From contig JANQKZ010000035.1 in NCBI GenBank assembly GCA_028280845.1, positions 248,001 through 312,000 on the forward strand: DNA of 64,000 bases, given 5' to 3'. Position 1 is the stretch's first letter, and each line of letters opens with the position of its first letter. Below the pieces are notes generated by a model. It saw nothing but the letters and a program-made list of their open reading frames with translations, searched no databases and was not told where the DNA came from. The position numbers and the translations under genes are program-made. This document shows, piece by piece, positions 1 through 64,000 of the stretch. The DNA is from Opitutales bacterium. Its GTDB lineage: Bacteria; Verrucomicrobiota; Verrucomicrobiia; Opitutales; JABSRG01.

Positions 1-2051
1 TCAGGGTTACCCCCCTCGGCAAAGAGAGACCCGATAAAGGGGCTGTTAGGATCGGTATCGTCTTCCTGCTCATACTCGAATTCGGAGCTGAAGAAGGGGC
101 GGAGATCGTAGTAATCCGGTCGACCGATGGAGGTCGTGGCCGCTCCGCGAAATATCAGGTTGGGCGAAGCTTCATATCGCAGGATGAGGGCAGGGAAGAA
201 ATCGTCATAGGAGTATTCATTCTGCCCGTCACGGGCTGTAATGTCGGTCGTAGTTTTCTCGTAGCGGACCCCGGCAATGACGCCCCATGGACCAGAAGTC
301 CAGTCAGCCTGGAGATAACCAGCATGAATGTCTTCTTTTACAAAGTAATCCTCATCCAGGGTGTCGCCATCTGGTTCGAGGATACTGGAATTTTGCGCCA
401 GGTAGGCATCGACCAGGGCCTGGTCTCCAAAGCGACCATGGTCGACTCCATACGGTCGGGCAGGAGCAAACTCATCTGCCCCGAGGAAGTCGCGCATGAA
501 GATTGCATCGTCCTGGTCGATCTCAAAATCGAAGTTACCGTTGAGCTGGTCGCGGTCTCCAAATCGACCTTTGTAGCCGGCGGATACCTTGAGGGTGCCG
601 GCATCCAACTCGAAGGTCCTGGCCAAGTTGACGAGGGCGGTATTTTCCTTGGCCTCGGACAGGTCTTCATTGCGAATCCGGTAATCCCCCCGACGGCCGA
701 CATGGAGTGCATCCGGATCGTTCAACCAGAACTGAAGCTGTTCATAAAAGACGATGTCCTCGTTTCCATTGAGGATTCGAAGGTCGGCAATGCCGTCACC
801 CCGGAAGCCAAGATCCTGTGAACGGGCTTCCCAGCGGGTGCGGGTCCGGTTCAAGGAGCGGTTGGCCCAGGATTGGGAGATGCGGTAGTCCAGTTCCCAA
901 ATACCCTGGTTGATGTCGTGGGTACCTTCGAAGAACAGGTTATAAGTTTTCTGCACCTTTTCCCCAGGGCGGACGCGACGGCGGATCCGGCCCCCATCAA
1001 CATATCCTTCCACGACAACGTTGTTATCATCAAAAGTGGTGTCGGTGGTGTAGTCCGAACCCGACCCAAATCGGATTTGAGCCCTGCGGCGGAGCTCCTC
1101 ATCGTTAAACTGGGATACGAAGGCCCCCACTTTGAAGAGAGAGGTTTCGTTGGGTTTCCAGTCCAAGGTGATGTTCCCTCCCATGCGGGTCCGCTTCAGG
1201 TCGCGCCACATCACATTATAGTCACCAATAATGAAGTGGTCACTGTCGAGATCGACGTCATCACCGGTGGCTAGATCCAGTAATTCATCGGTGCTGCTCC
1301 AATCAATATCGATATTTTTAACGGCAGTATTGTTTTCCTCGTAGGAGGCGGTAGCTATGATGCCGAATTGGCCTTCATTCCCGAATCGGGTGCCGTAGGT
1401 AATTTCACCGGAATAGCGGCCTTTCTGGGAGAGGTCATTGTAACCGACCCGGACACGGGTATCTAGAATCGGGTTGTCCAATTCCGTGGCGCTCTTGGTC
1501 CTGAGCTCGACGGCACCCCCGATGGAGTCGGCGTCCATGCTGGGGGGCACAGATTTGAAAATCTCAATTCCGCTGATGAGGGTGGCGGGGATCGTGTTAA
1601 GTCGGACCGAACGGTCGCCACGTATCCCTTCCGCTGCGACGGTGGACTCGGGCGAGGGCAAGCGGTCACCGTTGATGGTGACCGCGTTCAGGCGGGCGTC
1701 GGTGCCCCGGATAAAGATCCGCTCAGCTTCACCCCGGTCCTTTTGAATGCCGACCCCAGCTAAGCGGGAGAGGGCTTCTCCAATACTCTGATCGGGGAGG
1801 TTGTCCATGGTTTCCTCGGAAACGATGGTTGAAATGGTAACCGCATTCTTCTGTTCTTCCAGGGCAGCCAGAGCACCGGCAGCAATGGGCCTGACGGTGA
1901 AAGCTTCGAGCTCCTCGATTTCATCTTCATCCACTTCTAGCGCTTCCTGACCAAAAGCTGAAAAGGGAATGGCCAGGCACAAGGAAGCGAGCAAAGGCAA
2001 GCCTTTGCGAACCAGTATGTTTATATACTGAAGCATCATCATATTCTTCAT
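1..2051 (-). CDS. TonB-dependent receptor, partial (C-terminus outside window)
   Basis: Outer-membrane active-transport receptor. The reading frame is open from ATG at 2051 down to base 1, so the C-terminal barrel is missing. Residues 1-36 form a signal peptide ending near AFG/QEA. An acidic linker (EVDEDEIEELEAF) follows, then a plug domain with 'SIGEALSRLAGVGIQKDRGEAERIFIRG' features; key elements are the LAGV, R-E and IRG positions and the later 'VTINGDRLPSPE'. This resembles the Caulobacter/Xanthomonas-type receptors (TIGR01782-like) more than SusC. The visible barrel is rich in alternating aromatic and polar strands. It diverges from the beta-galactosidase gene, which suggests import of an oligosaccharide, but the substrate cannot be read from sequence. 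There is no obvious Shine-Dalgarno sequence. Confidence 0.9.
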   Translation of the reverse strand, partial: MKNMMMLQYINILVRKGLPLLASLCLAIPFSAFGQEALEVDEDEIEELEAFTVRPIAAGALAALEEQKNAVTISTIVSEETMDNLPDQSIGEALSRLAGVGIQKDRGEAERIFIRGTDARLNAVTINGDRLPSPESTVAAEGIRGDRSVRLNTIPATLISGIEIFKSVPPSMDADSIGGAVELRTKSATELDNPILDTRVRVGYNDLSQKGRYSGEITYGTRFGNEGQFGIIATASYEENNTAVKNIDIDWSSTDELLDLATGDDVDLDSDHFIIGDYNVMWRDLKRTRMGGNITLDWKPNETSLFKVGAFVSQFNDEELRRRAQIRFGSGSDYTTDTTFDDNNVVVEGYVDGGRIRRRVRPGEKVQKTYNLFFEGTHDINQGIWELDYRISQSWANRSLNRTRTRWEARSQDLGFRGDGIADLRILNGNEDIVFYEQLQFWLNDPDALHVGRRGDYRIRNEDLSEAKENTALVNLARTFELDAGTLKVSAGYKGRFGDRDQLNGNFDFEIDQDDAIFMRDFLGADEFAPARPYGVDHGRFGDQALVDAYLAQNSSILEPDGDTLDEDYFVKEDIHAGYLQADWTSGPWGVIAGVRYEKTTTDITARDGQNEYSYDDFFPALILRYEASPNLIFRGAATTSIGRPDYYDLRPFFSSEFEYEQEDDTDPNSPFIGSLFAEGGNP

Positions 2052-2361
2052 AGTAGTTTGTTTGGGGTTATCCTCTTGTGCCGTTCCCGGGGCAGAGGGA
2101 ATGCGAAAGGAAAGGCTGTAGAATAAAGAGATTGATAGGGTGTCTATAAAATTACGCTGCACCTTCTCTATCTCCCATCCTTTATCAGTTAACATTGTTG
2201 AATAAGTTAATCGGTTCTTATTTATAATTATAAGTTATTGAATATAAGATACTTATGTTATAATTTTTCAGTTCGATTCATTCAACTCTTTGAATGCAAA
2301 TCCCCTTGTTACCCGGTTGACCCAGGCGGACACTGTCAGGCGATCAGCATCCCCTGTGAAA
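2052..2361. promoter_or_regulatory. AT-rich divergent intergenic region
   Basis: This gap separates the divergent receptor and beta-galactosidase genes and must hold both promoters. On the plus strand a TATAAT hexamer lies at 2259-2264, with TTGAAT at 2238-2243 as a weak -35 at a short 15-nt spacing. The 2200-2270 stretch is much more AT-rich than the flanking genes. No clear operator was recognised. Confidence 0.35.
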
Positions 2362-4599
2362 ATGAAATTAAAGTTAGCCTATCTCCTTTTCAGTCCCTTC
2401 CTTCTCCTCGCTGGTGAGGCACCGTTCTGGGGGCTCACCTGGGAGGAAGCGTCGGTAGTCCAGAAGGGAGACAGCTATGACCCCAACCAGATTCTGGACG
2501 ACTTTGTGTTTGGGGCGGTCTATTTCCGGAGGACCAACCCTCCACCGGAGGATTGGGCCCGCGACTATGCCCAGGCGGAAAAAGACGGTCATAATATCTT
2601 TCGCCACTGGTTCCTCTGGGGCGCTATCGAAAAGGAACCCGGGGTGTATGACTTTTCTGAATACGATCCCCATTTCGACCTGGCCGCAAAGCATGGAATT
2701 AAGGTGATCATAGGAGAGATGTTGACCTCGGCTCCGGAGTGGGCCTTTGCCAGGTGGCCGGAAGCTCGCCTGGAAAATCGGGATGGCACGCGGGACCGCA
2801 GCGGAATGAATGCGGCCGTGATTTCGGGCGGATTTCCCGGGTTGAGCCTGAATCATCCGGAAGTCCGGGAGGCGGCGGGAAAGTTCCTTCAAACTATGGC
2901 GGAGTATTACAAGGACCACCCGGCCCTGGGGGGCTACGATCTCGCCAATGAAATGAAGTTTCCTCAAAGCCCCAATGGTGAGCAGGCTGACTATGATTTT
3001 GGCCCAGCCACCCAGCGAAAGTTTCGTACCTGGTTAAAACATCGCTATGGAAGTTTGGACCACCTGAAACGGAAGTGGAACCGGCTCGGCTATACCGCTT
3101 GGTCTCAAGTGGAGGCCCCACGGCACCATGGACCTTACCCGGACGTTCTTGATTGGCTGGAATTTCGGCTGGATGATTTTCATGAGCAGGTCCAGTGGCG
3201 GGCCAATGTCTTGCGTGAGGTGGATCCGGACCATCCCATTACCGCGCATGCGAAGGGGTACGCGATGCGCCGCATGGCCACTTCCGTCAACAACGCCTGG
3301 ATGGGAGCACCCATTACGGAGCTCTACGGGTTTACCTGGTCTCCTCCGAGCCAGGGTTTGGACGCCTGGTACCAGATGCATGCCGTGGACTTGATTCGCT
3401 CTGCCTGCCAGGGGAAGGACTTCTGGTATGCTGAAGCCTCCAGCGGAGATAAGTGGACCTCCGGGCGTGATCGCGACGACGGGAAAATCATGCTCCCCCG
3501 GGATATCGAACTCATTAACATGTTGGCCTTTGCAGGAGGATCCCAGGGGATTCTCAATCCTCGATGGCGTTCCCTCCTGGCTGGACCCCTTCATGGAGCT
3601 TACGGCTATTATGCTCTCGATGGCAGCCCGACCCCACGTTCGGAGATCGCATCCAAAATGGCCAAGTGGGGCAAGGCTGCTGAAAGCAAGGCACTGTGGG
3701 AAGCGGATCCGGTGCCGGGGGAAATCGGTATTCTGGTGGTTCCGGAGTCGCAATTGTACCTCTATGCCTACGACCTGGAGGAGGACATGTATCCGGAAAC
3801 AGCAAGAGGAGCATACCGCGCCTTTTATGATCAGCAGATACAAGCGGACTGGGTGTATATCGATCATATCGATGAGCACGATCTGCTCTACCTGCCAGCC
3901 CCCATGATGTTGAAGGAAAAGACGGTTGAGACACTCAAGCGTTGGGTGGTGGACGGTGGCACGCTCATCAGCGAGGCTGCCCCCGCCTATGTGACTGATT
4001 TGGGTTGGGTGGGCGAAACGCAGCCGCGCTTTGGTCTGGATGCCGTGTTCGGGGTCATGGAGGCCGACGTGGAATTTGGGACCGACCTGAGCGAAGGCTT
4101 GATCCTGGATAGCTGGGGACACGCGGTCCCATTGGGCTGGAGCCGTCAAGAGTATCAGCTTAAGGGCGGGCAGCCCCTGGCCCACTTTTCCAATGGCGCC
4201 CTCGGCCTGGTGGAACACCGCTACGGTAAGGGACGGACATTGCTGATCGGCGCCAACCCGGGTCATGCCTATTTTCATGACCCCGGGCAGCCCTGGGCCG
4301 CGTGGTTCTCCTCCCTGCTGGAATGGGCCGGCCAAGAGAAACACCTGGACGTGAAGACTTCCGCTGAGGGCCTGGTCGCCCGCCTCCACCGGCACGAGGA
4401 TGGCCGTCACTTTCTTTGGGTGGTCAATGGCAGTCTCGATACCGTCAAGGCTGACATCGGGCTGAACTCAAACCACGGGATTGTGAAAGACCTCGCCCTG
4501 AAATGGGGGAATAAACCGGCGGTTTTAAAACAAGGCCGCATCCACCTGGAACTGGAACCGCGTCGCTCCCTGGTCCTTGAACTCATCACTTCCAACTAA
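2362..4599 (+). CDS. GH42-type beta-galactosidase, exported
   Basis: Glycoside hydrolase of clan GH-A, predicted to release terminal beta-galactosyl (or related) residues outside the cytoplasm. The chosen start (MKMKLKLAYLL) gives a clean signal peptide ending near LLLAGEA; GTG 2356 and ATG 2290 are in-frame alternatives. The TIM barrel opens with the GH42-like 'FGAVYFRR...' and 'HNIFRHWFLWGAIEKEPGVYDF' segments. The putative acid/base Glu197 sits in YDLANEMKF and the putative nucleophile Glu358 in YAEASSG. A trimerisation/amidotransferase-like domain follows (about 450-650), then a small beta C-terminal domain. The 746-residue length suits GH42. It is divergent from a TonB receptor and near sulfatases, which fits a sulfated galactan or other algal glycan. 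Family is fairly sure; substrate is inference. Confidence 0.88.
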   Translation: MKLKLAYLLFSPFLLLAGEAPFWGLTWEEASVVQKGDSYDPNQILDDFVFGAVYFRRTNPPPEDWARDYAQAEKDGHNIFRHWFLWGAIEKEPGVYDFSEYDPHFDLAAKHGIKVIIGEMLTSAPEWAFARWPEARLENRDGTRDRSGMNAAVISGGFPGLSLNHPEVREAAGKFLQTMAEYYKDHPALGGYDLANEMKFPQSPNGEQADYDFGPATQRKFRTWLKHRYGSLDHLKRKWNRLGYTAWSQVEAPRHHGPYPDVLDWLEFRLDDFHEQVQWRANVLREVDPDHPITAHAKGYAMRRMATSVNNAWMGAPITELYGFTWSPPSQGLDAWYQMHAVDLIRSACQGKDFWYAEASSGDKWTSGRDRDDGKIMLPRDIELINMLAFAGGSQGILNPRWRSLLAGPLHGAYGYYALDGSPTPRSEIASKMAKWGKAAESKALWEADPVPGEIGILVVPESQLYLYAYDLEEDMYPETARGAYRAFYDQQIQADWVYIDHIDEHDLLYLPAPMMLKEKTVETLKRWVVDGGTLISEAAPAYVTDLGWVGETQPRFGLDAVFGVMEADVEFGTDLSEGLILDSWGHAVPLGWSRQEYQLKGGQPLAHFSNGALGLVEHRYGKGRTLLIGANPGHAYFHDPGQPWAAWFSSLLEWAGQEKHLDVKTSAEGLVARLHRHEDGRHFLWVVNGSLDTVKADIGLNSNHGIVKDLALKWGNKPAVLKQGRIHLELEPRRSLVLELITSN

Positions 4600-4901
4600 A
4601 CGGACAGGAAGCCGGTGAGGACGGGCCTGGCCCGGCCACCGTGTATTCTACCAAAGATTGGGGTGTTGTCCGGGTCTGGACCTACATGACCGACGATCCA
4701 CACTGAGTCAAACAAGTCCAGGCCGAGGAAACCGAGGCCCGGGGCAAGACGAACCGGTAAGCCGGTACTCGGTGTAAGAAGTAGCCTCTTGTCTCGGCGT
4801 AGCCCCTGGCAAGACGGTTTATGGCTCGATATGGGATGTCTGGTGTGCCATCGGGGAGTAAACCCTCTTCCACCATGGGGTGTGGGACCGAAAATGTGGC
4901 C
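4600..4901. other. Intergenic region, no convincing gene
   Basis: About 300 bases between convergent genes. A small hairpin ACCGG-TAAG-CCGGT lies at 4753-4766, and GGCAAGACG occurs twice (near 4743 and 4809). A minus-strand open frame runs through it into the end of the CapA gene but has no recognisable protein features. There is no clear intrinsic terminator. It could be the debris of a mobile element; nothing further can be supported. Confidence 0.3.
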
Positions 4902-6041
4902 CTACCGGCTCCCAACCCCCTTGATAAACACTTCTTGTCCCTGGATTTCAAGCGGAGCTCCATGCTCATCGAGGACCGATTTCAAGTAGCCGAGGAGCTC
5001 GCGGCCTTGTCCATGGTTGGGGTCCTCCAAAAAGACCTTTAGCCCGTCACCCGGACGCCAGGTGGGAACAAAGCTGACGGAATGTAGCCCGGATTCATGC
5101 GCCACCACACGGACAAGGAGTCCTTCCCTGTGTTTCTCTTTGCGGAGTGGATCGTCAAAAAGGAATTGGCCCGCGGAGTAGAAGATGGGTTTTTCTCGGT
5201 AGACTTCAATCGACTGAAAGGCGTGGGGACCGTGCCCGAATACTACGTCCGCCCCGGCTTCAATCACCGCATGAGCGATGTCTCGCTGGTAGGTGAGGAC
5301 ATTGCGGGTATTGGACACGCCCCAGTGGAAGGAGCAGATGACAAGATCCATTTTCGCCTTGAGCGCCTTAACGGCGGCGACCATCTCTGCCTTGGAATCT
5401 TCATCCAACCAGGTCAGGACGATGGGGGGCTGCCCCGGCTTATCCAGGTTGGGGGGAGGTTGGTAGGCCGTGTGGGCCTTGATTTCCGCAATTCCGGGCC
5501 GGATGTCGGTCGCGGCGTGCTCAAAGGGGAAGACCGTCCCCGCAAGGGAGAGAAAGCCGATGTGGAGGCCGTCCACCTCCCGGATCACCGGGGCCAGGGC
5601 TTCGGTGCGGTTGGCCCCCCCTCCAGCGTGTTCGATGCCCGCCAGGTCCAAGACCTTAAGGCTCCGCATGAGGGCCTGCCAGGGCCAGGTGACGTTATTG
5701 GCTACGCCCACCACGTCGATACCGCCGGCAGCCAGTGTATGGACCTGGTCCGGTTCGGAGTGAGTCCATGACTTGTGAGGGATGTCGCGGACGCGAGGGT
5801 CCTTGGAGCTCCCGGCCAGGGGCCCCTCCAGGTTGACAATGCGCAGGTCGGCCTCGCGCAGGGTGTCGATCACCGTAGCATAGGCCTCATTCGGGTCTGT
5901 CCGGTGCTGGATATTGGTGTCGCCCATCAAGAGGATGACGGCGCGCTCATCCGTATTCTCCTCCTGCCAGGGCCACGGGGCGGAGTAAAGGAGGCTGGAG
6001 CTTGTGAAAATAAGTATCTGGAATTTGAATACAATTCTCAT
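4902..6041 (-). CDS. CapA-family (poly-gamma-glutamate synthesis-type) phosphoesterase
   Basis: Calcineurin-like metallophosphoesterase-fold protein of the CapA/PGA_cap family (379 residues, normal for the family). Visible family elements are 'LLMGDTNIQ' near the N-terminus, 'RIVNLEGPLAG', 'GIDVVGVANNVTWPW' (the usual xxANNH is altered to ANNV), 'VICSFHWGVSNTRN', 'GADVVFGHGPHAFQSIEVY' and 'PIFYSAGQFLFDD'. A hydrophobic N-terminus (FQILIFTSSSLLYSA) suggests export. Its start overlaps the stop of the upstream sulfatase by 4 bp, so the two are translationally coupled. CapA proteins were named for capsule synthesis, but many are secreted hydrolases of unknown substrate. The pairing with a sulfatase suggests a role in polysaccharide processing; that is inference. 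Confidence 0.82.
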   Translation of the reverse strand: MRIVFKFQILIFTSSSLLYSAPWPWQEENTDERAVILLMGDTNIQHRTDPNEAYATVIDTLREADLRIVNLEGPLAGSSKDPRVRDIPHKSWTHSEPDQVHTLAAGGIDVVGVANNVTWPWQALMRSLKVLDLAGIEHAGGGANRTEALAPVIREVDGLHIGFLSLAGTVFPFEHAATDIRPGIAEIKAHTAYQPPPNLDKPGQPPIVLTWLDEDSKAEMVAAVKALKAKMDLVICSFHWGVSNTRNVLTYQRDIAHAVIEAGADVVFGHGPHAFQSIEVYREKPIFYSAGQFLFDDPLRKEKHREGLLVRVVAHESGLHSVSFVPTWRPGDGLKVFLEDPNHGQGRELLGYLKSVLDEHGAPLEIQGQEVFIKGVGSR

Positions 6042-7429
6042 TTCGCCTTAATTTCCTTAAAAGAGACAAATGTATTGGCGTTTGCCTCCTCGGTATAGCC
6101 GTCCAGCTCGGCGAGCAGAGTGCGGATTGTTGGCTGGAGCGATGGGTGGTCCGCCAGGTTAGTCAGCTCAAAGGGGTCGGCGCGCAAGTCGTAGAGCTCG
6201 AGTAGGTCAGGCTCGTCAAAGTAGCGGACGAGTTTCCATCGCTCGGTCCGCAAGCCCTGCCATGCGGGAACGCTGGTATAATGGGCTTCAGCCAGGTATT
6301 CGATGTAAATGGAGTCCCGCCAGGCCGGGACAAATTCGGATGAGAGCAGGGGGGCTAGTGAGTGCCCTTGGGTCCCTTTCAGTGGTTTTGCGCCGGCCAG
6401 CTCAGTAAACGTATCGGCAAAATCTGTGGCGAGGACGAGTTGGGACCGGACGGAACCCCCTTCGATCAAAACGGGATACCGGATGTAGAGGGGGACGCGG
6501 ATGGAGGCTTCGTAGGGGAGCCGTTTGCCGCGGCGCTGGTGTTCGCCCCATTGGTATCCATGGTCGCTGGTGAAGACAATGACCGTTTGGTCCAACTCTC
6601 CCGCGGTTTCAAGAGCCTCCAGGATGCGTCCTATGCCTTCATCGATTGACGACAACATGCGCAATTGGTTCTTCGCCTGAGGATGAAAGGTGTCCCCTTC
6701 CATATTGTCGGTCAGTTCAGGATTGAGGTTCGGGGTGACCATGGGCTTACCCCGAAGGTCATCAAGAAAAGAGGGGTTTTCTTCGATTACCTGGTCCTGG
6801 AATTGCTGTTTATGGCGTTCAGCTGGGATATAGGGGCTATGGACGGCTTTGTGGGACAAGTGAATCAGGAAAGGTTTGTCGCGGGGGCTAAGGATGTAGT
6901 CGACGACCAAGTCGGTCAAAATATCCGTCATATAGCCGGGGACCTGTCGTTCCACACCGTCGAAGTTTAAGATGGGGTCATCATGGCGGACGCGGTTGCC
7001 GGCGCCGCCGACCCATTTATCCCACCCTGGGCGGGGGGCATTGCTGGCCCCCATATGCCACTTTCCCAGGTAATAGGTTTCATAGCCGGCCTCTTGCAGG
7101 GGAAAGGCAAAGGTATTCAACTTCATGGAGGCGTCGACCCGGTCCTGGTTATCAATAATTCCGTGGGTGCTGGAATATTGCCCGGTGAGGAAAGTGGCCC
7201 GGCTGGGCGAGCAGACGGGGTTGCTGACAAAGGCTCGCTCAAAGCGCACGCCTTCACGGGCGATCCGGTCGATGTTTGGGGTTTGAACATAGGGATGACC
7301 TTCGACGCCAGTGATATCCCAGCGCATATCATCAATAAGGATGAATAGGATGTTGGGTGGAGGTTCCGCCCCAGGGGAATTAGCCACGGAAAGGCAGGCG
7401 AGGAGCAGCAGGGATAGAAATCGCTTCAT
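6038..7429 (-). CDS. Sulfatase (Cys-type, exported)
   Basis: Alkaline-phosphatase-superfamily sulfatase, 463 residues, predicted to remove sulfate esters from glycans in the periplasm. The signal peptide MKRFLSLLLLACLSVANS ends near residue 18-21. The metal-binding start 'NILFILIDDMRWD' is followed by the C-x-P-S-R motif at Cys73 (NPVCSPSRATFLTG), the residue converted to formylglycine. Later metal and substrate elements are 'YYLGKWHMG', 'FLIHLSHKAVHSPY' and 'VIVFTSDHGYQWGEH'. It is the first gene of a two-gene unit and overlaps the CapA-like gene by 4 bp. No maturase is encoded in the window. Confidence 0.95.
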   Translation of the reverse strand: MKRFLSLLLLACLSVANSPGAEPPPNILFILIDDMRWDITGVEGHPYVQTPNIDRIAREGVRFERAFVSNPVCSPSRATFLTGQYSSTHGIIDNQDRVDASMKLNTFAFPLQEAGYETYYLGKWHMGASNAPRPGWDKWVGGAGNRVRHDDPILNFDGVERQVPGYMTDILTDLVVDYILSPRDKPFLIHLSHKAVHSPYIPAERHKQQFQDQVIEENPSFLDDLRGKPMVTPNLNPELTDNMEGDTFHPQAKNQLRMLSSIDEGIGRILEALETAGELDQTVIVFTSDHGYQWGEHQRRGKRLPYEASIRVPLYIRYPVLIEGGSVRSQLVLATDFADTFTELAGAKPLKGTQGHSLAPLLSSEFVPAWRDSIYIEYLAEAHYTSVPAWQGLRTERWKLVRYFDEPDLLELYDLRADPFELTNLADHPSLQPTIRTLLAELDGYTEEANANTFVSFKEIKAK

Positions 7430-7594
7430 CAGGAGAACAGGGCAGGTGAATACAGGGCTGATTTGGCAGATACTGGAGTCAAAGCCCAGGCAATCAGCAA
7501 GGGGGAAGAGGGATCAACAAGTTGAATGCTGAAGGGCTATAAAGCGCGGGGAGAGGCCAGCATAAATTGGGGTGACGTTTTGAACCTCCGACCC

Positions 7595-8692
7595 ATGAAA
7601 ACCACCCACCTTTCCCTCCTTGTCCTCTTCCTGACCGCCTTAATTACCGGGATCCTCCAGGCCCATATCCATGGTGATGCATCTTCACGGTTTACGCTAG
7701 TGCATAAGATCAAGGTGGACTACAAGGGGCCGGCGGGGGCGATAGACGGTTGTGCCTTCAGTAATAATGGCCAGTGGGTGGCCGCGAGTGACAACCATGG
7801 CTTTACCATGATCTATGATCTTGAAACAGGAGAGGAGCTCAAACGATTTAAGCACACGGAGGAGGGAGACGACCTGGCGGAAGGCGTTCACACTCGGGGT
7901 GGGGAGACCAATGCGGTCCATTTTTCACCGGATGATCAATTGCTCCTGACCGGCATGAATGAAACCGGATGTAAAATATGGGATATCGAGACCGGGGAGC
8001 TGGTGGTCAACCTGGGGCATGGGATGAATTGCGACGGGGCGGCCTTTTCCCCCGATGGCCAATGGGTGGCTGCGGGCCATCAAGCGCTCCTCGTGGTGTA
8101 TCGCATGTCAGACTTTGAAAAGGTCTGGGAGTTGGAGCATCCGGGGCACCCTGAATCCGAGGTCAATTCGGTGGATTGGTCACCGGATACGAAATTCCTC
8201 GTGAGCGCGAGCGACCGGGGCGGTGTGCGAGTATCGCGGGCCGGAGCAGGCCAGTGGGAGGTCCTGTATGAAAACGACTTTGGGGTAAACCGGGTAAAAT
8301 CGATCCGCATGTCTCCGGATAGCCGATGGTATGTTGCGGCCGGAGAGCGCGGACGTGTGTTAATCTACCGGATGCTGGACGGGCGCATCCAGGCCCAGCT
8401 GTTGCACCCCTCTTTCCTCGCGGCCCTTCCCGGGGATGATTACGATGATCCCCCGGAGGATGCCAATGTTGAGGCGGTGGAATGGTCAAGGGATGGCGAT
8501 TACGTACTTACTGGTGGCACATACGATGGAATCCTTCGAGCTTTCCGCGTGGCTGACTGGCAGTTGGAAGACCAGGTGGCTGGACAGGAATATAACCGGC
8601 AAGTGGAATATTTAGCCGTTTCTCCCCACAATCTGGTGGCGGCCGGAGGGGATGAAGGCTATTTATATATCTACCAGTTTCATGAAGACTGA
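7595..8692 (+). CDS. Exported WD40-repeat beta-propeller protein
   Basis: The protein starts at MKTTHLSLLVLFLTALITGIL, a signal peptide; an upstream in-frame start at 7526 would put this segment inside the chain and is less likely. The mature chain has about six to seven WD40/YVTN-like blades, seen as repeats such as 'GCAFSNNGQWVAASDNHG', 'AVHFSPDDQLLLTGMNE', 'GAAFSPDGQWVAAGHQ', 'SVDWSPDTKFLVSASDRG', 'SIRMSPDSRWYVAAGERG' and 'AVEWSRDGDYVLTGGTYDG'. No enzymatic motif is visible. Such propellers usually bind proteins or ligands. The gene is followed 48 bp later by an aminotransferase gene on the same strand; a functional link is not evident. Confidence 0.85.
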   Translation: MKTTHLSLLVLFLTALITGILQAHIHGDASSRFTLVHKIKVDYKGPAGAIDGCAFSNNGQWVAASDNHGFTMIYDLETGEELKRFKHTEEGDDLAEGVHTRGGETNAVHFSPDDQLLLTGMNETGCKIWDIETGELVVNLGHGMNCDGAAFSPDGQWVAAGHQALLVVYRMSDFEKVWELEHPGHPESEVNSVDWSPDTKFLVSASDRGGVRVSRAGAGQWEVLYENDFGVNRVKSIRMSPDSRWYVAAGERGRVLIYRMLDGRIQAQLLHPSFLAALPGDDYDDPPEDANVEAVEWSRDGDYVLTGGTYDGILRAFRVADWQLEDQVAGQEYNRQVEYLAVSPHNLVAAGGDEGYLYIYQFHED

Positions 8693-8740
8693 ACCTCCAT
8701 TCTTCTATTCAGACTCTTCGCGTTTTTTTACCTTCTCTCT

Positions 8741-9868
8741 ATGACCACCCTGACCCAACTCCCCGAGATTCTTTTAATGGGCCCCGGCCCCTCTTGTGTC
8801 TATGATGAGGTCTACGAGGCGCTATCCCGGCCGACCCTGGGGCATCTTGACCCGCTCTTCCTGGAAATTATGGATGAGATTCGGTCCCAGTTGTCACAGG
8901 TCTTCCAGGCCGGGTCTGACACCTTGACGATGCCGCTTTCCGGAACGGGATCGTCTGGGATGGAGGCGGCCTTTGCAAACATGATCGAACCGGGAGACAC
9001 TGTGTTAATCCTGGTCAACGGAGTTTTTGGAGTTCGCATGGTGGACGTGGCCGGTCGCCTGGGAGCTGAGGTCGATGCGATTGAATTTGAGTGGGGCACT
9101 CCCGTACTTTCCGAACCCGTTCAGACCAAGTTGAAAGCCAAACGCTATAAACTGGTGGGAATGGTTCATGCTGAAACGTCAACCGGCGTGGCGAATCCCG
9201 TGGAACCTATTGCCCGGATTCTGGATACCTTGCCCGATCGACCCCTCCTGTTATTGGATTGCGTGACCAGCCTGGGCGGCATGCCCGTGAAACTGGATGA
9301 GTGGGGAGTCGATATTGCCTATAGTGGTACTCAAAAATGCCTGTCCTGTCCCCCGGGGTTAGCCCCTTTTGCCCTGTCTAAACGAGCAGTTGACCAGTTG
9401 ATGGCTCGCAAGACCAAGGTCCCGAACTGGTATCTGGATGTAACCATGCTGGTTAAATACTGGGAGGCTGGAGGGGGCGGTGGAAGGGTCTATCACCACA
9501 CCGCTCCGATCAATATGCTCTATGGGCTCCATACCGCGCTCCGGGTTATCCTGGAAGAGGGGTTGGAGGCGGGTTTCGCCCGGCATTCCGCGGCCCACGA
9601 CCAACTGGTCCAGGGTCTTGAGGATCTGGATTTGGAGCTGCTGGTTGATCCGGAGTATCGACTTCTCATGTTGAATGCGGTCAAGGTGCCGGTCGGGATC
9701 GATGAAGCCGCAGTGAGACGTGTCCTCCGGCAACACCACCACATCGAAATTGGGGCTGGTCTGGGCCCGCTGGCCGGGAAGGTCTGGCGGATTGGTCTCA
9801 TGGGGCACACCGCCAGAGCGGCAAATGTCAAGCGGGTCCTGGAGGCGCTTCGGCTATCGCTGGATTGA
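8741..9868 (+). CDS. Class V aminotransferase (alanine/serine-glyoxylate type)
   Basis: PLP-dependent aminotransferase of the AGXT / serine-pyruvate / ureidoglycine-glyoxylate group, 375 residues, full length. 'LMGPGPSCVYDEVYEALSRPTLGHLDP' is the classic N-terminus of the family. 'PLSGTGSSGMEAAFANM' binds the cofactor phosphate, 'VHAETSTGVANPV' contacts the substrate, 'LLLDCVTSLGG' holds the ring aspartate, and Lys199 in YSGTQKC is the Schiff-base lysine. The C-terminal GAGLGPLAGKVWRIGLMG region is also typical. The likely reaction is glyoxylate plus L-alanine or L-serine to glycine plus pyruvate or hydroxypyruvate. It is cytosolic. Exact substrate cannot be assigned. Confidence 0.92.
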   Translation: MTTLTQLPEILLMGPGPSCVYDEVYEALSRPTLGHLDPLFLEIMDEIRSQLSQVFQAGSDTLTMPLSGTGSSGMEAAFANMIEPGDTVLILVNGVFGVRMVDVAGRLGAEVDAIEFEWGTPVLSEPVQTKLKAKRYKLVGMVHAETSTGVANPVEPIARILDTLPDRPLLLLDCVTSLGGMPVKLDEWGVDIAYSGTQKCLSCPPGLAPFALSKRAVDQLMARKTKVPNWYLDVTMLVKYWEAGGGGGRVYHHTAPINMLYGLHTALRVILEEGLEAGFARHSAAHDQLVQGLEDLDLELLVDPEYRLLMLNAVKVPVGIDEAAVRRVLRQHHHIEIGAGLGPLAGKVWRIGLMGHTARAANVKRVLEALRLSLD

Positions 9869-10075
9869 GTGGGTTTCTGTCAAGGAGTAAGCGCCTTCGC
9901 TTGCTACGGCGTCCCCCAAACCCTCCTTATACGATCGAGGGGAGAGTCGGTTGACTCGTCGTACCGCTCTTCGAAGTGGTTTTCGAGGTCGAAGTTGAAG
10001 AGGAGGGGAGTGCTTCCGGCAGCGTGAGGGATAAGGGGATGAAGCAGAGTCAAAGCGGAAAGGGAAGCGTGTTCT
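9869..10075 (-). other. Intergenic region with possible coding remnant
   Basis: Between convergent genes. On the minus strand a frame reads roughly '...LLFNFDLENHFEERYDE...' and '...RIRRVWGTP' followed by a stop near 9911-9913, which looks protein-like but has no start and no neighbouring domain. Next to it, AAGCG-CCTT-CGCTT (9891-9904) can form a short hairpin. Either a degraded gene end or a short interspersed element; function unknown. Confidence 0.2.
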
Positions 10076-11431
10076 TCATAGGATAAGGCTGGCGACCCAG
10101 GTCGCGAAGAGGCCGCTGAAGGCCATGAAGAGGTTGGCGGCCGATAAGGTTTTCAGGGCGGTCTTTGTGTCAAAGCCGCTCATGTTGGCAAAGACCCAGA
10201 AGTAACTATCATTGACATGACAGATCAGGCGAGCACCGGACCCGGCAGCCAGGGCAATGAGAATCGGGTCTAATTGAAGTTGGTCGGCGATGGGAAGGCA
10301 GAGGGTGGCTGCAGTGATGACCGCCACCGTTCCACTGCCCTGGATGGTTTTTAACAATCCTGAGATGGCGAAAGGAACGAGGATGAAGGGAAGTCCGCTG
10401 CTCGCGATGATGTCGGCCAGGGCACCTCCGGCGCCAGAGGTTTTTAATATGCTGCCCAGGCTTCCTCCCGCTGCAGTGATGAAAATGATGGGTCCGGCGC
10501 TTTTGAGCGATTGGTCCATGATTTTCAGTGGGGACTTGCCGCGTTCCCGGCAACGTTTCCCTAGAAGGGCCAGGCCGGAAAAGGCGCCCAGGATCATGGC
10601 CACATTGGCGTTGCCGAGGGCTCCGGTTATGCCGAGGGCAGGGTGTCCCTCCGGCAGGACCATTTTAGAGGTCGTATGGGTCAGGATGAGGACGAGGGGC
10701 AATAGTAGTGGAAAAGCGGATACAAGAAGCCCTGGGGCCTCCACTTCCATCGTTTCCGTGTCTTCCCCTTTTTTCTCATCGCCTTCTCCCTCCCCCTGCG
10801 AATGCTCTTCGGGGATATACTCCTCCATATATGAAGGCAGGACGAATTGCGCCCAGGCCCATCCGCCCAAGGTCATGCAGAGGGCGGCAAAACCACCCCA
10901 AATTACCATCCTGCCGATTTCTATGTCGAGGAGTCCGGCCACAGCCAGGGGGCCCGGGGTAGGCGGAACAAAGACATGGGTGGCGAGCAGGCCAGCGGAG
11001 AGGGCTACCGCAATCACATAAAACGACACGCGGGAGGCTCGAGAAATGGCCTTGGCGAGGGGAGCCAGGATGACGTAACCGACATCGCTGAAAACAGGGA
11101 TGGAAATGATGTAGCCGCTCAAGGCCATGGCGAGAGAGGAACGCTTTTTCCCAACAAATCGTACGGTCGATCGCGCGAGGGATTCGGCCCCGCGGCTGTC
11201 TTCCAGATATTGACCGAGAATGACCCCGAAAATGATGATGATTCCAATTTTGGATACGGTGGAACCAAAGCCACCCGTAATCCCGTCGACCGTAGCCTCG
11301 ACGCCCATGCCGGAAAGGAGACCGATGGTGGCGGCAGACAGGATGAGGGAGACAAAAGCGTTGACCTTGAGCGGGATGGCCAGAACAAGGAGGACAGTCA
11401 AGCCAAGGACAAAGGCAAGCTCAACAGGCAT
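10076..11431 (-). CDS. GntP-family permease
   Basis: Cytoplasmic-membrane symporter of the gluconate:H+ (GntP) family, 451 residues, with about 12-14 hydrophobic segments. Family signatures visible are 'GFGSTVSKIGIIIIFGVILGQYLEDSRGAE' and 'IPVFSDVGYVILAPLAKA', the conserved 'HVFVPPTPGPLA', and a later 'CHVNDSYFWVF'. A charged loop (EEHSQGEGEGDEKKGEDTE) near residues 205-225 separates two halves. Members carry gluconate and other sugar acids. The gene begins 9 bp after the sulfatase stop and shares its operon, so the cargo may be a sugar acid released from a desulfated glycan; that last point is inference. Confidence 0.93.
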   Translation of the reverse strand: MPVELAFVLGLTVLLVLAIPLKVNAFVSLILSAATIGLLSGMGVEATVDGITGGFGSTVSKIGIIIIFGVILGQYLEDSRGAESLARSTVRFVGKKRSSLAMALSGYIISIPVFSDVGYVILAPLAKAISRASRVSFYVIAVALSAGLLATHVFVPPTPGPLAVAGLLDIEIGRMVIWGGFAALCMTLGGWAWAQFVLPSYMEEYIPEEHSQGEGEGDEKKGEDTETMEVEAPGLLVSAFPLLLPLVLILTHTTSKMVLPEGHPALGITGALGNANVAMILGAFSGLALLGKRCRERGKSPLKIMDQSLKSAGPIIFITAAGGSLGSILKTSGAGGALADIIASSGLPFILVPFAISGLLKTIQGSGTVAVITAATLCLPIADQLQLDPILIALAAGSGARLICHVNDSYFWVFANMSGFDTKTALKTLSAANLFMAFSGLFATWVASLIL

Positions 11432-11440
11432 GAGACGGGG

Positions 11441-12850
11441 TCAGGGGTGGTTTGGGTAGATGGGGTATTCGGAGGAGGGTGCCCGCAAGTCGTCGAACAG
11501 GGGAAGGAGGGGGTTCAGGCGTTTGGGTTCAGCGATAGCGAGGTCAATGGCCTCCCCTGGGTCGGATGGGAGGAAATAGAGTTCCACCGGTCCATCATAG
11601 GTATGGCGCATGACCTTCCAATCTCCTCGTATGACGGCTTGCTTGGCCCCCGGCCCGGCGGAAAATTCGAAGTAGAGGGGGCGGTCCCGATGGTGTTTCT
11701 TGGGACGGCCTAAAAGATCACCGAGGTAGGAGACTCCCGATACGGCGCTGGAGGGCAGGGGGGCTCCCGACAGCTCCGCGGCGGTGGCCGGAAAATCCCA
11801 AAAGGCGTAGGGGATATTGGATCGAGTCCCGGCCGGGATCTGGCCGGGCCACCATGCGATAAAGGGTACCCGGATCCCGCCTTCGGAGAGGTTGCGTTTA
11901 ATCCCTCGAAGTGGTCCTGCGCTCTTGAAAAAGGCTGGGTCATTGCCGTCTTCCTTGTGGGGGCCATTGTCGGAGGTAAACAGGAGCAGGGTGTTTTCGG
12001 CGATCCCGAGAGCCTCCAGGTGCGCCCCCAAGCTTCGTACGGCTTGGTCCAGGCGCTGGACCATCGCGGCGTAGGTCACTGCTGCTTCCGGTGTGGCGGG
12101 GTCGTTGGCCCAATCATATTGGCGGCGAACGGCGGCGATGGAGTCCTCCGGGCATTCAAGGTGGGAATGAGGGGTGGTGTAGGCGAGGTAGAGAAAAAAG
12201 GGTTGATCTCCCTGTTGCTCGATCCAGGTTTTCGCCTCGTGGGTAAAGAGATCCTGGGTGTATTGGGGGTTGCGCAGGTCGAAATTCCCGGTCAGGGCTT
12301 CCTTTTCCTGGTTGCGATAGAGAAATTCGGTGTAGTGGTTATGGGCGTGGGCCTGATTGATGTATCCATAGAAGAAATCAAACCCCCGGTTCCATGGTTC
12401 GCTGCCGCTACCTTCCTCGCCCAGCCCCCATTTGCCAATCAAGGCCGTGGCATATCCAGCGGATCGCAGCATTTCGGCGACGGTGGTTTCCTCATGAGGG
12501 AGGGGGACCCGTTGGCGGGGAATTCCATCGACGATGCCAAAGTTGCCCCTGACCCTGGTCTGGCCGGTGTGGCGGCCCGTCATCAAGGTGGCACGTGAGG
12601 GGGCGCAAACAGGGGCTCCTGCGTAGTGGCGGGTCGAGAGGAAGCCCTCCTCGGCCAGACGGTCCAGGTGCGGTGTCTGAAAATGAGTCTGTCCGTAAAC
12701 GGAGAGATCTCCATAGCCGAGGTCGTCGGCCAGGATAAAAATAATATTGGGGCGAGTGGGTTCACCGGCCCAGGAGAGCAGGTGGGTCAGAATGAAGGCT
12801 AGCCCAAAGATTATGGGGAGACGGGTGGGAAAAATCCGGTAAAGCTGCAT
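11441..12850 (-). CDS. Sulfatase (arylsulfatase A-like, Cys-type, exported)
   Basis: 469-residue sulfatase with an N-terminal signal sequence (IIFGLAFILTHLLSWAGE). The metal site starts with 'NIIFILADDLGYGDLS'. The formylglycine motif is Cys82 in GAPVCAPSRATLMTGRHTG, followed by 'ALIGKWGLGEEGSGSEPWNRGFDFFYGY', 'FFLYLAYTTPHSHLECP' and 'LLFTSDNGPHKEDGNDP', all canonical for the arylsulfatase A group. It acts in the periplasm on a sulfate ester. It heads an operon with the downstream GntP permease (9-bp gap), coupling desulfation with uptake. Confidence 0.95.
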   Translation of the reverse strand: MQLYRIFPTRLPIIFGLAFILTHLLSWAGEPTRPNIIFILADDLGYGDLSVYGQTHFQTPHLDRLAEEGFLSTRHYAGAPVCAPSRATLMTGRHTGQTRVRGNFGIVDGIPRQRVPLPHEETTVAEMLRSAGYATALIGKWGLGEEGSGSEPWNRGFDFFYGYINQAHAHNHYTEFLYRNQEKEALTGNFDLRNPQYTQDLFTHEAKTWIEQQGDQPFFLYLAYTTPHSHLECPEDSIAAVRRQYDWANDPATPEAAVTYAAMVQRLDQAVRSLGAHLEALGIAENTLLLFTSDNGPHKEDGNDPAFFKSAGPLRGIKRNLSEGGIRVPFIAWWPGQIPAGTRSNIPYAFWDFPATAAELSGAPLPSSAVSGVSYLGDLLGRPKKHHRDRPLYFEFSAGPGAKQAVIRGDWKVMRHTYDGPVELYFLPSDPGEAIDLAIAEPKRLNPLLPLFDDLRAPSSEYPIYPNHP

Positions 12851-12987
12851 ACGACTGTCCTATTCTCTGGAAGGACGGGTTTACCTGACACGCTCTTTCT
12901 GGTCAAACCGTTGACTAAGCTTTATATTTGAAGGAGGAGAGTCCTTGTTTCGAACTGTAAACCGTTCCCCTCTCCCCCAATTCAATT

Positions 12988-14757
12988 ATGGCTGAACTAC
13001 CCCTTTCTGTTCTTACCCTTTTGGCCCTGGCGCCGATTGCGGTGGTCATGTTATTTCTCGTAATCCTGAGGTGGCCGGCTAAGCATGCCATGCCGGTGGC
13101 CTACCTGGCAACCGTCGGGATTGCCATGCTGGTCTGGAAGACACCTGGAACTCAAGTGGTAGGAGCGAGCATTCACGGGGTGGTCACCGCTTGTAATATT
13201 CTGTTCATCGTTTTTGGCGCCATCCTGCTGCTCAACACGCTCAAGGCGAGTGGAGATATCCAGGTGATTCGTCAGGGGTTTATCAATCTATCCCCGGATC
13301 GGCGTGTTCAGGCGATCATCATCGCCTGGCTGTTTGGTGCTTTTATTGAAGGCGCTGCCGGCTTCGGGACTCCTGCCGCCATCGCCGCTCCGCTCCTTGT
13401 GGCGATTGGATTCCCCGCCATGGCAGCCGTCATGGTCGCCTTGATAATACAAAGCACGCCAGTCTCCTTTGGAGCAGTGGGCACACCCATTCTCGTTGGA
13501 GTCAATTCGGGTCTATCCAACCAGCCCACGGTCGTGGCCCATTTAGAAGCTGAGGGGATCAGCCACTCAGAATACCTCTACGAAATCGGGCTTAATGTTG
13601 CCATGGTTCATGGTACGATCGGGACTTTCGTTCCGCTGGTCATGATCGCGATGCTGACCCGGTTTTTTGGGGCGAATAAATCCTTTCGGGAGGGCCTGGC
13701 CATGTGGAAATTCTGCCTGTTCGGTGGGCTGTCCCTGACCCTCCCTTACGTGTTGGTGGCGTGGTTACTGGGGCCTGAGTTTCCCACGCTCCTGGGTTCC
13801 CTCATCGGGATGGCCCTGGTGGTCACCGCCGTGAAGAAGCAGTTCCTGCTTCCGGAGGAAACCTGGGACTTCCCCGAAGAATCCGCCTGGGATCCCACCT
13901 GGAAGGGTAACCTCGAAGTGGCCGCCCACGTCGAAACCGGCCCCGGCCAACACGGGTCGCTCCTCAAGGTGTGGTCCCCCTACCTGATTGTAGCTACACT
14001 GCTGGTACTTACCCGGACGATAGATCCGCTGAAGGCCATGTTGACGGGGCCCGCGGTTACCCTGGCCTGGCCTGACATTCTGGGAAGCGGAATCAGCACC
14101 AAATCTCAACCCCTATACCTGCCTGGATTCCTCTTCATCCTCACAGTCACCCTGTCCTATGGAATATTCCGGATGAAAGGCGACCAGATAAAAACATCCT
14201 GGGCCGAGTCAGCGAAAAACCTGTGGGGGGCTGCTGCCGCCCTCATCTTTGCCGTACCGATGGTCCAGGTCTTTATCAATTCCGAATCCGAAGCGCTGGC
14301 GCAAATGCCGCTCGTCCTCGCGGATGGTGTCTCGGCCCTGTTTGGTTCCTTCTGGCCGCTGATCGCCCCAACCATTGGAGCCCTGGGCGCGTTCATTGCC
14401 GGGAGTAACACCATCAGCAATATGATGTTTTCGCTGTTCCAGTTTGGAATGGCACAAGAGATCGGGGTAACTGAGTCGGTTGTCGTCGCCCTCCAGGCGG
14501 TGGGCGGCGCGGCCGGCAATATGATTTGCGTGCACAACGTCGTCGCGGCTTCGGCGGTGGTGGGCCTGCTCGGTCGAGAGGGTGACCTGATTCGAAAGAC
14601 CCTGCTGCCGATGACCTGGTATGCCCTGTTCGCCGGGGTGCTGGGTATGGTGCTTATTTATGGAATCGGGGTGAATGTGGGGACCTTGGGCCTTGTCCTT
14701 ATGACTGCTTTTCTCGCCTATCTTATCGTCCTTGGTGCAAAAACCAGCCGGGGTTGA
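12988..14757 (+). CDS. LctP-family L-lactate / glycolate permease
   Basis: Integral membrane proton symporter of the lactate permease family, 589 residues with about 13-14 membrane segments. Signatures are '[14 protein letters not shown]', '[40 protein letters not shown]', '[13 protein letters not shown]', and near the C-terminus '[18 protein letters not shown]' and '[23 protein letters not shown]'. Family members move L-lactate, D-lactate or glycolate. It stands alone with a 309-bp gap before the next same-strand permease. Lactate is a plausible end product of deoxyhexose breakdown in this type of organism, but a link to the 30-44 kb operon is not shown by sequence. Confidence 0.93.
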
Positions 14758-15066
14758 AATAGAGTAGAGGTTAGGGGGGTAAACATGGGTCGCCCGGGTG
14801 ATTGGTCAAATGCCCCGGACAGCTTACGGAAACGGGTGCATGGTTTGCCAGGTTCTGCTGAGCTATATCCCGCCAGTTGCTTTTTTTTTGGCCATTCGGT
14901 TCCGATTGAGTACTAATGTAAACCCATAACAACGGGTATGCTTTCCAGCATGGTGTCGGGGCTTTATCTTTGACCTGTCCCTTATCCGAATATCTTTTGC
15001 CTCATATCGCCAAAGGCAGCCGATCCCTGGCTTCACCTTTCCCCTCATTTCCTATACGCTGTATTC
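14758..15066. other. Intergenic region between two permease genes
   Basis: 309 bases with no gene. It contains a T9 run (14881-14889) preceded by a GC-rich segment; no convincing stem was found, so this is at best a weak terminator for the lactate permease. No recognisable operator or RNA element was seen. Confidence 0.3.
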
Positions 15067-16587
15067 ATGTCTCAACTCCCCTGGAATAAAATCGGACTGG
15101 TCGGAGGTTCCTCCATCTTCATCCTCATGGTCCTCTTCTTTAACCCGACGCCCGACCGGCCGGAGGTGGGCCTGATGGCGGCGGTCGCGACTGTGATGGC
15201 GATCTTCTGGATCACGGAGGCAATCCCACTGGCGGCCACGGCGTTGATTCCCCTGGTAGCGTTGCCTCTCACCGGGATCCTGGACAGCAGGACGGTTTCC
15301 AAGGCCTACATCAACTCCATGATCTTTCTCTTCATCGGCGGCTTCCTCATCGCGCTCGCCATGGAGCGATGGAACCTCCACCGGCGCATTGCGTTGAATA
15401 TCATTCGAAGAGCGGGCCGTCGTGCGGACTACATGGTGCTCGGCTTTATGGTTGCGTCGGGTTTTTTATCGATGTGGATCTCAAACGTCGCGACCACGGT
15501 GATGATGCTTCCTATCGGGCTGGCCATCATTTCCAAGATGGAGGAAGCCTTCGGGGAAAAACGGACCCACCTCCTTTCCGTCGTTCTCATGTTGGGCATT
15601 GCCTATGCCTGCTCTATCGGCGGGGTGGCCACCCTGGTCGGCACCCCGACCAATCTCGCCTTCGTTCAGATCTTCCACGAACTCTTTCCCGATTCACCCT
15701 TTATCGCCTTCGGAGAATGGATGATTATCGGAATTCCCTACGCTGTGGTCATGGTCGGGATAACGTGGTTTCTCCTGACCCGGGTGATTTATCCGATAGA
15801 CTTGTCCCTCCATCTGGACCGTGAAATTGTCGATCGCGAGCTCAGGGAATTGGGCCCCCTCAAATCCGGGGAGCTGCGCATCCTGGTGGTATTCTGCATC
15901 ACGGTGGTTTTATGGACCTTCCGGAGGGATCTGAATGTAGGGGTTCTGCAAATACCCGGCTGGTCCGGCTTGTGGGAAGGCTTCCGGAATACCGACGACG
16001 GTACCATCGCCATCGCCATGGCGTTGCTACTGTTTTTCCTGCCTGCGGGGAAGGACCATCCATCGATAAGGCTTCTCGATAAAGACATTTTCAAAAAAAT
16101 TCCCTGGGATGTCATCATCCTCTTCGGAGGGGGTTATGCCCTTGCCGGCGGCTTTGTTTCCAGCGGCCTGGCGCAATTTATCGGCGAGTCATTTCCCGTT
16201 TCGGATGGGGTGCCTCCATGGGTCTACGTCCTGCTGATCTGCCTGGGTATTACCTTCCTTACGGAGCTGTCCTCAAATTCCGCGACGCTCTCCATGATGC
16301 TGCCCATCCTTGCCGGACTGGCGGTCAGCCTGAATATCAACCCTCTGCTCTTCGCGATCCCGGCGACCATTTCCGCCTCCATGGCGTTCATGATGCCCGT
16401 GGCCACCCCGCCGAATGCCGTAATTTTCGGCAGCCGGCGTCTCCAGATCTACGAAATGGCTAAAGCCGGGCTGGTTTTGAACTTCGTCGCCACCGTCCTC
16501 ACGGTGATCGCTCTTTACTTGTTCTTTCCCTACGTCGCCGGCGCACCGGTGGATTCCTTTCCGGAATGGGCCACCGGCATGGAGTGA
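15067..16587 (+). CDS. SLC13/DASS-family anion symporter
   Basis: Sodium- or proton-coupled di/tricarboxylate or sulfate transporter, 506 residues, about 11-12 membrane segments. Signatures include 'FWITEAIPLAATALIPLVALPLTGIL', 'FIGGFLIALAMERWNLHRRIALNII', 'FLSMWISNVATTVMMLPIGLAI', 'GGVATLVGTPTNLAFVQIF' (first substrate SNT-like site) and 'ITFLTELSSNSATLSMMLPIL' followed by 'FMMPVATPPNAVIF' (second site). The family carries succinate, citrate, taurine-like acids or sulfate. With sulfatases nearby, sulfate is conceivable, but the motifs are equally normal for dicarboxylates. Confidence 0.92.
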   Translation: MSQLPWNKIGLVGGSSIFILMVLFFNPTPDRPEVGLMAAVATVMAIFWITEAIPLAATALIPLVALPLTGILDSRTVSKAYINSMIFLFIGGFLIALAMERWNLHRRIALNIIRRAGRRADYMVLGFMVASGFLSMWISNVATTVMMLPIGLAIISKMEEAFGEKRTHLLSVVLMLGIAYACSIGGVATLVGTPTNLAFVQIFHELFPDSPFIAFGEWMIIGIPYAVVMVGITWFLLTRVIYPIDLSLHLDREIVDRELRELGPLKSGELRILVVFCITVVLWTFRRDLNVGVLQIPGWSGLWEGFRNTDDGTIAIAMALLLFFLPAGKDHPSIRLLDKDIFKKIPWDVIILFGGGYALAGGFVSSGLAQFIGESFPVSDGVPPWVYVLLICLGITFLTELSSNSATLSMMLPILAGLAVSLNINPLLFAIPATISASMAFMMPVATPPNAVIFGSRRLQIYEMAKAGLVLNFVATVLTVIALYLFFPYVAGAPVDSFPEWATGME

Positions 16588-17142
16588 AATTGCCCCTTTG
16601 GGGAATGTTGAAAATTCTGCGCCATGCTTTTCCTATTGGCGAGACTCAGATTACGACCGTAGGGAGATCACATCGAACTGGGGACACAAGGATTTTCAGT
16701 CGGAGAAAATAGTACTTCCAGTTGTTTCCAGATATCTCGGGGACAGCTACGTATATGGAGTTAAAGTTCTGTAAATGAGTGTTTTGTGAAACTCAAAGAT
16801 CGCGAATATGGAAAATCTGGAAACATGAAGGATACAACAGGGAACCTGAAAAGTGGCGCACAAATGGCGCACACTTTTTTGTGCGCCACTTTGGAATTGG
16901 AGGTATTGGGCTGAAATGACAGGCAGTAAATCCAATATCGATTACTGGAAATAGCGCCTTTTCAAACGTCGCTTCAAAAGGAAGGGCGGCGAAGAGTACG
17001 CGCCTTAACTTTAGTGTTCTGAATGGGCAAGGGATTAGACACTCTCAGGTTTTTGCCAACCAGCTCCTTAATCCCACAAGTGTAATCATCGTAAGACCAT
17101 TTGTGAGTGCGACTCTCGCCTGCCTCTCCAAATGGAGTTCAT
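16588..17142. other. Long intergenic region at the edge of the accessory segment
   Basis: 555 bases between convergent genes without a credible coding frame. It contains a perfect 15-bp inverted repeat (16850-16892, listed separately) and two GGGGACA heptamers (16680-16686 and 16739-16745). Sequence is more AT-rich than upstream. It marks the boundary between the transporter genes and the segment with the AAC(3)-like fusion and integrase fossil. Confidence 0.4.
16850..16892. repeat. Perfect 15-bp inverted repeat (hairpin)
   Basis: AAAGTGGCGCACAAA at 16850-16864 is exactly mirrored by TTTGTGCGCCACTTT at 16878-16892, leaving a 13-nt loop that itself contains a further GGCGCAC copy. There is no T-run after the right arm, so a standard intrinsic terminator is unlikely. 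It could be an operator, a mobile-element end or a recombinase site. Confidence 0.7.
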
Positions 17143-18264
17143 TTAGAGTTCCCAGGGGGCTGGTTGTATGAAATCAGAAATTATTTCTACAGGTTCCCCG
17201 TTGCTTGAGGAGGATGTTTCTATCGCTTGAATTACCTCAATAACATGGGATGCATGGGAGGCTTGGGCTTTATGGGGTTTGTCGTTTTTTATCGCAATAG
17301 CGAGATCTTCGACCCCTCTTGCGTAATTTTTTGCGGTTAGGGTGTATTTTCCATGCTCCACTGAATCATAGCCTTTCCCGAATTCGGCAAATTCCACTTG
17401 CGAATCATAATCCTGGAAATTCCCGAGGTATAACATCCCTTCGTCTCCAAATATTTCCAAGGAACGTCCGGTTTTACTCCGGGCCGCATAAAAGTTGGCA
17501 CTCAACCTAGCCGTTAGGCCTGAATCGAATTCAAGGGTCGCCAAGTAGTAGTCGGGTGTTGAAATCTGAAAGGGCCGGCCTTCCTTGGTTGTACGATTGG
17601 GATAGAGCAGTTTGGCAAATCCACTTACTGTTTGGATTCTGCCAAAGAAGGCGGTCAGGAGGGTGATCTGATAAATACCGGCATCCCATAACCCTCCAAC
17701 TTCGTAAAACGGTTCGGGATTGGGGTGCCAGGATTCAATGCGACCCTGGTTGACTTCGGCGTAGGCCAGTCTGGGGGTACCAATTCTCCCTTGTTGGAGT
17801 TGATTCCAAGTTGCGGTTTGGGCGGCTCCAAGGAAATGGGCTGGAGCACTGCTAAGGCGTAACTTATTTGTATTTGCCAACTCAACGAGTTCTTTGGCCT
17901 CTTTGTAAGATAAGGCCAGGGGTATCTCCGTATGAACATGCTTCCCAGCCTCCAGGCAGCGGGAAATGATCTCATGATGAGCGTGATGAATCGTTAAATT
18001 GACCACGATGTCGATTCGACGGTCGCGCAGCATTTCCTCCAAATCGTGAAACACCTCTCCTCCAAATTGATGGGAGAATTGTTCGGCACGCGATTCCTCC
18101 AGGTCGGAAAATCCCAGGATATTGACGTGACTGGAGTCTTGAAGGCATTCCGTGTAGAACTTGGCTACATTTCCGCAGCCTACGATTCCGATATTTAATC
18201 GCTTATCCACCACTCTACGGCTTGGAATTGGGTCCATATAAAAGGGATTGAGAAAGTGGTCCAT
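17143..18264 (-). CDS. Gfo/Idh/MocA-family oxidoreductase
   Basis: Cytosolic NAD(P)-dependent sugar dehydrogenase-like protein, 373 residues. The Rossmann fold starts 'LNIGIVGCGNVAKFYTE'. The usual E-K-P motif is changed to 'HVHTEIPLALS', so the conserved catalytic-region lysine appears to be replaced by isoleucine, which may mean altered chemistry. The second domain carries 'GLWDAGIYQITLLTAFFG', matching the D-x-G-x-x-x pattern. ATG 18264 is used; an internal ATG (MDPIPSRR) at 18237 is equally possible. It is separated by 300 bp from the next Gfo/Idh/MocA gene on the same strand and may belong to the same sugar-modifying group. Confidence 0.85.
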   Translation of the reverse strand: MDHFLNPFYMDPIPSRRVVDKRLNIGIVGCGNVAKFYTECLQDSSHVNILGFSDLEESRAEQFSHQFGGEVFHDLEEMLRDRRIDIVVNLTIHHAHHEIISRCLEAGKHVHTEIPLALSYKEAKELVELANTNKLRLSSAPAHFLGAAQTATWNQLQQGRIGTPRLAYAEVNQGRIESWHPNPEPFYEVGGLWDAGIYQITLLTAFFGRIQTVSGFAKLLYPNRTTKEGRPFQISTPDYYLATLEFDSGLTARLSANFYAARSKTGRSLEIFGDEGMLYLGNFQDYDSQVEFAEFGKGYDSVEHGKYTLTAKNYARGVEDLAIAIKNDKPHKAQASHASHVIEVIQAIETSSSSNGEPVEIISDFIQPAPWEL

Positions 18265-18564
18265 AGCTAGCTGTCCGAGTCGCCAATTAATGAGCGCGTA
18301 GATTCAGAAAAATGGGTAACTCATTTTTTCATAACACTTTCCCTGATTGGGAGGCAGATTCATTCCCCTTTCCGGGGTTCGATCCAGAATGAAAGCCAAG
18401 GCTATCTTCCCTCGGCTCTCCCGTTGACTTTCGGCCTGGGGTGACCGTTTGATTCATTGAGTAGCAAAGTGTTTAAAGCGGGAAACAATCGACTTTCCAC
18501 TTCGCATGGAAGGGGGCAAAACTCCATCTTTCCCTCCGGTCTCGGGAAAGGAATGTAGGGAGGA
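18265..18564. other. Intergenic region between two oxidoreductase genes
   Basis: 300 bases with no gene seen. An AT-rich patch at 18305-18340 could contain the promoter of the downstream minus-strand gene. No repeat or terminator stands out. Confidence 0.25.
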
Positions 18565-19560
18565 TCAATCCAACTCGATGGCTTTTCCATTGTTCTTGGC
18601 AGATTCATACACGGCGAAGATCTGTTTTAGATTTCTCACCCCGGTTTCGGCATCAACAGCGGGGTTGCAGCCCTCTTTGATGGCCTGGCTGAAATCATCG
18701 AATTGGGCCGCGAACTGGGTGATATCTCCACCGGTGAAATGCGCCGATTCTGACCCCGAAGGCCCGAGCAGTTCCACTTCCGCTTCGGAAAACGGTCCGA
18801 TGGAGTCACTGGCCATAAGCGTCCCTTTCGTCCCGTAGAGTTCGAAAACATTGTGTCGGTGGGGTACTGCAAAGGAGCCTTCTACGATCCCGATTGCACC
18901 GTTGGCGTGGGTGGTGACTGCTACAGCCGTGTCTTCCGCCGTGGAGTTATATACGGCGCCCGACGCCACCCCATTGACTTTTGTGATCCGTCCCAAAACA
19001 TGTTCCAATTGTTCGATGTTGTGTGAACCGACATCGGCAAAGGCGCCGCCAATGCCTTTGCCGGGGTCCCACCGCCAAGCGTCTTCTTGAGGGGGGGATT
19101 CCAACAGAGTCTGCACTTTGGCCAGGACGATTTTCCCAAGTGTCCCCTCATCCACCTTCTTTTTCATCCAGATATGCGCGGGATGATGCCGCCGCATAAA
19201 CCCGACGCCAAGCCTGAGATTGCTCTTCTCTGCGAAATCCCTGAGCAACTCGGCTTCCTTAATATTCAGCGTCATGGGCTTTTCGAGTAGTACATGCTTA
19301 CCCGCCTCCATGGCCCGCTGCCCTAAATCAAAGTGCGTGTCCACCGGTGTCGCGATGTAGACGGCATCCACCTTCGCCCTCCGAAGAAAGTCATCCACAT
19401 CGCTCCAAACCTCCACCTCGGGATGGTCTCTGGTAAATTCGACGCTTCCGCTCCGCGTGACCACGCTCGTCAACAGCGAACCGGACGACTGTATGATACC
19501 GGTCAACGGCTTAAGCCGGGCAAAGCCACTAATTCCAATGAATCCCCACCGAATAGTCAT
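18565..19560 (-). CDS. Gfo/Idh/MocA-family oxidoreductase
   Basis: NAD(P)-dependent dehydrogenase-like protein of 331 residues. Features: 'IRWGFIGISGFARLKPL' (Rossmann loop, with GxSGxA in place of GxGxxG), 'VDAVYIATPVDTHFDLGQRAMEAGKHVLLEKPMTLN' with the canonical EKP, 'GVGFMRRHHPAHIWMKK' and 'GGAFADVGSHNIEQLEHVLG' with the D-x-x-x-H pair expected for catalysis. It starts 3 bp after the DegT-type aminotransferase stop and is its operon partner, the arrangement seen in keto-sugar/amino-sugar routes where oxidation precedes transamination. The exact sugar is unknown. Confidence 0.9.
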   Translation of the reverse strand: MTIRWGFIGISGFARLKPLTGIIQSSGSLLTSVVTRSGSVEFTRDHPEVEVWSDVDDFLRRAKVDAVYIATPVDTHFDLGQRAMEAGKHVLLEKPMTLNIKEAELLRDFAEKSNLRLGVGFMRRHHPAHIWMKKKVDEGTLGKIVLAKVQTLLESPPQEDAWRWDPGKGIGGAFADVGSHNIEQLEHVLGRITKVNGVASGAVYNSTAEDTAVAVTTHANGAIGIVEGSFAVPHRHNVFELYGTKGTLMASDSIGPFSEAEVELLGPSGSESAHFTGGDITQFAAQFDDFSQAIKEGCNPAVDAETGVRNLKQIFAVYESAKNNGKAIELD

Positions 19561-19563
19561 CTG

Positions 19564-20856
19564 TCATTCTTCCTTAGCTTGAACGCTGGCCCGGTTGCTT
19601 CCCGGATTTCCGACACCGGCCGCTTCCAGGCCCCTCAGCTCGTGGACATTCGCTTTAATCTTCCACATGGCATCCACGATGTCGTCGATCTCCTTGTGCG
19701 TCCCCAACAAAGCATGCTGCAAAATGAGGAATCCTTCCTCCTGGCAAGCCTTCTCCGCAGCCGGGCAGGGCACCTTGCTCCAGGTCGAAGTCGGGAAGAG
19801 CGCCCCGGCCACGGTTCCGTCGGGACGGAACATCTCACCCTGATAAAGGGGGATGGGATAAACCGGGCTCACCACACCGATGCCTTCAGCAGCCATAGCC
19901 TCGATAAACTGGCCCCGAGTACAGCCAAATTCCTCCTGGCGAATTTTCATCGGCGCAAAGTTATAGCCGTGCCTCGTGGTATAGGGGGCCCATTCCATGG
20001 GTTCTATACCCTCAATTTCCCGGACTCGTTTGTTCAGATACTTTGCGTTATCTATGCGGGTCTGGGTCTGTTGGTCCAATCGGGTCATTTGCGCGAGGAT
20101 AATCGCGGCCTGAAACTCAGAAAGCATCTGGTTCCAGGCCAGTTCCTTGTGGTGGTACCAGGGCTTGCCCGGCTCGCGACCGAACTCGTTCAGGGTCCAG
20201 CAGGTGTAACTCCACAGTTCCTCATCATTACAGGTCAGCATGCCCCCTTCGCCAGCTGTCACATTTTTGAATTGTTGAAAGCTGAAGGAATGGAAATCTC
20301 CATACTTACCCGTGCGGTTGCCCTTGTATTCCGCGCCATGCGACTGGGCCGTATCGTATAACACCTTGATGTTGTGCTCCCCGGCAATTCGTGCAATTTC
20401 GTCCAGGTCGCAGGGTTGGCCGTAGAGCTGTACCGGTATCACCGCTTTGGTCTTGTCCGTGATGGCGGATTCGAAACTTTTCGGATCCATATTATAGGTG
20501 TCCGGATCGATATCGACAAAAACGCACTTCGCACCGAGCTTCAAGGGAGCCATCGGAGTGGCTATCATCGTAAAACACGGAAGGATAACTTCGTCGCCTG
20601 GGCGCACGCCGAGGGCATAGAGACCAATCTCCATCGTGACGGTTCCGTTGTTCATCCCAATGCCGTGTTTTGCCCCTTGGTATTGGGCAAATTTATCCAT
20701 CAGTTCGAGTAGTTTGGGACCGTGCACGGAGCCGCCCCAGGCTTCGCTATCGAGCACCTCTTTCAGCTGGGTCAATTCCTCGTCGCCGTAGAGGGGCCAT
20801 TTGGGGAAGGGTTGAGTTCGCAAGGGATTTCCACCGCAGATAGCTAGCTGTGACAT
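19564..20856 (-). CDS. DegT/DnrJ/EryC1/StrS-family aminotransferase
   Basis: PLP-dependent sugar aminotransferase, 430 residues from ATG 20856, which has a GGAG sequence about 10 nt upstream; the longer frame to 20946 lacks this. 'LAICGGNPLRTQPFPKWP' is typical of the scyllo-inosose aminotransferase/StsC-like branch. PLP elements are 'GMNNGTVTMEIGLYALG', 'DEVILPCFTMIAT', 'KVLYDTAQSHGAEY' and Lys197 in QQFKNVTAGEGG. The reaction would be transfer of an amino group from glutamate or glutamine to a keto-sugar or keto-cyclitol. It is coupled to a downstream dehydrogenase (3-bp gap). A palindromic operator-like site lies about 170 bp upstream. Confidence 0.9.
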   Translation of the reverse strand: MSQLAICGGNPLRTQPFPKWPLYGDEELTQLKEVLDSEAWGGSVHGPKLLELMDKFAQYQGAKHGIGMNNGTVTMEIGLYALGVRPGDEVILPCFTMIATPMAPLKLGAKCVFVDIDPDTYNMDPKSFESAITDKTKAVIPVQLYGQPCDLDEIARIAGEHNIKVLYDTAQSHGAEYKGNRTGKYGDFHSFSFQQFKNVTAGEGGMLTCNDEELWSYTCWTLNEFGREPGKPWYHHKELAWNQMLSEFQAAIILAQMTRLDQQTQTRIDNAKYLNKRVREIEGIEPMEWAPYTTRHGYNFAPMKIRQEEFGCTRGQFIEAMAAEGIGVVSPVYPIPLYQGEMFRPDGTVAGALFPTSTWSKVPCPAAEKACQEEGFLILQHALLGTHKEIDDIVDAMWKIKANVHELRGLEAAGVGNPGSNRASVQAKEE

Positions 20857-21218
20857 GGGTATTATTTCTCCGGAATCAATGGGTTGATGAATAATGGGGT
20901 TTAAAAATGACTGAGTCCCGCTCGGGCCTACCCGCTTCCTGCACAAAAAAAGTCACTGTGGCATGGATCGAAGCTTTTCCCAAATAAGCAGTAGGGGGAG
21001 TGGGAAGTGACATTATTTTTTGAGTCATACTTATTTTCAAACAAAAATAAGTCAACTATGGAAATCATTTCTCCCTATGATCACCGAGGTTTTTGATCGA
21101 GGCGCTACCGGGAATCCGATCTCAGCGTAGGCTCGACATTTTTTCGACACAGATCAGGAGCGCCTTGCTGGACCCCAAAATCGCTGCAACCCACACGGCA
21201 ATGAATTTCTCAAACGCC
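20857..21218. other. Intergenic region upstream of the aminotransferase
   Basis: 362 bases without a gene. The notable element is the palindrome at 21029-21052, listed separately. The gap, the palindrome and the compositional change suggest that the aminotransferase-dehydrogenase pair has its own promoter here. Confidence 0.4.
21029..21052. promoter_or_regulatory. AT-rich palindrome, candidate operator
   Basis: ACTTATTTT (21029-21037) and AAAATAAGT (21044-21052) form a perfect 9-bp inverted repeat around CAAACA. The architecture TTATTTT-N6-AAAATAA recurs upstream of other genes in the window (55328-55347, and with mismatches at 28718-28737 and 23433-23452), which supports a regulatory role over chance. 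Confidence 0.45.
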
Positions 21219-21923
21219 CTAATGGCTTATCAGTTCCAAATCAGCCTCAACGCGAATCAGCATTTCCCTGATTCTCGTTATAATTTGCGCAACATACGCT
21301 GCTCCCTTCTCTCCTGTAGCGTTCCTTGGAGTTGTCGATTCATCACAATTGACGGTACTTTCATCAAGGTGGGTCATTCTGGTATGAGCTCTATCCAGGT
21401 AGAGCATGAAGGAGGTTTCAAAAACGGTGGCATGCCCGAAGTGGCCAAGTTGATCAGCTTCATTAAAAGGTATAATTCGAACTAATGAATTAGGGTCGGA
21501 ATTAAACTTATCTGCTATATCGTAGGTCATTTTTCGCTGAATGGGGGGATAATGACCGGTATACAATATTAGGGCTTTTATTCCTATTTGGGCAATCTGC
21601 TCAATAATTTCAACCAGGTGGGACTCCGCAGACCTGTCCGTATATAGATTACCTAGTCCTACAACATATTTGTTATAATCATCATCTTCAAGGAAGTGGA
21701 TGCCCGAGTAGAAATGGGGAGGGAAAACGATACCTCCGATGGCATTGGCAACCTGACAACAAATTAAATGAGCCTTTATGGAATCATGCCCCATATTTAA
21801 GTGTTCCCCATGATATTCCAGGCAGCCTATTGGTAAAAAACCAAACCGATACTTCTTAATATTGGTTGAGGCTTCCTTTCCAATCATTAGCTCATATTGA
21901 ACCTGTCTGCTACCTTTATTCAT
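21219..21923 (-). CDS. Creatininase-family metallohydrolase
   Basis: 234-residue amidohydrolase of the creatininase superfamily, which includes creatinine amidohydrolase, FAPy deformylase and MftE-type peptidases. Metal-site elements are visible: 'FLPIGCLEYHGEHLNMGHDS' supplies Glu36, His38 and Asp47 at the expected spacing, 'LILYTGHYPP' supplies His124, and 'GHFGHATVFETSFML' supplies the later Glu. The 'NATGEKGAAYVAQII' end is also typical. The family cleaves C-N bonds, usually cyclic or simple amides. It begins 6 bp after the AAC(3)-TIM fusion gene, so the two probably work on the same N-acyl or amide compound. Composition is more AT-rich than the 30-60 kb genes. Confidence 0.85.
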   Translation of the reverse strand: MNKGSRQVQYELMIGKEASTNIKKYRFGFLPIGCLEYHGEHLNMGHDSIKAHLICCQVANAIGGIVFPPHFYSGIHFLEDDDYNKYVVGLGNLYTDRSAESHLVEIIEQIAQIGIKALILYTGHYPPIQRKMTYDIADKFNSDPNSLVRIIPFNEADQLGHFGHATVFETSFMLYLDRAHTRMTHLDESTVNCDESTTPRNATGEKGAAYVAQIITRIREMLIRVEADLELISH

Positions 21924-21929
21924 AGATCG

Positions 21930-23363
21930 TTAGATGGAATCCAAGAGTTTGATAAACTGCTCCGAAATTTCACTAAGTTTAAAGTTGGAAGGGTAACCAA
22001 AAGTCGTGTCTCCATCGAAATTCCTACATCGCAAAATGGATACCAATTCCCTGATCTCTGCATTTCCCTCCATCAGGGGAGAATAATGACCGTTGTTTGA
22101 CCCATCATTTAAATACAGCTTATCAATAAATTTCCTGAGGTGAGGAATGTATCCCTCCAAAAAGGGTTTGGTTCCTGTGAAAACAAGGGTTGCCGGATTG
22201 AAAGCGAACTTAATCTCCGTATTTTTAATATGGTGGTTGATTAGAAAAAGCGTTGTATTCAAATCCGTATGTGTGTTTTCAAAAAACACCGAGACTCCTT
22301 GTTCCAAATAAGGGGCAAAAATATTCAAATCAGGATAGTGGGCCAACGGTAGAGTGAGGGAAGAAATACCGAAATTGACCATTTCAGCGGAGTAACAAGG
22401 ACGGAAATCAAGATAGGGGATTCTCAATCCAGAAACCCTGATGCCGGCAGCCCTGAAGTCCTCGATAATCCTTTCTCTTTCAGATTCCGACAGCTGAAGA
22501 AAAGGTCTGTCTTTGATGATATCGAGCTCGATCGTTTCTATTCCTGTATCGGTGAGGTTGTTGATGATTTCATCGGTGAACACCCCACTGCAGGAGGAAG
22601 TGGTGACCAGGTTAAAGGATTCCTCCTTTAACCGTTGTTTAAACAATGCCGCCCTTTGCATCCGGCCATCGGCACAATTGGGATTGTCGCTTAAGAATAA
22701 AGCCGGGTCTTTTTCTACCTCATGGGACAATATACGGATCATGTCGGAAGATTGGATGACCCGGGTAATGGCGCGACCAATTGTACCTTTTGTCATTATT
22801 CCGGAACGGGCAAGTAAAGGATCAATCCCAATAAAATCTCTGTGAGGACCGGAGCAATATCGCCATTCCTTTTCGAGCACCTTACCCGATTTGGTTTTCA
22901 TACGTTTTCGCTTGGTTGTCAGGTAGGGCAAGCGGTGCGCTTCTTCAACGGAATGGATGGTGGTATTTCGATCCTGGTCCACTCCCACCAGCATTATTTT
23001 ACCTCCGGATTCCGCGATTTTAGTATAAGGGGATCCCGCTCCACGGGGAGATAGGCAATGGATATGATCCCGGCAGAGGAACGCAGCATCTTTTCCGATA
23101 GCGGCGATGTGAACCCCTGGACCATCACTCCAGATACTTCGCTCATCCTGACTGATCAGATCGCTCAGGACCCCGAACTCTCCAAAGGCGGGAGTCGCCA
23201 GGGTGCCATTCTCGCCGAGCAGTTCCAACAAGGTATCAATAAACCCCTGAGGCCCTCCTTCCACCCCACCAATACTTGAAAAGCTGGAATGCAGTAAAAC
23301 GATATCTCCCCGAGTAATCCCGAGATCGATGAAAGAAGTTTTTAATTCTTTCCTGGTGATCAT
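21930..23363 (-). CDS. AAC(3)-like N-acetyltransferase fused to a TIM-barrel epimerase-like domain
   Basis: 477-residue two-domain protein. Residues 1 to about 260 match the aminoglycoside 3-N-acetyltransferase (antibiotic_NAT) family: 'GDIVLLHSSFSSIGGVEGGPQGFIDTLLELLGENGTLATPAFG' has the acetyl-CoA-binding pattern, and 'DRNTTIHSVEEA' (His137 region) matches the conserved N-T-x-x-H-x-x-E active-site segment. Residues about 270-477 look like a xylose-isomerase-like/AP-endonuclease-2 TIM barrel: 'VSVFFENTHTD', 'IKFAFNPATLVFTG' and 'IDKLYLNDGS' correspond to the E-N-H, D-P and H-x-K-D strands. The predicted activity is N-acylation of an amino sugar or aminocyclitol plus isomerase or hydrolase-type chemistry. 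The domain pairing is unusual. A resistance role is possible but the context favours metabolism. Confidence 0.82.
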   Translation of the reverse strand: MITRKELKTSFIDLGITRGDIVLLHSSFSSIGGVEGGPQGFIDTLLELLGENGTLATPAFGEFGVLSDLISQDERSIWSDGPGVHIAAIGKDAAFLCRDHIHCLSPRGAGSPYTKIAESGGKIMLVGVDQDRNTTIHSVEEAHRLPYLTTKRKRMKTKSGKVLEKEWRYCSGPHRDFIGIDPLLARSGIMTKGTIGRAITRVIQSSDMIRILSHEVEKDPALFLSDNPNCADGRMQRAALFKQRLKEESFNLVTTSSCSGVFTDEIINNLTDTGIETIELDIIKDRPFLQLSESERERIIEDFRAAGIRVSGLRIPYLDFRPCYSAEMVNFGISSLTLPLAHYPDLNIFAPYLEQGVSVFFENTHTDLNTTLFLINHHIKNTEIKFAFNPATLVFTGTKPFLEGYIPHLRKFIDKLYLNDGSNNGHYSPLMEGNAEIRELVSILRCRNFDGDTTFGYPSNFKLSEISEQFIKLLDSI

Positions 23364-23953
23364 GGGTGTCTAGTCTGGGCTCCGAAAGCGGATAATTCGT
23401 CTGGCAGAGCTGCGTGTCCGATTTTCGTCTAATTATTTTAAAATCGAAAAAAGGTGGGAGATCCGTGCCCCGTTGTCAAAGGAAATAAGGGAGCTTAACC
23501 GGTAATCCCGGGAAAGTAGACGAACCAGAAACTCCGCTTTCATACCGCGAATCGTAAGCCTCGAACGGGAAAACGCGGTCTACACTAACATCAACTGTGG
23601 ATATGACCGGCAGGACTGGTTTTTTTAGCGGGGGGGGCGCACATCTAGTCCCTGAAGCCAACCTGTGAGAAGTAGTTCAACTTAGGGCCATTCCGAGATG
23701 ACCCCCTTTGTACTCCTCTACATCACCATTGACAAAATCGAATCAACTCTAGACGACTCAATCTTCCGATCAATGGGTCTGCTGTAATCGGCCTGGACAA
23801 CGTCAATCCATCAGCAAGGTCAGAATCATGATTTGACCCCTTTTTCTCTTGCTCAGTGTAAAAGGAAAACGGCCCCCAAATCTGGGCGGTGACCTTGACA
23901 AAAGCGCTTGACACTCAGGGGAGGCGGAGAAGAATAAGGAAACCTAATCAAAA
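23364..23953. other. Long intergenic region inside the accessory segment
   Basis: 590 bases between divergent genes with no supportable gene. TTATTTT-AAAATC-GAAAAAA at 23433-23452 is a degenerate version of the palindrome at 21029. TTGACA occurs at 23893-23898 and again at 23909-23914; the second is followed after 18 nt by GAATAA and could be the promoter of the membrane-protein pair. A GGGCCATTCC patch near 23685-23694 resembles the flanks of the palindromic element at 28.9 kb. Confidence 0.35.
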
Positions 23954-24373
23954 TTGAGTAGGAACCGAAAGAAAGCTCAGAAGGAGCAGATAGCCGAGCT
24001 GACGGCGGAGAACCGGTTTTTAAGGGGAAGCCGCAGAGGGGAATCTTTTGCCTCTGTATGCAACAATCTGATCAAATGGGGAGGTGCCGTTGGGATTTCT
24101 TTTTTTATATTCAAGACCATCGAAACGCTGGCGGGTAAGGAGACCGAGGCCGCAATAGGTATCGCGATCCTTGGCGATGTGAATGTCAGTGTTGCCCTTT
24201 CCTGGACTTTAACTACATTAGCTATTGGATATGGTCTACGCCAACGACACCTAAGAAAACGAACAATTCACCGCTTCGGCGGTCACGTAAAGGATACCGA
24301 AACAGCAATTGACCCTAAAAGAACCTCCAGCGGCCTAACCCCCACCGGAGACACCCACCCCCACGACAAGTAG
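23954..24373 (+). CDS. Small membrane protein of unknown function
   Basis: 139 residues from a TTG start at 23954. A charged N-terminus predicted to form a coiled coil (KKAQKEQIAELTAENRFLRG) precedes two hydrophobic segments (about residues 42-58, GGAVGISFFIFKTIETL, and 74-92, VNVSVALSWTLTTLAIGYG) and a basic, proline-rich hydrophilic tail ending DPKRTSSGLTPTGDTHPHDK. The tail pattern recalls small hypothetical proteins from mobile elements, but no function is recognised. It is followed after 4 bp by a second membrane protein gene, so they probably form a pair. Confidence 0.7.
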   Translation: MSRNRKKAQKEQIAELTAENRFLRGSRRGESFASVCNNLIKWGGAVGISFFIFKTIETLAGKETEAAIGIAILGDVNVSVALSWTLTTLAIGYGLRQRHLRKRTIHRFGGHVKDTETAIDPKRTSSGLTPTGDTHPHDK

Positions 24374-24377
24374 CACC

Positions 24378-25016
24378 ATGGCACCGGAACTTATCTCATT
24401 GATCAGCCTTCTCGGGATATGGATCCTCTTCTTCTGGTTGTACCGAGACTATCGAAACGATAAAATCAGGGAGGAATTATTCAGCCTGAGGGACACCCTG
24501 TTTCAAATGGCGAAACAAGGTGAAATCGAATTTGACAGCAAAGCGTATGGGCGGCTCCGTTCTTCCATCAACGCTACCATTCGCAATGCCCACAAAATTA
24601 CCCTGCTGGACATTATCTTTTTTGATCTATTGGCAGGCCGGCACCTTAACAAAAAGGCCACTGTTGAAGCTATTGGGCACAACTGGAAAACCATCTTCGA
24701 AGAGTATCCCAAGCCTATTCAAAATAAGCTATTTGGAATTCTCAACCAAATGTACTTCCATATATTTGACAAGTTAGTGTTCACCTCTGCCCTTATGGTC
24801 ATGTGTATCTTTCCCGTGGGGATCTACTCCATCCTTCGCGAATTGCGGAATCGCTTCATCCCCATTAGACGGATATGGTCTTGGTTTAAAAAAGTCTTCC
24901 AGCCCCTTTACAACGTGATCGACTTTTTGATCCTGTCAGACCTTGCCACGGAACCGACACCCACCAGGAATCGCCCCGGCAACAAGTTGGCCTACTCCTT
25001 CAGAGCTTCAGATTAA
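24378..25016 (+). CDS. Membrane protein of unknown function
   Basis: 212 residues, ATG at 24378. A first transmembrane segment (LISLISLLGIWILFFWLY) is followed by a charged cytosolic region (residues about 25-130) predicted largely helical, then a second hydrophobic segment (LVFTSALMVMCIFPVGIYSIL), a basic stretch and a short tail. No catalytic motif is visible. It is paired with the upstream 139-residue protein. The 3' end overlaps by about 17 bp the end of an opposite-strand integrase fossil, which suggests that it sits at the edge of a mobile element. Confidence 0.7.
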   Translation: MAPELISLISLLGIWILFFWLYRDYRNDKIREELFSLRDTLFQMAKQGEIEFDSKAYGRLRSSINATIRNAHKITLLDIIFFDLLAGRHLNKKATVEAIGHNWKTIFEEYPKPIQNKLFGILNQMYFHIFDKLVFTSALMVMCIFPVGIYSILRELRNRFIPIRRIWSWFKKVFQPLYNVIDFLILSDLATEPTPTRNRPGNKLAYSFRASD

Positions 25017-25206
25017 AATACTTCTCACCTTCAGCCTTACTCTCCAATCCTTTATAATTGGTGGTGAGCAACCGCAAATCTCCGGTATGATCCAGGGTCA
25101 ACGCGATTTTTCCCGGGTCCTGATAGGCTGCCAAATGGTTGGTAGCGAATGAGCGCCGGCACGCACTATTCGACCAGTTCTTCAATAACTTAGCGGCCTT
25201 CGGGCA
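25000..25206 (-). pseudogene. Fossil C-terminus of a tyrosine recombinase (integrase)
   Basis: The minus-strand frame ending at 25000 reads 'LKNWSNSACRRSFATNHLAAYQ', then 'KIALTLDHTGDLRLLTTNYKG', then 'SKAEGEKYFNLKL'. This follows the C-terminal tyrosine-recombinase pattern: R-H/R-S-F-A-T box (catalytic Arg), L-x-H-T/S box (catalytic His, here LDHT) and N/H-Y nucleophile region (NYKG), ending in a 'YWxIxP'-like tail. Only about 65 residues survive; an in-frame stop precedes 'SEVCPKAAKLL' and no upstream catalytic half is present. It is a relic of an integrated element. Confidence 0.6.
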
Positions 25207-25411
25207 TACTTCAGATTAACCCGATAGCCCACCTGAAGGACAGACCACTCCAGCCGATATTAGCTTCAACCAACTCCAATAATTGTGAAGCGGTTATTCA
25301 ATCAACCGGAACACCTGTTAAAGGGGATAGGCACCCCGGAAAATCCATCGGCCTTGGCCACAAGTTGAGGTACCAGGGAAACCAGGCTCAATGCGGGAAA
25401 AAGGAAGCGGT
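25207..25411. other. Intergenic remainder after the integrase fossil
   Basis: Non-coding as far as can be seen. It may hold further scrambled integrase sequence on the minus strand, interrupted by stops in all frames. No terminator was found for the DUF1593 gene that ends at 25412. Confidence 0.25.
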
Positions 25412-26914
25412 TCAACGTATCTTGACGATGCATCTGCGGTAACTGGTCAGTGGCGGGCTGCCTTGGTCCTGCACTTCGAGGATGATATGGAGCGTTTCGC
25501 CCTGGCATTCCGGTGGGACAGTGAACCGGACTTCGCGGGATTGCGGGTTTTGCAGAACAACGGGCTCTCTGCAGGATCCGGCCTCCCGGTAGACCCACCA
25601 ATGAAAGGAAAGGGGATCTCCATCGGGATCGCTCGATTTTTCCGCGCTCAGCGTGAGCACTTCGCCTGGGTCGGTCGTGATCGTGATGACCCGATTGCTG
25701 GAGTCCCCGTTCAACACCGCGACCGGATTGTGGTTGGCTTCATTCCAGTCCATTACACACCAATCCATTCGTGCCTGGAAGTCCGCCTGCATGGCGTGCT
25801 GATACCGTCCGACAGCGTAGTAAGCCCGCTGCTCAGATAAACTGGAGTTGGGATGATCGTCCTCGGCGGGAGCCCAGTGGTTCCGGCCGCCCACGCAGTA
25901 ATAGCGGCCTCCCCAATTTCCCATGGAGGGGTCGTTCGGATCGGACAATCCATTCGGGAGGAAAAATAGAAAAGTCCGCGAATCAAAGTCGGCCACTCCG
26001 GGTTGCTTTTCATGGGTGTGAGTGGGGAAAAGAGCCCCGAGGGGTCCATGTCCCTGGCGCAGGTTTTGGTTCGCCCAGTCAAGGTCCCAAATAGCGGCGT
26101 CGGCCCCGATCATATAATGCTGGCTCATGCCCATCCAAGACCTCGGGGAGAATTCCGAAGCGTTAATGATATAGCTGCTGCCGACCAGGAACAGGTCGGG
26201 AAAGTTATCACGGAGCCACCCCCCCGGTCCTCCCGGGAAAATGCCTGACGACACCATTCGCAATTTGGAAAGAAAGGCCTCCTGTTCTTCCGGGGACCGT
26301 TCCTGGCGGATTGTCCAGATTGCCTGGCTGATTTCGAATTGCTGGGGCTGGCCCACCCAGTCGAGAAACCAGAGTGGTTCGGGGCTGGAATCCACCGCTT
26401 CGATAATCAGGTCTGTCCCGGGGTTGTCTTTCCCGGGGCCGGGAAGGGCGGCGCCGGATGGGTGTGAGTACCCCTTCCTGACTTTACTCTTTAAATAGGA
26501 AGCCGTCGGAAAGTAGGGATCGTGGAGGCGGAGGTTTTCATCTACCTCGTCGTATTTGTCCAGCACCCGATGGATGGTATAATCGCGGTTTACCCAAATT
26601 TTGCTCCGGCCATCATCGATCCGCTCGCTGGAAGCGATGATTCCCTCCACCTCAAATTCATTGGAATAAAGGAGAAACCGGACCAGCGATTGCAGGTCAT
26701 CAGGATCGCCGGTCTCGGGGTCCCCGGGGTAAATATCTTCGTCCACATACCGGTAATTTTCATTTAACTCGATGGGGTCGGTGGAAATTATGATACGGGG
26801 CCGGGCAAATCCGGTGGTCGCGAAAACGATCAAACTTGCACAGACCAGGACTGAACGAAGAGACCGGAGGTGGTTGGAACCATAGGATCGAAATTTTGGA
26901 TAGAGCGTGTTCAT
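25412..26914 (-). CDS. DUF1593 (nucleoside hydrolase-like, Sde0182-type) exported protein
   Basis: About 500 residues from ATG 26914, whose first bases overlap the stop of the upstream gene (ATGA), supporting this start over 26968. Signal peptide: RSVLVCASLIVFATTGFA. The N-terminal domain carries 'PRIIISTDPIEL', 'DPETGDPDDLQSLVRFLLYSNEFEVEGIIAS' (the D-x-D-D cluster resembles the calcium site of inosine-uridine nucleoside hydrolases) and 'WFLDWVGQPQQFEISQAIW'. The C-terminal roughly 90 residues form an Ig-like domain ('SSDPDGDPLSFHWWVYREAG'). Members are often annotated as cellulose-binding or putative carbohydrate hydrolases; the real activity is unsettled. It works with the coupled DUF5060 protein. 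Confidence 0.88.
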   Translation of the reverse strand: MNTLYPKFRSYGSNHLRSLRSVLVCASLIVFATTGFARPRIIISTDPIELNENYRYVDEDIYPGDPETGDPDDLQSLVRFLLYSNEFEVEGIIASSERIDDGRSKIWVNRDYTIHRVLDKYDEVDENLRLHDPYFPTASYLKSKVRKGYSHPSGAALPGPGKDNPGTDLIIEAVDSSPEPLWFLDWVGQPQQFEISQAIWTIRQERSPEEQEAFLSKLRMVSSGIFPGGPGGWLRDNFPDLFLVGSSYIINASEFSPRSWMGMSQHYMIGADAAIWDLDWANQNLRQGHGPLGALFPTHTHEKQPGVADFDSRTFLFFLPNGLSDPNDPSMGNWGGRYYCVGGRNHWAPAEDDHPNSSLSEQRAYYAVGRYQHAMQADFQARMDWCVMDWNEANHNPVAVLNGDSSNRVITITTDPGEVLTLSAEKSSDPDGDPLSFHWWVYREAGSCREPVVLQNPQSREVRFTVPPECQGETLHIILEVQDQGSPPLTSYRRCIVKIR

Positions 26915-28695
26915 CTGGAAAAATCTCCCACGGCGACCGCCCAATCCGAGCGGTGTGGAGCGGTCCACGTATGCTTGCCGGGAGTGAGCATGCCGATGAC
27001 CCGCTCCCGGTAGGGTTTCCGGGTATCCACTGCTACGGCGGGTTGTGCCCCTTTCAGCAAACGGGTGTCTAACCGGATGATATCTGTGTCTTCCCGGTAA
27101 ATGAGGGCATGGCCACCCTCCAGAACAATGAGTCTCATTTCCGGCCCGTCGAAAAAGCTGACCATATCCGGGAGAAAGCGGTTCTGGAAAAAGAGGGAGT
27201 AGGTCTTGATTTGATGCTTCATGTCTACGACAAGCTCTTCTCCTTCAGCCACTTGAATCTCCCGGTTGTCATAGGTCGAGGACCCGAGGCTGTTGGGGGA
27301 GTTGTGCGGCAACATGTTTCCCCAGATGTTGGCGACCCCCCCGGCCATGGCCGAATGCCACATTCCCCGGCGAGTCAGTTCGGGGGTGTAGTCCTTAAAG
27401 CCCCAGTTCTCCACCTGACGTATCCGGAAACGATCCTCTTCGAAGGATGGCTTTTCAGGATGGTGTTGGATGACTTCCTTGTAACGTGGGTACAACGGGC
27501 GGTAACCGGTGTAGCCCATGTAGTCGCCGCCCAACCAGGCCATGTATTTATCCGCAATCGGTGAATTATGGTAAGCATCGATGGGGGGAATGGGAGGCCG
27601 GGGATTCGTGCGAGTCAACCCGACATGGTCGTAGCCTACCCGTCCACCCAGTAAATGATCAAACCCCATGTGGCTTTCCAGAAAATGCTTCCACGCATCC
27701 AGGGCTTCCGGTCGCATCCACCCGTTTTCCAGGTCATACCCATAACCCATACTCCAACCGGGGATGGGACCGAGGCGCGCGGCGAAATACCTCAAATTCC
27801 GGCGATCCATGGCGCTCATATGGCCGCCCGCTATTGATTCGGGCCCCGATTGCTCCCGGCAGGGATCGCAGCCCCAGAACCACATGTGAATGGCCCCGCC
27901 CCTGGCATGCACTTCGCGGATGATGAACTCCAGGGCGCAGTAAACTCGTGGGTCGGGATTCTCACCTTCAAACCAACGCCCGGCCATAGGTATGTGAAAC
28001 CCGGTAAACCCGTGCTGGACGACAAATTCCTGGATATAGGCAAGGAGAGCCGCTGTATCGACCTGGCCATCCCCCTTCAAAAATACAGTCGGGTGCTGGG
28101 CCATGACGTATTGTGGGATAAATACCCTTCCTGACCCCTGCCAACCCCACTTTCCGTTGATCGCTTTAATGAATCCATTCGCCTCCGGATTAGGATTCCT
28201 CCTGATCCTTACTTCTCCGCTCCACCCATCCAGCACGGGGTCCTGGCTGTGGGTCCGAACCGACCATTTTCCGGTTTCCGTCCCCGTAAACCTGAACTTG
28301 AATTGATCCCCTTCGTCGAAAAACAGAGAGGTCGTGATCTGCGTGCCCGAATCCTCGTGCCAAAAAACTGCCCGGGCAGAAAGATCAAAAGGGTTTCCCT
28401 GAACTGCTGGATGGTCGATAGACCACTCCATCAAATCCGACCATATTACTCCCTGCCGCGGCGCGAATGACTTCTGCTGCCCTCCAAATCCTGCTGTTAG
28501 CGCGGTCAGGAAACTAAAAACAACGAAGAACCGGGGGCTGAGATTACTCGGCAAAACATTTGACGCACTGGCGGGGGTCAAAAAGGAAGCAGCGGGGCTT
28601 CCAGCCCAACACGCTTTTCCGCACCTTGCTCGAAGTGAAATTTGCCTCGGCCAGCGCGTCAATTTTTCGGCAGAGTGCTCTAGTAAAGTTTTCAT
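26911..28695 (-). CDS. DUF5060 / glycosidase-like exported protein
   Basis: From ATG 28695 the product has about 594 residues. After an export signal (PRFFVVFSFLTALTAGFGG) an Ig-like DUF5060 domain follows ('VFWHEDSGTQITTSLFFDEGDQFKFRFTGTETGKWSVRT'), then a TIM-barrel, glycosidase-like core with 'FHIPMAGRWFEGENPDPRVY', 'HMWFWGCDPCREQ', 'SMGYGYDLENGWMRPEALDAW' and 'GMWHSAMAGGVANIWGN'. A small C-terminal domain ends at a 4-bp overlap with the DUF1593 gene. The first roughly 47 residues before the signal peptide are odd (basic, Cys/Ala-rich) and include a hairpin-bearing DNA stretch at 28585-28602, so the true start may be TTG 28554. Substrate unknown; glycan hydrolysis is inferred from fold. 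Confidence 0.8.
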   Translation of the reverse strand: MKTLLEHSAEKLTRWPRQISLRARCGKACWAGSPAASFLTPASASNVLPSNLSPRFFVVFSFLTALTAGFGGQQKSFAPRQGVIWSDLMEWSIDHPAVQGNPFDLSARAVFWHEDSGTQITTSLFFDEGDQFKFRFTGTETGKWSVRTHSQDPVLDGWSGEVRIRRNPNPEANGFIKAINGKWGWQGSGRVFIPQYVMAQHPTVFLKGDGQVDTAALLAYIQEFVVQHGFTGFHIPMAGRWFEGENPDPRVYCALEFIIREVHARGGAIHMWFWGCDPCREQSGPESIAGGHMSAMDRRNLRYFAARLGPIPGWSMGYGYDLENGWMRPEALDAWKHFLESHMGFDHLLGGRVGYDHVGLTRTNPRPPIPPIDAYHNSPIADKYMAWLGGDYMGYTGYRPLYPRYKEVIQHHPEKPSFEEDRFRIRQVENWGFKDYTPELTRRGMWHSAMAGGVANIWGNMLPHNSPNSLGSSTYDNREIQVAEGEELVVDMKHQIKTYSLFFQNRFLPDMVSFFDGPEMRLIVLEGGHALIYREDTDIIRLDTRLLKGAQPAVAVDTRKPYRERVIGMLTPGKHTWTAPHRSDWAVAVGDFSR

Positions 28696-29164
28696 GTTTG
28701 ATTCAAAATCCGATGTTTTATTTTGAAAATGAAATAAATGGCCATGGTCAAGCCCTTCTACACGGAAGTAACTGGTGGGATGGATAAAGGTCTTAACTGA
28801 GCACAATTTGATCTACGAAGTCTATCCTTGTGTAGGATTCATGACTAAATATCAGCCCATATAACCGGTATGCCTCGAATGGCACTAAGCTAAGGCAAGG
28901 ATACAAACTTTCTAGCCACGTTGACAAGCAAAGGCCCTACAATTGAGCTTAGTTCGTAGGGCCTCCTGCTTGCAGGATGGCCGCCAACCCCTGAAAAGGT
29001 GCTTAACTTAAGACCATTCCGGTATGTCTCTTTATTTATGCTCCCTGATTTTTTGAATTTTGACTGAATGGGGCGCGCAATTGATTGGTCTATATATTTT
29101 AATTTCAAAAAAATTGCTCGACTGAGATAAGGATGTCAAAGGGAATGGCTGGACCCAGCTCGTG
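28696..29164. other. Divergent intergenic region with operator-like and REP-like elements
   Basis: Separates the DUF5060 gene (-) from the broken beta-helix gene (+). TTATTTT-GAAAAT-GAAATAA (28718-28737) matches, with one mismatch, the palindrome family described at 21029. TATTTT-AATTTC-AAAAAA (29095-29112) is a weaker match facing the plus-strand gene. The middle holds a compact palindromic element (28911-28984, listed separately). Confidence 0.4.
28911..28984. repeat. REP/BIME-like pair of inverted palindromic units
   Basis: Two head-to-head units. The plus-strand unit (28957-28984) reads TAGGGCC, TCCTGC-TT-GCAGGA, then TGGCCGC: a hairpin with GGCC ends that pair with each other. The minus-strand unit (28940 down to about 28913) reads TAGGGCC, TTTGCTTGTCAA, CGTGGC. 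GGCCCTAC (28933-28940) and GTAGGGCC (28956-28963) are exact inverse copies that join them. A third unit lies at 56990-57017. Imperfect inverted flanks (near 28875 and 29005) may mark the ends of a longer element. Confidence 0.6.
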
Positions 29165-30717
29165 ATGCGAAAACTCCAATTGAAAAGAATTTTGTGGGTG
29201 GTCTTTCCGGGGGTATTAGCAGCCGCCGACTACTACGTCCACAACTTGGAAGGGCGGGATGACCGGGACGGGTTGAGCCCAGCCACGGCCTTGCACACGG
29301 TGGAAGCTGCCCTGGCGCGATGTCAGCTGGGGGAAGGCCAGGACCGGGTCTTTTTGTTGCCATCCCACGAACCCTACCGGGGAACGATCCTGATTGAAAA
29401 CAAAGGATACGATCCGGAAGCCCCGTTGGTGATTGATGGAGGCGGCAACTGGCTGGTCGGGTCCGTACCGGTTTCACCCGGGGAATGGAAACGGGACGCC
29501 GGGCACATGGACATTTATTTCCTTGAGGGAGTCCGAGATAACCAAGGGAAATCGGATGATTTCTTCTTCGTCATTATCAACGGCGTCGCACAAATGATGG
29601 GTCGCTCCCGGCTCCAACAGGATATCGCCACTCCGGAGGTGGACGACTTGGAACCAGGTGAATGGACCATCCGTTCCGGCCGCTTGTATGTACGGTTACG
29701 CCCCGGATTTTCAATTCGTGATAGCCAGATTGAATTGGTGAAGACCAAGATCGGTGTGCATGTCGCCGGTCCGGTGAACAGCGTGGAGATTCGCAATATC
29801 CGGACTAAATTTTTCTGGGCGGATGGTTTTGGGCTTCATGGGCAAGGCCAGGATATCCGGATCCATGAAGTTGAGGGGAGTTACAACTGGAATCAGGGCA
29901 TCAGCTCGCATGGCTCGACCCGGTATGTCCTGCGTGATGCAGTATTCCTGGGTAACATGGAAGGGTTGGTTAACGTGCACCACTCCGAGTCGGAAAACTA
30001 CCAGGTCTTACAAGCGGATTCATGGAATTGGGAGTTCAAGTTTCGGGATCCTGGACACCACCGGTTTTTCGACAGTTTTTTCTATACCACCGTGCTCATC
30101 AATTCTACCTCGGTGAGCCGGGTGTAGACGTCTCCTTCACTGACTGCGTTCTGTAGATTCCTGAAGACAATCCGGAGGAGGTGTTGTTTGAGAACAGGGG
30201 GAGGTTGGAATTTCATAAGTGCACACTGGTCAACCTCACACAAAAGTCCCTCGAGGCGGACTTTATTAATAAGGACACCTTGCTGCACCGGATTAATGGG
30301 ACTGCGGTGAGAGGGTGTGTTGAACTGGAGACCCTGCTGGCCGGAGGAAAGGGAGGGGTGGGGGCGAGCTTATCGCCGCTCATACAGGCCCGCGTTCGGG
30401 ACTATTTGAGTGGGAAATTGGAAGGAGCGGGTTTCGCCCTCACCGGTAGTGAGATTGGGAAAGATCAGATTTCACTGGTTTTCAATTTCCCGGTAGATTT
30501 CCTGTCACACCGTGCGGGGATCCGGGTGTTTGATGCTGGCGGACGGGAATTCGATGAGGCCGTTTATGAGTTCAAGGACTTTGGCCGGCGAGTCACAGTG
30601 AGCGGGTTTTGCCCCAGCCGGGCCTACCGAATTTACATCACGGATGAACTGCGCTCGACCCGAGGCCGTTTTGGAATTCGTGAGCCAATAGAAATTGGAT
30701 TCCCGGAGGGGATTTGA
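29165..30717 (+). pseudogene. Broken right-handed beta-helix (polysaccharide lyase-like) gene
   Basis: An exported beta-helix protein split by two lesions. The first part (29165-30127, about 320 residues) has a leader (KRILWVVFPGVLAAADYYVHNLEG), the 'GRDDRDGLSPATALHTVEAAL' start typical of parallel beta-helix proteins, and rung-like repeats ('VEIRNIRTKFFWADGFGLHGQGQDIRIHEVEG'). It runs into a stop at 30125. The continuation (GVDVSFTDCVL, stop TAG at 30154-30156, then IPEDNPEEVLFENRGRLEFHKCTLVNLTQKS) lies in another frame to 30717. So a frameshift near 30105-30120 and a nonsense codon both interrupt it. The combined length of about 518 residues would be normal. A sequencing error could explain one lesion but hardly both. 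Confidence 0.65.
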
Positions 30718-30728
30718 TCCGCCCTCGG

Positions 30729-31466
30729 TCAGAGGCCCTGTAGGAATTGCTGGAAAAAATGCTTAATGCGATGAGTCTCGACGCCATGGACGATGAGCTC
30801 GACTCCGTCTTCCTTGAAGGCAGTGACCTTTTCAGGGGTGAGGGCGAACATGCCAACCGCTTTTCCCGCCCCGCGGCATTTTTCGCGGATAGTGCGAACG
30901 ACCTCCAGGAGTTCGGAGTCATCCATTTGGCCGGGTTTCCCTAGCTGGGCGGAGAGGTCGTAGGTCCCCAAATATACCAGGTCAATGCGCTCGATTTTGA
31001 GAATGTCGTCGAGCTGATCCACCGCAGCCAAAGTTTCCACGATGGGAATAAACCAGGGTCTGGATGCGTTTGTATCCGAATATTGAATACCATACTGGTT
31101 TCCCCTGACAAAGGGATTAAACCCCCGAGTTCCGGTCGGAGGGAAGTCCATCATGGCTGCGGCCTTTTGGAAATCCTCCACCCCGGTTAACTGTGGGAAG
31201 ATCACCCCGCCCGCTCCGGCATCGAGGACGCGTTGGACTTCAACGGGATCCTTCCCGCTTACGCGGACCAGGGCCCGCCCCCCATTGCGCTCGCAAGCCA
31301 TCATATCGGCAAGCAGGGAGGCATAGTCGTAGGTGCCGTGCTCACAATCGAGGAGGTGCACCTTGATGCCGGCCTGGGTGAGCATTTCGGTCAGGAGGGG
31401 ATCGGGCAAAATTCGCCAGATTCCGTCCAGACTTGTTTGGTCAGGGTTTCCAGGAATCATGGTCAT
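30729..31466 (-). CDS. HpcH/HpaI-family aldolase
   Basis: Class II, metal-dependent pyruvate aldolase, 245 residues. Cleaves 2-keto-3-deoxy acids to pyruvate and an aldehyde. Signatures: '[34 protein letters not shown]', '[23 protein letters not shown]', 'GTRGFNPF', '[17 protein letters not shown]' (metal Glu) and '[14 protein letters not shown]' (metal Asp). Members include RhmA/YfaU, HpaI and macrophomate synthase-like enzymes. It is the last gene of the 13-gene operon, overlapping the preceding aldolase gene by 4 bp. Two aldolases in one operon suggest two alternative cleavage substrates, or recycling of a by-product. Confidence 0.93.
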
Positions 31467-32497
31467 TGTGGGCTTGTCACCGGGGAGGCGGCATTCTTTT
31501 TGGCGTGGGCCAGGTCGCTGGCAACGTCGATGATCCAGTCTTCCTGGCCTGCCATGGCTTTGCGTCGGCCAAGCTCAACCAGGATTTCGCGCGGGTCGAT
31601 CCCGAACTGTTCGCCGGCTTTCTTCGCATGGAGGAGAAAGGTGGAATACACCCCGGCATAACCGATGGTAATGGCGTCGCGGTTGGGGATTGGCTGGAAG
31701 GGCATCATCGGCGCCAGGATATACTCGGCGGCATCGCAGAGTTTGAAAGCGTCGAGACCGGTATCGAGTCCCATCTTGTTGAAAACCGCCGCAAGGAGTT
31801 CCGTGGCGGCGTTGCCTGCCCCGGCCCCAAGTCCACGAAGGCAGCCGTCGATCTGTTCGGCGCCGGCCTCGTAGGCGGCGATACTGTTGGCGATGGCCTG
31901 GCCAAGATTGTTGTGGGCGTGGAATCCGACCTGGCATTTTAAGGCGGATTTGAAAGCGGCCACTCGCGCGGCGGCGTCCTGGGGCAGCATAGCACCGGCG
32001 GAATCGACGACATAAACACAATCGGCGCCGTAGCTCTCCATCAGGAGGGCCTGTTCGGTAAGCACCTCGGGTGGGCGCATATGAGCCATCATGAGAAATC
32101 CTACCGTTTCCATGCCCATTTCTTTGGCCAACCCGAAATGCTGTTCGGATACATCGGCCTCGGTACATTGGGTGGCGATGCGGAGAATTTGGGCGCCGCG
32201 TCTGGCAGCTTCCTTTAACTCCTTCTGCGTGCCTACTCCGGGCAGGAGGAGGGCCGCGATGCGAGCGTTACGGCAGGTCTCGGCCGCGGTTTCGATCAGT
32301 TCCATTTCGGAAGTTTTTGAGTAGCCATACTGGATGGACGATCCGGACAGGCCATCCCCATGAGAGACTTCAATAACCGGAACCCCGGCGTCGTCCAGGG
32401 CTTGGCAAACCTGCTTGACCTGGTCGAGGGTGAATTGGTGACGCATCGGGTGAGACCCGTCGCGCAAGCTGCTATCGGTGATACGTGGAGGTTTCAT
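31463..32497 (-). CDS. mhpE: 4-hydroxy-2-oxovalerate aldolase (MhpE/DmpG type)
   Basis: 344-residue HMGL-like TIM barrel with the C-terminal communication domain, full length. '[19 protein letters not shown]' is the metal/catalytic start of the family (Arg and Asp of L-R-D-G), '[19 protein letters not shown]' binds substrate, '[17 protein letters not shown]' gives the H-x-H metal ligands, and '[17 protein letters not shown]' belongs to the region that docks with the dehydrogenase partner. It cleaves 4-hydroxy-2-oxopentanoate to pyruvate and acetaldehyde, which is channelled to the partner. It overlaps the dehydrogenase stop by 4 bp, the gene order expected for a channelling complex. In aromatic pathways these genes sit with meta-cleavage genes; none is present here. 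Confidence 0.93.
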
Positions 32498-33414
32498 GAG
32501 GCTGTGGCGGAAGGGGCATTAAGAAACTGGGCGGCGAGGGTCTGGCCGACCCTCCAGGCTGAGGCGGTCATGATATCCAGGTTCCCGGCATACGTCGGGA
32601 GAAAGTCACCGGTGCCTTCCACTTCGAGCAGGAGAGTCACCGTGCGGCGTTGGCCACCTGGGGTATTCACCGTGTCCAGGATGGGTTCGCCCTTCAAGCG
32701 GTAGCCGGGCACATACTCCTGGACGGAACTGACCATCTCCACGATACTACGGGTAATTTCGTTTTCATCAAAGTCTCCGGCGGGCATGGCGTAGATGGTA
32801 TTGCGCATATGGATGGGGGGATCGGCCGGGTTGAGGATGATGATCGCCTTACCGCGTTTGGCGCGGCCGAGGGCTTCCAACCCGCGGGAAGTGGTAAAGG
32901 TAAACTCGTCGATGTTCTGTCGTGTGCCCGGCCCGGCGGAGGCGCTGGCAATCGTGCTGACAATCTCGGCATATTCAACTTGGGTCACCTGGCTAATGGC
33001 ATGGACCAGGGGAATCGTAGCCTGTCCGCCGCAGGTAATCATGTTTAAATTGGAGGCGCCGAGGTGTTCGTTCAAGTTGGCTGGGGGAACGACGTAAGGG
33101 CCGATTGCCGCGGGGGTCAGGTCAATGGCCGTAATCCCTGCTTCCTCGTAACGAGGGGCGTTATACTGGTGGGCCCGGGCACTTGTGGCCTCGAAGACGA
33201 TTTTTATTTCAGGATCCTCCAGGATGGCTTCAATCCCCTGGTCAGAGGCGGACACTCCCAGTTCGCGGGCGCGCGCCAATCCTTCCGATTTCGGGTCGAT
33301 CCCGGCAAAAAGCGCAAGATCGAGGCGTTCCGGTTTCCGGAGAATTTTCAACATCAGGTCGGACCCGATGTTCCCCGTTCCGAGAATAGCGGTTTTGATG
33401 GTTTTGGATGGCAT
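32494..33414 (-). CDS. mhpF: Acetaldehyde dehydrogenase, acylating (MhpF/DmpF type)
   Basis: 306 residues, full length. Oxidises an aldehyde with NAD+ and CoA to an acyl-CoA; acetaldehyde is the classical substrate. The Rossmann start is '[19 protein letters not shown]', the catalytic Cys128 lies in [14 protein letters not shown], and '[33 protein letters not shown]' and '[14 protein letters not shown]' are family hallmarks. It precedes and overlaps its aldolase partner, so the two should form the known heterotetramer that channels the aldehyde. If the aldolase substrate carries an extra hydroxyl, glycolaldehyde or lactaldehyde would be the aldehyde here; this is inference. Confidence 0.94.
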
Positions 33415-33441
33415 GGAATGGGTTTCGGTTGGTTAATGCGT

Positions 33442-35376
33442 TTAATGGGTGGATTGCTCAATATGCCGCCCGCGTTGGAGGGCTTGAATAATCTGGTCGG
33501 CATCATAGACGCAGCCGGACCATGTGCCTCCCGAGGCCTGTTGTAGAGCTGCCCACAGGCGGGTGTCGTCGTGAACCCGCGAATCGGGTTTCAATTCCGG
33601 ATGGGGGCCTCGCGATTGAAATTCGGAAGGGTCAACCATGGCCTGGATGGACCCGCGAAGTCGCCGGGTATCGACCTCGATTTCGATAATGTCACCATCC
33701 CGCACTCGCCCGATAGGGCCGTCCGCCCAAGCTTCCGGGCTGATGTGCCCGATGCAAGCGCCAGTGGAGACTCCGGAAAACCGGCCGTCTGTGAGCAGGG
33801 GTATGGTGGAGCCGTCCCGGGTGTGTTTGAGGGCGGAGGTGACCTGGTAGGTTTCCGGCATCCCACAGCCGGGGCCGAGTCCGATCAGGACCATGACGTC
33901 CCCCGGGCTGACTTTGTGTTCCTTGAGGGCGGTAATGGCGGATCGTTCACTGGTAAAAACGCGGGCGGGCCCTTTGTGGCGGTAAACACCGTCTGCCCCG
34001 ATGACTTCCGGGGCGATAGCTGTGCTTTTGACCAAAGCGCCTTCCGGGGCCAAGTTGCCGGTTAAAAAGGTGATGGTTCCACCTAAGCCCTTTTCACGTG
34101 CCCGTTTCGGGTCCATGATGACGTCGTCCGGATCGACCCCATCCCGTTCAAACAGCAGGTCACGGAGGCGTCGGCGCCGATCGGATTTTTCCCACCAATC
34201 GAGGTTCGTCCCCAGGGGAAAGCCGGAAACGGTGTCGGTGTCGGTTTTCAATAAGCCGGCGTTCCTCAAGTGCAACATGATTTCCGGAACACCCCCGGCG
34301 AGGAACACCTGGACGGTGGGGAAATGCCTGGGGCCATTTGGCAGAACGTCCACCAGCCGGGGCACTGAGGCATTGATTCGGGCCCAATCTTCGACCTTTG
34401 GAATGTTCAAGCCGGCGGCGTGGGCAATCGCGGGCAGGTGCAAGACGAGGTTGGTGGAGCCACCCACCGCCGCGTGGACGACCATGGCATTATACACAGA
34501 ATCGTCAGTCAGGATATCGCTCATGGCCGTTCTGCGCTTCGATAATTCGATCAGGGCGGTAGCGGACCGACGGGCGAGATCTTTCCATATTACTGCCCCG
34601 GACGGGCTGAGCGCTCCGTGAGTCAGGGTAATGCCCAAGGCTTCACCCACCACCTGGCTGGTAGCGGCGGTACCCATGAACTGGCATCCTCCCCCAGGGG
34701 ACCCGCAGGCCCGGCATCCCATGTCTGCGGCATATTCCAGGGTAATTTCTCTGCGGGCGAAACGGGTGGACAGGGTCTGGACTGCTCCGGCGTCTTCCGC
34801 TCCCTGGGCCGGAAGGGTAACGCCGCCCGGGACAATAATTCCCGGCAAGAAGCTGGATCCGGCCAACGCAATCATCATAGCGGGCAATCCCTTGTCACAG
34901 GTGGCGATGCCCAGGATACCTTTCCGGTTGGGTAAGGAACGGATCAACCGTCTGAGGACAATAGCCGCATCGTTGCGGTAGGGCAGGCTGTCCAGCATAC
35001 CGGCCGTCCCATTGGTGCGCCCATCGCATGGATCGCTGCAAGCAGCGGCAAAAGGAATGACCCCGGCGTCCTTAAAGGTATGGGCTGCTTCCTCGACGAG
35101 GAGGCCCACCTCCCAGTGCCCGGTGTGGAATCCCAGGGCGATCGGGGTGCCATCTGGATTCCGCAAGCCACCCTGGGTGCTGAGGATGAGGAATTCCGGT
35201 CTCCCCAGGAGTTTCGGGTTCCAACCCATGCCCGCGTTTTGGGTCCAGCCAAACAAATCGCCGCTCGACATTGACGCCAGTTGATTGGGTTCGAGAGGTA
35301 AGGAACCTTCGGGGCCCGCCCCTGAGGTCTTAAAATTGTAAATTTCCTCTGATTTTGACTCCAGTATATCAGTCAT
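33442..35376 (-). CDS. IlvD/Edd-family pentonate dehydratase (YjhG/YagF-like)
   Basis: About 644 residues from ATG 35376 ([17 protein letters not shown]); ATG 35388 is a second choice. It matches the xylonate dehydratase YjhG/YagF branch along its whole length: 'GELPL'-like start, '[17 protein letters not shown]', '[18 protein letters not shown]', '[24 protein letters not shown]', '[16 protein letters not shown]', '[23 protein letters not shown]' and '[20 protein letters not shown]'. The Cys in SDPCDGR, ATCDKG and the GCRACG-GGGC cluster hold the Fe-S centre. It should dehydrate a pentonate or deoxyaldonate to its 2-keto-3-deoxy acid, the step just before aldol cleavage by the downstream aldolases. 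It overlaps the TIM-barrel isomerase gene upstream by 8 bp. Confidence 0.93.
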
Positions 35377-36430
35377 GGTCCAGTCCAAGAATTTTGCGGT
35401 TGAGCTTTGGGTCAGACTCCCCTCCGACGAAGTCGTCGAAAGCGGTTGTCGTCACATCGATCAGATGTTCCTGAATAAAGGGCGCCCCTTCGCGAGCGCC
35501 CTGCTCGGAAGACTTGAGGCAGCACTCCCATTCCAGGACAGCCCAACCCCGATAGTCGGTTTCGGCCAACAAACTGAAGACCCGCTTGAAATCGACCTGG
35601 CCGTCCCCGAGAGAGCGAAAGCGCCCGGGGCGTCCCTGCCAGGACTGGTATCCTCCATAGACACCGCCCCGGCCATCCGGGCGAAACTCGGCGTCCTTCA
35701 CGTGAAATCCCCGGATTCGTTCCCCGTAGAAGCGGATAAACTCCAGGTAATCGAGTTGTTGGAGGACGAAATGGCTCGGGTCGTAGTTGAGGCAGGCGGC
35801 GGGGTGACCATCGACCACATCCAAAAATAATTCAAAGGTATGGCCGTCGAAGAGGTCGCTTCCGGGGTGTAGCTCGTAAGCGATGGCAATGTCATGATCC
35901 AGGGCAAGATTGAGGAGCGGCAGCCAGCGGCGCGCAAGCTCCCGGATCGCGGCTTCGACCAGCCCGGATGGTCGCTGTGGCCAGGGATAGGCCAGGTGCC
36001 AGGCGAGCCCCCCGCTGAGGACGGGAAGGCAGTTAAGGCCAAGACGGGCGGAGGCCAGGATAGTATGCTGAAGTTGGGTGGAGGCCCATTCCAGGCGTTC
36101 CGCGTCATTCAGACCCTGCGGATAAAAAGGCTGAAAGGCGGTTGCATAAGCCGGATGGATGGCCATGACCTGGCCGGCGAGGGCCGCATTCAATTCCGTA
36201 AGCACCACTCCGGCGGAAGCAAGGGAGGACCGGAAATCTTCGCAGTATGCTTTGGATTCGGCGGCTGTTTTGAGGTCAATAAACCGAGGGTCCTCCCAGG
36301 CGGGAATCTGAACCCCTGAGTAGCCCAAGTCGGCCGCCCAGCGGCAAATGGACTCCAGCCGGTTATAGGGAGGCGTGTCCCGGACGAATTGGGCAAGAAA
36401 GAGGGCAGGTCCTTGGATTGTATTCATCAT
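35369..36430 (-). CDS. Sugar phosphate isomerase/epimerase-like TIM barrel
   Basis: 353-residue xylose-isomerase-like (AP endonuclease family 2 fold) protein, cytosolic. Metal-site elements: '[15 protein letters not shown]', '[16 protein letters not shown]' (Glu), '[16 protein letters not shown]' (Asp, His), '[11 protein letters not shown]' (His, Asp) and 'WAVLEWECC' (Glu). Members interconvert ketoses and aldoses or epimerise them, and are common beside Gfo/Idh/MocA dehydrogenases. It is contiguous with the SDR gene (stop TGA immediately followed by ATGATG) and overlaps the dehydratase gene. Substrate not assignable; in context an aldose-ketose or epimer conversion of the pathway sugar. Confidence 0.9.
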
Positions 36431-37186
36431 TCAACTACAAATACCCCGCGGTGCGATGGTGAGGTCGCGGATGACGGTGGTGGATTTGAAGGAGAGTGCA
36501 AGCCAGGCGCACTCCGCGACTTCCTCAGGCTGCACCATGGCGGCGCAGGCTTCGGGGGGAGGGGTCACGGGCCGCTTCTGAAGCAGGGGGGTGTTGACGT
36601 CCCCGGGATAAATCGTGGTGACCCGGATCCCGTGGGAGCTTTCGGTGTCGCGCAAGTATTGGGCGAAGCCGGTCATGCCGAACTTGGAAATGACGTAGGC
36701 TACTCCGCTTTTGTCAAAGGCCCGGAGGCCGGCCTCGGAATTAATAAAAATAAAGGTGCCCTCTCGGCGGGATCGCATATCTGAGATGAAGGCCTGGGTG
36801 CAGAAAAAGACCCCATCGATATTGGCGGCCAGGAGGGAGCGGTAATCCTCCTGATCCAACTCGGAAAGGGAGCGCCGGGCGACATTGGTGCCGGCCGCGT
36901 AAATGAGGGCGTCCACCCGGCTGAATTGTGCAAAGACCGCGGCCTTCATGGCTTTGACTGCAGTGGGATCTCCCGCATCGCAGGGAAAGGGATGTAGACG
37001 ATCTTGTTCGTCGCCGGAAGCGAGGGCGATGGTTTCCCGGAGGGCGGATTCCCGGCGTCCGATCAAGGCAGCGGACCATCCCTCGCGTACAAGTTTCAGG
37101 GCGATGGCCTGGCCGATACCCGACCCGGCGCCGGTGATCACGGCGACTTTGCTGGAGGTCCGGTTCAACGTTTTACCTCCTTCCAT
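36431..37186 (-). CDS. SDR-family oxidoreductase
   Basis: 251-residue short-chain dehydrogenase/reductase. NAD(P) motif 'VAVITGAGSGIGQAIALKL' (TGxxxGxG), 'LIYAAGTNV' (NAG variant), catalytic Ser in 'FIFINSEAG' and the 'YVISKFGMTG' Y-x-x-x-K pair. 'RVTTIYPGDVNTPL' follows as usual. Its 5' end overlaps the Gfo/Idh/MocA gene by 22 bp; a later ATG is not available, though an alternative start inside the first codons cannot be excluded. It may oxidise the sugar or sugar acid, or reduce a keto intermediate. Confidence 0.92.
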   Translation of the reverse strand: MEGGKTLNRTSSKVAVITGAGSGIGQAIALKLVREGWSAALIGRRESALRETIALASGDEQDRLHPFPCDAGDPTAVKAMKAAVFAQFSRVDALIYAAGTNVARRSLSELDQEDYRSLLAANIDGVFFCTQAFISDMRSRREGTFIFINSEAGLRAFDKSGVAYVISKFGMTGFAQYLRDTESSHGIRVTTIYPGDVNTPLLQKRPVTPPPEACAAMVQPEEVAECAWLALSFKSTTVIRDLTIAPRGICS

Positions 37187-38301
37187 TGTCCACCTGCGTT
37201 GGAACTGGCCACGATGGCATCGATTATGCGGGCGACATCGAGGCCGGTTCTAAAGGTGGGAAAAGAAATCTCATCCGCTTCGGAAGGGTCTCGCCCATCT
37301 GCGATGAAGGTGAGGATGTTCAGCATGAGGCTTTTGAAGGCGGCAGACCAGGCCTCGTTATGTCCGCCGGGCAAGGCTGCGTAGGCGGCTGCATCGGGAT
37401 GGAGCAGGGATGGGTCTTTGAGCAAGACCTGGTTGGGTTGGTCGCGGTGACCGATCCAGAGTTCATTGGGGCGTTCCTGGCGCCATTCCAGGGAAGCTTC
37501 CGCTCCGCAGACTTCGATGGTCAGGTCATTTTTATGCCCGGCGCAGAGAGCGCTGGTAGCAAACATACCCCGGGCACCGTTTTCTAGTTCACATAGAATC
37601 AGCCCAAAGTCGGGTACTTCCACCTTGAATTCGGAAGCACTGCTTCCTTCCGGGGGGAACCGGGTATGAATAAAGCGACTGAGGTCGGCCAGGACCCGGA
37701 CAATACGGAGGCCGGTAATGTGTTGGACCATGTCATACCAGTGGGCTCCGGCGTCGGCCACCATGGCCAGGGGACCGGCCATGTCAGGCTCGATTCGCCA
37801 ATTGGTATCCGTGTTCCTGAGCAACCACTCCTGGAGATAATGGCCCCGAACAAAGCGGATACCTCCGATCTCACCGGAGGAGGCACGAGCCCGCGCTTCC
37901 TGAACCATGATGTTGTAGCGGATATTAAAGGTAACTGCGTGGACTACGGCGTTTCGTGTGGCGGCCTCCAGCATTTGTTCCGCCTCTACGGTGGTCAGGG
38001 CCATGGGTTTATCCACGATGACCGCCTTACCTGCTTCCGCCGCCGCCACGGCGATCGGAGCGTGCAAATGGGTGGGGGTGGCAATGTCGATGACATCGAT
38101 CTCGGGGTCGTCCACCATTTTCCTCCAGTCTCCGTATGCCTTTTCGACATGGTATTGCTCGGCTTTCCGGCGGGCGGACTGCTCCGAGCTGGTGGCTATA
38201 GCGGTGACGTCGGCGAAAGGCACCCGGCGAATGGCCTCCAGGTGGTGGGGGCCAATGAACCCAAATCCGACCACCCCTACCCGTAATGTTTTCGCCTTCA
38301 T
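37165..38301 (-). CDS. Gfo/Idh/MocA-family dehydrogenase
   Basis: 378-residue NAD(P)-dependent sugar dehydrogenase-like enzyme. 'LRVGVVGFGFIGPHHLEAI' is the Rossmann loop; 'IDVIDIATPTHLHAPIAVAAAEAGKAVIVDKPMALT' carries a D-K-P in place of E-K-P with the lysine kept; 'AMVADAGAHWYDMVQHITGL' carries the Asp-x-x-x-His pair. Expected chemistry is oxidation of a pyranose or furanose to a lactone or keto sugar. It lies between the two SDR genes (5 bp after one, 22-bp overlap with the other). It is a candidate for the first oxidation of the pathway. Confidence 0.92.
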   Translation of the reverse strand: MKAKTLRVGVVGFGFIGPHHLEAIRRVPFADVTAIATSSEQSARRKAEQYHVEKAYGDWRKMVDDPEIDVIDIATPTHLHAPIAVAAAEAGKAVIVDKPMALTTVEAEQMLEAATRNAVVHAVTFNIRYNIMVQEARARASSGEIGGIRFVRGHYLQEWLLRNTDTNWRIEPDMAGPLAMVADAGAHWYDMVQHITGLRIVRVLADLSRFIHTRFPPEGSSASEFKVEVPDFGLILCELENGARGMFATSALCAGHKNDLTIEVCGAEASLEWRQERPNELWIGHRDQPNQVLLKDPSLLHPDAAAYAALPGGHNEAWSAAFKSLMLNILTFIADGRDPSEADEISFPTFRTGLDVARIIDAIVASSNAGGQWKEVKR

Positions 38302-38306
38302 TTTGT

Positions 38307-39104
38307 TCAGGAATGTTGTTGGGATGCTTTATCGAGGTTTTCCAAAGGAACTTTTCCCTGTACCGACCAGCCACCATCCGCATAAAACACCTGGCCGGTT
38401 ACATAACTGGAATCGGAGGAAGCCAGGAACAGCGCGGGGCCAATCATTTCCTCGGATTCCCCGGTCCGCCCAAGGGGCACCACGCTTCCCCAGGCCCGTG
38501 CGTAATCCGGGTCGTCCTGCAGGTTCCTTTCCACATTAATCGGTCCGGGGGCGAAGGTGTTGACGCGGATGTCGAGGGAGGCCAGTTCGACTGCCAGTTG
38601 CCGGGTCAGGCCATTGATCGCGGCCTTGCTGGTGGCGTAGGCTACAAGGTTTTTCACCCCGAGGGCGGCGCAATTGGTGGATACGTTGATGATGGAACCT
38701 GCCGTTTCCGTTTCGCGCATCCAGTGGGCGGCCTGCAATGAGCAGAAAAAGGTCCCTTTCAGGTTGGTATTCATGACAAGGTCCCATTTGGCCTCATCGG
38801 TGGAAAAAAGCTCCGACCACCCAGTGAGCCCCGCATTATTGATGAGGACATCCAGCCGGGAAAAGCGCTGCCTGGCCTGTGCGAACAGTTTTTCGATATC
38901 GGAGACCCGTCCCACGTCCGCTTGAATGACTGCGGCCTGACGTCCCAGGTCCGTAATTTGGTTTGCGGTTGTTTCCGCCCCGGCCCGGTCTGAATGGTAA
39001 TTGATGATCACATCGGCCCCTTCGCGGGCGCAACCCAGGGCCAGGGCCGCTCCGATTCCTTTGCTGGCACCGGTAATCAAAATGGTTTTATCGAGGAGTC
39101 GCAT
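38307..39104 (-). CDS. SDR-family oxidoreductase (classical)
   Basis: 265-residue classical SDR close to 3-oxoacyl-ACP reductase/glucose dehydrogenase-like sequences. 'TILITGASKGIGAALALGCAREGADVIINYHS' (NADP-type, G-A-S-K-G-I-G), 'DVLINNAGLTGWSELF', 'IINVSTNCAALG' (Ser) and 'YATSKAAINGLTRQLA' (Tyr, Lys) are present, ending with 'YVTGQVFYADGGWSVQ'. Several marine and soil aldose 1-dehydrogenases that form lactones look like this. It is 3 bp downstream of the alcohol dehydrogenase gene. Confidence 0.93.
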   Translation of the reverse strand: MRLLDKTILITGASKGIGAALALGCAREGADVIINYHSDRAGAETTANQITDLGRQAAVIQADVGRVSDIEKLFAQARQRFSRLDVLINNAGLTGWSELFSTDEAKWDLVMNTNLKGTFFCSLQAAHWMRETETAGSIINVSTNCAALGVKNLVAYATSKAAINGLTRQLAVELASLDIRVNTFAPGPINVERNLQDDPDYARAWGSVVPLGRTGESEEMIGPALFLASSDSSYVTGQVFYADGGWSVQGKVPLENLDKASQQHS

Positions 39105-39107
39105 AAG

Positions 39108-40139
39108 TTATGAGGGATGAAGGATTACTTTGACCGCGTCTTTCTTCTGAAAAAGATCAACCCCTTTTTCCCATTCTACGAGGGGGAACCGGTGGGTGAC
39201 AATTCGGCTCGGTTCGATGTTTTCCGCCAGAAGTTCCATGGTGCGTGCCCAGCTTTCCCGGCGATAGCCCACCGATCCGCGAAGGGTCAACTGTTTGAAA
39301 GCCACGTGGTCAAGAGGAAGGGGGATTTCCCGGCCGAAATGGCCTACCTGAGTATAACTCCCTAAGGGACGGACGGTTTCAAGACAAGCGGTGGCGGAGG
39401 CCTGCACTCCGGCCACCTCAAAGACGGCGTCCACTCCCAGCCCTTCGGTTTCTTCGCTCACTACTTCCTTGAGGTCCTCTTTACTCACATCGACCACGCG
39501 GGCTGCCCCCAGCTTTTCCGCCAGGCGCAGGCGTCCTGCGTCGCCACCGGCCCCGGCAACGATGGTCCGGTTCCCCTGGTGAACCAAGACGAGCAGGCAG
39601 AGCAGACCGATGGGGCCAGGGCCGGAGACAAGGACGGTATCCGATGGTTGGATACAGGCGATTTCCTGCACGGCATGAACCGCCACCGCCAGGGGCTCCA
39701 CCAGGGCTCCTTCCAATTCAGGCACGCCGTCCGCGAGGCGGAACAACTGATCCGGACGAACGCAGGCATAGGGACAAAAGGCGCCGTTGACGCCGTGCCC
39801 CATGCCGCGTCGCCCCGGGCTTAACATGAAATCTCCACTGAGGTAATACCGGCATTGATCGCTGACCACTGCAGTGGCGCCGAGGACCGCATAACGCGCA
39901 TCCGGGTCGAAATCCTCTGTAACCTCGCTTCCCTTTTCCACGACGCGGCCGACAAACTCATGGCCCAGGATTACCGGGGGATAATTCCGGAACAAATCGT
40001 TAAGGACATGGAGATCCGTTCCGCAAATCCCGCAAGCGGAAATGGCCAGTTTGACCTGGTTGGGTGCCGGGACCGGCTCTTCCACCTCGCAAAGGCTCAC
40101 GTTGCCGGGTCCCGGTGCCGTTTTAACTAGGGCGTTCAA
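39108..40139 (-). CDS. Zinc-type (MDR) alcohol dehydrogenase lacking the structural zinc cysteines
   Basis: 343-residue medium-chain dehydrogenase. The catalytic zinc site is intact ('SACGICGTDLHVL', 'ILGHEFVGRV') and the NAD domain has 'VLVSGPGPIGLLCLLVL'. The loop that normally holds four cysteines for the structural zinc reads 'TAVVSDQCRYYLSGDFMLSP', keeping only one Cys, so the structural zinc is probably lost. Relatives act on sorbitol, threonine or L-idonate-like polyols. It overlaps the transketolase C-subunit gene by 17 bp. Confidence 0.92.
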   Translation of the reverse strand: MNALVKTAPGPGNVSLCEVEEPVPAPNQVKLAISACGICGTDLHVLNDLFRNYPPVILGHEFVGRVVEKGSEVTEDFDPDARYAVLGATAVVSDQCRYYLSGDFMLSPGRRGMGHGVNGAFCPYACVRPDQLFRLADGVPELEGALVEPLAVAVHAVQEIACIQPSDTVLVSGPGPIGLLCLLVLVHQGNRTIVAGAGGDAGRLRLAEKLGAARVVDVSKEDLKEVVSEETEGLGVDAVFEVAGVQASATACLETVRPLGSYTQVGHFGREIPLPLDHVAFKQLTLRGSVGYRRESWARTMELLAENIEPSRIVTHRFPLVEWEKGVDLFQKKDAVKVILHPS

Positions 40140-41091
40140 ACCAAAAAGGAGGGAGTTTGAGTTTCAGTAACTGATGGGCTGCTTCCACGATATTGATGGC
40201 ACGCAATCCGTAATAGTCCAAGAGGTCGGAGGCCGTTCCCGATTGACCGAAACGGTCCTTTACGCCGATCCGAAGGACAGGAACGGGGCAAAGCCCGGCA
40301 ACAAATGAGGAAACGGCCTCTCCGAGGCCACCAATAATGGAGTGCTCTTCCACGGTGATCAGTTTACCGGTTTCCTTGGCGGCCTCGAGAATAAGGGTTT
40401 CGTCGAGGGGCTTAAGGGTGGGCAGATGTAGAACGCGGGTAGAGACGCCTTCCTTTTCGAGGAGTTCGGCGGCGGCCAGCGTTTCCGATACCATAATACC
40501 GGTGGAAATAAGGGTGATATCCCGGCCCTCCCGGAGGCATTTTCCTTTGCCGATAACAAATTCACCATGAATATCGGGAACCACGGGATACTTGTCCCGG
40601 CCCGTTCGCAGGTAAACCGGGCCCTGCATCCGAGCGGCGGCATGGGTGGCCATGCGGGCTTCTTCGTAGTCCCCCGGGACCAGAATGGTCATGTGCGGAA
40701 GGGCCCGGGTGACCGCGAGGTCTTCACAAGCCTGATGGGAAGCACCATCGCCCCCGGTGGTGATGCCCGCATGGCTGACGCCGATTTTGACATTTAAGTT
40801 CGGGTAAGCAATGGAGTTGCGCAGTTGGTCGGCCGCCCGCATGGTGGCAAACATAGCGAAGGTGGCGGCGAAGGGAAGCATGCCAGAAAGGGCAAGTCCC
40901 GCGGCCACGGACAATTCATTTTGTTCAGCCGTACCACAATTGAAAAAACGTTCAGGGTATTGTTTCTCGAAATCACAGGTTTTGGTGGCCTTGGCCACAT
41001 CAGCATCGAGAACGACCAACTCTGGTATCTCGGCCGCCAATTCAATCAGGGCGTCAGCGTATCCCTGGCGTGTGTGCTTGTAATCAGGCAT
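40123..41091 (-). CDS. Transketolase-like protein, C-terminal subunit
   Basis: 322 residues covering the pyrimidine-binding (PYR) and C-terminal domains. 'LVVLDADVAKATKTCDFEKQYPERFFNCGTAEQNELSVAAGLALSG' contains the catalytic Glu that activates thiamine, 'GVSHAGITTGGDGASHQACEDLAVTRALPHMTILVPGDYEEA' is the usual PYR segment, and 'LITVEEHSIIGGLGEAVSSF' starts the C domain. It needs the N-terminal subunit encoded just upstream (8-bp overlap). Split transketolases of this sort are found in several specialised sugar pathways, for example apulose-4-phosphate and sulfofructose cleavage, besides the archaeal house-keeping form. Confidence 0.92.
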   Translation of the reverse strand: MPDYKHTRQGYADALIELAAEIPELVVLDADVAKATKTCDFEKQYPERFFNCGTAEQNELSVAAGLALSGMLPFAATFAMFATMRAADQLRNSIAYPNLNVKIGVSHAGITTGGDGASHQACEDLAVTRALPHMTILVPGDYEEARMATHAAARMQGPVYLRTGRDKYPVVPDIHGEFVIGKGKCLREGRDITLISTGIMVSETLAAAELLEKEGVSTRVLHLPTLKPLDETLILEAAKETGKLITVEEHSIIGGLGEAVSSFVAGLCPVPVLRIGVKDRFGQSGTASDLLDYYGLRAINIVEAAHQLLKLKLPPFWFERPS

Positions 41092-41971
41092 GAGTTAAGG
41101 CCTCCATGGCGCGTTGATACTGTTCGGTATTGGGCGGAGTTCCGTGCCATTCCGCTCCCCCTTCCATAAAGGGGACCCCTTTGCCCTTTACCGTGTTCAG
41201 GATGATCATCTTAGGTTTATCGTTCTCATTTCTTTTGGCCGCCTCGATGGAAGACAAAATAGTGGAATAATCATGGCCGTCGATTTCCCAACTGGACCAT
41301 CCGAAGGCACGCCATTTGTCCACCAGAGGATCGAGGGGCATGACGTCCTCGGTATTGCCATCTGTTTGGAGCCGGTTGCGGTCGGTGAAGGCGATCAGGT
41401 TGCCTAATTTGTATTTATGGGCAAACATGGCGGCCTCCCAGATTTGGCCTTCCTGCTGCTCTCCGTCGCCGCAAAGCACGAACACATGATATTCCGCTGA
41501 ACGGATTTTGCCCGCGAGGGCAATCCCGCAAGCGGTCGACAGGCCGAGGCCGAGGGTGCCGGTGGAAGCGTCGACTCCAGGGGTCTTGGCCGAGTAGGGG
41601 TGGCCCTGGAGATGGGAACCCAAGCGCCGGAAGGATTCAAGGTCAGACTGGGGAAAGTAACCGCTTTGCGCCAGGGCGGCATATAGGACCGGCGTGCAAT
41701 GCCCTTTGGAAAGAACAAAACGGTCGCGGTCGGGATCCCGGGGTCGACCCGGGTCGTGACGCATGGCTTGGAAATAAAGCGCCGTAACGATATCGGTCGC
41801 GCTGAGGCTACCGCCGACATGCCCTGAATTGGCCCCGTGTACCATGGTCAGGATGTCCCTTCGGATCTGGAGGGCGCGTTCCTGCAAACGCTGGATTTCC
41901 CCCGGGTCCCATTTCGGTTCGCGGGAAACGGTCTCGTTTCCGCTTGGTGTGTATTTCTGCATATCAGTCAT
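41084..41971 (-). CDS. Transketolase-like protein, N-terminal subunit
   Basis: About 295 residues from ATG 41971 (MTDMQKYTPSG); a start at 42046 would overlap the cyclase gene by more than 50 bp. It is the diphosphate-binding (PP) half: 'DILTMVHGANSGHVGGSLSATDIVTALYF', 'RFVLSKGHCTPVLYAALAQSG', 'HPYSAKTPGVDASTGTLGLGLSTACGIALAG' and the thiamine/Mg motif 'FVLCGDGEQQEGQIWEAAMFAHKYKLGNLIAFTDRN' (G-D-G through N). It pairs with the downstream PYR/C subunit. The presence of a dedicated enzyme inside the operon means a ketose C2-C3 cleavage or two-carbon transfer probably belongs to this pathway. Confidence 0.92.
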   Translation of the reverse strand: MTDMQKYTPSGNETVSREPKWDPGEIQRLQERALQIRRDILTMVHGANSGHVGGSLSATDIVTALYFQAMRHDPGRPRDPDRDRFVLSKGHCTPVLYAALAQSGYFPQSDLESFRRLGSHLQGHPYSAKTPGVDASTGTLGLGLSTACGIALAGKIRSAEYHVFVLCGDGEQQEGQIWEAAMFAHKYKLGNLIAFTDRNRLQTDGNTEDVMPLDPLVDKWRAFGWSSWEIDGHDYSTILSSIEAAKRNENDKPKMIILNTVKGKGVPFMEGGAEWHGTPPNTEQYQRAMEALTHA

Positions 41972-41990
41972 TGGCAAAGAGAAGCTCAGG

Positions 41991-42632
41991 TCATTTTTCG
42001 TCGTAACAAGCGACCGCGCGGATGGGGGAGCCGTCTCGCCCGGCAAAATTCAGGGGAAAACCGATGAAAAGAAAGGACTCGGGCAATTGGTCGAGGTTGG
42101 CCAGGCCTTCAACGACGACAATCTCCGCATCCGGGCCCAGGAGGATATGGTGGAGCTCAAGCCAGTCCTTTCCGATTGTCGGCATGTCCATCCCGAGGAG
42201 GCGGATCTTGCGGTCGGTCAGATAACGGGCGGCCTCCTGGGTGAAGGACGGGAAATCTTCAAAATAATCGCTCTGGTCGAAATGCTGGTGCCAGCCGGTT
42301 TCGACCAGGATTTTTGCCTCGGGCCGCAAGATATCCTCAAAGGGCTTTAAGTCATCAGCGGTGATTTCCTGGTTGGCTTGCTTAGGAATGCGCAGCACAT
42401 GCGCCTTGCCGAAAAACCAATCCAGGGGCATCTGGTCCACGGTACGACCCTCATCAAAGAAATGAAACATGGCGTCCAGGTGGGTTCCCTGGTGGGTCCC
42501 AATCACAACTTGGCTGATATTGTATTGATGGGTAGAGACCTTCCCATGTGGGATAATGGACAACTTGGGGTCATTGGGGAAAGCTCCAGCTCCGTGCCGG
42601 AGTGGGGAGGATAAATCGATGAGAATGCTCAT
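41991..42632 (-). CDS. Cyclase-family (PF04199-like) metal-dependent hydrolase
   Basis: 213 residues from ATG 42632, which overlaps the transporter stop (ATGA). 'IGTHQGTHLDAMFHFFDEG' is the H-x-G-T-H-x-D motif of the kynurenine formamidase/polyketide cyclase family (a Pro of the usual D-x-P-x-H is Met here). 'LVETGWHQHF' and 'LLGMDMPTIGKDWLELHHILL' are further family segments. The family hydrolyses amides, lactones and related bonds using metal. In this operon a sugar lactonase step is missing otherwise, so lactone opening is a reasonable guess, not shown by sequence. Confidence 0.88.
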   Translation of the reverse strand: MSILIDLSSPLRHGAGAFPNDPKLSIIPHGKVSTHQYNISQVVIGTHQGTHLDAMFHFFDEGRTVDQMPLDWFFGKAHVLRIPKQANQEITADDLKPFEDILRPEAKILVETGWHQHFDQSDYFEDFPSFTQEAARYLTDRKIRLLGMDMPTIGKDWLELHHILLGPDAEIVVVEGLANLDQLPESFLFIGFPLNFAGRDGSPIRAVACYDEK

Positions 42633-44122
42633 AATTTTTCCACCTGGTATCCGCCTCTCGAGCGGTCTTTCCAATACAGGAAGCCGAAGATGACCGCCAC
42701 AGGAATGGCAAACGGCACGAGATACCGGAAAGCGACACGGCCGCCCCGATTGTCTGCGGGGCCGAGAATCTCGGTTCGAATTCTCTGGGCAAGCTCTTCA
42801 GTCCCGTCGGGTGCGTTGCGCAGGGCGGATCGCAAGGCGTTGGCGGTCTCCGCAGGCGGTAGATCCCCGGTGATTTCTGCGGATTGGAGGACGGCCCAGG
42901 TTGCATTCACCGCGTTTTGAGCTTCCTGTCGGCGAAGCTCCTCTTCATCCGCGGCGTGGATGGGGAATTCTGAAACGATCTCCCGTAAGACTTCCCGGGT
43001 TTCTTCAGGAGGAAGGGCATCGTGCAGGTAGACATCCGCAATTCGGCCCATGAGGGGAGCGGTAAAGAGGCCGACCACGAGCATTCCGGTCCCCCCCATG
43101 AGAGCCAGGCCGAGGGCTCCGCTTTTGGGAACCCGTTCGCTGGTGATGCCCAGCAGGGTGGGCCAGATATAGCAGACGCCAACCGCAAAAACCGTGGCGG
43201 ATAAAAACGCCATCCAGGTGGTTTGAGAAAAACTGAACCAGAACAGTCCGATTCCGGTAACAATGGCGGACGCCATGATCAACCCGGTTGGGTAGAGTTT
43301 TTCCACAACGGGGCCGGCGAAGAAACGGAGCACGGCCATTAACCCGTTAATGTAGGCCAGAACCAGGATTCCCGGCAAGCCACCGGACTCCAGGACGGCG
43401 GGAATCCAACGGTTGGGTCCCAGTTCAAGCGAGGCAGTGATGGCAATGGTGAAGAGGAGGAGGAAGAAGAACGGCCGAACCAAGGCTCCTTTCACCATGC
43501 CTGAAAAGGAAACCCCGGACTGGACCCGCTCTGTCTCAGGAAAATCTATATTCAGGAACAAAATTCCGTAAACCAGGGTGGGGATGAGGATCAAGGAGAG
43601 CTTCAACTGCCACAAGTCCAGACCCGCCTTGGAGAGGAGGAAGGCGCTGACCCCTCCGATGAGAATTCCCCCGGGAAACCAGACATGGAATTGATTGAGC
43701 TTCTTGGTTTTTTCCCGCGGATAAAGGGTGGCGACCAGGGGATTGCCGGCAGCTTCCACCGCACCATTTCCCAGAGCAAGGACGAGGGCGCCGACGTAGA
43801 GCATGCCGAAGCCGTTCGCGAAGATCATGATCAGGGTTCCGAGGAGATGGCAGAGGAAAGAAAAACGAAACAGGTTTTTCATGCCCACAATGTCGCACAG
43901 CGGGCCCAGGACGACGATTGAGAGAGCGAAGCCGTAAAGCGCCGCACCACCGATATGGCCCACTTCCTGGTTGGACAAAAGAAACTCCTCCTTCAGGGCG
44001 CCCATAACGGCACCCACGACCCCAAAACAAATCGAGGTGGCCAGGAGGGCAAAACAGCTTCCAAGAAAAAGCCGGCCCGGTGTAGTGGATACATTATTGC
44101 TTCCAGAAGGGGTGTTTTCCAT
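42629..44122 (-). CDS. MFS transporter (FucP-like sugar symporter)
   Basis: 497 residues with about 12 membrane helices; first gene of the 13-gene operon. 'FLLSNQEVGHIGGAALYGFALSIVVLGPLCDIVGMKNL' holds the motif A-like D-x-x-G, and 'LALGNGAVEAAGNPLVATLYPREKTKKLNQFHVWFPGGILIGG' is characteristic of the FucP-like sugar group. Unusually, an acidic, helical insert of about 90 residues (roughly 375-465, 'EETREVLREIV...AADEEELRRQEAQNAVN...') sits between the last two helices. It should import the sugar processed by the operon. The 18-bp AraC-type box lies 124 bp upstream. Confidence 0.9.
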   Translation of the reverse strand: MENTPSGSNNVSTTPGRLFLGSCFALLATSICFGVVGAVMGALKEEFLLSNQEVGHIGGAALYGFALSIVVLGPLCDIVGMKNLFRFSFLCHLLGTLIMIFANGFGMLYVGALVLALGNGAVEAAGNPLVATLYPREKTKKLNQFHVWFPGGILIGGVSAFLLSKAGLDLWQLKLSLILIPTLVYGILFLNIDFPETERVQSGVSFSGMVKGALVRPFFFLLLFTIAITASLELGPNRWIPAVLESGGLPGILVLAYINGLMAVLRFFAGPVVEKLYPTGLIMASAIVTGIGLFWFSFSQTTWMAFLSATVFAVGVCYIWPTLLGITSERVPKSGALGLALMGGTGMLVVGLFTAPLMGRIADVYLHDALPPEETREVLREIVSEFPIHAADEEELRRQEAQNAVNATWAVLQSAEITGDLPPAETANALRSALRNAPDGTEELAQRIRTEILGPADNRGGRVAFRYLVPFAIPVAVIFGFLYWKDRSRGGYQVEKL

Positions 44123-44381
44123 GAGGTATTTGAGAGAAGGGGCAACTCACCGTTGCTCGGGGGGTGAAGGGGAAACGGATTTGGTCTCCAGGGGCTCTCG
44201 GGAGTTTCCCTGAATCATGGATATACTAAAGCAAGGGCTGGAGATTGTATTTAGCACTTATGGAATTTCATTTTTCCGTGGTGGAAGAGTCGCGGGGCTC
44301 CTCTCGGCTGCATGCCATGCAGCCCTCCCAGTTTCCAGCTACGCATAGAGCCATTTGTCCTGGGGAATTCCCAGACACTCC
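44123..44381 (-). promoter_or_regulatory. Promoter region of the 13-gene operon
   Basis: Non-coding region between the DUF1080 gene end and the transporter start. It contains the box at 44246-44263. Downstream of the box on the minus strand, GTATAT at about 44221-44226 could act as -10, which would place the box at or just upstream of -35, as in class II activation by AraC-type proteins. A separate hairpin-forming CATGCCATG patch near 44310-44325 has no evident role. Confidence 0.45.
44246..44263 (-). promoter_or_regulatory. Candidate AraC-type operator, copy A
   Basis: Minus-strand CCATAAGTGCTAAATACA. It differs at one base from copy B (49173-49190), and similarity continues outwards into the A/T-rich TGGWATTT flank. 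It lies 124 bp upstream of the MFS gene that heads the 13-gene operon. The nearby AraC regulator (49255-50097) is the likely ligand. Confidence 0.55.
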
Positions 44382-45014
44382 CTAATCGTCCAGCCGCTTC
44401 ACACGAATATTCCGGTAATGCACTTCGCTATGGGGATCATGACCCTGTAGGGCGAAGGTGCCATCCGTCAGTATCCGGTCGAATCGGTCACCCGGAAGTG
44501 CGCCCTCCGGTTGGTTATACATGAGGATCAGTTTCCCATTGATCAGCACGCGCACCTGATTGTCCTCGACAATAATTTCGTGGGTCCACCATTCGTTGTC
44601 CCTGAGCGTCGTGATCCCGATGTCAGCGGCCCCGATAATACTACCCGACTTGCGCCAATCTTTGTGATTTATGTTAACCTGACTCTCAAACCCTTTCAAA
44701 GGCCAGCCTTCGGCCTGATAGGCCGTGTGGAAGATGACACCGCCGTTCGAACCAGGCCTGGTCATGATTTCAAGTTTGAGGTGAAAGTTCTTAAAGGGCT
44801 GTTCGTCTCCAACGTAGAAGAGGTGGCAACGTGGCCCACGAGCGACCAATGCGCCGTCCAGGATAGACCAGGTGTCTGGGTTTTCGGCTGCTTTTTTCCA
44901 ACCGGAAAAGGAGCGGCCATCAAAAAGAGACTGGAAGCCGGGCTCGGCCCAAATGACGGATGCTGAATGGAGGAGAAGGCCCAACAGGAAGATCGGGAGG
45001 AGGTGCGGTTTCAT
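44382..45014 (-). CDS. DUF1080 (3-keto-disaccharide hydrolase-type) protein
   Basis: About 210 residues from ATG 45014 (MKPHLLPIFLLGLLLHSASVIWA, a signal peptide); ATG 45029 is equally possible. Concanavalin-like fold domain: 'GFQSLFDGRSFSGWKKAAENPDTWSILDGALVARG', 'FKNFHLKLEIMTRPGSNGGVIFHTAYQ', 'GFESQVNINHKDWRKSGSIIG' and 'DNEWWTHEIIVEDNQVRVLINGKLILMY', ending 'FALQGHDPHSEVHYRNIRVKRL'. The family includes 3-keto-glycoside hydrolases, which suits the abundance of Gfo/Idh/MocA dehydrogenases able to make 3-keto sugars. It is the last gene of the 55-44 kb extracellular set. Confidence 0.92.
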   Translation of the reverse strand: MKPHLLPIFLLGLLLHSASVIWAEPGFQSLFDGRSFSGWKKAAENPDTWSILDGALVARGPRCHLFYVGDEQPFKNFHLKLEIMTRPGSNGGVIFHTAYQAEGWPLKGFESQVNINHKDWRKSGSIIGAADIGITTLRDNEWWTHEIIVEDNQVRVLINGKLILMYNQPEGALPGDRFDRILTDGTFALQGHDPHSEVHYRNIRVKRLDD

Positions 45015-45121
45015 GGGTACTTTTGGCATTTGTGTGTCCGATATTCGGTAAGATAACAAATCCAATGGATACGATCCTTCATCGATATCCATGGTCTGCC
45101 GGGGGTGGTGTCTTGAATGAT

Positions 45122-46816
45122 TCAGGGATGGCGATAGGCGCCGGGGGGGATGTCGTTACTCAGCAACCAGTCAGGTCCGAGCTGGCCCCAAGGCGCCCTG
45201 GCATCGAGGCTGACGGCTCCCGCCTCTCTGCCGGCGAGGATGGCACCCCGGTTTGGCTTCGCCAAGATCTCCGCCTCGGTTAATCCATAATGTGGGATAT
45301 AAAGGGCTTTGGGATCGTTCTTTGCTTTCCATTCATCAAAAGATCCACCGTCTTCAAAGGCGTCGTCCATGTCATTGAGGGGGTTGCCGTCGATGATCAC
45401 GGTGCGGCGGATATCGACGGTTCCCATGTGGTAACCGCTGCCCAGCTTTGCACTTGGGATACCCGTTCGAGTGAGGCGGTAGGTTAAACAGTCATACCAC
45501 TGGTGTGGGGTGTTGCCCCCGCCAACTCCCGTGTAGGTTTTGTCGGTCTGGTTCCTGCGGCCATCCATGCTATTGAAATTTAAAAAGGTGCATCGATGAA
45601 AGTCATGAGGATCCATGTAGGGACTTGGCCCGTGCGTGGCCATGACCTGCCGGTCACGGACATAGCCCTGACGGCGCACGTCGCGCCCGGCGGCAATGAA
45701 GGTCTCCTCGGTCAGGAAACGCCCACTTTTGGAGTTATCGATGCCGGATCCATCCCGGTTCCAGGAAGGACCGGACCCGATGATGATGTTGCGGTAAATC
45801 CAGACATCGCCATACACGGGATTCTGACCCAGCTGCACGGCGTCGTCCATTCGGGGGCTGTCCCACAGGCAATTGATGATGTGTAGCTTTTGGGGAAACG
45901 CCCCCAGGACCCCGTCGAAGTAGTCATAGAAACCGCTGTTCTCAAGAATGACATCGCCGGTCACGTTCTTACCGGAGAGGAGCTGGCGTTTGCCCTGGTT
46001 TTGGACATCGCGCAGGTGGGTTGATTTTATATGCTCCCAGGTCTGGACCCGTTGGGAACCGGCGGATCCCCAGCAGGTGTCCATGTGCAGCCCGCCACCA
46101 TCTATCCGTACCGCAGTTTTGGCGGCGATCCACTTGGAGCGATATAGCCTTAAATGAATGGAGCCCCTGGCGGTTTCGAAAGGGACGCGGAATCCGCGCA
46201 TCTCCACACCCTCGATCTGGTGGTCCCCGTAGGTCCGAATGCCGACATCCAGGTAAGTGTTAATGCGTTCGAAATCGTCTGAGTTGGCATCATCGTTCCA
46301 GGCATTCAAATAAGTTTCCCCCTCAAGTGCTTCATGACTCATGCCTGTAAGGGTAATCTGGGTACCATCTTTGCCGGCGTGGGGTCCCGCGTATTCGGGG
46401 CTTTGGGGATTGGCGGCCACCTCGCTTAAGCCCACCGGCAGCCAGTACCAGCGACCGCCCGGGTCGGTCAGGTCTCCCGGAAAGGTGTAGAAATGCCGCT
46501 GCGACCTCAAGGCTACGTCGAGAATCTGGTTGCCGCTGGATTGGATAATCGCCTGATCGGAAAAACTTTCGCAGGGACGAGCGGATTTGATGGACTGGTT
46601 CCCACGCAGTTCCAGGGTTCTCGAAAGGGTATAGATGCCATCGTTTTTCAGAACAAAGGTAGCATCCAATCCCCCGGCGGTTACCGCGGCGAGCAGCGTA
46701 TCTGCGCCGGGCTCCACCTGAATTTCTTTTGCAGTGATGGAAAGGGCAAGCAGGAGGCTTGCCGCGAAGGGGAGGGCGACTAGCCCACCGGTTGTATGCT
46801 GGGGTCGGGACATCAT
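45122..46816 (-). CDS. Right-handed parallel beta-helix protein, polysaccharide lyase-like, exported
   Basis: About 565 residues from ATG 46816 (MMSRPQHTTGGLVALPFAASLLLALSITA, signal peptide); the longer frame to 47002 overlaps the upstream gene and is not used. 'EIQVEPGADTLLAAVTAGGLDATFVLKNDGIYTLSRTLELRGNQSIKS' is the chondroitinase-B/alginate-lyase-like opening of a beta-helix. Rungs follow ('VEMRGFRVPFETARGSIHLRLYRSKWIAAKTAVRIDGGGLHMD...'). The late 'YMDPHDFHRCTFLNFNSMDGRRNQTD' may lie near the active site. PL6-like or other beta-helix lyase activity on an acidic polysaccharide is plausible; catalytic residues were not identified. Confidence 0.8.
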   Translation of the reverse strand: MMSRPQHTTGGLVALPFAASLLLALSITAKEIQVEPGADTLLAAVTAGGLDATFVLKNDGIYTLSRTLELRGNQSIKSARPCESFSDQAIIQSSGNQILDVALRSQRHFYTFPGDLTDPGGRWYWLPVGLSEVAANPQSPEYAGPHAGKDGTQITLTGMSHEALEGETYLNAWNDDANSDDFERINTYLDVGIRTYGDHQIEGVEMRGFRVPFETARGSIHLRLYRSKWIAAKTAVRIDGGGLHMDTCWGSAGSQRVQTWEHIKSTHLRDVQNQGKRQLLSGKNVTGDVILENSGFYDYFDGVLGAFPQKLHIINCLWDSPRMDDAVQLGQNPVYGDVWIYRNIIIGSGPSWNRDGSGIDNSKSGRFLTEETFIAAGRDVRRQGYVRDRQVMATHGPSPYMDPHDFHRCTFLNFNSMDGRRNQTDKTYTGVGGGNTPHQWYDCLTYRLTRTGIPSAKLGSGYHMGTVDIRRTVIIDGNPLNDMDDAFEDGGSFDEWKAKNDPKALYIPHYGLTEAEILAKPNRGAILAGREAGAVSLDARAPWGQLGPDWLLSNDIPPGAYRHP

Positions 46817-46884
46817 TTCAGGGCTTTCTCTTGCGGCGTTAACGGTTCGTATGTGGGGTAATGTCCGCCAAATGGTGCGTGGAC

Positions 46885-47769
46885 TTAAAAGTCGTCGCGG
46901 GTGGTCCAGACCTTGATATTGGAATATTCGGCGGCCCGGGTCCACATATGGCGGAAACCAATGGGTCCATGGGTAACCTCGGGGAACATCGAGGTGTCCC
47001 AATAGACGGTGACGGTTTCGTCCGGGGATTGCACGCGAATGGCCAGGTGCCGGCCCCGTTTGACCACTTGCATTTTGTGGCGCTCACCGGGCGCAAACAT
47101 CTTGACGGCTTCATTGCCGCCCGGAATGAGGGTGTCGGCTAGAGATTCCCTGGCCGGGTAGCGACGCGCCCGTATGTAGGAAGTGGTTTCCCGGTTTATA
47201 GCATCGGCGGGATTGCTGAAGGCCGCATAGCTGATATGCAATAAATTCATATTCCTGAAATAGGAGGACATGTAGGGGATCTTCCGGTCGTCCGACCACT
47301 CCAGGATATCCGTAGGAAATTCCTCTGTCCCCAAACCAGTTGCCTGGATGTAGAGGATGTTGACCAGACGCCAGATGGTATCCATCCGCCGGTAATCGTA
47401 CTCGATACGGATATCGCCGGAAAAGGACTTTCGCGTCCAGAGCACGGCGTGTGAGGCATTGTCGCCGCTGACCTGTCCAGCGGTGAAGTACATGCCCCCG
47501 GGCGTGTTTTTCACGTCGGCCCGCAACCCATCTAGGTGCCAGTTCTTCCGCCAATTCTTTGTCCCGGGATCCTTAAACTGCAGGTCCCAATCCGCCTGCA
47601 TCAGTTTTTCAAACATGGCGTCCGCCTCGGGACCGGTTGTCGAGTCGCCTGAAAGGGCGGCAGGCACCATCAGCAAAAGGATGAAAAGGGACATTCCTTT
47701 CAGGGCATCAAGCGGCGTGGGGAGTCGTGACCGCGGAGCAGGCTGGAAACTGTGATTATCGGTCATCAT
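46885..47769 (-). CDS. DUF1961 (YesU-like) exported protein
   Basis: 294 residues, with an N-terminal hydrophobic signal (MSLFILLLMVPAALSG) after about 25 residues. The beta-jelly-roll domain shows 'FEKLMQADWDLQFKDPGTKNWRKNWHLDGLRADV', 'MYFTAGQVSGDNASHAVLWTRKSFSGDIRIEYDYRRMD', 'LVNILYIQATGLGTEEFPTDILEWSDDRKIPYMSSYFRNMNLLHISYAAF' and 'DYIRARRYP'-like 'YIRARRYPARESL', all matching the YesU-type family found with rhamnogalacturonan and other PL operons. Role in polysaccharide breakdown is inferred. 33 bp downstream of the FG-GAP gene, so co-transcribed. Confidence 0.82.
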   Translation of the reverse strand: MMTDNHSFQPAPRSRLPTPLDALKGMSLFILLLMVPAALSGDSTTGPEADAMFEKLMQADWDLQFKDPGTKNWRKNWHLDGLRADVKNTPGGMYFTAGQVSGDNASHAVLWTRKSFSGDIRIEYDYRRMDTIWRLVNILYIQATGLGTEEFPTDILEWSDDRKIPYMSSYFRNMNLLHISYAAFSNPADAINRETTSYIRARRYPARESLADTLIPGGNEAVKMFAPGERHKMQVVKRGRHLAIRVQSPDETVTVYWDTSMFPEVTHGPIGFRHMWTRAAEYSNIKVWTTRDDF

Positions 47770-47802
47770 AGTCCTATGAAAAATCGGACAGTTGCGATTT
47801 GC

Positions 47803-49068
47803 CTATTTCTGAAGCCAGATGTCGATTCTGGGGACATACCAGGTATAGGGTTTGCTGAGAATATCTAATTTTCCGTCTCCATTGAGATCGGCTACCTGAC
47901 CTTCGTGGATATCGAAGCCTTGCAAAAAGACTTCGCGCTGCAAGTCACCGGTGCCATCGCCATACCAAATCCATGCCTTAGCGTCAGGATTACTAATCCG
48001 CTCACTCCGGTCCCAGTCAGCCATTTCGGCCGAAAAAATGTCGAGGAGGCCGTCACCGTTAATATCGGCGATTTCCAGGGTATGTCCATGGCTCATTTGC
48101 CGCTCCAGCAGGTCGTAGCCAACCCAGTCCCCTGGGTTTAGAGGATCACCAACACATTGATACCAACGGATACGGCCAATGGAATCTCCCGGCGAGAAAA
48201 CAAGGCGCGGCACCTGCTCACCTTTAATCTTGATGGCAGCGACGCGCCCCGGCTCATCGGTAACCCGGACGGGCTTGAAATTGTAGCCCGAAATGTGCTT
48301 GAACCAATGGATGCCGGCTACCAGGTCTAGCCGTCCGTCCCCATCGATATCGGCAACGTCCATGCCCTCGGGTTTGTTTTTAGTGCCCAGGTTCGCGGTG
48401 TCGAAGATTTCAACGTAATTCCAGGGACCGGAATGATGGCGTGGATTATCGGGGATATCCGCGATAAACAGTTTGTTGGCCCGGTTATTCCAAAAAGCCA
48501 GTTGTGCTTTACCCGTTCCCATGAAATCGGCAAAGGCCTGGTCATGGTGAGCGTTGCCTCCGCCGTCTTTAATAATGTGACGTTTCCAGGTGGTGTTGAA
48601 ATCCAAGTCAGGCGCTGGGTTTTCCCACCACCACATCTGGTTGCTGCCGCCATCTCCCCCCAGCACCAGGTCCAGGTCGCCGTCTCCATCGATATCATGA
48701 ACCGCACCTCCTGCCTCGATTCGAATTTTCTTCGATTCAATCACGAAACGGTCCCAGCCTTTTTTGTGGCGCAAGTAGCCTACAATCGAAGGCCCTAACA
48801 GCCCGTCAGGCCCTTCATGGCACCCGATAACAAAATCTTTGAGTCCGTCCCCGTTAATGTCGAAGACCAGCGATGCGGTCTGGTTGCACTTTTCCGTGGG
48901 TACTTCCAAATCGCCGTTCACGGTAGAGCGGTGTTTCCACTGGGGTCCGGCTTTCAGAAGGCCGGGTAGAAATACGAGCAAGAAACAGAGGTAGGCGAAA
49001 CAGGGGTGATGAACGCGGCGTCCCGATAACGCAGGGCCCCGTTGGCTTCCAGGGAGGGGGCTATTCAT
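47803..49068 (-). CDS. FG-GAP/VCBS repeat protein, exported
   Basis: 421 residues. Signal anchor/peptide FAYLCFLLVFLPGLLKAG, then a seven-bladed beta-propeller with calcium-binding D-x-D-G-D loops: 'VFDINGDGLKDFVIG', 'VHDIDGDGDLDLVLGGDGG', 'VADIDGDGRLDLVAG', 'IADINGDGLLDIFSAEM' and 'VADLNGDGKLDILSK'. No catalytic motif. Such proteins bind or display polysaccharides, or act as PL11-like lyases when longer. First gene of a transcription unit whose promoter carries box copy B at 49173-49190. Confidence 0.9.
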   Translation of the reverse strand: MNSPLPGSQRGPALSGRRVHHPCFAYLCFLLVFLPGLLKAGPQWKHRSTVNGDLEVPTEKCNQTASLVFDINGDGLKDFVIGCHEGPDGLLGPSIVGYLRHKKGWDRFVIESKKIRIEAGGAVHDIDGDGDLDLVLGGDGGSNQMWWWENPAPDLDFNTTWKRHIIKDGGGNAHHDQAFADFMGTGKAQLAFWNNRANKLFIADIPDNPRHHSGPWNYVEIFDTANLGTKNKPEGMDVADIDGDGRLDLVAGIHWFKHISGYNFKPVRVTDEPGRVAAIKIKGEQVPRLVFSPGDSIGRIRWYQCVGDPLNPGDWVGYDLLERQMSHGHTLEIADINGDGLLDIFSAEMADWDRSERISNPDAKAWIWYGDGTGDLQREVFLQGFDIHEGQVADLNGDGKLDILSKPYTWYVPRIDIWLQK

Positions 49069-49254
49069 GGGGGTGATGAGGGGAAGGGATGATCCGGGGT
49101 TTCAGAAGAGAATGAAGGCGGGGATTCAGACACCGCCCCAATTTACCAAAGTGTATAGGAGGGTGCGGCAGATGTATTTAGCAGTTATGGTATTTTTTTT
49201 TCCTTTTGTGGAAAGGAAAGGCCTGCGGTGGGCGGAGCGCGGAGATTCCGTCAA
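49069..49254 (-). promoter_or_regulatory. Promoter region of the FG-GAP/DUF1961/beta-helix unit
   Basis: 186 bp between the AraC gene and the FG-GAP gene. Box copy B is at 49173-49190. On the minus strand TATACA at about 49152-49157 lies at a similar distance from the box as GTATAT does in the other promoter. A run of T's on the plus strand (49192-49200) follows the AraC gene end. Confidence 0.45.
49173..49190 (-). promoter_or_regulatory. Candidate AraC-type operator, copy B
   Basis: Minus-strand CCATAACTGCTAAATACA, 17 of 18 bases identical to copy A at 44246-44263. It lies 105 bp upstream of the FG-GAP gene start and about 65 bp downstream of the end of the AraC regulator gene. Confidence 0.55.
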
Positions 49255-50097
49255 TTACCGGGAGACGAGCGGGTTTTCTCTCCAGGCGGATGGCGCGACT
49301 CCGACCTGCCGTTTAAAGAGGCGGTTAAAATCGTGCTGGCGGGGATACCCCACTTTGGCGGCAATCTCTTTGATACTGAGGTTGGTTTCCAAGAGGAGGT
49401 TTTTGGCATATTCCAGTCTCAAGCGAAACAGCATCTCCCGGGGGGAACACCCGAAAGATTTGCGGAAAGCATGTCGGGCGGAATCATAATTGGGTGATTC
49501 AAAGAGGAAGGAAAGATCGTCATTGGGTCGGCTGACTCCTTGATTCACCAGGTGCCAGAGCCGGGCGACGTCGGGATTGGGTGGCGTGTTCAGCGGGAGG
49601 CTGGTGCCTCCGGATTCCGTGCACCAGCGCTCGATATTGAGCAGGAGGAGCTCCAACCAGGTCGATACCGCAAAATCAAAATGTTTCCGCCGGGCGGAGC
49701 GTTCATTGAATATCTGCCAGAACATCCACTGAAAGGCACCCGCCTGTTCGGGATTCAGTTCCCACACCCGGTGGGCGGGCCTGGGCTGACGTAAATGGAC
49801 GAAGGTTTCGCTTAAGGAGTCATTCAGATTGAAATGAAGCACCCAGAACCGGGGTTTGTCCTTTCCGTTGCAAATGGCTCCGTGTTCTTCCTGAAGGTGG
49901 TAGAGGTAAAGCGTGTTGGGGCGCGTGGGTTTTTCTCCATCGGGGTGAAGAATCCGGCAGGAGCCATCCGTGACCAGGGTAAATTCAAGAAAGTTGTGCC
50001 GGTGGGGTCCAAACACCTCGGCACCTTGGGCTTCGATCACGCGCATGGAGACCAAATCCACGAATTGTCCGGTCGAGTCTGGATCCAGGTGCTTCAT
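49255..50097 (-). CDS. AraC-family transcriptional regulator
   Basis: About 280 residues from ATG 50097 (MKHLDPDSTGQFVD); ATG 50160 is an alternative. The N-terminal cupin sensor has 'GPHRHNFLEFTLVTDGSCRILHPDGEKPTRPNTLYLYHLQEEHG' and should bind a sugar. The C-terminal domain has two helix-turn-helix units: 'NPDVARLWHLVNQGVSRPNDDLSFLFESPNYDSARHAFRKSFGCSPREMLFRLRLEYAKNLLLETNLSIKEIAAKVGYPRQHDFNRLFKRQVGVAPSAWR' contains the usual 'SIKEIAAKVGY' second helix. The gene lies between the two near-identical boxes it probably binds (copies A and B). Likely an inducer-dependent activator of the sugar operon and its extracellular partners. Confidence 0.9.
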   Translation of the reverse strand: MKHLDPDSTGQFVDLVSMRVIEAQGAEVFGPHRHNFLEFTLVTDGSCRILHPDGEKPTRPNTLYLYHLQEEHGAICNGKDKPRFWVLHFNLNDSLSETFVHLRQPRPAHRVWELNPEQAGAFQWMFWQIFNERSARRKHFDFAVSTWLELLLLNIERWCTESGGTSLPLNTPPNPDVARLWHLVNQGVSRPNDDLSFLFESPNYDSARHAFRKSFGCSPREMLFRLRLEYAKNLLLETNLSIKEIAAKVGYPRQHDFNRLFKRQVGVAPSAWRENPLVSR

Positions 50098-50209
50098 CGA
50101 ACGCGGTTTGGTTGTCCCATGATGGATGGTAAGGGAAAATGGGATGCAGTGGAATTCCATAATTGCCAACCTGCATAGGCTCGAACCGCTAATCGCATTG
50201 CGGCAGGGA

Positions 50210-50692
50210 CTACCGGTTTTCGCTGAAGAGGGGGTACCACTGAATGGCTTCGAGGTTGAGGTTGGGCCTTCGGCTTTGGGGTCTGGGACCATAATGGGCC
50301 GCGAGGTAATCCAGGATCACGGGTTCTTGTTCCCCCAGATCCCAGAGGTTTTGTGTCTCCTGCATCCAGTCGATCAGGGCGGCCCACCCATCCCGGCTAT
50401 TCCGGTTTTGCGCCACCAGCAGGAGGGAATGACAGGGAGCACAATGCTGGCGCACGGCCTCATGCCCTTCTGCGATGACGATGGAGTTGTCAAAAACCGG
50501 GTCCTCGTCCCCCTCTACGGAAGAGGAGAGGTTTTGGCGGTTTGCCGGAGCATTCACGTGGGCCGGGGAACGGGCCTTGTGGACCAGGATGGCCGCGACA
50601 AAGAGCAGAAAGGGACCCAGAATCAGGGCCAGCATGACGGCCAACTGGAAATTCCAGGAAGCGGATCGTTTGCGGGGCGAAATAGAGGCCAT
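50210..50692 (-). CDS. Membrane-anchored monohaem cytochrome c (SorB-like)
   Basis: 160 residues. One N-terminal membrane helix (LAVMLALILGPFLLFVAAILV) and a C-x-x-C-H haem site at Cys84-His88 (RQHCAPCHSLL). A downstream 'VILDYLAAHYG' segment is typical of small cytochromes c. It begins 12 bp after the stop of the sulfite oxidase-like gene, the SorA-SorB arrangement, and should take electrons from it to the respiratory chain. The axial Met is not certain from sequence. Confidence 0.82.
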   Translation of the reverse strand: MASISPRKRSASWNFQLAVMLALILGPFLLFVAAILVHKARSPAHVNAPANRQNLSSSVEGDEDPVFDNSIVIAEGHEAVRQHCAPCHSLLLVAQNRNSRDGWAALIDWMQETQNLWDLGEQEPVILDYLAAHYGPRPQSRRPNLNLEAIQWYPLFSENR

Positions 50693-50704
50693 CGGTCAAC
50701 GGAG

Positions 50705-51955
50705 TTAAACCAGGCGAACCGCGATCCGGTGGCAGGCGTTATTCAAGTATCCACGGGGGTTCCAACCGGGGACAATCATGGGCTGCATTCGCCCTGCATC
50801 GTCGGTGGCCCGGGCCCAGACTTCATAGTAGCCCTTTCGGGGGAAATTCGCCTCGGCCTCCCATTGTTGCCAGGCAAACCGGTTAGCGGGGTCCCGTAGC
50901 CGGCAGGACTTCCAGGTCGCCCCGAAATCGATGGAGATGTCCATAGCCTGGACCTTTCCCTCACCGCCCCAGGCATGCCCGCCTAAGGAAAGGGATTTCC
51001 CCAGGGGGAGGACCACTCCGGACTTGGGGCGGGTAATGAGTGATTTCACCGGCATGGCATGGATGATCTCCATCGCTTCGTCCGGGACGTCGCTCCCCGG
51101 GGCGATGGGCTGGCGGGGGACCCGGTAGGATTTTCCGCCCATCTTCTGGCCGTCGTGAACCCGATCCCGGATGACAATACGGTTGATCCACTTTCCGGAA
51201 ACCGACCCGGGCCAGCCGCCAAAGACCAGGCGCAGGGGGAATCCGTGGGCGAGGGGGAGGGCTTTCCCGTTCATTTCCCAGGCGAGGAGGGATTCGTCCT
51301 CCAAGGCTTTGGCCATCGGCACCCCGCGGGAGATGGCTTCGGTGTTGCGGTCGCCGCTGAGGTGGATATCGGCTCCATAATAGGCGACATACACGGCGTC
51401 ATCGCGGACCCCTACGGCCTCGAGGACATCGCGCAGGCGCACGCCGGTCCAGAGGGGGCACCCCACTGCTCCGGTAGTCCACTGATTCCCGCTGGCGGGC
51501 GGGTTGAATTCGCTGCGCCCGTTGCCCGCACATTCGAGAACGAGCTGGTAGCTTACGGTTTCGAAATTGGATTTCAGCTCATTGAGAGAAAGGTCAGTCG
51601 GTCTCGGGCAGGATTCCCCATCGAAGCGGACCGTCCAGGCATTGGGATCGGGTTGAACCGGCATGGTACCGTTATTGCGGACGAAGAGGCGCTCGGCGGG
51701 GGTCACGGGATCGTCCAGCAGGTGGGCGGGCGTTTCCAGGTTCCAGGGCCGGTCGTTGAGGAGGCGCATTCCCGTATCCTTCCCCAGCATGTCGACGAAG
51801 GGTTCAGGGTGTTGCAGGACGACGGGCAAGAGTCCGGTGGGAAAGCGATGGGCATAGACCACGGAAATACCGAAGCCCCCGCCGAGAAAGGCGGTGACCG
51901 TATTTTTCAGAAAACGCCGGCGGCCGGGGTCATCCGGATACGGGGGATCAACCAT
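50705..51955 (-). CDS. Sulfite dehydrogenase-like molybdenum oxidoreductase (SorA-type)
   Basis: 416 residues with a Tat-like leader (GRRRFLKNTVTAFLGGG). The molybdopterin domain has 'ERLFVRNNGTMP', the Mo-ligating Cys142 in 'YQLVLECAGNGRSEFNPPASGNQWTTGAVGCPLWTGVRLRDVL', 'HGFPLRLVFGGWPGSVSGKWINRI' and a C-terminal dimerisation Ig-like domain ('SLGGHAWGGEGKVQAMDISIDFGATW...'). It oxidises sulfite to sulfate in the periplasm, passing electrons to the cytochrome encoded 12 bp downstream. Sulfite is not a sulfatase product, so a sulfonate or another sulfite source may be relevant. Confidence 0.9.
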   Translation of the reverse strand: MVDPPYPDDPGRRRFLKNTVTAFLGGGFGISVVYAHRFPTGLLPVVLQHPEPFVDMLGKDTGMRLLNDRPWNLETPAHLLDDPVTPAERLFVRNNGTMPVQPDPNAWTVRFDGESCPRPTDLSLNELKSNFETVSYQLVLECAGNGRSEFNPPASGNQWTTGAVGCPLWTGVRLRDVLEAVGVRDDAVYVAYYGADIHLSGDRNTEAISRGVPMAKALEDESLLAWEMNGKALPLAHGFPLRLVFGGWPGSVSGKWINRIVIRDRVHDGQKMGGKSYRVPRQPIAPGSDVPDEAMEIIHAMPVKSLITRPKSGVVLPLGKSLSLGGHAWGGEGKVQAMDISIDFGATWKSCRLRDPANRFAWQQWEAEANFPRKGYYEVWARATDDAGRMQPMIVPGWNPRGYLNNACHRIAVRLV

Positions 51956-51988
51956 CGTGGTGGGGGATTGGGGAGTTTCCCGGCAAAT

Positions 51989-53488
51989 CTAAGTATTGAT
52001 ATTTTCTATCGGGGGAGGCATGGGAAGCGGGCCGGTCCGGGAGGGCCCGGGAGGGAGATCGGGCGCTTTGAATCCGGAGACGAGATCGCTGATTTTTACC
52101 GGAAGTCCGGTTTCAAAGCAGTGGTTTGCCGCAACGCCGACCAGGATAGAGGCGGCTCCCCCACGTTCGTCGGAGGCACGTAAATATTTATCTGCCGGTT
52201 GGTTCGGGAGGAATAAGTCCTCCATCATCAGTTTGTCTCCACCTGCGTGGGGGCCTTCGCTCTTCCAGGGGGTGTGCTCCGTGGGTGAGTCGCGTAAAGG
52301 TAAGGTGCGGGTGGTGACCCCTCCGCGGGCGAGCCCACCCTGGACGGTGCCATCCCCGCTCATGTAAGCCCGTTCCACCACGGTGTGTTCCAACCGGCCC
52401 AAGGTGCCATTAAAAATCGCAATGTAGCCTGACCAGGGACTGAAGGCGTTAAGGGAGTAGGTCAGGGTGATTCCGCTTCGATATGTCACCAGGACATTCA
52501 TTGTGTCCTCGATATCGACTTCAGGCCGCCAGATGCAACGGTCTCGTAAATACCCGTCGTAATATTCATTTTCGAGGTAAAGGGTCTTCAGGTATTCCCT
52601 GGAATTCAAATCCAGGTAAAAATTACAGTCGGCTATTTCCGTACAGGTCAGGCAGCGTTCCTGCTGCCCGGAAAGCCCGAATCGGCGTGCAGTTTTCGGG
52701 GTGTAGAACTCCCGCTTGCCCGTGGCGAAGACCAGCTCCGGAACGTCGCTCAGCCACCAGTTGAGCAAGTCGAAATGGTGGGTGGCTTTGTGGACCATGA
52801 GACCCCCGGAATGCTCTTTGTGGGCATGCCAGCGCCGGAAGTAATCCGCTCCATGCAAGGTGTTGAGCATCCAGCGAAAATCCACGGACAGGACATCCCC
52901 GATTTCCCCGCTCATGAGCAGTTCTTTAACCTGGGTCCGCATGGGGGAATACCGGTAGTTGAAGGTGACCTTGATGTTCCGGCCCGTTCTGGCTTTCGCA
53001 TCCAGGATGCGTTGGCATTTTTCCGCAGTCGTGGTCATCGGTTTTTCCGTGATCACGTCGCAGCCGGATTCCATGGCGCGGATCATGTATTCGTCGTGGG
53101 TGGCGTCCACCGTGGTCACAATGACCGTATCGGGCCGGGTTTCCCTCAACATCCGGGAAAAATCCGATGCCAGGTAGATCGGAGGGACCTTTGCTCCATT
53201 CCTCCGGGAACGGCTCTGGGCCAGCTTTAGACGGCCCTGGTTTACATCACATAGGCCAACGATTTCCGCATGTTCCGGAAACCGGACTTCTATGGCGTCT
53301 TGGAACATGGTTTGACGGATGCCCACCCCCACCATCGCATAGCGCTTGCGCCGGGAGGTATCGGTGATGGTTCCGGCATGGAGCAGGGGAGCGTTTTTCA
53401 GGGTGGCCATTCCCATTCCGGCGGCGGATACGGATTTGACGAATCGACGCCGGTCCAGTTGAGAGCGAAGTGGAGGTGCAGTGTCCAT
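51989..53488 (-). CDS. Gfo/Idh/MocA-family protein with Tat leader
   Basis: About 499 residues from ATG 53488 (MDTAPPLRSQLDRRRFVKSVSAAG, twin-arginine-type leader). 'RYAMVGVGIRQTMFQDAIEVRFPEHAEIVGLCDVN' is the Rossmann region, 'SGCDVITEKPMTTTAEKC' the E-K-P motif, and 'GGLMVHKATHHFDLLNWWLSDVP' replaces the usual D-x-x-x-H with K-x-x-H-H, typical of a large exported subfamily found beside sulfatases. A Cys pair in 'QERCLTCTEIADC' is also family-typical. The role is probably a periplasmic glycosidase-like or redox step with a bound nucleotide. AT-rich palindrome-like sequence lies directly upstream (53499-53518). Confidence 0.9.
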   Translation of the reverse strand: MDTAPPLRSQLDRRRFVKSVSAAGMGMATLKNAPLLHAGTITDTSRRKRYAMVGVGIRQTMFQDAIEVRFPEHAEIVGLCDVNQGRLKLAQSRSRRNGAKVPPIYLASDFSRMLRETRPDTVIVTTVDATHDEYMIRAMESGCDVITEKPMTTTAEKCQRILDAKARTGRNIKVTFNYRYSPMRTQVKELLMSGEIGDVLSVDFRWMLNTLHGADYFRRWHAHKEHSGGLMVHKATHHFDLLNWWLSDVPELVFATGKREFYTPKTARRFGLSGQQERCLTCTEIADCNFYLDLNSREYLKTLYLENEYYDGYLRDRCIWRPEVDIEDTMNVLVTYRSGITLTYSLNAFSPWSGYIAIFNGTLGRLEHTVVERAYMSGDGTVQGGLARGGVTTRTLPLRDSPTEHTPWKSEGPHAGGDKLMMEDLFLPNQPADKYLRASDERGGAASILVGVAANHCFETGLPVKISDLVSGFKAPDLPPGPSRTGPLPMPPPIENINT

Positions 53489-53575
53489 TGAGATAATATA
53501 TTTTGAAATCAAAAAATAATTCTGAGGAAGACAGAATGTCAAAGGTGGAAGCGAACCCCGGATGTCAGGGGGTAA

Positions 53576-55084
53576 TCAGGGGCTGATCCTATGGATGGGG
53601 CCAGGTCGATTAATCCTGAGGGCGCCAGTGGACGCCCCCGGCGGTTCGCGGTATTCGTGATCGGGTATTTTTTGCCCGGTATCGTAGATGACGTTGGTGG
53701 GGGTTGGATCGGTGGGTACGGAATCGCCGGTTTCCTCCTGCCAGCGATCGAGGACAAGGCTAAGGTGTTGGTGGACGCCTTGGATTTTTGGCTCGGGATC
53801 CGCCGCCAATAGATTATTGATCTGAAAGGGATCCGTCTCCACGTTGTAGAGTTCTTCCGCAGGGCGGGGTTGCCTAAAAATTTTGGCCTGGGCGGGGGTG
53901 AGCTCCCCTCGGACATGAAGGCGTTTCAAGGCGTCGGCGCTGGGGTTGTAAAAGGTGTCACTGGCGCCGGGCAGGGGCAGTTCGGGCCAGGCATTGCGGA
54001 CGTAAACGAAATTCTTGAACCGGACCATGCGGACATGCGCCTGGAAGTTATGCCAATTGCGTTCGGCAAACAGGTAATCCCTTACCTTGGCTTTGGGATT
54101 TTTCAGAATGGGGAGCAGGCTGACGCCTTGAACCGTATCCGGCTTGGGGATACCGGCAATTTCCAGAAGGGTGGGGGCGATATCGATCGCGCTGGCCAGG
54201 GATTGGGTTCGGCCGGGGGTCGGAATTCCCTGGGGCCAGTGAAGGATGAGCGGCGTTTTCATCCCATCGTCGTAAACGCTGTTTTTAGAATGGGGAAAGG
54301 GTCGGCCGTTGTCGGAGAGGAATAGAATCAAGGTATCCTCCAGCACTTCCTGTCGTTGCAGCTCCTCGACGACCTTTCCGACATAATAATCCAGTCGAGT
54401 AATCTCATCATAATATCGGGCGAGGTCCTCGCGGGTTTCGGGGGTGTCCGCCAGATAGGGAGGCACCGTGACGTCTTCAGGACGGTTCATCCCGGTAAAA
54501 GCACCGGCATCCCAGATGCGGTGGGCGTCGAAGGAGGCGAGCCAGAGGAAGAAGGGACGGTCCATGGGGCGCTCTCGCAGCAGGTCCAGCCATTGGTTTT
54601 GTCCTCCTGCTCCGGCATGGAGCTCATCCCGAATGAAAATCTTGCTTACATCGAAGGCCAGTCTGGCTGGACCCTGCACGGTCGGGCCGCTCTTGCCGAA
54701 ATGGTTTTTCCCGGCCTGGGCCGTGTGATACCCGATGTCGCGCAACAGTTTGGGAAACAGGGCCAAGCCCTCGGGTAAGGGTCGGTGGAGCTCAGCGGCG
54801 GTGCCGAGGTTATGCGGGTAACGGCCGGTCAGGATGCTGCAGCGGCTGGGACTACAGCTGGAGGCGGTGACGTAAGCATTGTCGAACACCAGTGCATTCG
54901 CCGCCAGACGGTCCAGGTTGGGCGTGCGGATCCCTGGATTCCCGAAACAGCCCAGGTCCTGTGAGCTGATGTCGTCTCCGATAATCAAGACGATGTTGGG
55001 CGGCGGGGACCCGGCCAGGGCGGTGATCCCTTTGAAGAACAAGACGAGGGGAGCGAAGAGGATAAAGGGGACTAAGCGTTTCAT
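53576..55084 (-). CDS. Sulfatase (Cys-type, exported)
   Basis: About 502 residues from ATG 55084 (MKRLVPFILFAPLVLFFKGITALAG, signal peptide); the longer frame to 55189 lacks a signal at its start. Metal site 'NIVLIIGDDISSQDLGCFGNPGIRTPNLDRL', formylglycine motif Cys77 in 'TASSCSPSRCSILTGRYPHNLG', then 'TAQAGKNHFGKSGP' and 'ILFLSDNGRPFPHSKNSVYDDGMKTPLILHW'. This is the heparan N-sulfatase/SGSH-like S1_8-type layout. Periplasmic desulfation of the polysaccharide handled by this locus. It heads the minus-strand set that includes the oxidoreductase and SorAB genes. Confidence 0.94.
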   Translation of the reverse strand: MKRLVPFILFAPLVLFFKGITALAGSPPPNIVLIIGDDISSQDLGCFGNPGIRTPNLDRLAANALVFDNAYVTASSCSPSRCSILTGRYPHNLGTAAELHRPLPEGLALFPKLLRDIGYHTAQAGKNHFGKSGPTVQGPARLAFDVSKIFIRDELHAGAGGQNQWLDLLRERPMDRPFFLWLASFDAHRIWDAGAFTGMNRPEDVTVPPYLADTPETREDLARYYDEITRLDYYVGKVVEELQRQEVLEDTLILFLSDNGRPFPHSKNSVYDDGMKTPLILHWPQGIPTPGRTQSLASAIDIAPTLLEIAGIPKPDTVQGVSLLPILKNPKAKVRDYLFAERNWHNFQAHVRMVRFKNFVYVRNAWPELPLPGASDTFYNPSADALKRLHVRGELTPAQAKIFRQPRPAEELYNVETDPFQINNLLAADPEPKIQGVHQHLSLVLDRWQEETGDSVPTDPTPTNVIYDTGQKIPDHEYREPPGASTGALRINRPGPIHRISP

Positions 55085-55423
55085 GAGATATTGGGAAATA
55101 GCATTCGGGTAGTATGGGGCGTGTTCATGATTGGGTTGCCACCGGAGGGATTGCGAACAGGACGAGTTCGTTCGGTGGACCCACTCCATGGGCTCAAGCA
55201 GGGTGTTGGTCGTGTTCGGGTGCTGGCTTCACATGGGTTTAACCGCCAGGGTGACGCCATAGTGTTCGGCCATAAGTGTCATATCCTCTAATGTGTAGTT
55301 AATGCTTTGGAAATTAACGTTGCCTGTTTATTTTGAAAGAAAAATAATTCAGTACTGTAAACAGGTAAAATGAAACCAGGTTCCCGACTCTCGTGCAGAT
55401 AGAAGTAGGGAAGGTCTAAGATA
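55085..55423. promoter_or_regulatory. Divergent promoter region with box C and an AT palindrome
   Basis: 339 bases between the sulfatase (-) and the Gfo/Idh/MocA gene (+). CCATAAGTGTCATAT at 55270-55284 (plus strand) shares its first nine bases and 13 of 18 overall with AraC boxes A and B. TTATTTT-GAAAGA-AAAATAA at 55328-55347 is a perfect 7-bp inverted repeat with the same 6-nt spacer as the palindrome at 21029. Both face the plus-strand gene. Confidence 0.4.
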
Positions 55424-56899
55424 ATGAGCACATTCAATCGGAGAAATTTTTTAAAACGCATGGGGATGGCAGGGGCTGGATTTGGTGTAACCGGTTTTCC
55501 CCATTTGGTTCAAGGGATGGGGCATGGGGTTAGGGCCAATAGCCTCATCCAGTTGGCGGTGGTCGGTCTGGGAAATAAAGGAGGGGCCCACATCAAGGAC
55601 CTCTTTGAGGAACCTGGGGCGCGGGTGGTCGCGATATGCGATCCCGACCGCGCGCGATTGGAGGAAAATGAAGCGCTGTTCAAGGAACGTGGCCGCGAAG
55701 TAGGATGCTATACCGATTACCAGGAGCTGCTGTCGGACGAGCGAATTGACGGCGTAGTGATTGCCTCGCCCAATCACTGGCATGCCCTCATGGGAATCTG
55801 GGCGTGCCAGGCGGGAAAAGACGTTTATCTCGAAAAGCCCGTCACCCACGATATTTGGGAAGGCCGGCAATTGTTAAAGGCGGCCCGAACCTACAAGCGG
55901 GTGGTGCAAGCCGGGACGCAGAATCGTTCGGACGATGGATTTCGTGCGGCAGCCGAGTATATCCGGGCGGGCAAGCTCGGTCGTATTTTATGGGTGCACG
56001 GAATCTGGTATCAAAAACGCGAATCCCTTGGGCGGGTGGCCGGCCCGCAGGCGATCCCGTCCTCAGTCGATTACGACCTGTGGACCGGGCCCGCGCCCCT
56101 GGAGCCCTTGCGGCGGAGTCGATTGCATTATGACTGGCATTGGGACTGGTCCACCGGAAATGGTGACTTTGGCAACCTGGGGATGCACCAACTGGATGAC
56201 TGTGTTTGGATTCTCCGGAAGACCGGACTCCCTCATCGGTTTTTTTCCGGGGGCGGGCGCGTGTCCTGGGACGACGATGGAGAAACCCCAAACACCCAAT
56301 GGGCTGTCTTTGATTTTGGGGATGTGCCGATGATGGTCGAGGTCCGCAACCTGCCCCACAAAAGAGGGGTGGATTACATGGACAGCCTGCGGGGGGTTCG
56401 AAGAGGGAACGTGATTCATTGTGAAGGGGGGACTTTTATTGGGGGTCGATTCGGCGGAAGGATTTTTGACGCCTCTGGAAAACGGCTGGAGCAATTTCCG
56501 GGGGACGGAGGCGCCACTCACATGGCCAATTGGCTCCAGGCCGTACGCAGTCGGGATGCTTCGACTTTGCGAGCAGAGATTGAAGATGGAATCGGTTCAG
56601 CCAGGCTCTGTCATCTGGCCAACACGGCCTTTCGGTCCGGGTATGGAATGACTCAAAAGGAGTGGATGGCCCAGGCGGAGTTCCATGCTGCGGTCGAGGC
56701 CGCCGGCCGTTCGTTTGGTGAACACCTGGCTCGAAACGGGATGGATCCGACCCAGAGGGCGGTATCATTCAGCCCCTGGATGCATTTTGATGAGGAAAAG
56801 TCCGTCTATGATGGCGGAGATGTGAGCGTGAACCTCATCGCGAATGCTCTGGTCAGGCGGTACTACCGAGAGCCATTTGTGGTACCGGAACTGGTTTGA
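55424..56899 (+). CDS. Gfo/Idh/MocA-family protein with Tat leader
   Basis: 491 residues, leader MSTFNRRNFLKRMGMAGAGFGVTG (twin-arginine type). 'IQLAVVGLGNKGGAHIKDL' Rossmann loop, 'VIASPNHWHALMGIWACQAGKDVYLEKPVTHD' with E-K-P, 'VQAGTQNRSDDGFRAAAEYIRAGKLGRI', 'WTGPAPLEP' and 'FHYDWHWDWSTGNGDFGNLGMHQLDDCVWIL' (R-x-x-W-H-W-x-W-x-x-G family pattern; the G-N-x-G-x-H triad) are typical of the large periplasmic subfamily common in Planctomycetes and Verrucomicrobia, some of which are glycosidases with bound NAD. It stands alone on the plus strand and may share AraC control through box C. Confidence 0.92.
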   Translation: MSTFNRRNFLKRMGMAGAGFGVTGFPHLVQGMGHGVRANSLIQLAVVGLGNKGGAHIKDLFEEPGARVVAICDPDRARLEENEALFKERGREVGCYTDYQELLSDERIDGVVIASPNHWHALMGIWACQAGKDVYLEKPVTHDIWEGRQLLKAARTYKRVVQAGTQNRSDDGFRAAAEYIRAGKLGRILWVHGIWYQKRESLGRVAGPQAIPSSVDYDLWTGPAPLEPLRRSRLHYDWHWDWSTGNGDFGNLGMHQLDDCVWILRKTGLPHRFFSGGGRVSWDDDGETPNTQWAVFDFGDVPMMVEVRNLPHKRGVDYMDSLRGVRRGNVIHCEGGTFIGGRFGGRIFDASGKRLEQFPGDGGATHMANWLQAVRSRDASTLRAEIEDGIGSARLCHLANTAFRSGYGMTQKEWMAQAEFHAAVEAAGRSFGEHLARNGMDPTQRAVSFSPWMHFDEEKSVYDGGDVSVNLIANALVRRYYREPFVVPELV

Positions 56900-56989
56900 G
56901 TTAAGGGCAGGTTCACTCGCAGTGGTATTAAGGTGTAGTTTGCGCAAACCTGACCGGGGTGAGGCACTCCGGCTCCGCCCGTTTTCCCC

Positions 56990-57017
56990 TAGGGCCCGTT
57001 GCTTGCAACGTGGCCGC
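56990..57017 (+). repeat. REP-like palindromic unit, third copy
   Basis: TAGGGCC, CGTTGC-TT-GCAACG, then TGGCCGC. Compared with the unit at 28957-28984 the outer segments are identical and the hairpin arms differ by compensating changes (TCCTGC/GCAGGA versus CGTTGC/GCAACG), good evidence for a conserved stem. It lies between convergent genes. Confidence 0.6.
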
Positions 57018-57044
57018 TATCTCATCATTTCAAGCGAGACAAGA

Positions 57045-57998
57045 CTAGCGTAGGCCCACTTGAGCAAAATCCTCGTAGAGTTTTTCGAGTTTCTTAGGGT
57101 CCGGCGGACCGTCAAAGGCGACGATCCGATACCGTGCGTGGTAGATCCAACCCGGCCGTAAAATAAAGGAACCCTCCACGACTGGCGAAAAAACAAAGTA
57201 AGGCACTTCGGGAGCGACCCGGACGGGCTGGGGATGTCTGAAATTCCGAGGGTGATCCATGACGACTAATCCGGCAGTGGCATCTCCAGTGGGGCCATAA
57301 AGGGCGAACCACCGGGTTTTGACGTGGTTGGCGGATTGAGCGTCCTCATGACCTTCACTGGTAAGCAGGCGCGTCGGTCCCTGGTAGTTTTGGGGGTCTT
57401 CGCGGTTCCAGCCGGCCGAACCGCGAACGGCGAAGCCCCCGTAGTGATAAGGGTGCAGGTAAACTTCCTCGGTCGTGGCAGTTTGTTGTTGTATGGAAAA
57501 ATCAATGACAACGAGTCCATTACTTTCTCTGGCCCGGATCTCCCAGGACTCCGTGATGGCCGGCCCATGCTCCGTGGATACCTGTTCGCGGGTGATGGCA
57601 AACCCGTCATCAAAAATATCGTCGATGGACCGGTGCCGTTGGAAGCCATGGCCCTTTCCTTGATTCCAGAAGTCAACCGTATAGTGTTTGAAAGTGGCTT
57701 GGGTCCAGGCGGAAAAAATCCCATGCTGGTGGGTGTGGCGCCCCCAGGGAAAGGGGTCGAGCACCTCAACCCCTGAGGGGGTGCGCAAGGAAAGGATAAA
57801 TCCCGAGCCCGCGTAAGCCGGATCCAGGTCGGGTGGAGGGGCCAGCGTTTCGGCCTGATAAACCAGGGTGGGCTCGCCCTGCCAGAGGACCCGGATTTGG
57901 CCATCCACTTGGGAAACTTCAATCTCCGGAAAAAGCAAGAGGGGAAAGGAGCAGGCAAGACTAGTGATCCTGAGAAGGAGGTGGTTGATCAATTTCAC
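57045..57998 (-). CDS. DUF6807 (PmoA-like) exported protein
   Basis: 317 residues with an N-terminal signal (LLLRITSLACSFPLLLFPE). The DUF6807 family shows 'YAGSGFILSLRTPSGVEVLDPFPWGRHTHQHGIFSAWTQATF', 'VDFWNQGKGHGFQRH', 'LHPYHYGGFAVRGSAGWNREDPQNYQGPTRLLTSEGHEDAQSANHVKTRWFALYGPTG' and 'VMDHPRNFRHPQPVRVAPEVPYFVFSP'. These proteins are often called methane oxygenase PmoA-like but have no known link to methane; they co-occur with Gfo/Idh/MocA proteins and glycan utilisation genes. It lies downstream of a terminator after the TonB gene, so has weak read-through or its own promoter. Confidence 0.87.
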   Translation of the reverse strand: MKLINHLLLRITSLACSFPLLLFPEIEVSQVDGQIRVLWQGEPTLVYQAETLAPPPDLDPAYAGSGFILSLRTPSGVEVLDPFPWGRHTHQHGIFSAWTQATFKHYTVDFWNQGKGHGFQRHRSIDDIFDDGFAITREQVSTEHGPAITESWEIRARESNGLVVIDFSIQQQTATTEEVYLHPYHYGGFAVRGSAGWNREDPQNYQGPTRLLTSEGHEDAQSANHVKTRWFALYGPTGDATAGLVVMDHPRNFRHPQPVRVAPEVPYFVFSPVVEGSFILRPGWIYHARYRIVAFDGPPDPKKLEKLYEDFAQVGLR

Positions 57999-58011
57999 AG
58001 TTTTCCTGGGA

Positions 58012-58049
58012 ATGAAAAAAATTCCCCCGGGAAGATCCGGGGGAATTTT
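58012..58049 (-). terminator. Strong intrinsic terminator after the TonB receptor gene
   Basis: Read on the minus strand: arm AAAATTCCCCCGG (58049-58037), loop ATCTTC, arm CCGGGGGAATTTT (58030-58018), then further T's to 58014. A 13-bp stem with a 6-nt loop and T-run. It lies between the TonB receptor stop (58097) and the DUF6807 start (57998). Confidence 0.85.
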
Positions 58050-58096
58050 AGTGTTCGCAATTTAGGATTCAGTTAAACCCGGAGCCTGGTTTACCC

Positions 58097-61024
58097 TTAA
58101 AAATCGTAATTAAAGGTTAACCGCCACGCGCGGGGCTCTTGTACGATGTGCCGCCAGACCGCACCGAATTCGTCGTAGCGAATCTCCAGTGGATCGGTAT
58201 TATCGAACACATTGTATACGTTTAACTGGACACTCATCCGGTGGTCATCTTTCCATCCTTGAGGGAAAATGTATCCGCAAAGGAAGTCCGAGCGCCAAAA
58301 ACTGTTCCCGTATATGGGTTCGTTATTGTTGGAGGAGTCAATGCCGGTGAACATTTTACTTTGATACCGGAAGGTGCCGCCAAGATATAAACCCTTCATG
58401 GGCCCTTCACTGAAGGTGTAGCGGGTGACGAAGTTGGTTTTATGTTTGCGGTTACCCTGTTTGCCGATTCCCGAGGTTTCATTCTGTCTGACCACCTCAT
58501 CCTGATAGGTCACAATTTCCTCGGCGATAGTATCTCCGCTTTCGGTGACGATACTCTGGTCGAACTGCGAGAGGTACTGGGTGTTGTTTTGCTCCCATAA
58601 GACCCACTCCGAGAACCGGTTGTCTTCCACCGCGTCGGTATAGGAGTAGCTGAATTGAACACGCCAGTTGGGTACGGGATTGGCCGTGAGTTCGAATTCA
58701 AAGCCATCCGAAGCATGATCGAAGAGGCCGTGGGAGCCGGTATCCGTACGCTCATCATACTCGGCCAGGCTCACCAGGTTTTGCGCGAGGAGGGCATCCA
58801 TGATGCGGGTATTGGCGTTGCGGGCAGCGGAAGGTGAGGTGGTGCTCAGACCTACCGCAGCGGTCTTAAAATAAATCAATTTTGTATAGACTTTCCCGTC
58901 GAGTAAATTGAAACCAATACCATAGTCTTCACCCTGGCCTTCCGGTTTTGGCACTGGACGGGAGTCGCCGGGGACCCCATCCGGCCCCAGCCAGAATCGG
59001 CCTTTGCCCGGGACAGCCAAGTTGTCCGCCCTGTTTACGATAAGGGAAAACTGCGGAGTGACGTGATAGACCAGACCTACAGTTCCGGTCACGCCTTCGT
59101 TTCTTACTTGCGTTCCCTGTTGACCCGGGTCGGCGGAAGCGATGTCGGGCGCGATGTCCCGCAGGCCAGTGACCGGATCGGTCCACCGCGGAAGTTGCGT
59201 CTCTTCGATCGAATCCCAGCGAAGGCCTCCGGCAAATATCAGCTTGTTTTCAAACCAGCTGGCTTGCATCACTCCCATGCCCGCTTGCCTAATGTAGTTA
59301 AAATACCCGGGGTAATTCTGGTTGTAATACAAGGACGATAGGGTGCGCCCCGTCACCGGGTCCGTCACCCCATCGAGGAGATTGATGTCGGCATCTTTTC
59401 CTTGGGGTCCACTGATATGATACGATCCCCAAAGGCCTTCCTGGACATAGTTCCGGCGGGTCACCCGATTGGCGGCATTTCTTGCGTCACCTGGATTGAA
59501 GGCCGGTTCACCTGTGGCGCTGTCCACCCAGTATTCCCGCATCGTGGTCGAGCCGATGAAGCTGTCTTCGTATTCTCCCATGGCCGCGAAACGGTAATTG
59601 CCCCAGACTCCGGCGTCCAGGGCAGTGGTGAAGGTCGCCCGGTAGGTATCCAGGAAATCGTCCCGGACGGTTCGGAACCATTGGGTATCCAGATATAGCC
59701 GGCCCGCGTAGGGATTCGGTGTCCCGTCAAGGTTGAAGAAGTTGGGATCCCCTTTCAAGGCGTTGCCTCCTCTGGGGTCCCGGCTGTCCAAGGTCATGTC
59801 GACGTGGTTCCAGCCCAGCTCCAAGAAAGTATTGGGACCGAACTGATACTCGAACAAGGTTGTGATGATGTGGTAGTCGGTAAATCGCTCCTGGGCGGGA
59901 CCCCCCACATTGATGGAAGCGTCGGTGAACTCAGTATCCAGCGGAATCACTCCTCCGTCAGCGATCCGGCCCTCCCAGCCGGCGGGAATGTTGTTTCCTG
60001 TGGAAAGCTGGCCGCGCATGGAGATCGTCTGGTTGTTGTTGGCGATAAAAGTGACCTCCGGCCGGGATCCGGAAATATTGGTCAGGTTATTTTCCGCTCT
60101 TTCCTCCGCGGTTGGTTCGTCCACAAAAATCTGACGACCGTTCAGGTGCCAGATGAGGAAAGAGTTATCCAGGTTGTAAGCGCGGGGTCGATTGCTGAGA
60201 AAATTCCCTCCTTCAAAATCGACGCGTAGCCCCATCTTTTCGGTCGGCCTCCATCTCGTGGTCAGCAGGACCCGTTGATGCTCATCTTTGGTCCAGTCCC
60301 GGTATTGATTGTCTCTATTATACACCATGACCAGGCGGGTGGCCAATTTATCATCAATAATTGGCTGGTTGATATCCACTGTGCCCCGGTAGGAGCCATA
60401 GCTTCCCACCGAACCGGTGACGGATTGGGTCGAGGCATTCAGAATAGCGGTCTTGGTGTTGACATTAATCGTTCCGCCCGGCGAACCGATGCCGAACAAA
60501 ACCGAATTCGGTCCCCGGGAATCTTCAATGCGCGAGATGAAGGCCGCTTCTGAGGGGATTGCCCGGCCTAGCCAAGGGAAGTAATTCCGGGAAACGGAGG
60601 CGTCCAGACCGCGGACGCGATAAGTCTGGAAATTCTGGAAGGTGGCGTTTTCGTTGATAGCGGCGCGGGCGTCATCGCGGGCAAACTCTGTGTTCACGGA
60701 ATACTGCATCGCTTCCTCGAGCCGAAACGCCCCCAGGTCGGACAAGTATTCTTCCGTGAGCACCGAGATCGTGGCGGACGTGTCCCGAAGGGCGGAGTTC
60801 AGCCGGCTTCCCGCCAGCGTGTTGGTTGCCAGGTAGCCGTTATCTCCTTCAGAAGTAATTTCGAAGGGGCTCAGGGTTTGCACGTCTTCTTCATCTTCAG
60901 ATTCATTTTCTTGGGAGGTTTGGTTTTGGGCGAAAACCAAATTACTCCAGGCCAATAGGCCGAATCCAATCAACAGGATGTGGCGGAAAGAATTCCGCAC
61001 CAATTCCAGATGTGTTTGTTTCAT
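58097..61024 (-). CDS. TonB-dependent receptor (Verrucomicrobial SusC-like)
   Basis: 975-residue outer-membrane receptor, complete. Signal peptide about residues 1-32 (ILLIGFGLLAWSNLVFA). 'EDEEDVQTLSPFEITSEGDNGYLATNTLAGSRLNSALRDTSATISVLTEEYLSDLGAFRLEEAMQYSVN' is the N-terminal plug form specific to Opitutae-like receptors that lack SusD. Plug motifs include 'YRVRGLDASVSRNYFPW' and 'IEDSRGPNSVLFGIGSPGGTINVNTK'. The barrel ends with 'RLTFNYDF', a terminal Phe as needed for BamA-dependent assembly. Substrate is probably an oligosaccharide released by nearby enzymes. It is followed by an intrinsic terminator and the DUF6807 gene. Confidence 0.95.
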   Translation of the reverse strand: MKQTHLELVRNSFRHILLIGFGLLAWSNLVFAQNQTSQENESEDEEDVQTLSPFEITSEGDNGYLATNTLAGSRLNSALRDTSATISVLTEEYLSDLGAFRLEEAMQYSVNTEFARDDARAAINENATFQNFQTYRVRGLDASVSRNYFPWLGRAIPSEAAFISRIEDSRGPNSVLFGIGSPGGTINVNTKTAILNASTQSVTGSVGSYGSYRGTVDINQPIIDDKLATRLVMVYNRDNQYRDWTKDEHQRVLLTTRWRPTEKMGLRVDFEGGNFLSNRPRAYNLDNSFLIWHLNGRQIFVDEPTAEERAENNLTNISGSRPEVTFIANNNQTISMRGQLSTGNNIPAGWEGRIADGGVIPLDTEFTDASINVGGPAQERFTDYHIITTLFEYQFGPNTFLELGWNHVDMTLDSRDPRGGNALKGDPNFFNLDGTPNPYAGRLYLDTQWFRTVRDDFLDTYRATFTTALDAGVWGNYRFAAMGEYEDSFIGSTTMREYWVDSATGEPAFNPGDARNAANRVTRRNYVQEGLWGSYHISGPQGKDADINLLDGVTDPVTGRTLSSLYYNQNYPGYFNYIRQAGMGVMQASWFENKLIFAGGLRWDSIEETQLPRWTDPVTGLRDIAPDIASADPGQQGTQVRNEGVTGTVGLVYHVTPQFSLIVNRADNLAVPGKGRFWLGPDGVPGDSRPVPKPEGQGEDYGIGFNLLDGKVYTKLIYFKTAAVGLSTTSPSAARNANTRIMDALLAQNLVSLAEYDERTDTGSHGLFDHASDGFEFELTANPVPNWRVQFSYSYTDAVEDNRFSEWVLWEQNNTQYLSQFDQSIVTESGDTIAEEIVTYQDEVVRQNETSGIGKQGNRKHKTNFVTRYTFSEGPMKGLYLGGTFRYQSKMFTGIDSSNNNEPIYGNSFWRSDFLCGYIFPQGWKDDHRMSVQLNVYNVFDNTDPLEIRYDEFGAVWRHIVQEPRAWRLTFNYDF

Positions 61025-61433
61025 ATAGCTGAGGGGGTTGTGTTGCCGGTAGGCGTCAAGGCCCTGAGCGCCTGCCTAAACCAGGGTTAACTAAACGTTT
61101 GTCGAGTATCGTCTAATACGAGAATTAAAAGAGGGAGTAGTTTTGATTTCGAAATAAGTAAAGGGCGTTAACTCTGTCAATCGATATTTTCAAAGATTTG
61201 ATGACTTTTTTACAATGAGGTACTCCAAAAATCCGAAAAGTCTCTATTGGAAGGGGAATAGAATCTAATCAACGTCGGAAAAATGAGAGTAAAAATAAAC
61301 CAGGGATGCTGAGGGGATTAGAGGGATAAATAGTATAGAATTGAAAAAAATTAAGTTTTTTTGAGTTTGGAAAAAATATTTTGAATTGGAGTGAGCTGGT
61401 AAATTCAAAACAGATTTCAAAGGCGGAGGTCAT
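61025..61433 (-). promoter_or_regulatory. AT-rich leader/promoter region of the TonB receptor
   Basis: 409 bases without a gene. On the minus strand TTGACA (61180-61175) is followed after 17 nt by TTATTT (61157-61152), a weak -10. The same stretch (TTATTTCGAAATCAAAAC) resembles the AT palindrome family seen upstream of other genes. Sequence 61330-61385 is strongly A/T-rich with A-tracts. Confidence 0.4.
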
Positions 61434-64000
61434 TCAGGGAGAAACCGGGTGCCCGGTAATCCGAATCACCTGATAGTATTCGAGCCTGGGCACCCTCAGG
61501 CGGAGGAGGTCTTCCTGCTGTTCAAAGGGGATATGAAGGTTTTCGCCGGGATTGGGAGAGAAAGCGGTGATGGATTGAGCGATCCAGTTGGAGGGGAGTG
61601 GCAAAGTGACCTCCAAATTCTCAACCGGTAGAGGAGGGTCTTCCCGTTTTTTTCCCAAGGGCACGTTGTAGTTAATGAGGTGGACCATGAGATGGGCAGG
61701 TCTTTCTGCATCGGAAAGGGCAAAAGCATTGATCCCGACACCGGGAGGCAGGCTTCCTTCCGGGTCGGAGAGGGAGTGGGCAGTGTGTCCCAGGGCATGA
61801 GACATATTTTGGATGATGTTCTGGACACCACCATGGGCGGGGAGGCTCACAAAAGGTGACGGGAAGTCGGCCAGGGCGCGTTGGAGGCCTGTTTCATCGA
61901 GCGTTCCAAAATCGTCGCCCATGATGAATAACCGCCCCGGATTTTCTTTGGCGAATTGTTGAAAAAGTTCCCATTGTGGAAGGGAAAGACCGCGGACACC
62001 GGGAGGAACGAGGACGGCTCGGTAGCGACGCAACCGTTCCAGGGAAAAGTTTGCCTCATGGATCAGGTCGAAAAGGACCCCGTTTTCGGCAAATCCTTTG
62101 CCGATGGCACGCAGGGCTACGATGTGGGCTTTGTCCAGGCCGTTGAAAAACTGCTCGCCGAAGGCAATAACACCGATGGGCGCCCAGACCTCGGTTCCTT
62201 GGTAGAGATGGCCATATTCTTGAAAAAAATGTCGCCATGTCCGGATAGCTCCCTGGGCATCCCACTCGGGAATGATTCGAATCCCACCACCACCGGCAAA
62301 GGCGGCGGATTCGGCGATGCTGAGAAACGCGGTTTGGGGATTCTGGTCGATGGACTGTGCCACCGCGGAGGGTAAGCCATGGCCTGCCCGGGTGAGCATG
62401 CCCACACGCATTCCGTTGGCGACGGCCTGGTTGAATTTGAACTCGAAGGCACGGCGGTTGATGACGGGGGGCTGGCCTGGAAGATCCACCAGCCCGGGAT
62501 GGGCCCCCGTCCTGCCTCCGTTCTCTTCCGATTGATTGAATGAGGCCACCGCACTGACCCGGGAGGGTTCATAAGCCCCTTTAATGTAAGCGGTGGTGTT
62601 GGCAAAAATGTGAAATTCGCCCCTGCCGGCGGAGGTTCCGACTGCCTTCAGATCCTTGAGGAAATCGACCTTGGTGTCAGTCCAGAATTCCCAGGCAAGT
62701 TTAACCAGATACAGGTCCTCTCCCGGAATAAGGGGGGTGTCTGAGGGGGGAGTATCGCTGGTGTTCAGGGCGGCGAGGTGGAACGGGTCGGCATCGGGGT
62801 AAAGGCGGATCGCCTCCAGACTTTCTGATGGAAACGTCCGCCTGATTTCCTCTGGGGAGAAACGGTCCGCCAGGTACTCCCGAAAAGCGGTCTGGCAGTA
62901 AGGGCAGAAACAGCGGACAGACCGATTGTTGTCCATGTAGACCCCGTCGTAGCCTGCTTCAGCAGCGAGCCGGACGACGTTCGACAAATGCTGTTTCCAG
63001 CTGGGGTGGTGGATGCAGGCGGCCCAGCGGCGATTGGGTGCATAGTAGTCGGGAGTCCATTCATAGTAGGTTTGGAGGCTTCCGTCCGACCGCTGCTGCA
63101 TCCAATCCCTTGGATCATCCTTTGGCCGAGGTCCCAGCCCAAACGCCTTCTCGTATTCTTCCCAATGATCGTAAAATTCCCAGAAGCCGGTCCGGTGGTC
63201 GTCGCGACCCCCGATGGTCATGGTGCATATATAGGGCATGACCCAACGCACCCCGGCGGCATGCAGCCGGTTCACCATGGCGCGGATTTTACCTATTTTC
63301 CGATGCAATTCCGCCGGGGATAGGCGGCGTATGTGTTCACCCTGACCGAATCGCTGATTCTCTCCCCCGGTTCCCGCCACCGGTCCCCAATTATGGTGCA
63401 GGGGGGCGTCTTTTCCGAGCACCAGGAGTTCCGGCGGGTTGGCTTCGATGGTCTGGAAAAAGGCTTCATCATCCAGGTGCCCCCCGGAGTAGTCCCGCAT
63501 GTAGGTGAGCGGGATTTCTGTCTTGTGCTGGTAGGGAATCTCATCGCGGATGATTTCTCGAATGAACAGGTTTCTCCAGCGGATTTCTCCTCCGTGGGTT
63601 TGCAACTGAATCGGGCCTCTTTCTGGAATGGGCCGTTGGGCTTCAGAGGGTCGTTTCCGGTCGTGGAAGTTGAACAGTTTCGCTTGGTCGACCACCAGTT
63701 TTCCGTTAAGCCAAACTGTGACGTGTTCGCCAACCATGAGAATGCGCATTGCGTTCCATTGGCCAAAAGGCTTGTCCGCGAGGATACGCGGATACCTGCC
63801 AGGATCCGCTTCCGGATTGTTATAAAGCCCCCCCGAGCCGCGATTAGCCCCGCGATCGAATTTCGCCGGATCGGTGTAATCCCAGATTTGCACCTGGGGG
63901 ACCCCGCGCAAGTAAATTCCCGAATCCGCCCGCCGTTCGGTCTTATATTCCAGAAGCAGTTCAAAATCACTGTAGTCGGAGACCGTGGTAGCAAATTTGC
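61434..64000 (-). CDS. DUF1080 domain fused to a glycosidase-like TIM barrel, partial (N-terminus outside window)
   Basis: The frame is open from the right edge of the window, so the start lies beyond 64000; the internal TTG at 63911 is not the true start. The visible N-terminal part is a DUF1080 domain ('SDYSDFELLLEYKTERRADSGIYLRG', 'PQVQIWDYTDPAKFDRG', 'WNAMRILMVGEHVTVWLNGKLVVD'). A TIM-barrel domain follows: 'VRWVMPYICTMTIGGRDDHRTGFWEFYDHWEEY', 'WAACIHHPSWKQHLSNVVRLAAEAGYDGVYMDNNRSVRCFCPYCQTAFREYL' (hypothetical glycosyl hydrolase 6-like, C-x-x-C pair) and later a glutamine-amidotransferase-like segment ('RYRAVLVPPGVRGLSLPQWELFQQF'). Together this resembles a glycosidase with an added DUF1080 module. 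Catalytic residues uncertain. Confidence 0.82.
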   Translation of the reverse strand, partial: KFATTVSDYSDFELLLEYKTERRADSGIYLRGVPQVQIWDYTDPAKFDRGANRGSGGLYNNPEADPGRYPRILADKPFGQWNAMRILMVGEHVTVWLNGKLVVDQAKLFNFHDRKRPSEAQRPIPERGPIQLQTHGGEIRWRNLFIREIIRDEIPYQHKTEIPLTYMRDYSGGHLDDEAFFQTIEANPPELLVLGKDAPLHHNWGPVAGTGGENQRFGQGEHIRRLSPAELHRKIGKIRAMVNRLHAAGVRWVMPYICTMTIGGRDDHRTGFWEFYDHWEEYEKAFGLGPRPKDDPRDWMQQRSDGSLQTYYEWTPDYYAPNRRWAACIHHPSWKQHLSNVVRLAAEAGYDGVYMDNNRSVRCFCPYCQTAFREYLADRFSPEEIRRTFPSESLEAIRLYPDADPFHLAALNTSDTPPSDTPLIPGEDLYLVKLAWEFWTDTKVDFLKDLKAVGTSAGRGEFHIFANTTAYIKGAYEPSRVSAVASFNQSEENGGRTGAHPGLVDLPGQPPVINRRAFEFKFNQAVANGMRVGMLTRAGHGLPSAVAQSIDQNPQTAFLSIAESAAFAGGGGIRIIPEWDAQGAIRTWRHFFQEYGHLYQGTEVWAPIGVIAFGEQFFNGLDKAHIVALRAIGKGFAENGVLFDLIHEANFSLERLRRYRAVLVPPGVRGLSLPQWELFQQFAKENPGRLFIMGDDFGTLDETGLQRALADFPSPFVSLPAHGGVQNIIQNMSHALGHTAHSLSDPEGSLPPGVGINAFALSDAERPAHLMVHLINYNVPLGKKREDPPLPVENLEVTLPLPSNWIAQSITAFSPNPGENLHIPFEQQEDLLRLRVPRLEYYQVIRITGHPVSP

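Follow-up and report, generated by a model that had tools for sequence, protein, structure and literature searches.

What does a protein do that joins an AAC(3)-like acetyltransferase to a barrel of the kind found in sugar isomerases? Such a protein is encoded in a 64,000-nucleotide stretch of contig JANQKZ010000035.1 from an Opitutales bacterium (hereafter the window). An earlier note on this DNA had read it as a bifunctional enzyme for an N-acyl amino sugar or cyclitol. That note placed the 477-residue chain correctly and left the strand unstated. The gene and its parts lie as follows.

21930..23363, minus strand: fusion of an AAC(3)-like acyltransferase and a xylose-isomerase-like barrel, 477 aa (open reading frame, PF02522, AF2 model, 80-member family)
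22659..23363, minus strand: Antibiotic_NAT (AAC(3)-fold) domain, residues 1-235 (PF02522; AAC(3)-IVa by sequence; Foldseek match 6mn5)
22944..22955, minus strand: putative catalytic pair H137 and E140 (80/80 members; H137 aligns to H154 of AAC(3)-IVa)
22665..22844, minus strand: span with the predicted C3H1 zinc positions H174, S225, C230 and G233 (family alignment; PMC8956665)
21933..22613, minus strand: xylose-isomerase-like (β/α)8 barrel, residues 251-477 (AlphaFold, Foldseek, ligand alignment)

The reading frame opens with ATG and continues for 477 codons without an internal stop; the plus strand of the same interval has many stops. An assembly or frame artefact can be ruled out as the source of the fusion because many independent assemblies carry the same one. 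The acetyltransferase and barrel are thus truly joined in one intact open reading frame. AlphaFold models the whole chain as two domains (pLDDT 93.9, pTM 0.90).

The acyltransferase domain

The N-terminal half matches PF02522 with 120.9 bits (E 7.9e-35), where 25 bits are enough for membership. AAC(3)-IVa is its nearest solved relative both by sequence (6mn3, E 1.1e-22) and by fold (6mn5, ranked first by Foldseek, E 5e-19). Models built for the resistance enzymes themselves score well under their cut-offs, with 114.2 bits against a curated 420 for the AAC(3)-IV equivalog NF033081 and 96 bits against 270 for the AAC(3) model. Every one of the 80 members of the family alignment has H25, H137 and E140, which align with active-site residues of AAC(3)-IVa, where H154 has that role (PMC8956665). 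The segment NTTIHSVEEA, which the earlier note had picked out as the active site of an antibiotic_NAT domain, spans N133 to A142 and does contain H137 and E140.

AAC(3)-IVa, an Antibiotic_NAT protein of group 1 (6MN3-6MN5; PMC8956665), shares with the fusion its fold, its active-site His and Glu and a C-terminal extension, which in AAC(3)-IVa is included in a C3H1 zinc site. Most fusion relatives carry the same pattern in the same place. Of the 80 members, 74 have H-C-C-C at positions 174, 225, 230 and 233, and the pattern is lost jointly in the other six (L169, L174, L175, L177, L178 and the window protein). From this combination of conservation and joint loss, we infer that H174, C225, C230 and C233 are the equivalent of the AAC(3)-IVa zinc site. 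In the window protein, these positions read H-S-C-G, so that H174 and C230 alone remain. Such a broken site could indicate a copy that is losing function.

The two proteins are 26-27% identical and differ where the aminoglycoside is bound. Contact residues of AAC(3)-IVa include W63, D67 and E185 (PMC8956665), which align to F60, a gap and approximately Y169 of the fusion protein, and the contact residues are mostly lost. The loop itself is shorter, with no counterpart in the fusion for positions 39-76 of the PF02522 model, and the fusion has an extra barrel of ~240 residues. Foldseek also matches the acyltransferase fold to FrbF (3SMA), an acyltransferase of FR-900098 biosynthesis with a metabolic rather than a resistance role. 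FrbF has no barrel, and its substrate and pathway differ from those of the fusion.

Other domain combinations were encountered in the course of the searches. In the same class, an AAC(3)-like domain is fused to a neutral/alkaline ceramidase-like domain (L004:1489-3513; PF04734, E 9.8e-9). A single chain of 708 aa unites an AAC(3)-like domain with a DUF4910/DUF2172, M28-peptidase-like domain (L028:9049-11172). The search of the phylum also returned many Antibiotic_NAT proteins of ~900 aa. In one of them (L026:10698-13424), Antibiotic_NAT lies in the C-terminal part (644-855), and no Pfam family matches residues 1-640 well. Re-use of the AAC fold seems to be widespread in this phylum.

The barrel and its metal ligands

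Residues 251-476 are modeled as eight strands alternating with helices. Pfam by itself falls short of a call, since PF01261 reaches only 13.7 bits (E 0.051) in the window protein against a cut-off of 31.1. The same family is matched at E<0.01 in 18 of the 80 relatives (best E 4.2e-17), and four of ten relatives scanned singly pass the curated cut-off (L172, L173, L176 and L180). Folded alone, the barrel has a pLDDT of 92.0. Its best 50 Foldseek matches are xylose-isomerase-like structures only, with E down to 3e-9, and include 3tva, 3p6l, AsbF (3dx5), UlaE, the D-tagatose 3-epimerase-like 3wqo, endonuclease IV and xylose isomerases. The predicted structures confirm a xylose-isomerase-like barrel in the C-terminal half, as read in the earlier note, even though Pfam misses PF01261 in this protein. 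Two of the barrel motifs named there, E-N-H (E362-N363-T-H365) and L-N-D (418-420), are present, but the supposed D-P strand reads N-P (F388-N389-P390).

The fusion shares its fold with known PF01261 barrels (3TVA, 3P6L, AsbF 3DX5 and 3WQO; TM-score by query 0.65-0.74), but it adds an acyltransferase and does not conserve their ligands. The positions of the canonical E-D-H-E ligands, supplied by strands 5-8, are occupied by E362, N389, Y417 and G456 in the window barrel. Alignment finds the complete metal-ligand set in none of the 80 family members. The first position holds Glu in ten members, the second holds Asp in four and the fourth holds Glu in two, while His is never seen at the third. 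A xylose-isomerase-like barrel is likewise joined to an unrelated enzyme domain in 5HMQ, where the partner is a hydroxyphenylpyruvate dioxygenase, different from that of the window fusion.

Other barrel residues are retained almost without exception. N363 is kept in 79 of 80 members, D420, E436, E439 and S442 are kept in all 80, and G433 is also strongly conserved. This conservation, coupled with the lack of ligand sets, suggests that the barrel is under selection, though not as the usual metal enzyme. The isomerase or dehydratase chemistry that is ordinary in this superfamily is unlikely here because all 80 members lack the metal ligands.

The protein might nevertheless be truly bifunctional, with a barrel that isomerises, epimerises or dehydrates a sugar without the usual metal and an AAC half that acylates the product. 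The invariant polar residues exceed what a spacer would need, and the neighboring genes described below are of a sugar type. Even so, the four classical ligands never occur together, and three of the four positions are nearly or wholly devoid of the expected residue. We therefore regard this explanation as unlikely, and the word 'bifunctional' in the earlier note is not supported.

Relatives, partner genes and the window locus

A scan of genome contigs with the single protein found nothing, and when 384 genomes from the class were searched with it, one full-length relative was recovered (G045). A two-sequence profile, run on 388 genomes from the phylum, added ~40 more. With 27 aligned members as the query, relatives were then recovered on 128 contigs from a set of 84,980 species, and 80 of them were retained for the family alignment. 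These are 32-41% identical to the window protein. As submitters name the phyla, fusions occur in about eleven. The majority are from Lentisphaeria and Victivallales, and others are from Kiritimatiellota, Verrucomicrobiota, Planctomycetota, Hydrogenedentota, Latescibacterota, Gemmatimonadota, Acidobacteriota, Spirochaetota, Omnitrophota and Ratteibacteria. One copy (L110:8001-9437) has an in-frame stop and may be a pseudogene or reflect a sequencing error.

The earlier note knew of no characterised protein of this architecture. None was found in the open literature searched either, yet the arrangement is widespread. Domain databases probably list PF02522 with PF01261 already, because the architecture is so common and four relatives exceed the Pfam cut-off for PF01261.

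Most relatives have a characteristic neighbor. Of 79 loci, 57 have a PF04199 'cyclase' gene immediately next to the fusion on the same strand (48 upstream, nine downstream), mostly within 100 bp, and 62 have a cyclase somewhere within the stretch examined. Compared with the canonical HxGTHxD motif, Tyr replaces the second His in all 62 of these proteins and Met replaces the first His in 53, while Cys takes the place of a late Glu in 55. None of the 62 has the canonical metal ligands. They make up a metal-less PF04199 subfamily, represented by L103:5366-6007 and 61 other loci. This neighbor is likely to be a partner of the fusion in most relatives. With relatives on 128 contigs, the fusion is no orphan gene.

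Additional genes are more scattered. The cyclase is the sole recognised neighbor in 38 of 80 loci, and 12 have no recognised neighbor at all. Genes of amino-sugar type are thus close to a minority of the family, which weighs against an amino-sugar role. In a subset from Lentisphaeria, Planctomycetota and Spirochaetota, the fusion and cyclase are joined by creatininase, DegT, Gfo/Idh and NagC-like ROK genes, and a few loci have a PIG-L deacetylase, a NagB-like protein or a GlcNAc 2-epimerase nearby. Besides the window, 14 loci have a creatininase gene together with the fusion. NagB-like genes occur near the fusion in three lineages (L114:13994-14917, L177:10250-11041 and L178:98-1063); two of the proteins were examined and have no Pfam match at E<0.001. 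The DegT, Gfo/Idh, NagC-like ROK, PIG-L, NagB-like and epimerase neighbors point to amino-sugar or aminocyclitol metabolism. Together with the full catalytic set of the AAC half, they agree with the substrate class that had been proposed from the window sequence.

The window locus departs from this pattern. No cyclase partner is found near the fusion in the window, and the following genes lie downstream.

21219..21923, minus strand: creatininase-family gene, 6 bp downstream of the fusion (PF02633, E 6.5e-19)
19564..20946, minus strand: DegT/DnrJ/EryC1/StrS aminotransferase (Pfam; 39% identical to the DegT beside the fusion in L177)
18565..19560, minus strand: Gfo/Idh/MocA dehydrogenase, 3 bp after DegT (32% identical to the Gfo/Idh of fusion locus L175)
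17143..18264, minus strand: second Gfo/Idh/MocA dehydrogenase (33% identical to the Gfo/Idh near the fusion in L118)

The window does contain a cyclase gene at 41991-42674, which we rejected as the missing partner because its HxGTHxD motif is canonical, it sits in another cluster and its match to the partner profile is weak (E 4.7e-16, compared with 1e-32 to 1e-96). The creatininase-family gene is probably co-transcribed with the fusion. The nearest solved relatives of the DegT protein are 2-deoxy-scyllo-inosose aminotransferases, and it retains the PLP-lysine context FQQFKN. It is not an ortholog of the DegT conserved in Lentisphaeria loci, to which it is ~30-34% identical, compared with 61-95% among those proteins themselves. 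It possibly, though not certainly, acts in the same pathway as the fusion.

Base composition separates these genes into two pairs. The fusion (GC 0.459) and creatininase gene (0.418) are low for a window that averages 0.555 (sd 0.038 over stretches of 1434 nt). Normal values are found for DegT and the first Gfo/Idh gene (0.545-0.549). The low-GC pair belongs to a segment (20794-25016, GC ~0.42-0.48) that also includes two small genes at 23954-25016; its recent acquisition is possible. Among 373 genomes of the order, that of the window is the only one with a full-length fusion. Because of this rarity and their low GC, the fusion and creatininase genes were probably acquired together. A functional tie to the DegT and Gfo/Idh pair is plausible but unproven, and the difference in GC means that chance may have brought the two pairs together.

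The exact position of the window protein in the tree is uncertain, since its branch is long (1.68) and its placement as sister of the main clade is moderately supported (82/76). The absence of a cyclase partner, the creatininase gene in its stead and the broken zinc site mark this copy as a divergent, derived member, and it was probably transferred.

Function of the fusion

The explanation that we favor, with modest confidence, is a metabolic one: the fusion would be a CoA-dependent enzyme that N-acylates a small amino sugar or cyclitol and whose barrel handles the acceptor. The AAC(3)-fold half would use H25, H137 and E140 to move an acyl group from CoA to an amino group on a small sugar or aminocyclitol, and this reaction would belong to sugar metabolism. 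The barrel would descend from a metal-dependent sugar isomerase or epimerase whose metal site is gone, and most likely binds or positions the acceptor today. In most relatives, the metal-less PF04199 protein likely works as a partner. A more speculative extension, which we consider rather doubtful, is that the fusion and the metal-less cyclase-fold protein form one enzyme for amino-sugar or aminocyclitol N-acylation in about eleven phyla. Two former metal enzymes would then have become non-metal, substrate-handling parts of this module.

The AAC fold could instead perform other acyl chemistry, such as amide hydrolysis or a CoA-independent acyl exchange that involves the cyclase-like protein. 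Neighbors with amidohydrolase folds (cyclase and creatininase) and the related AAC domains fused to ceramidase-like or M28-peptidase-like hydrolases would fit such a role, but the acetyltransferase catalytic set is entirely retained and the partner cyclase lacks hydrolytic ligands of its own, which makes this improbable. Least credible is a role in aminoglycoside resistance, with the fusion as an AAC(3) enzyme that carries an additional domain: PF02522 membership and kinship to AAC(3)-IV speak for it, but the low scores against both resistance models, the missing aminoglycoside-binding loop, neighborhoods that are metabolic and neither mobile nor of resistance type, and hosts that are mostly uncultured lineages make it very unlikely.

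The fusion thus looks like an amino-sugar enzyme and not a resistance gene. To our knowledge, AAC(3)-fold enzymes have been studied almost solely as resistance factors. If the N-acyltransferase explanation is true, a large family with an AAC(3) core, a shortened loop, a barrel and metabolic neighbors would represent a metabolic use of this fold. In gut and rumen metagenomes, its members risk being annotated in error as resistance genes. The fusion and its decayed cyclase would also offer a concrete two-protein system that is open to testing.
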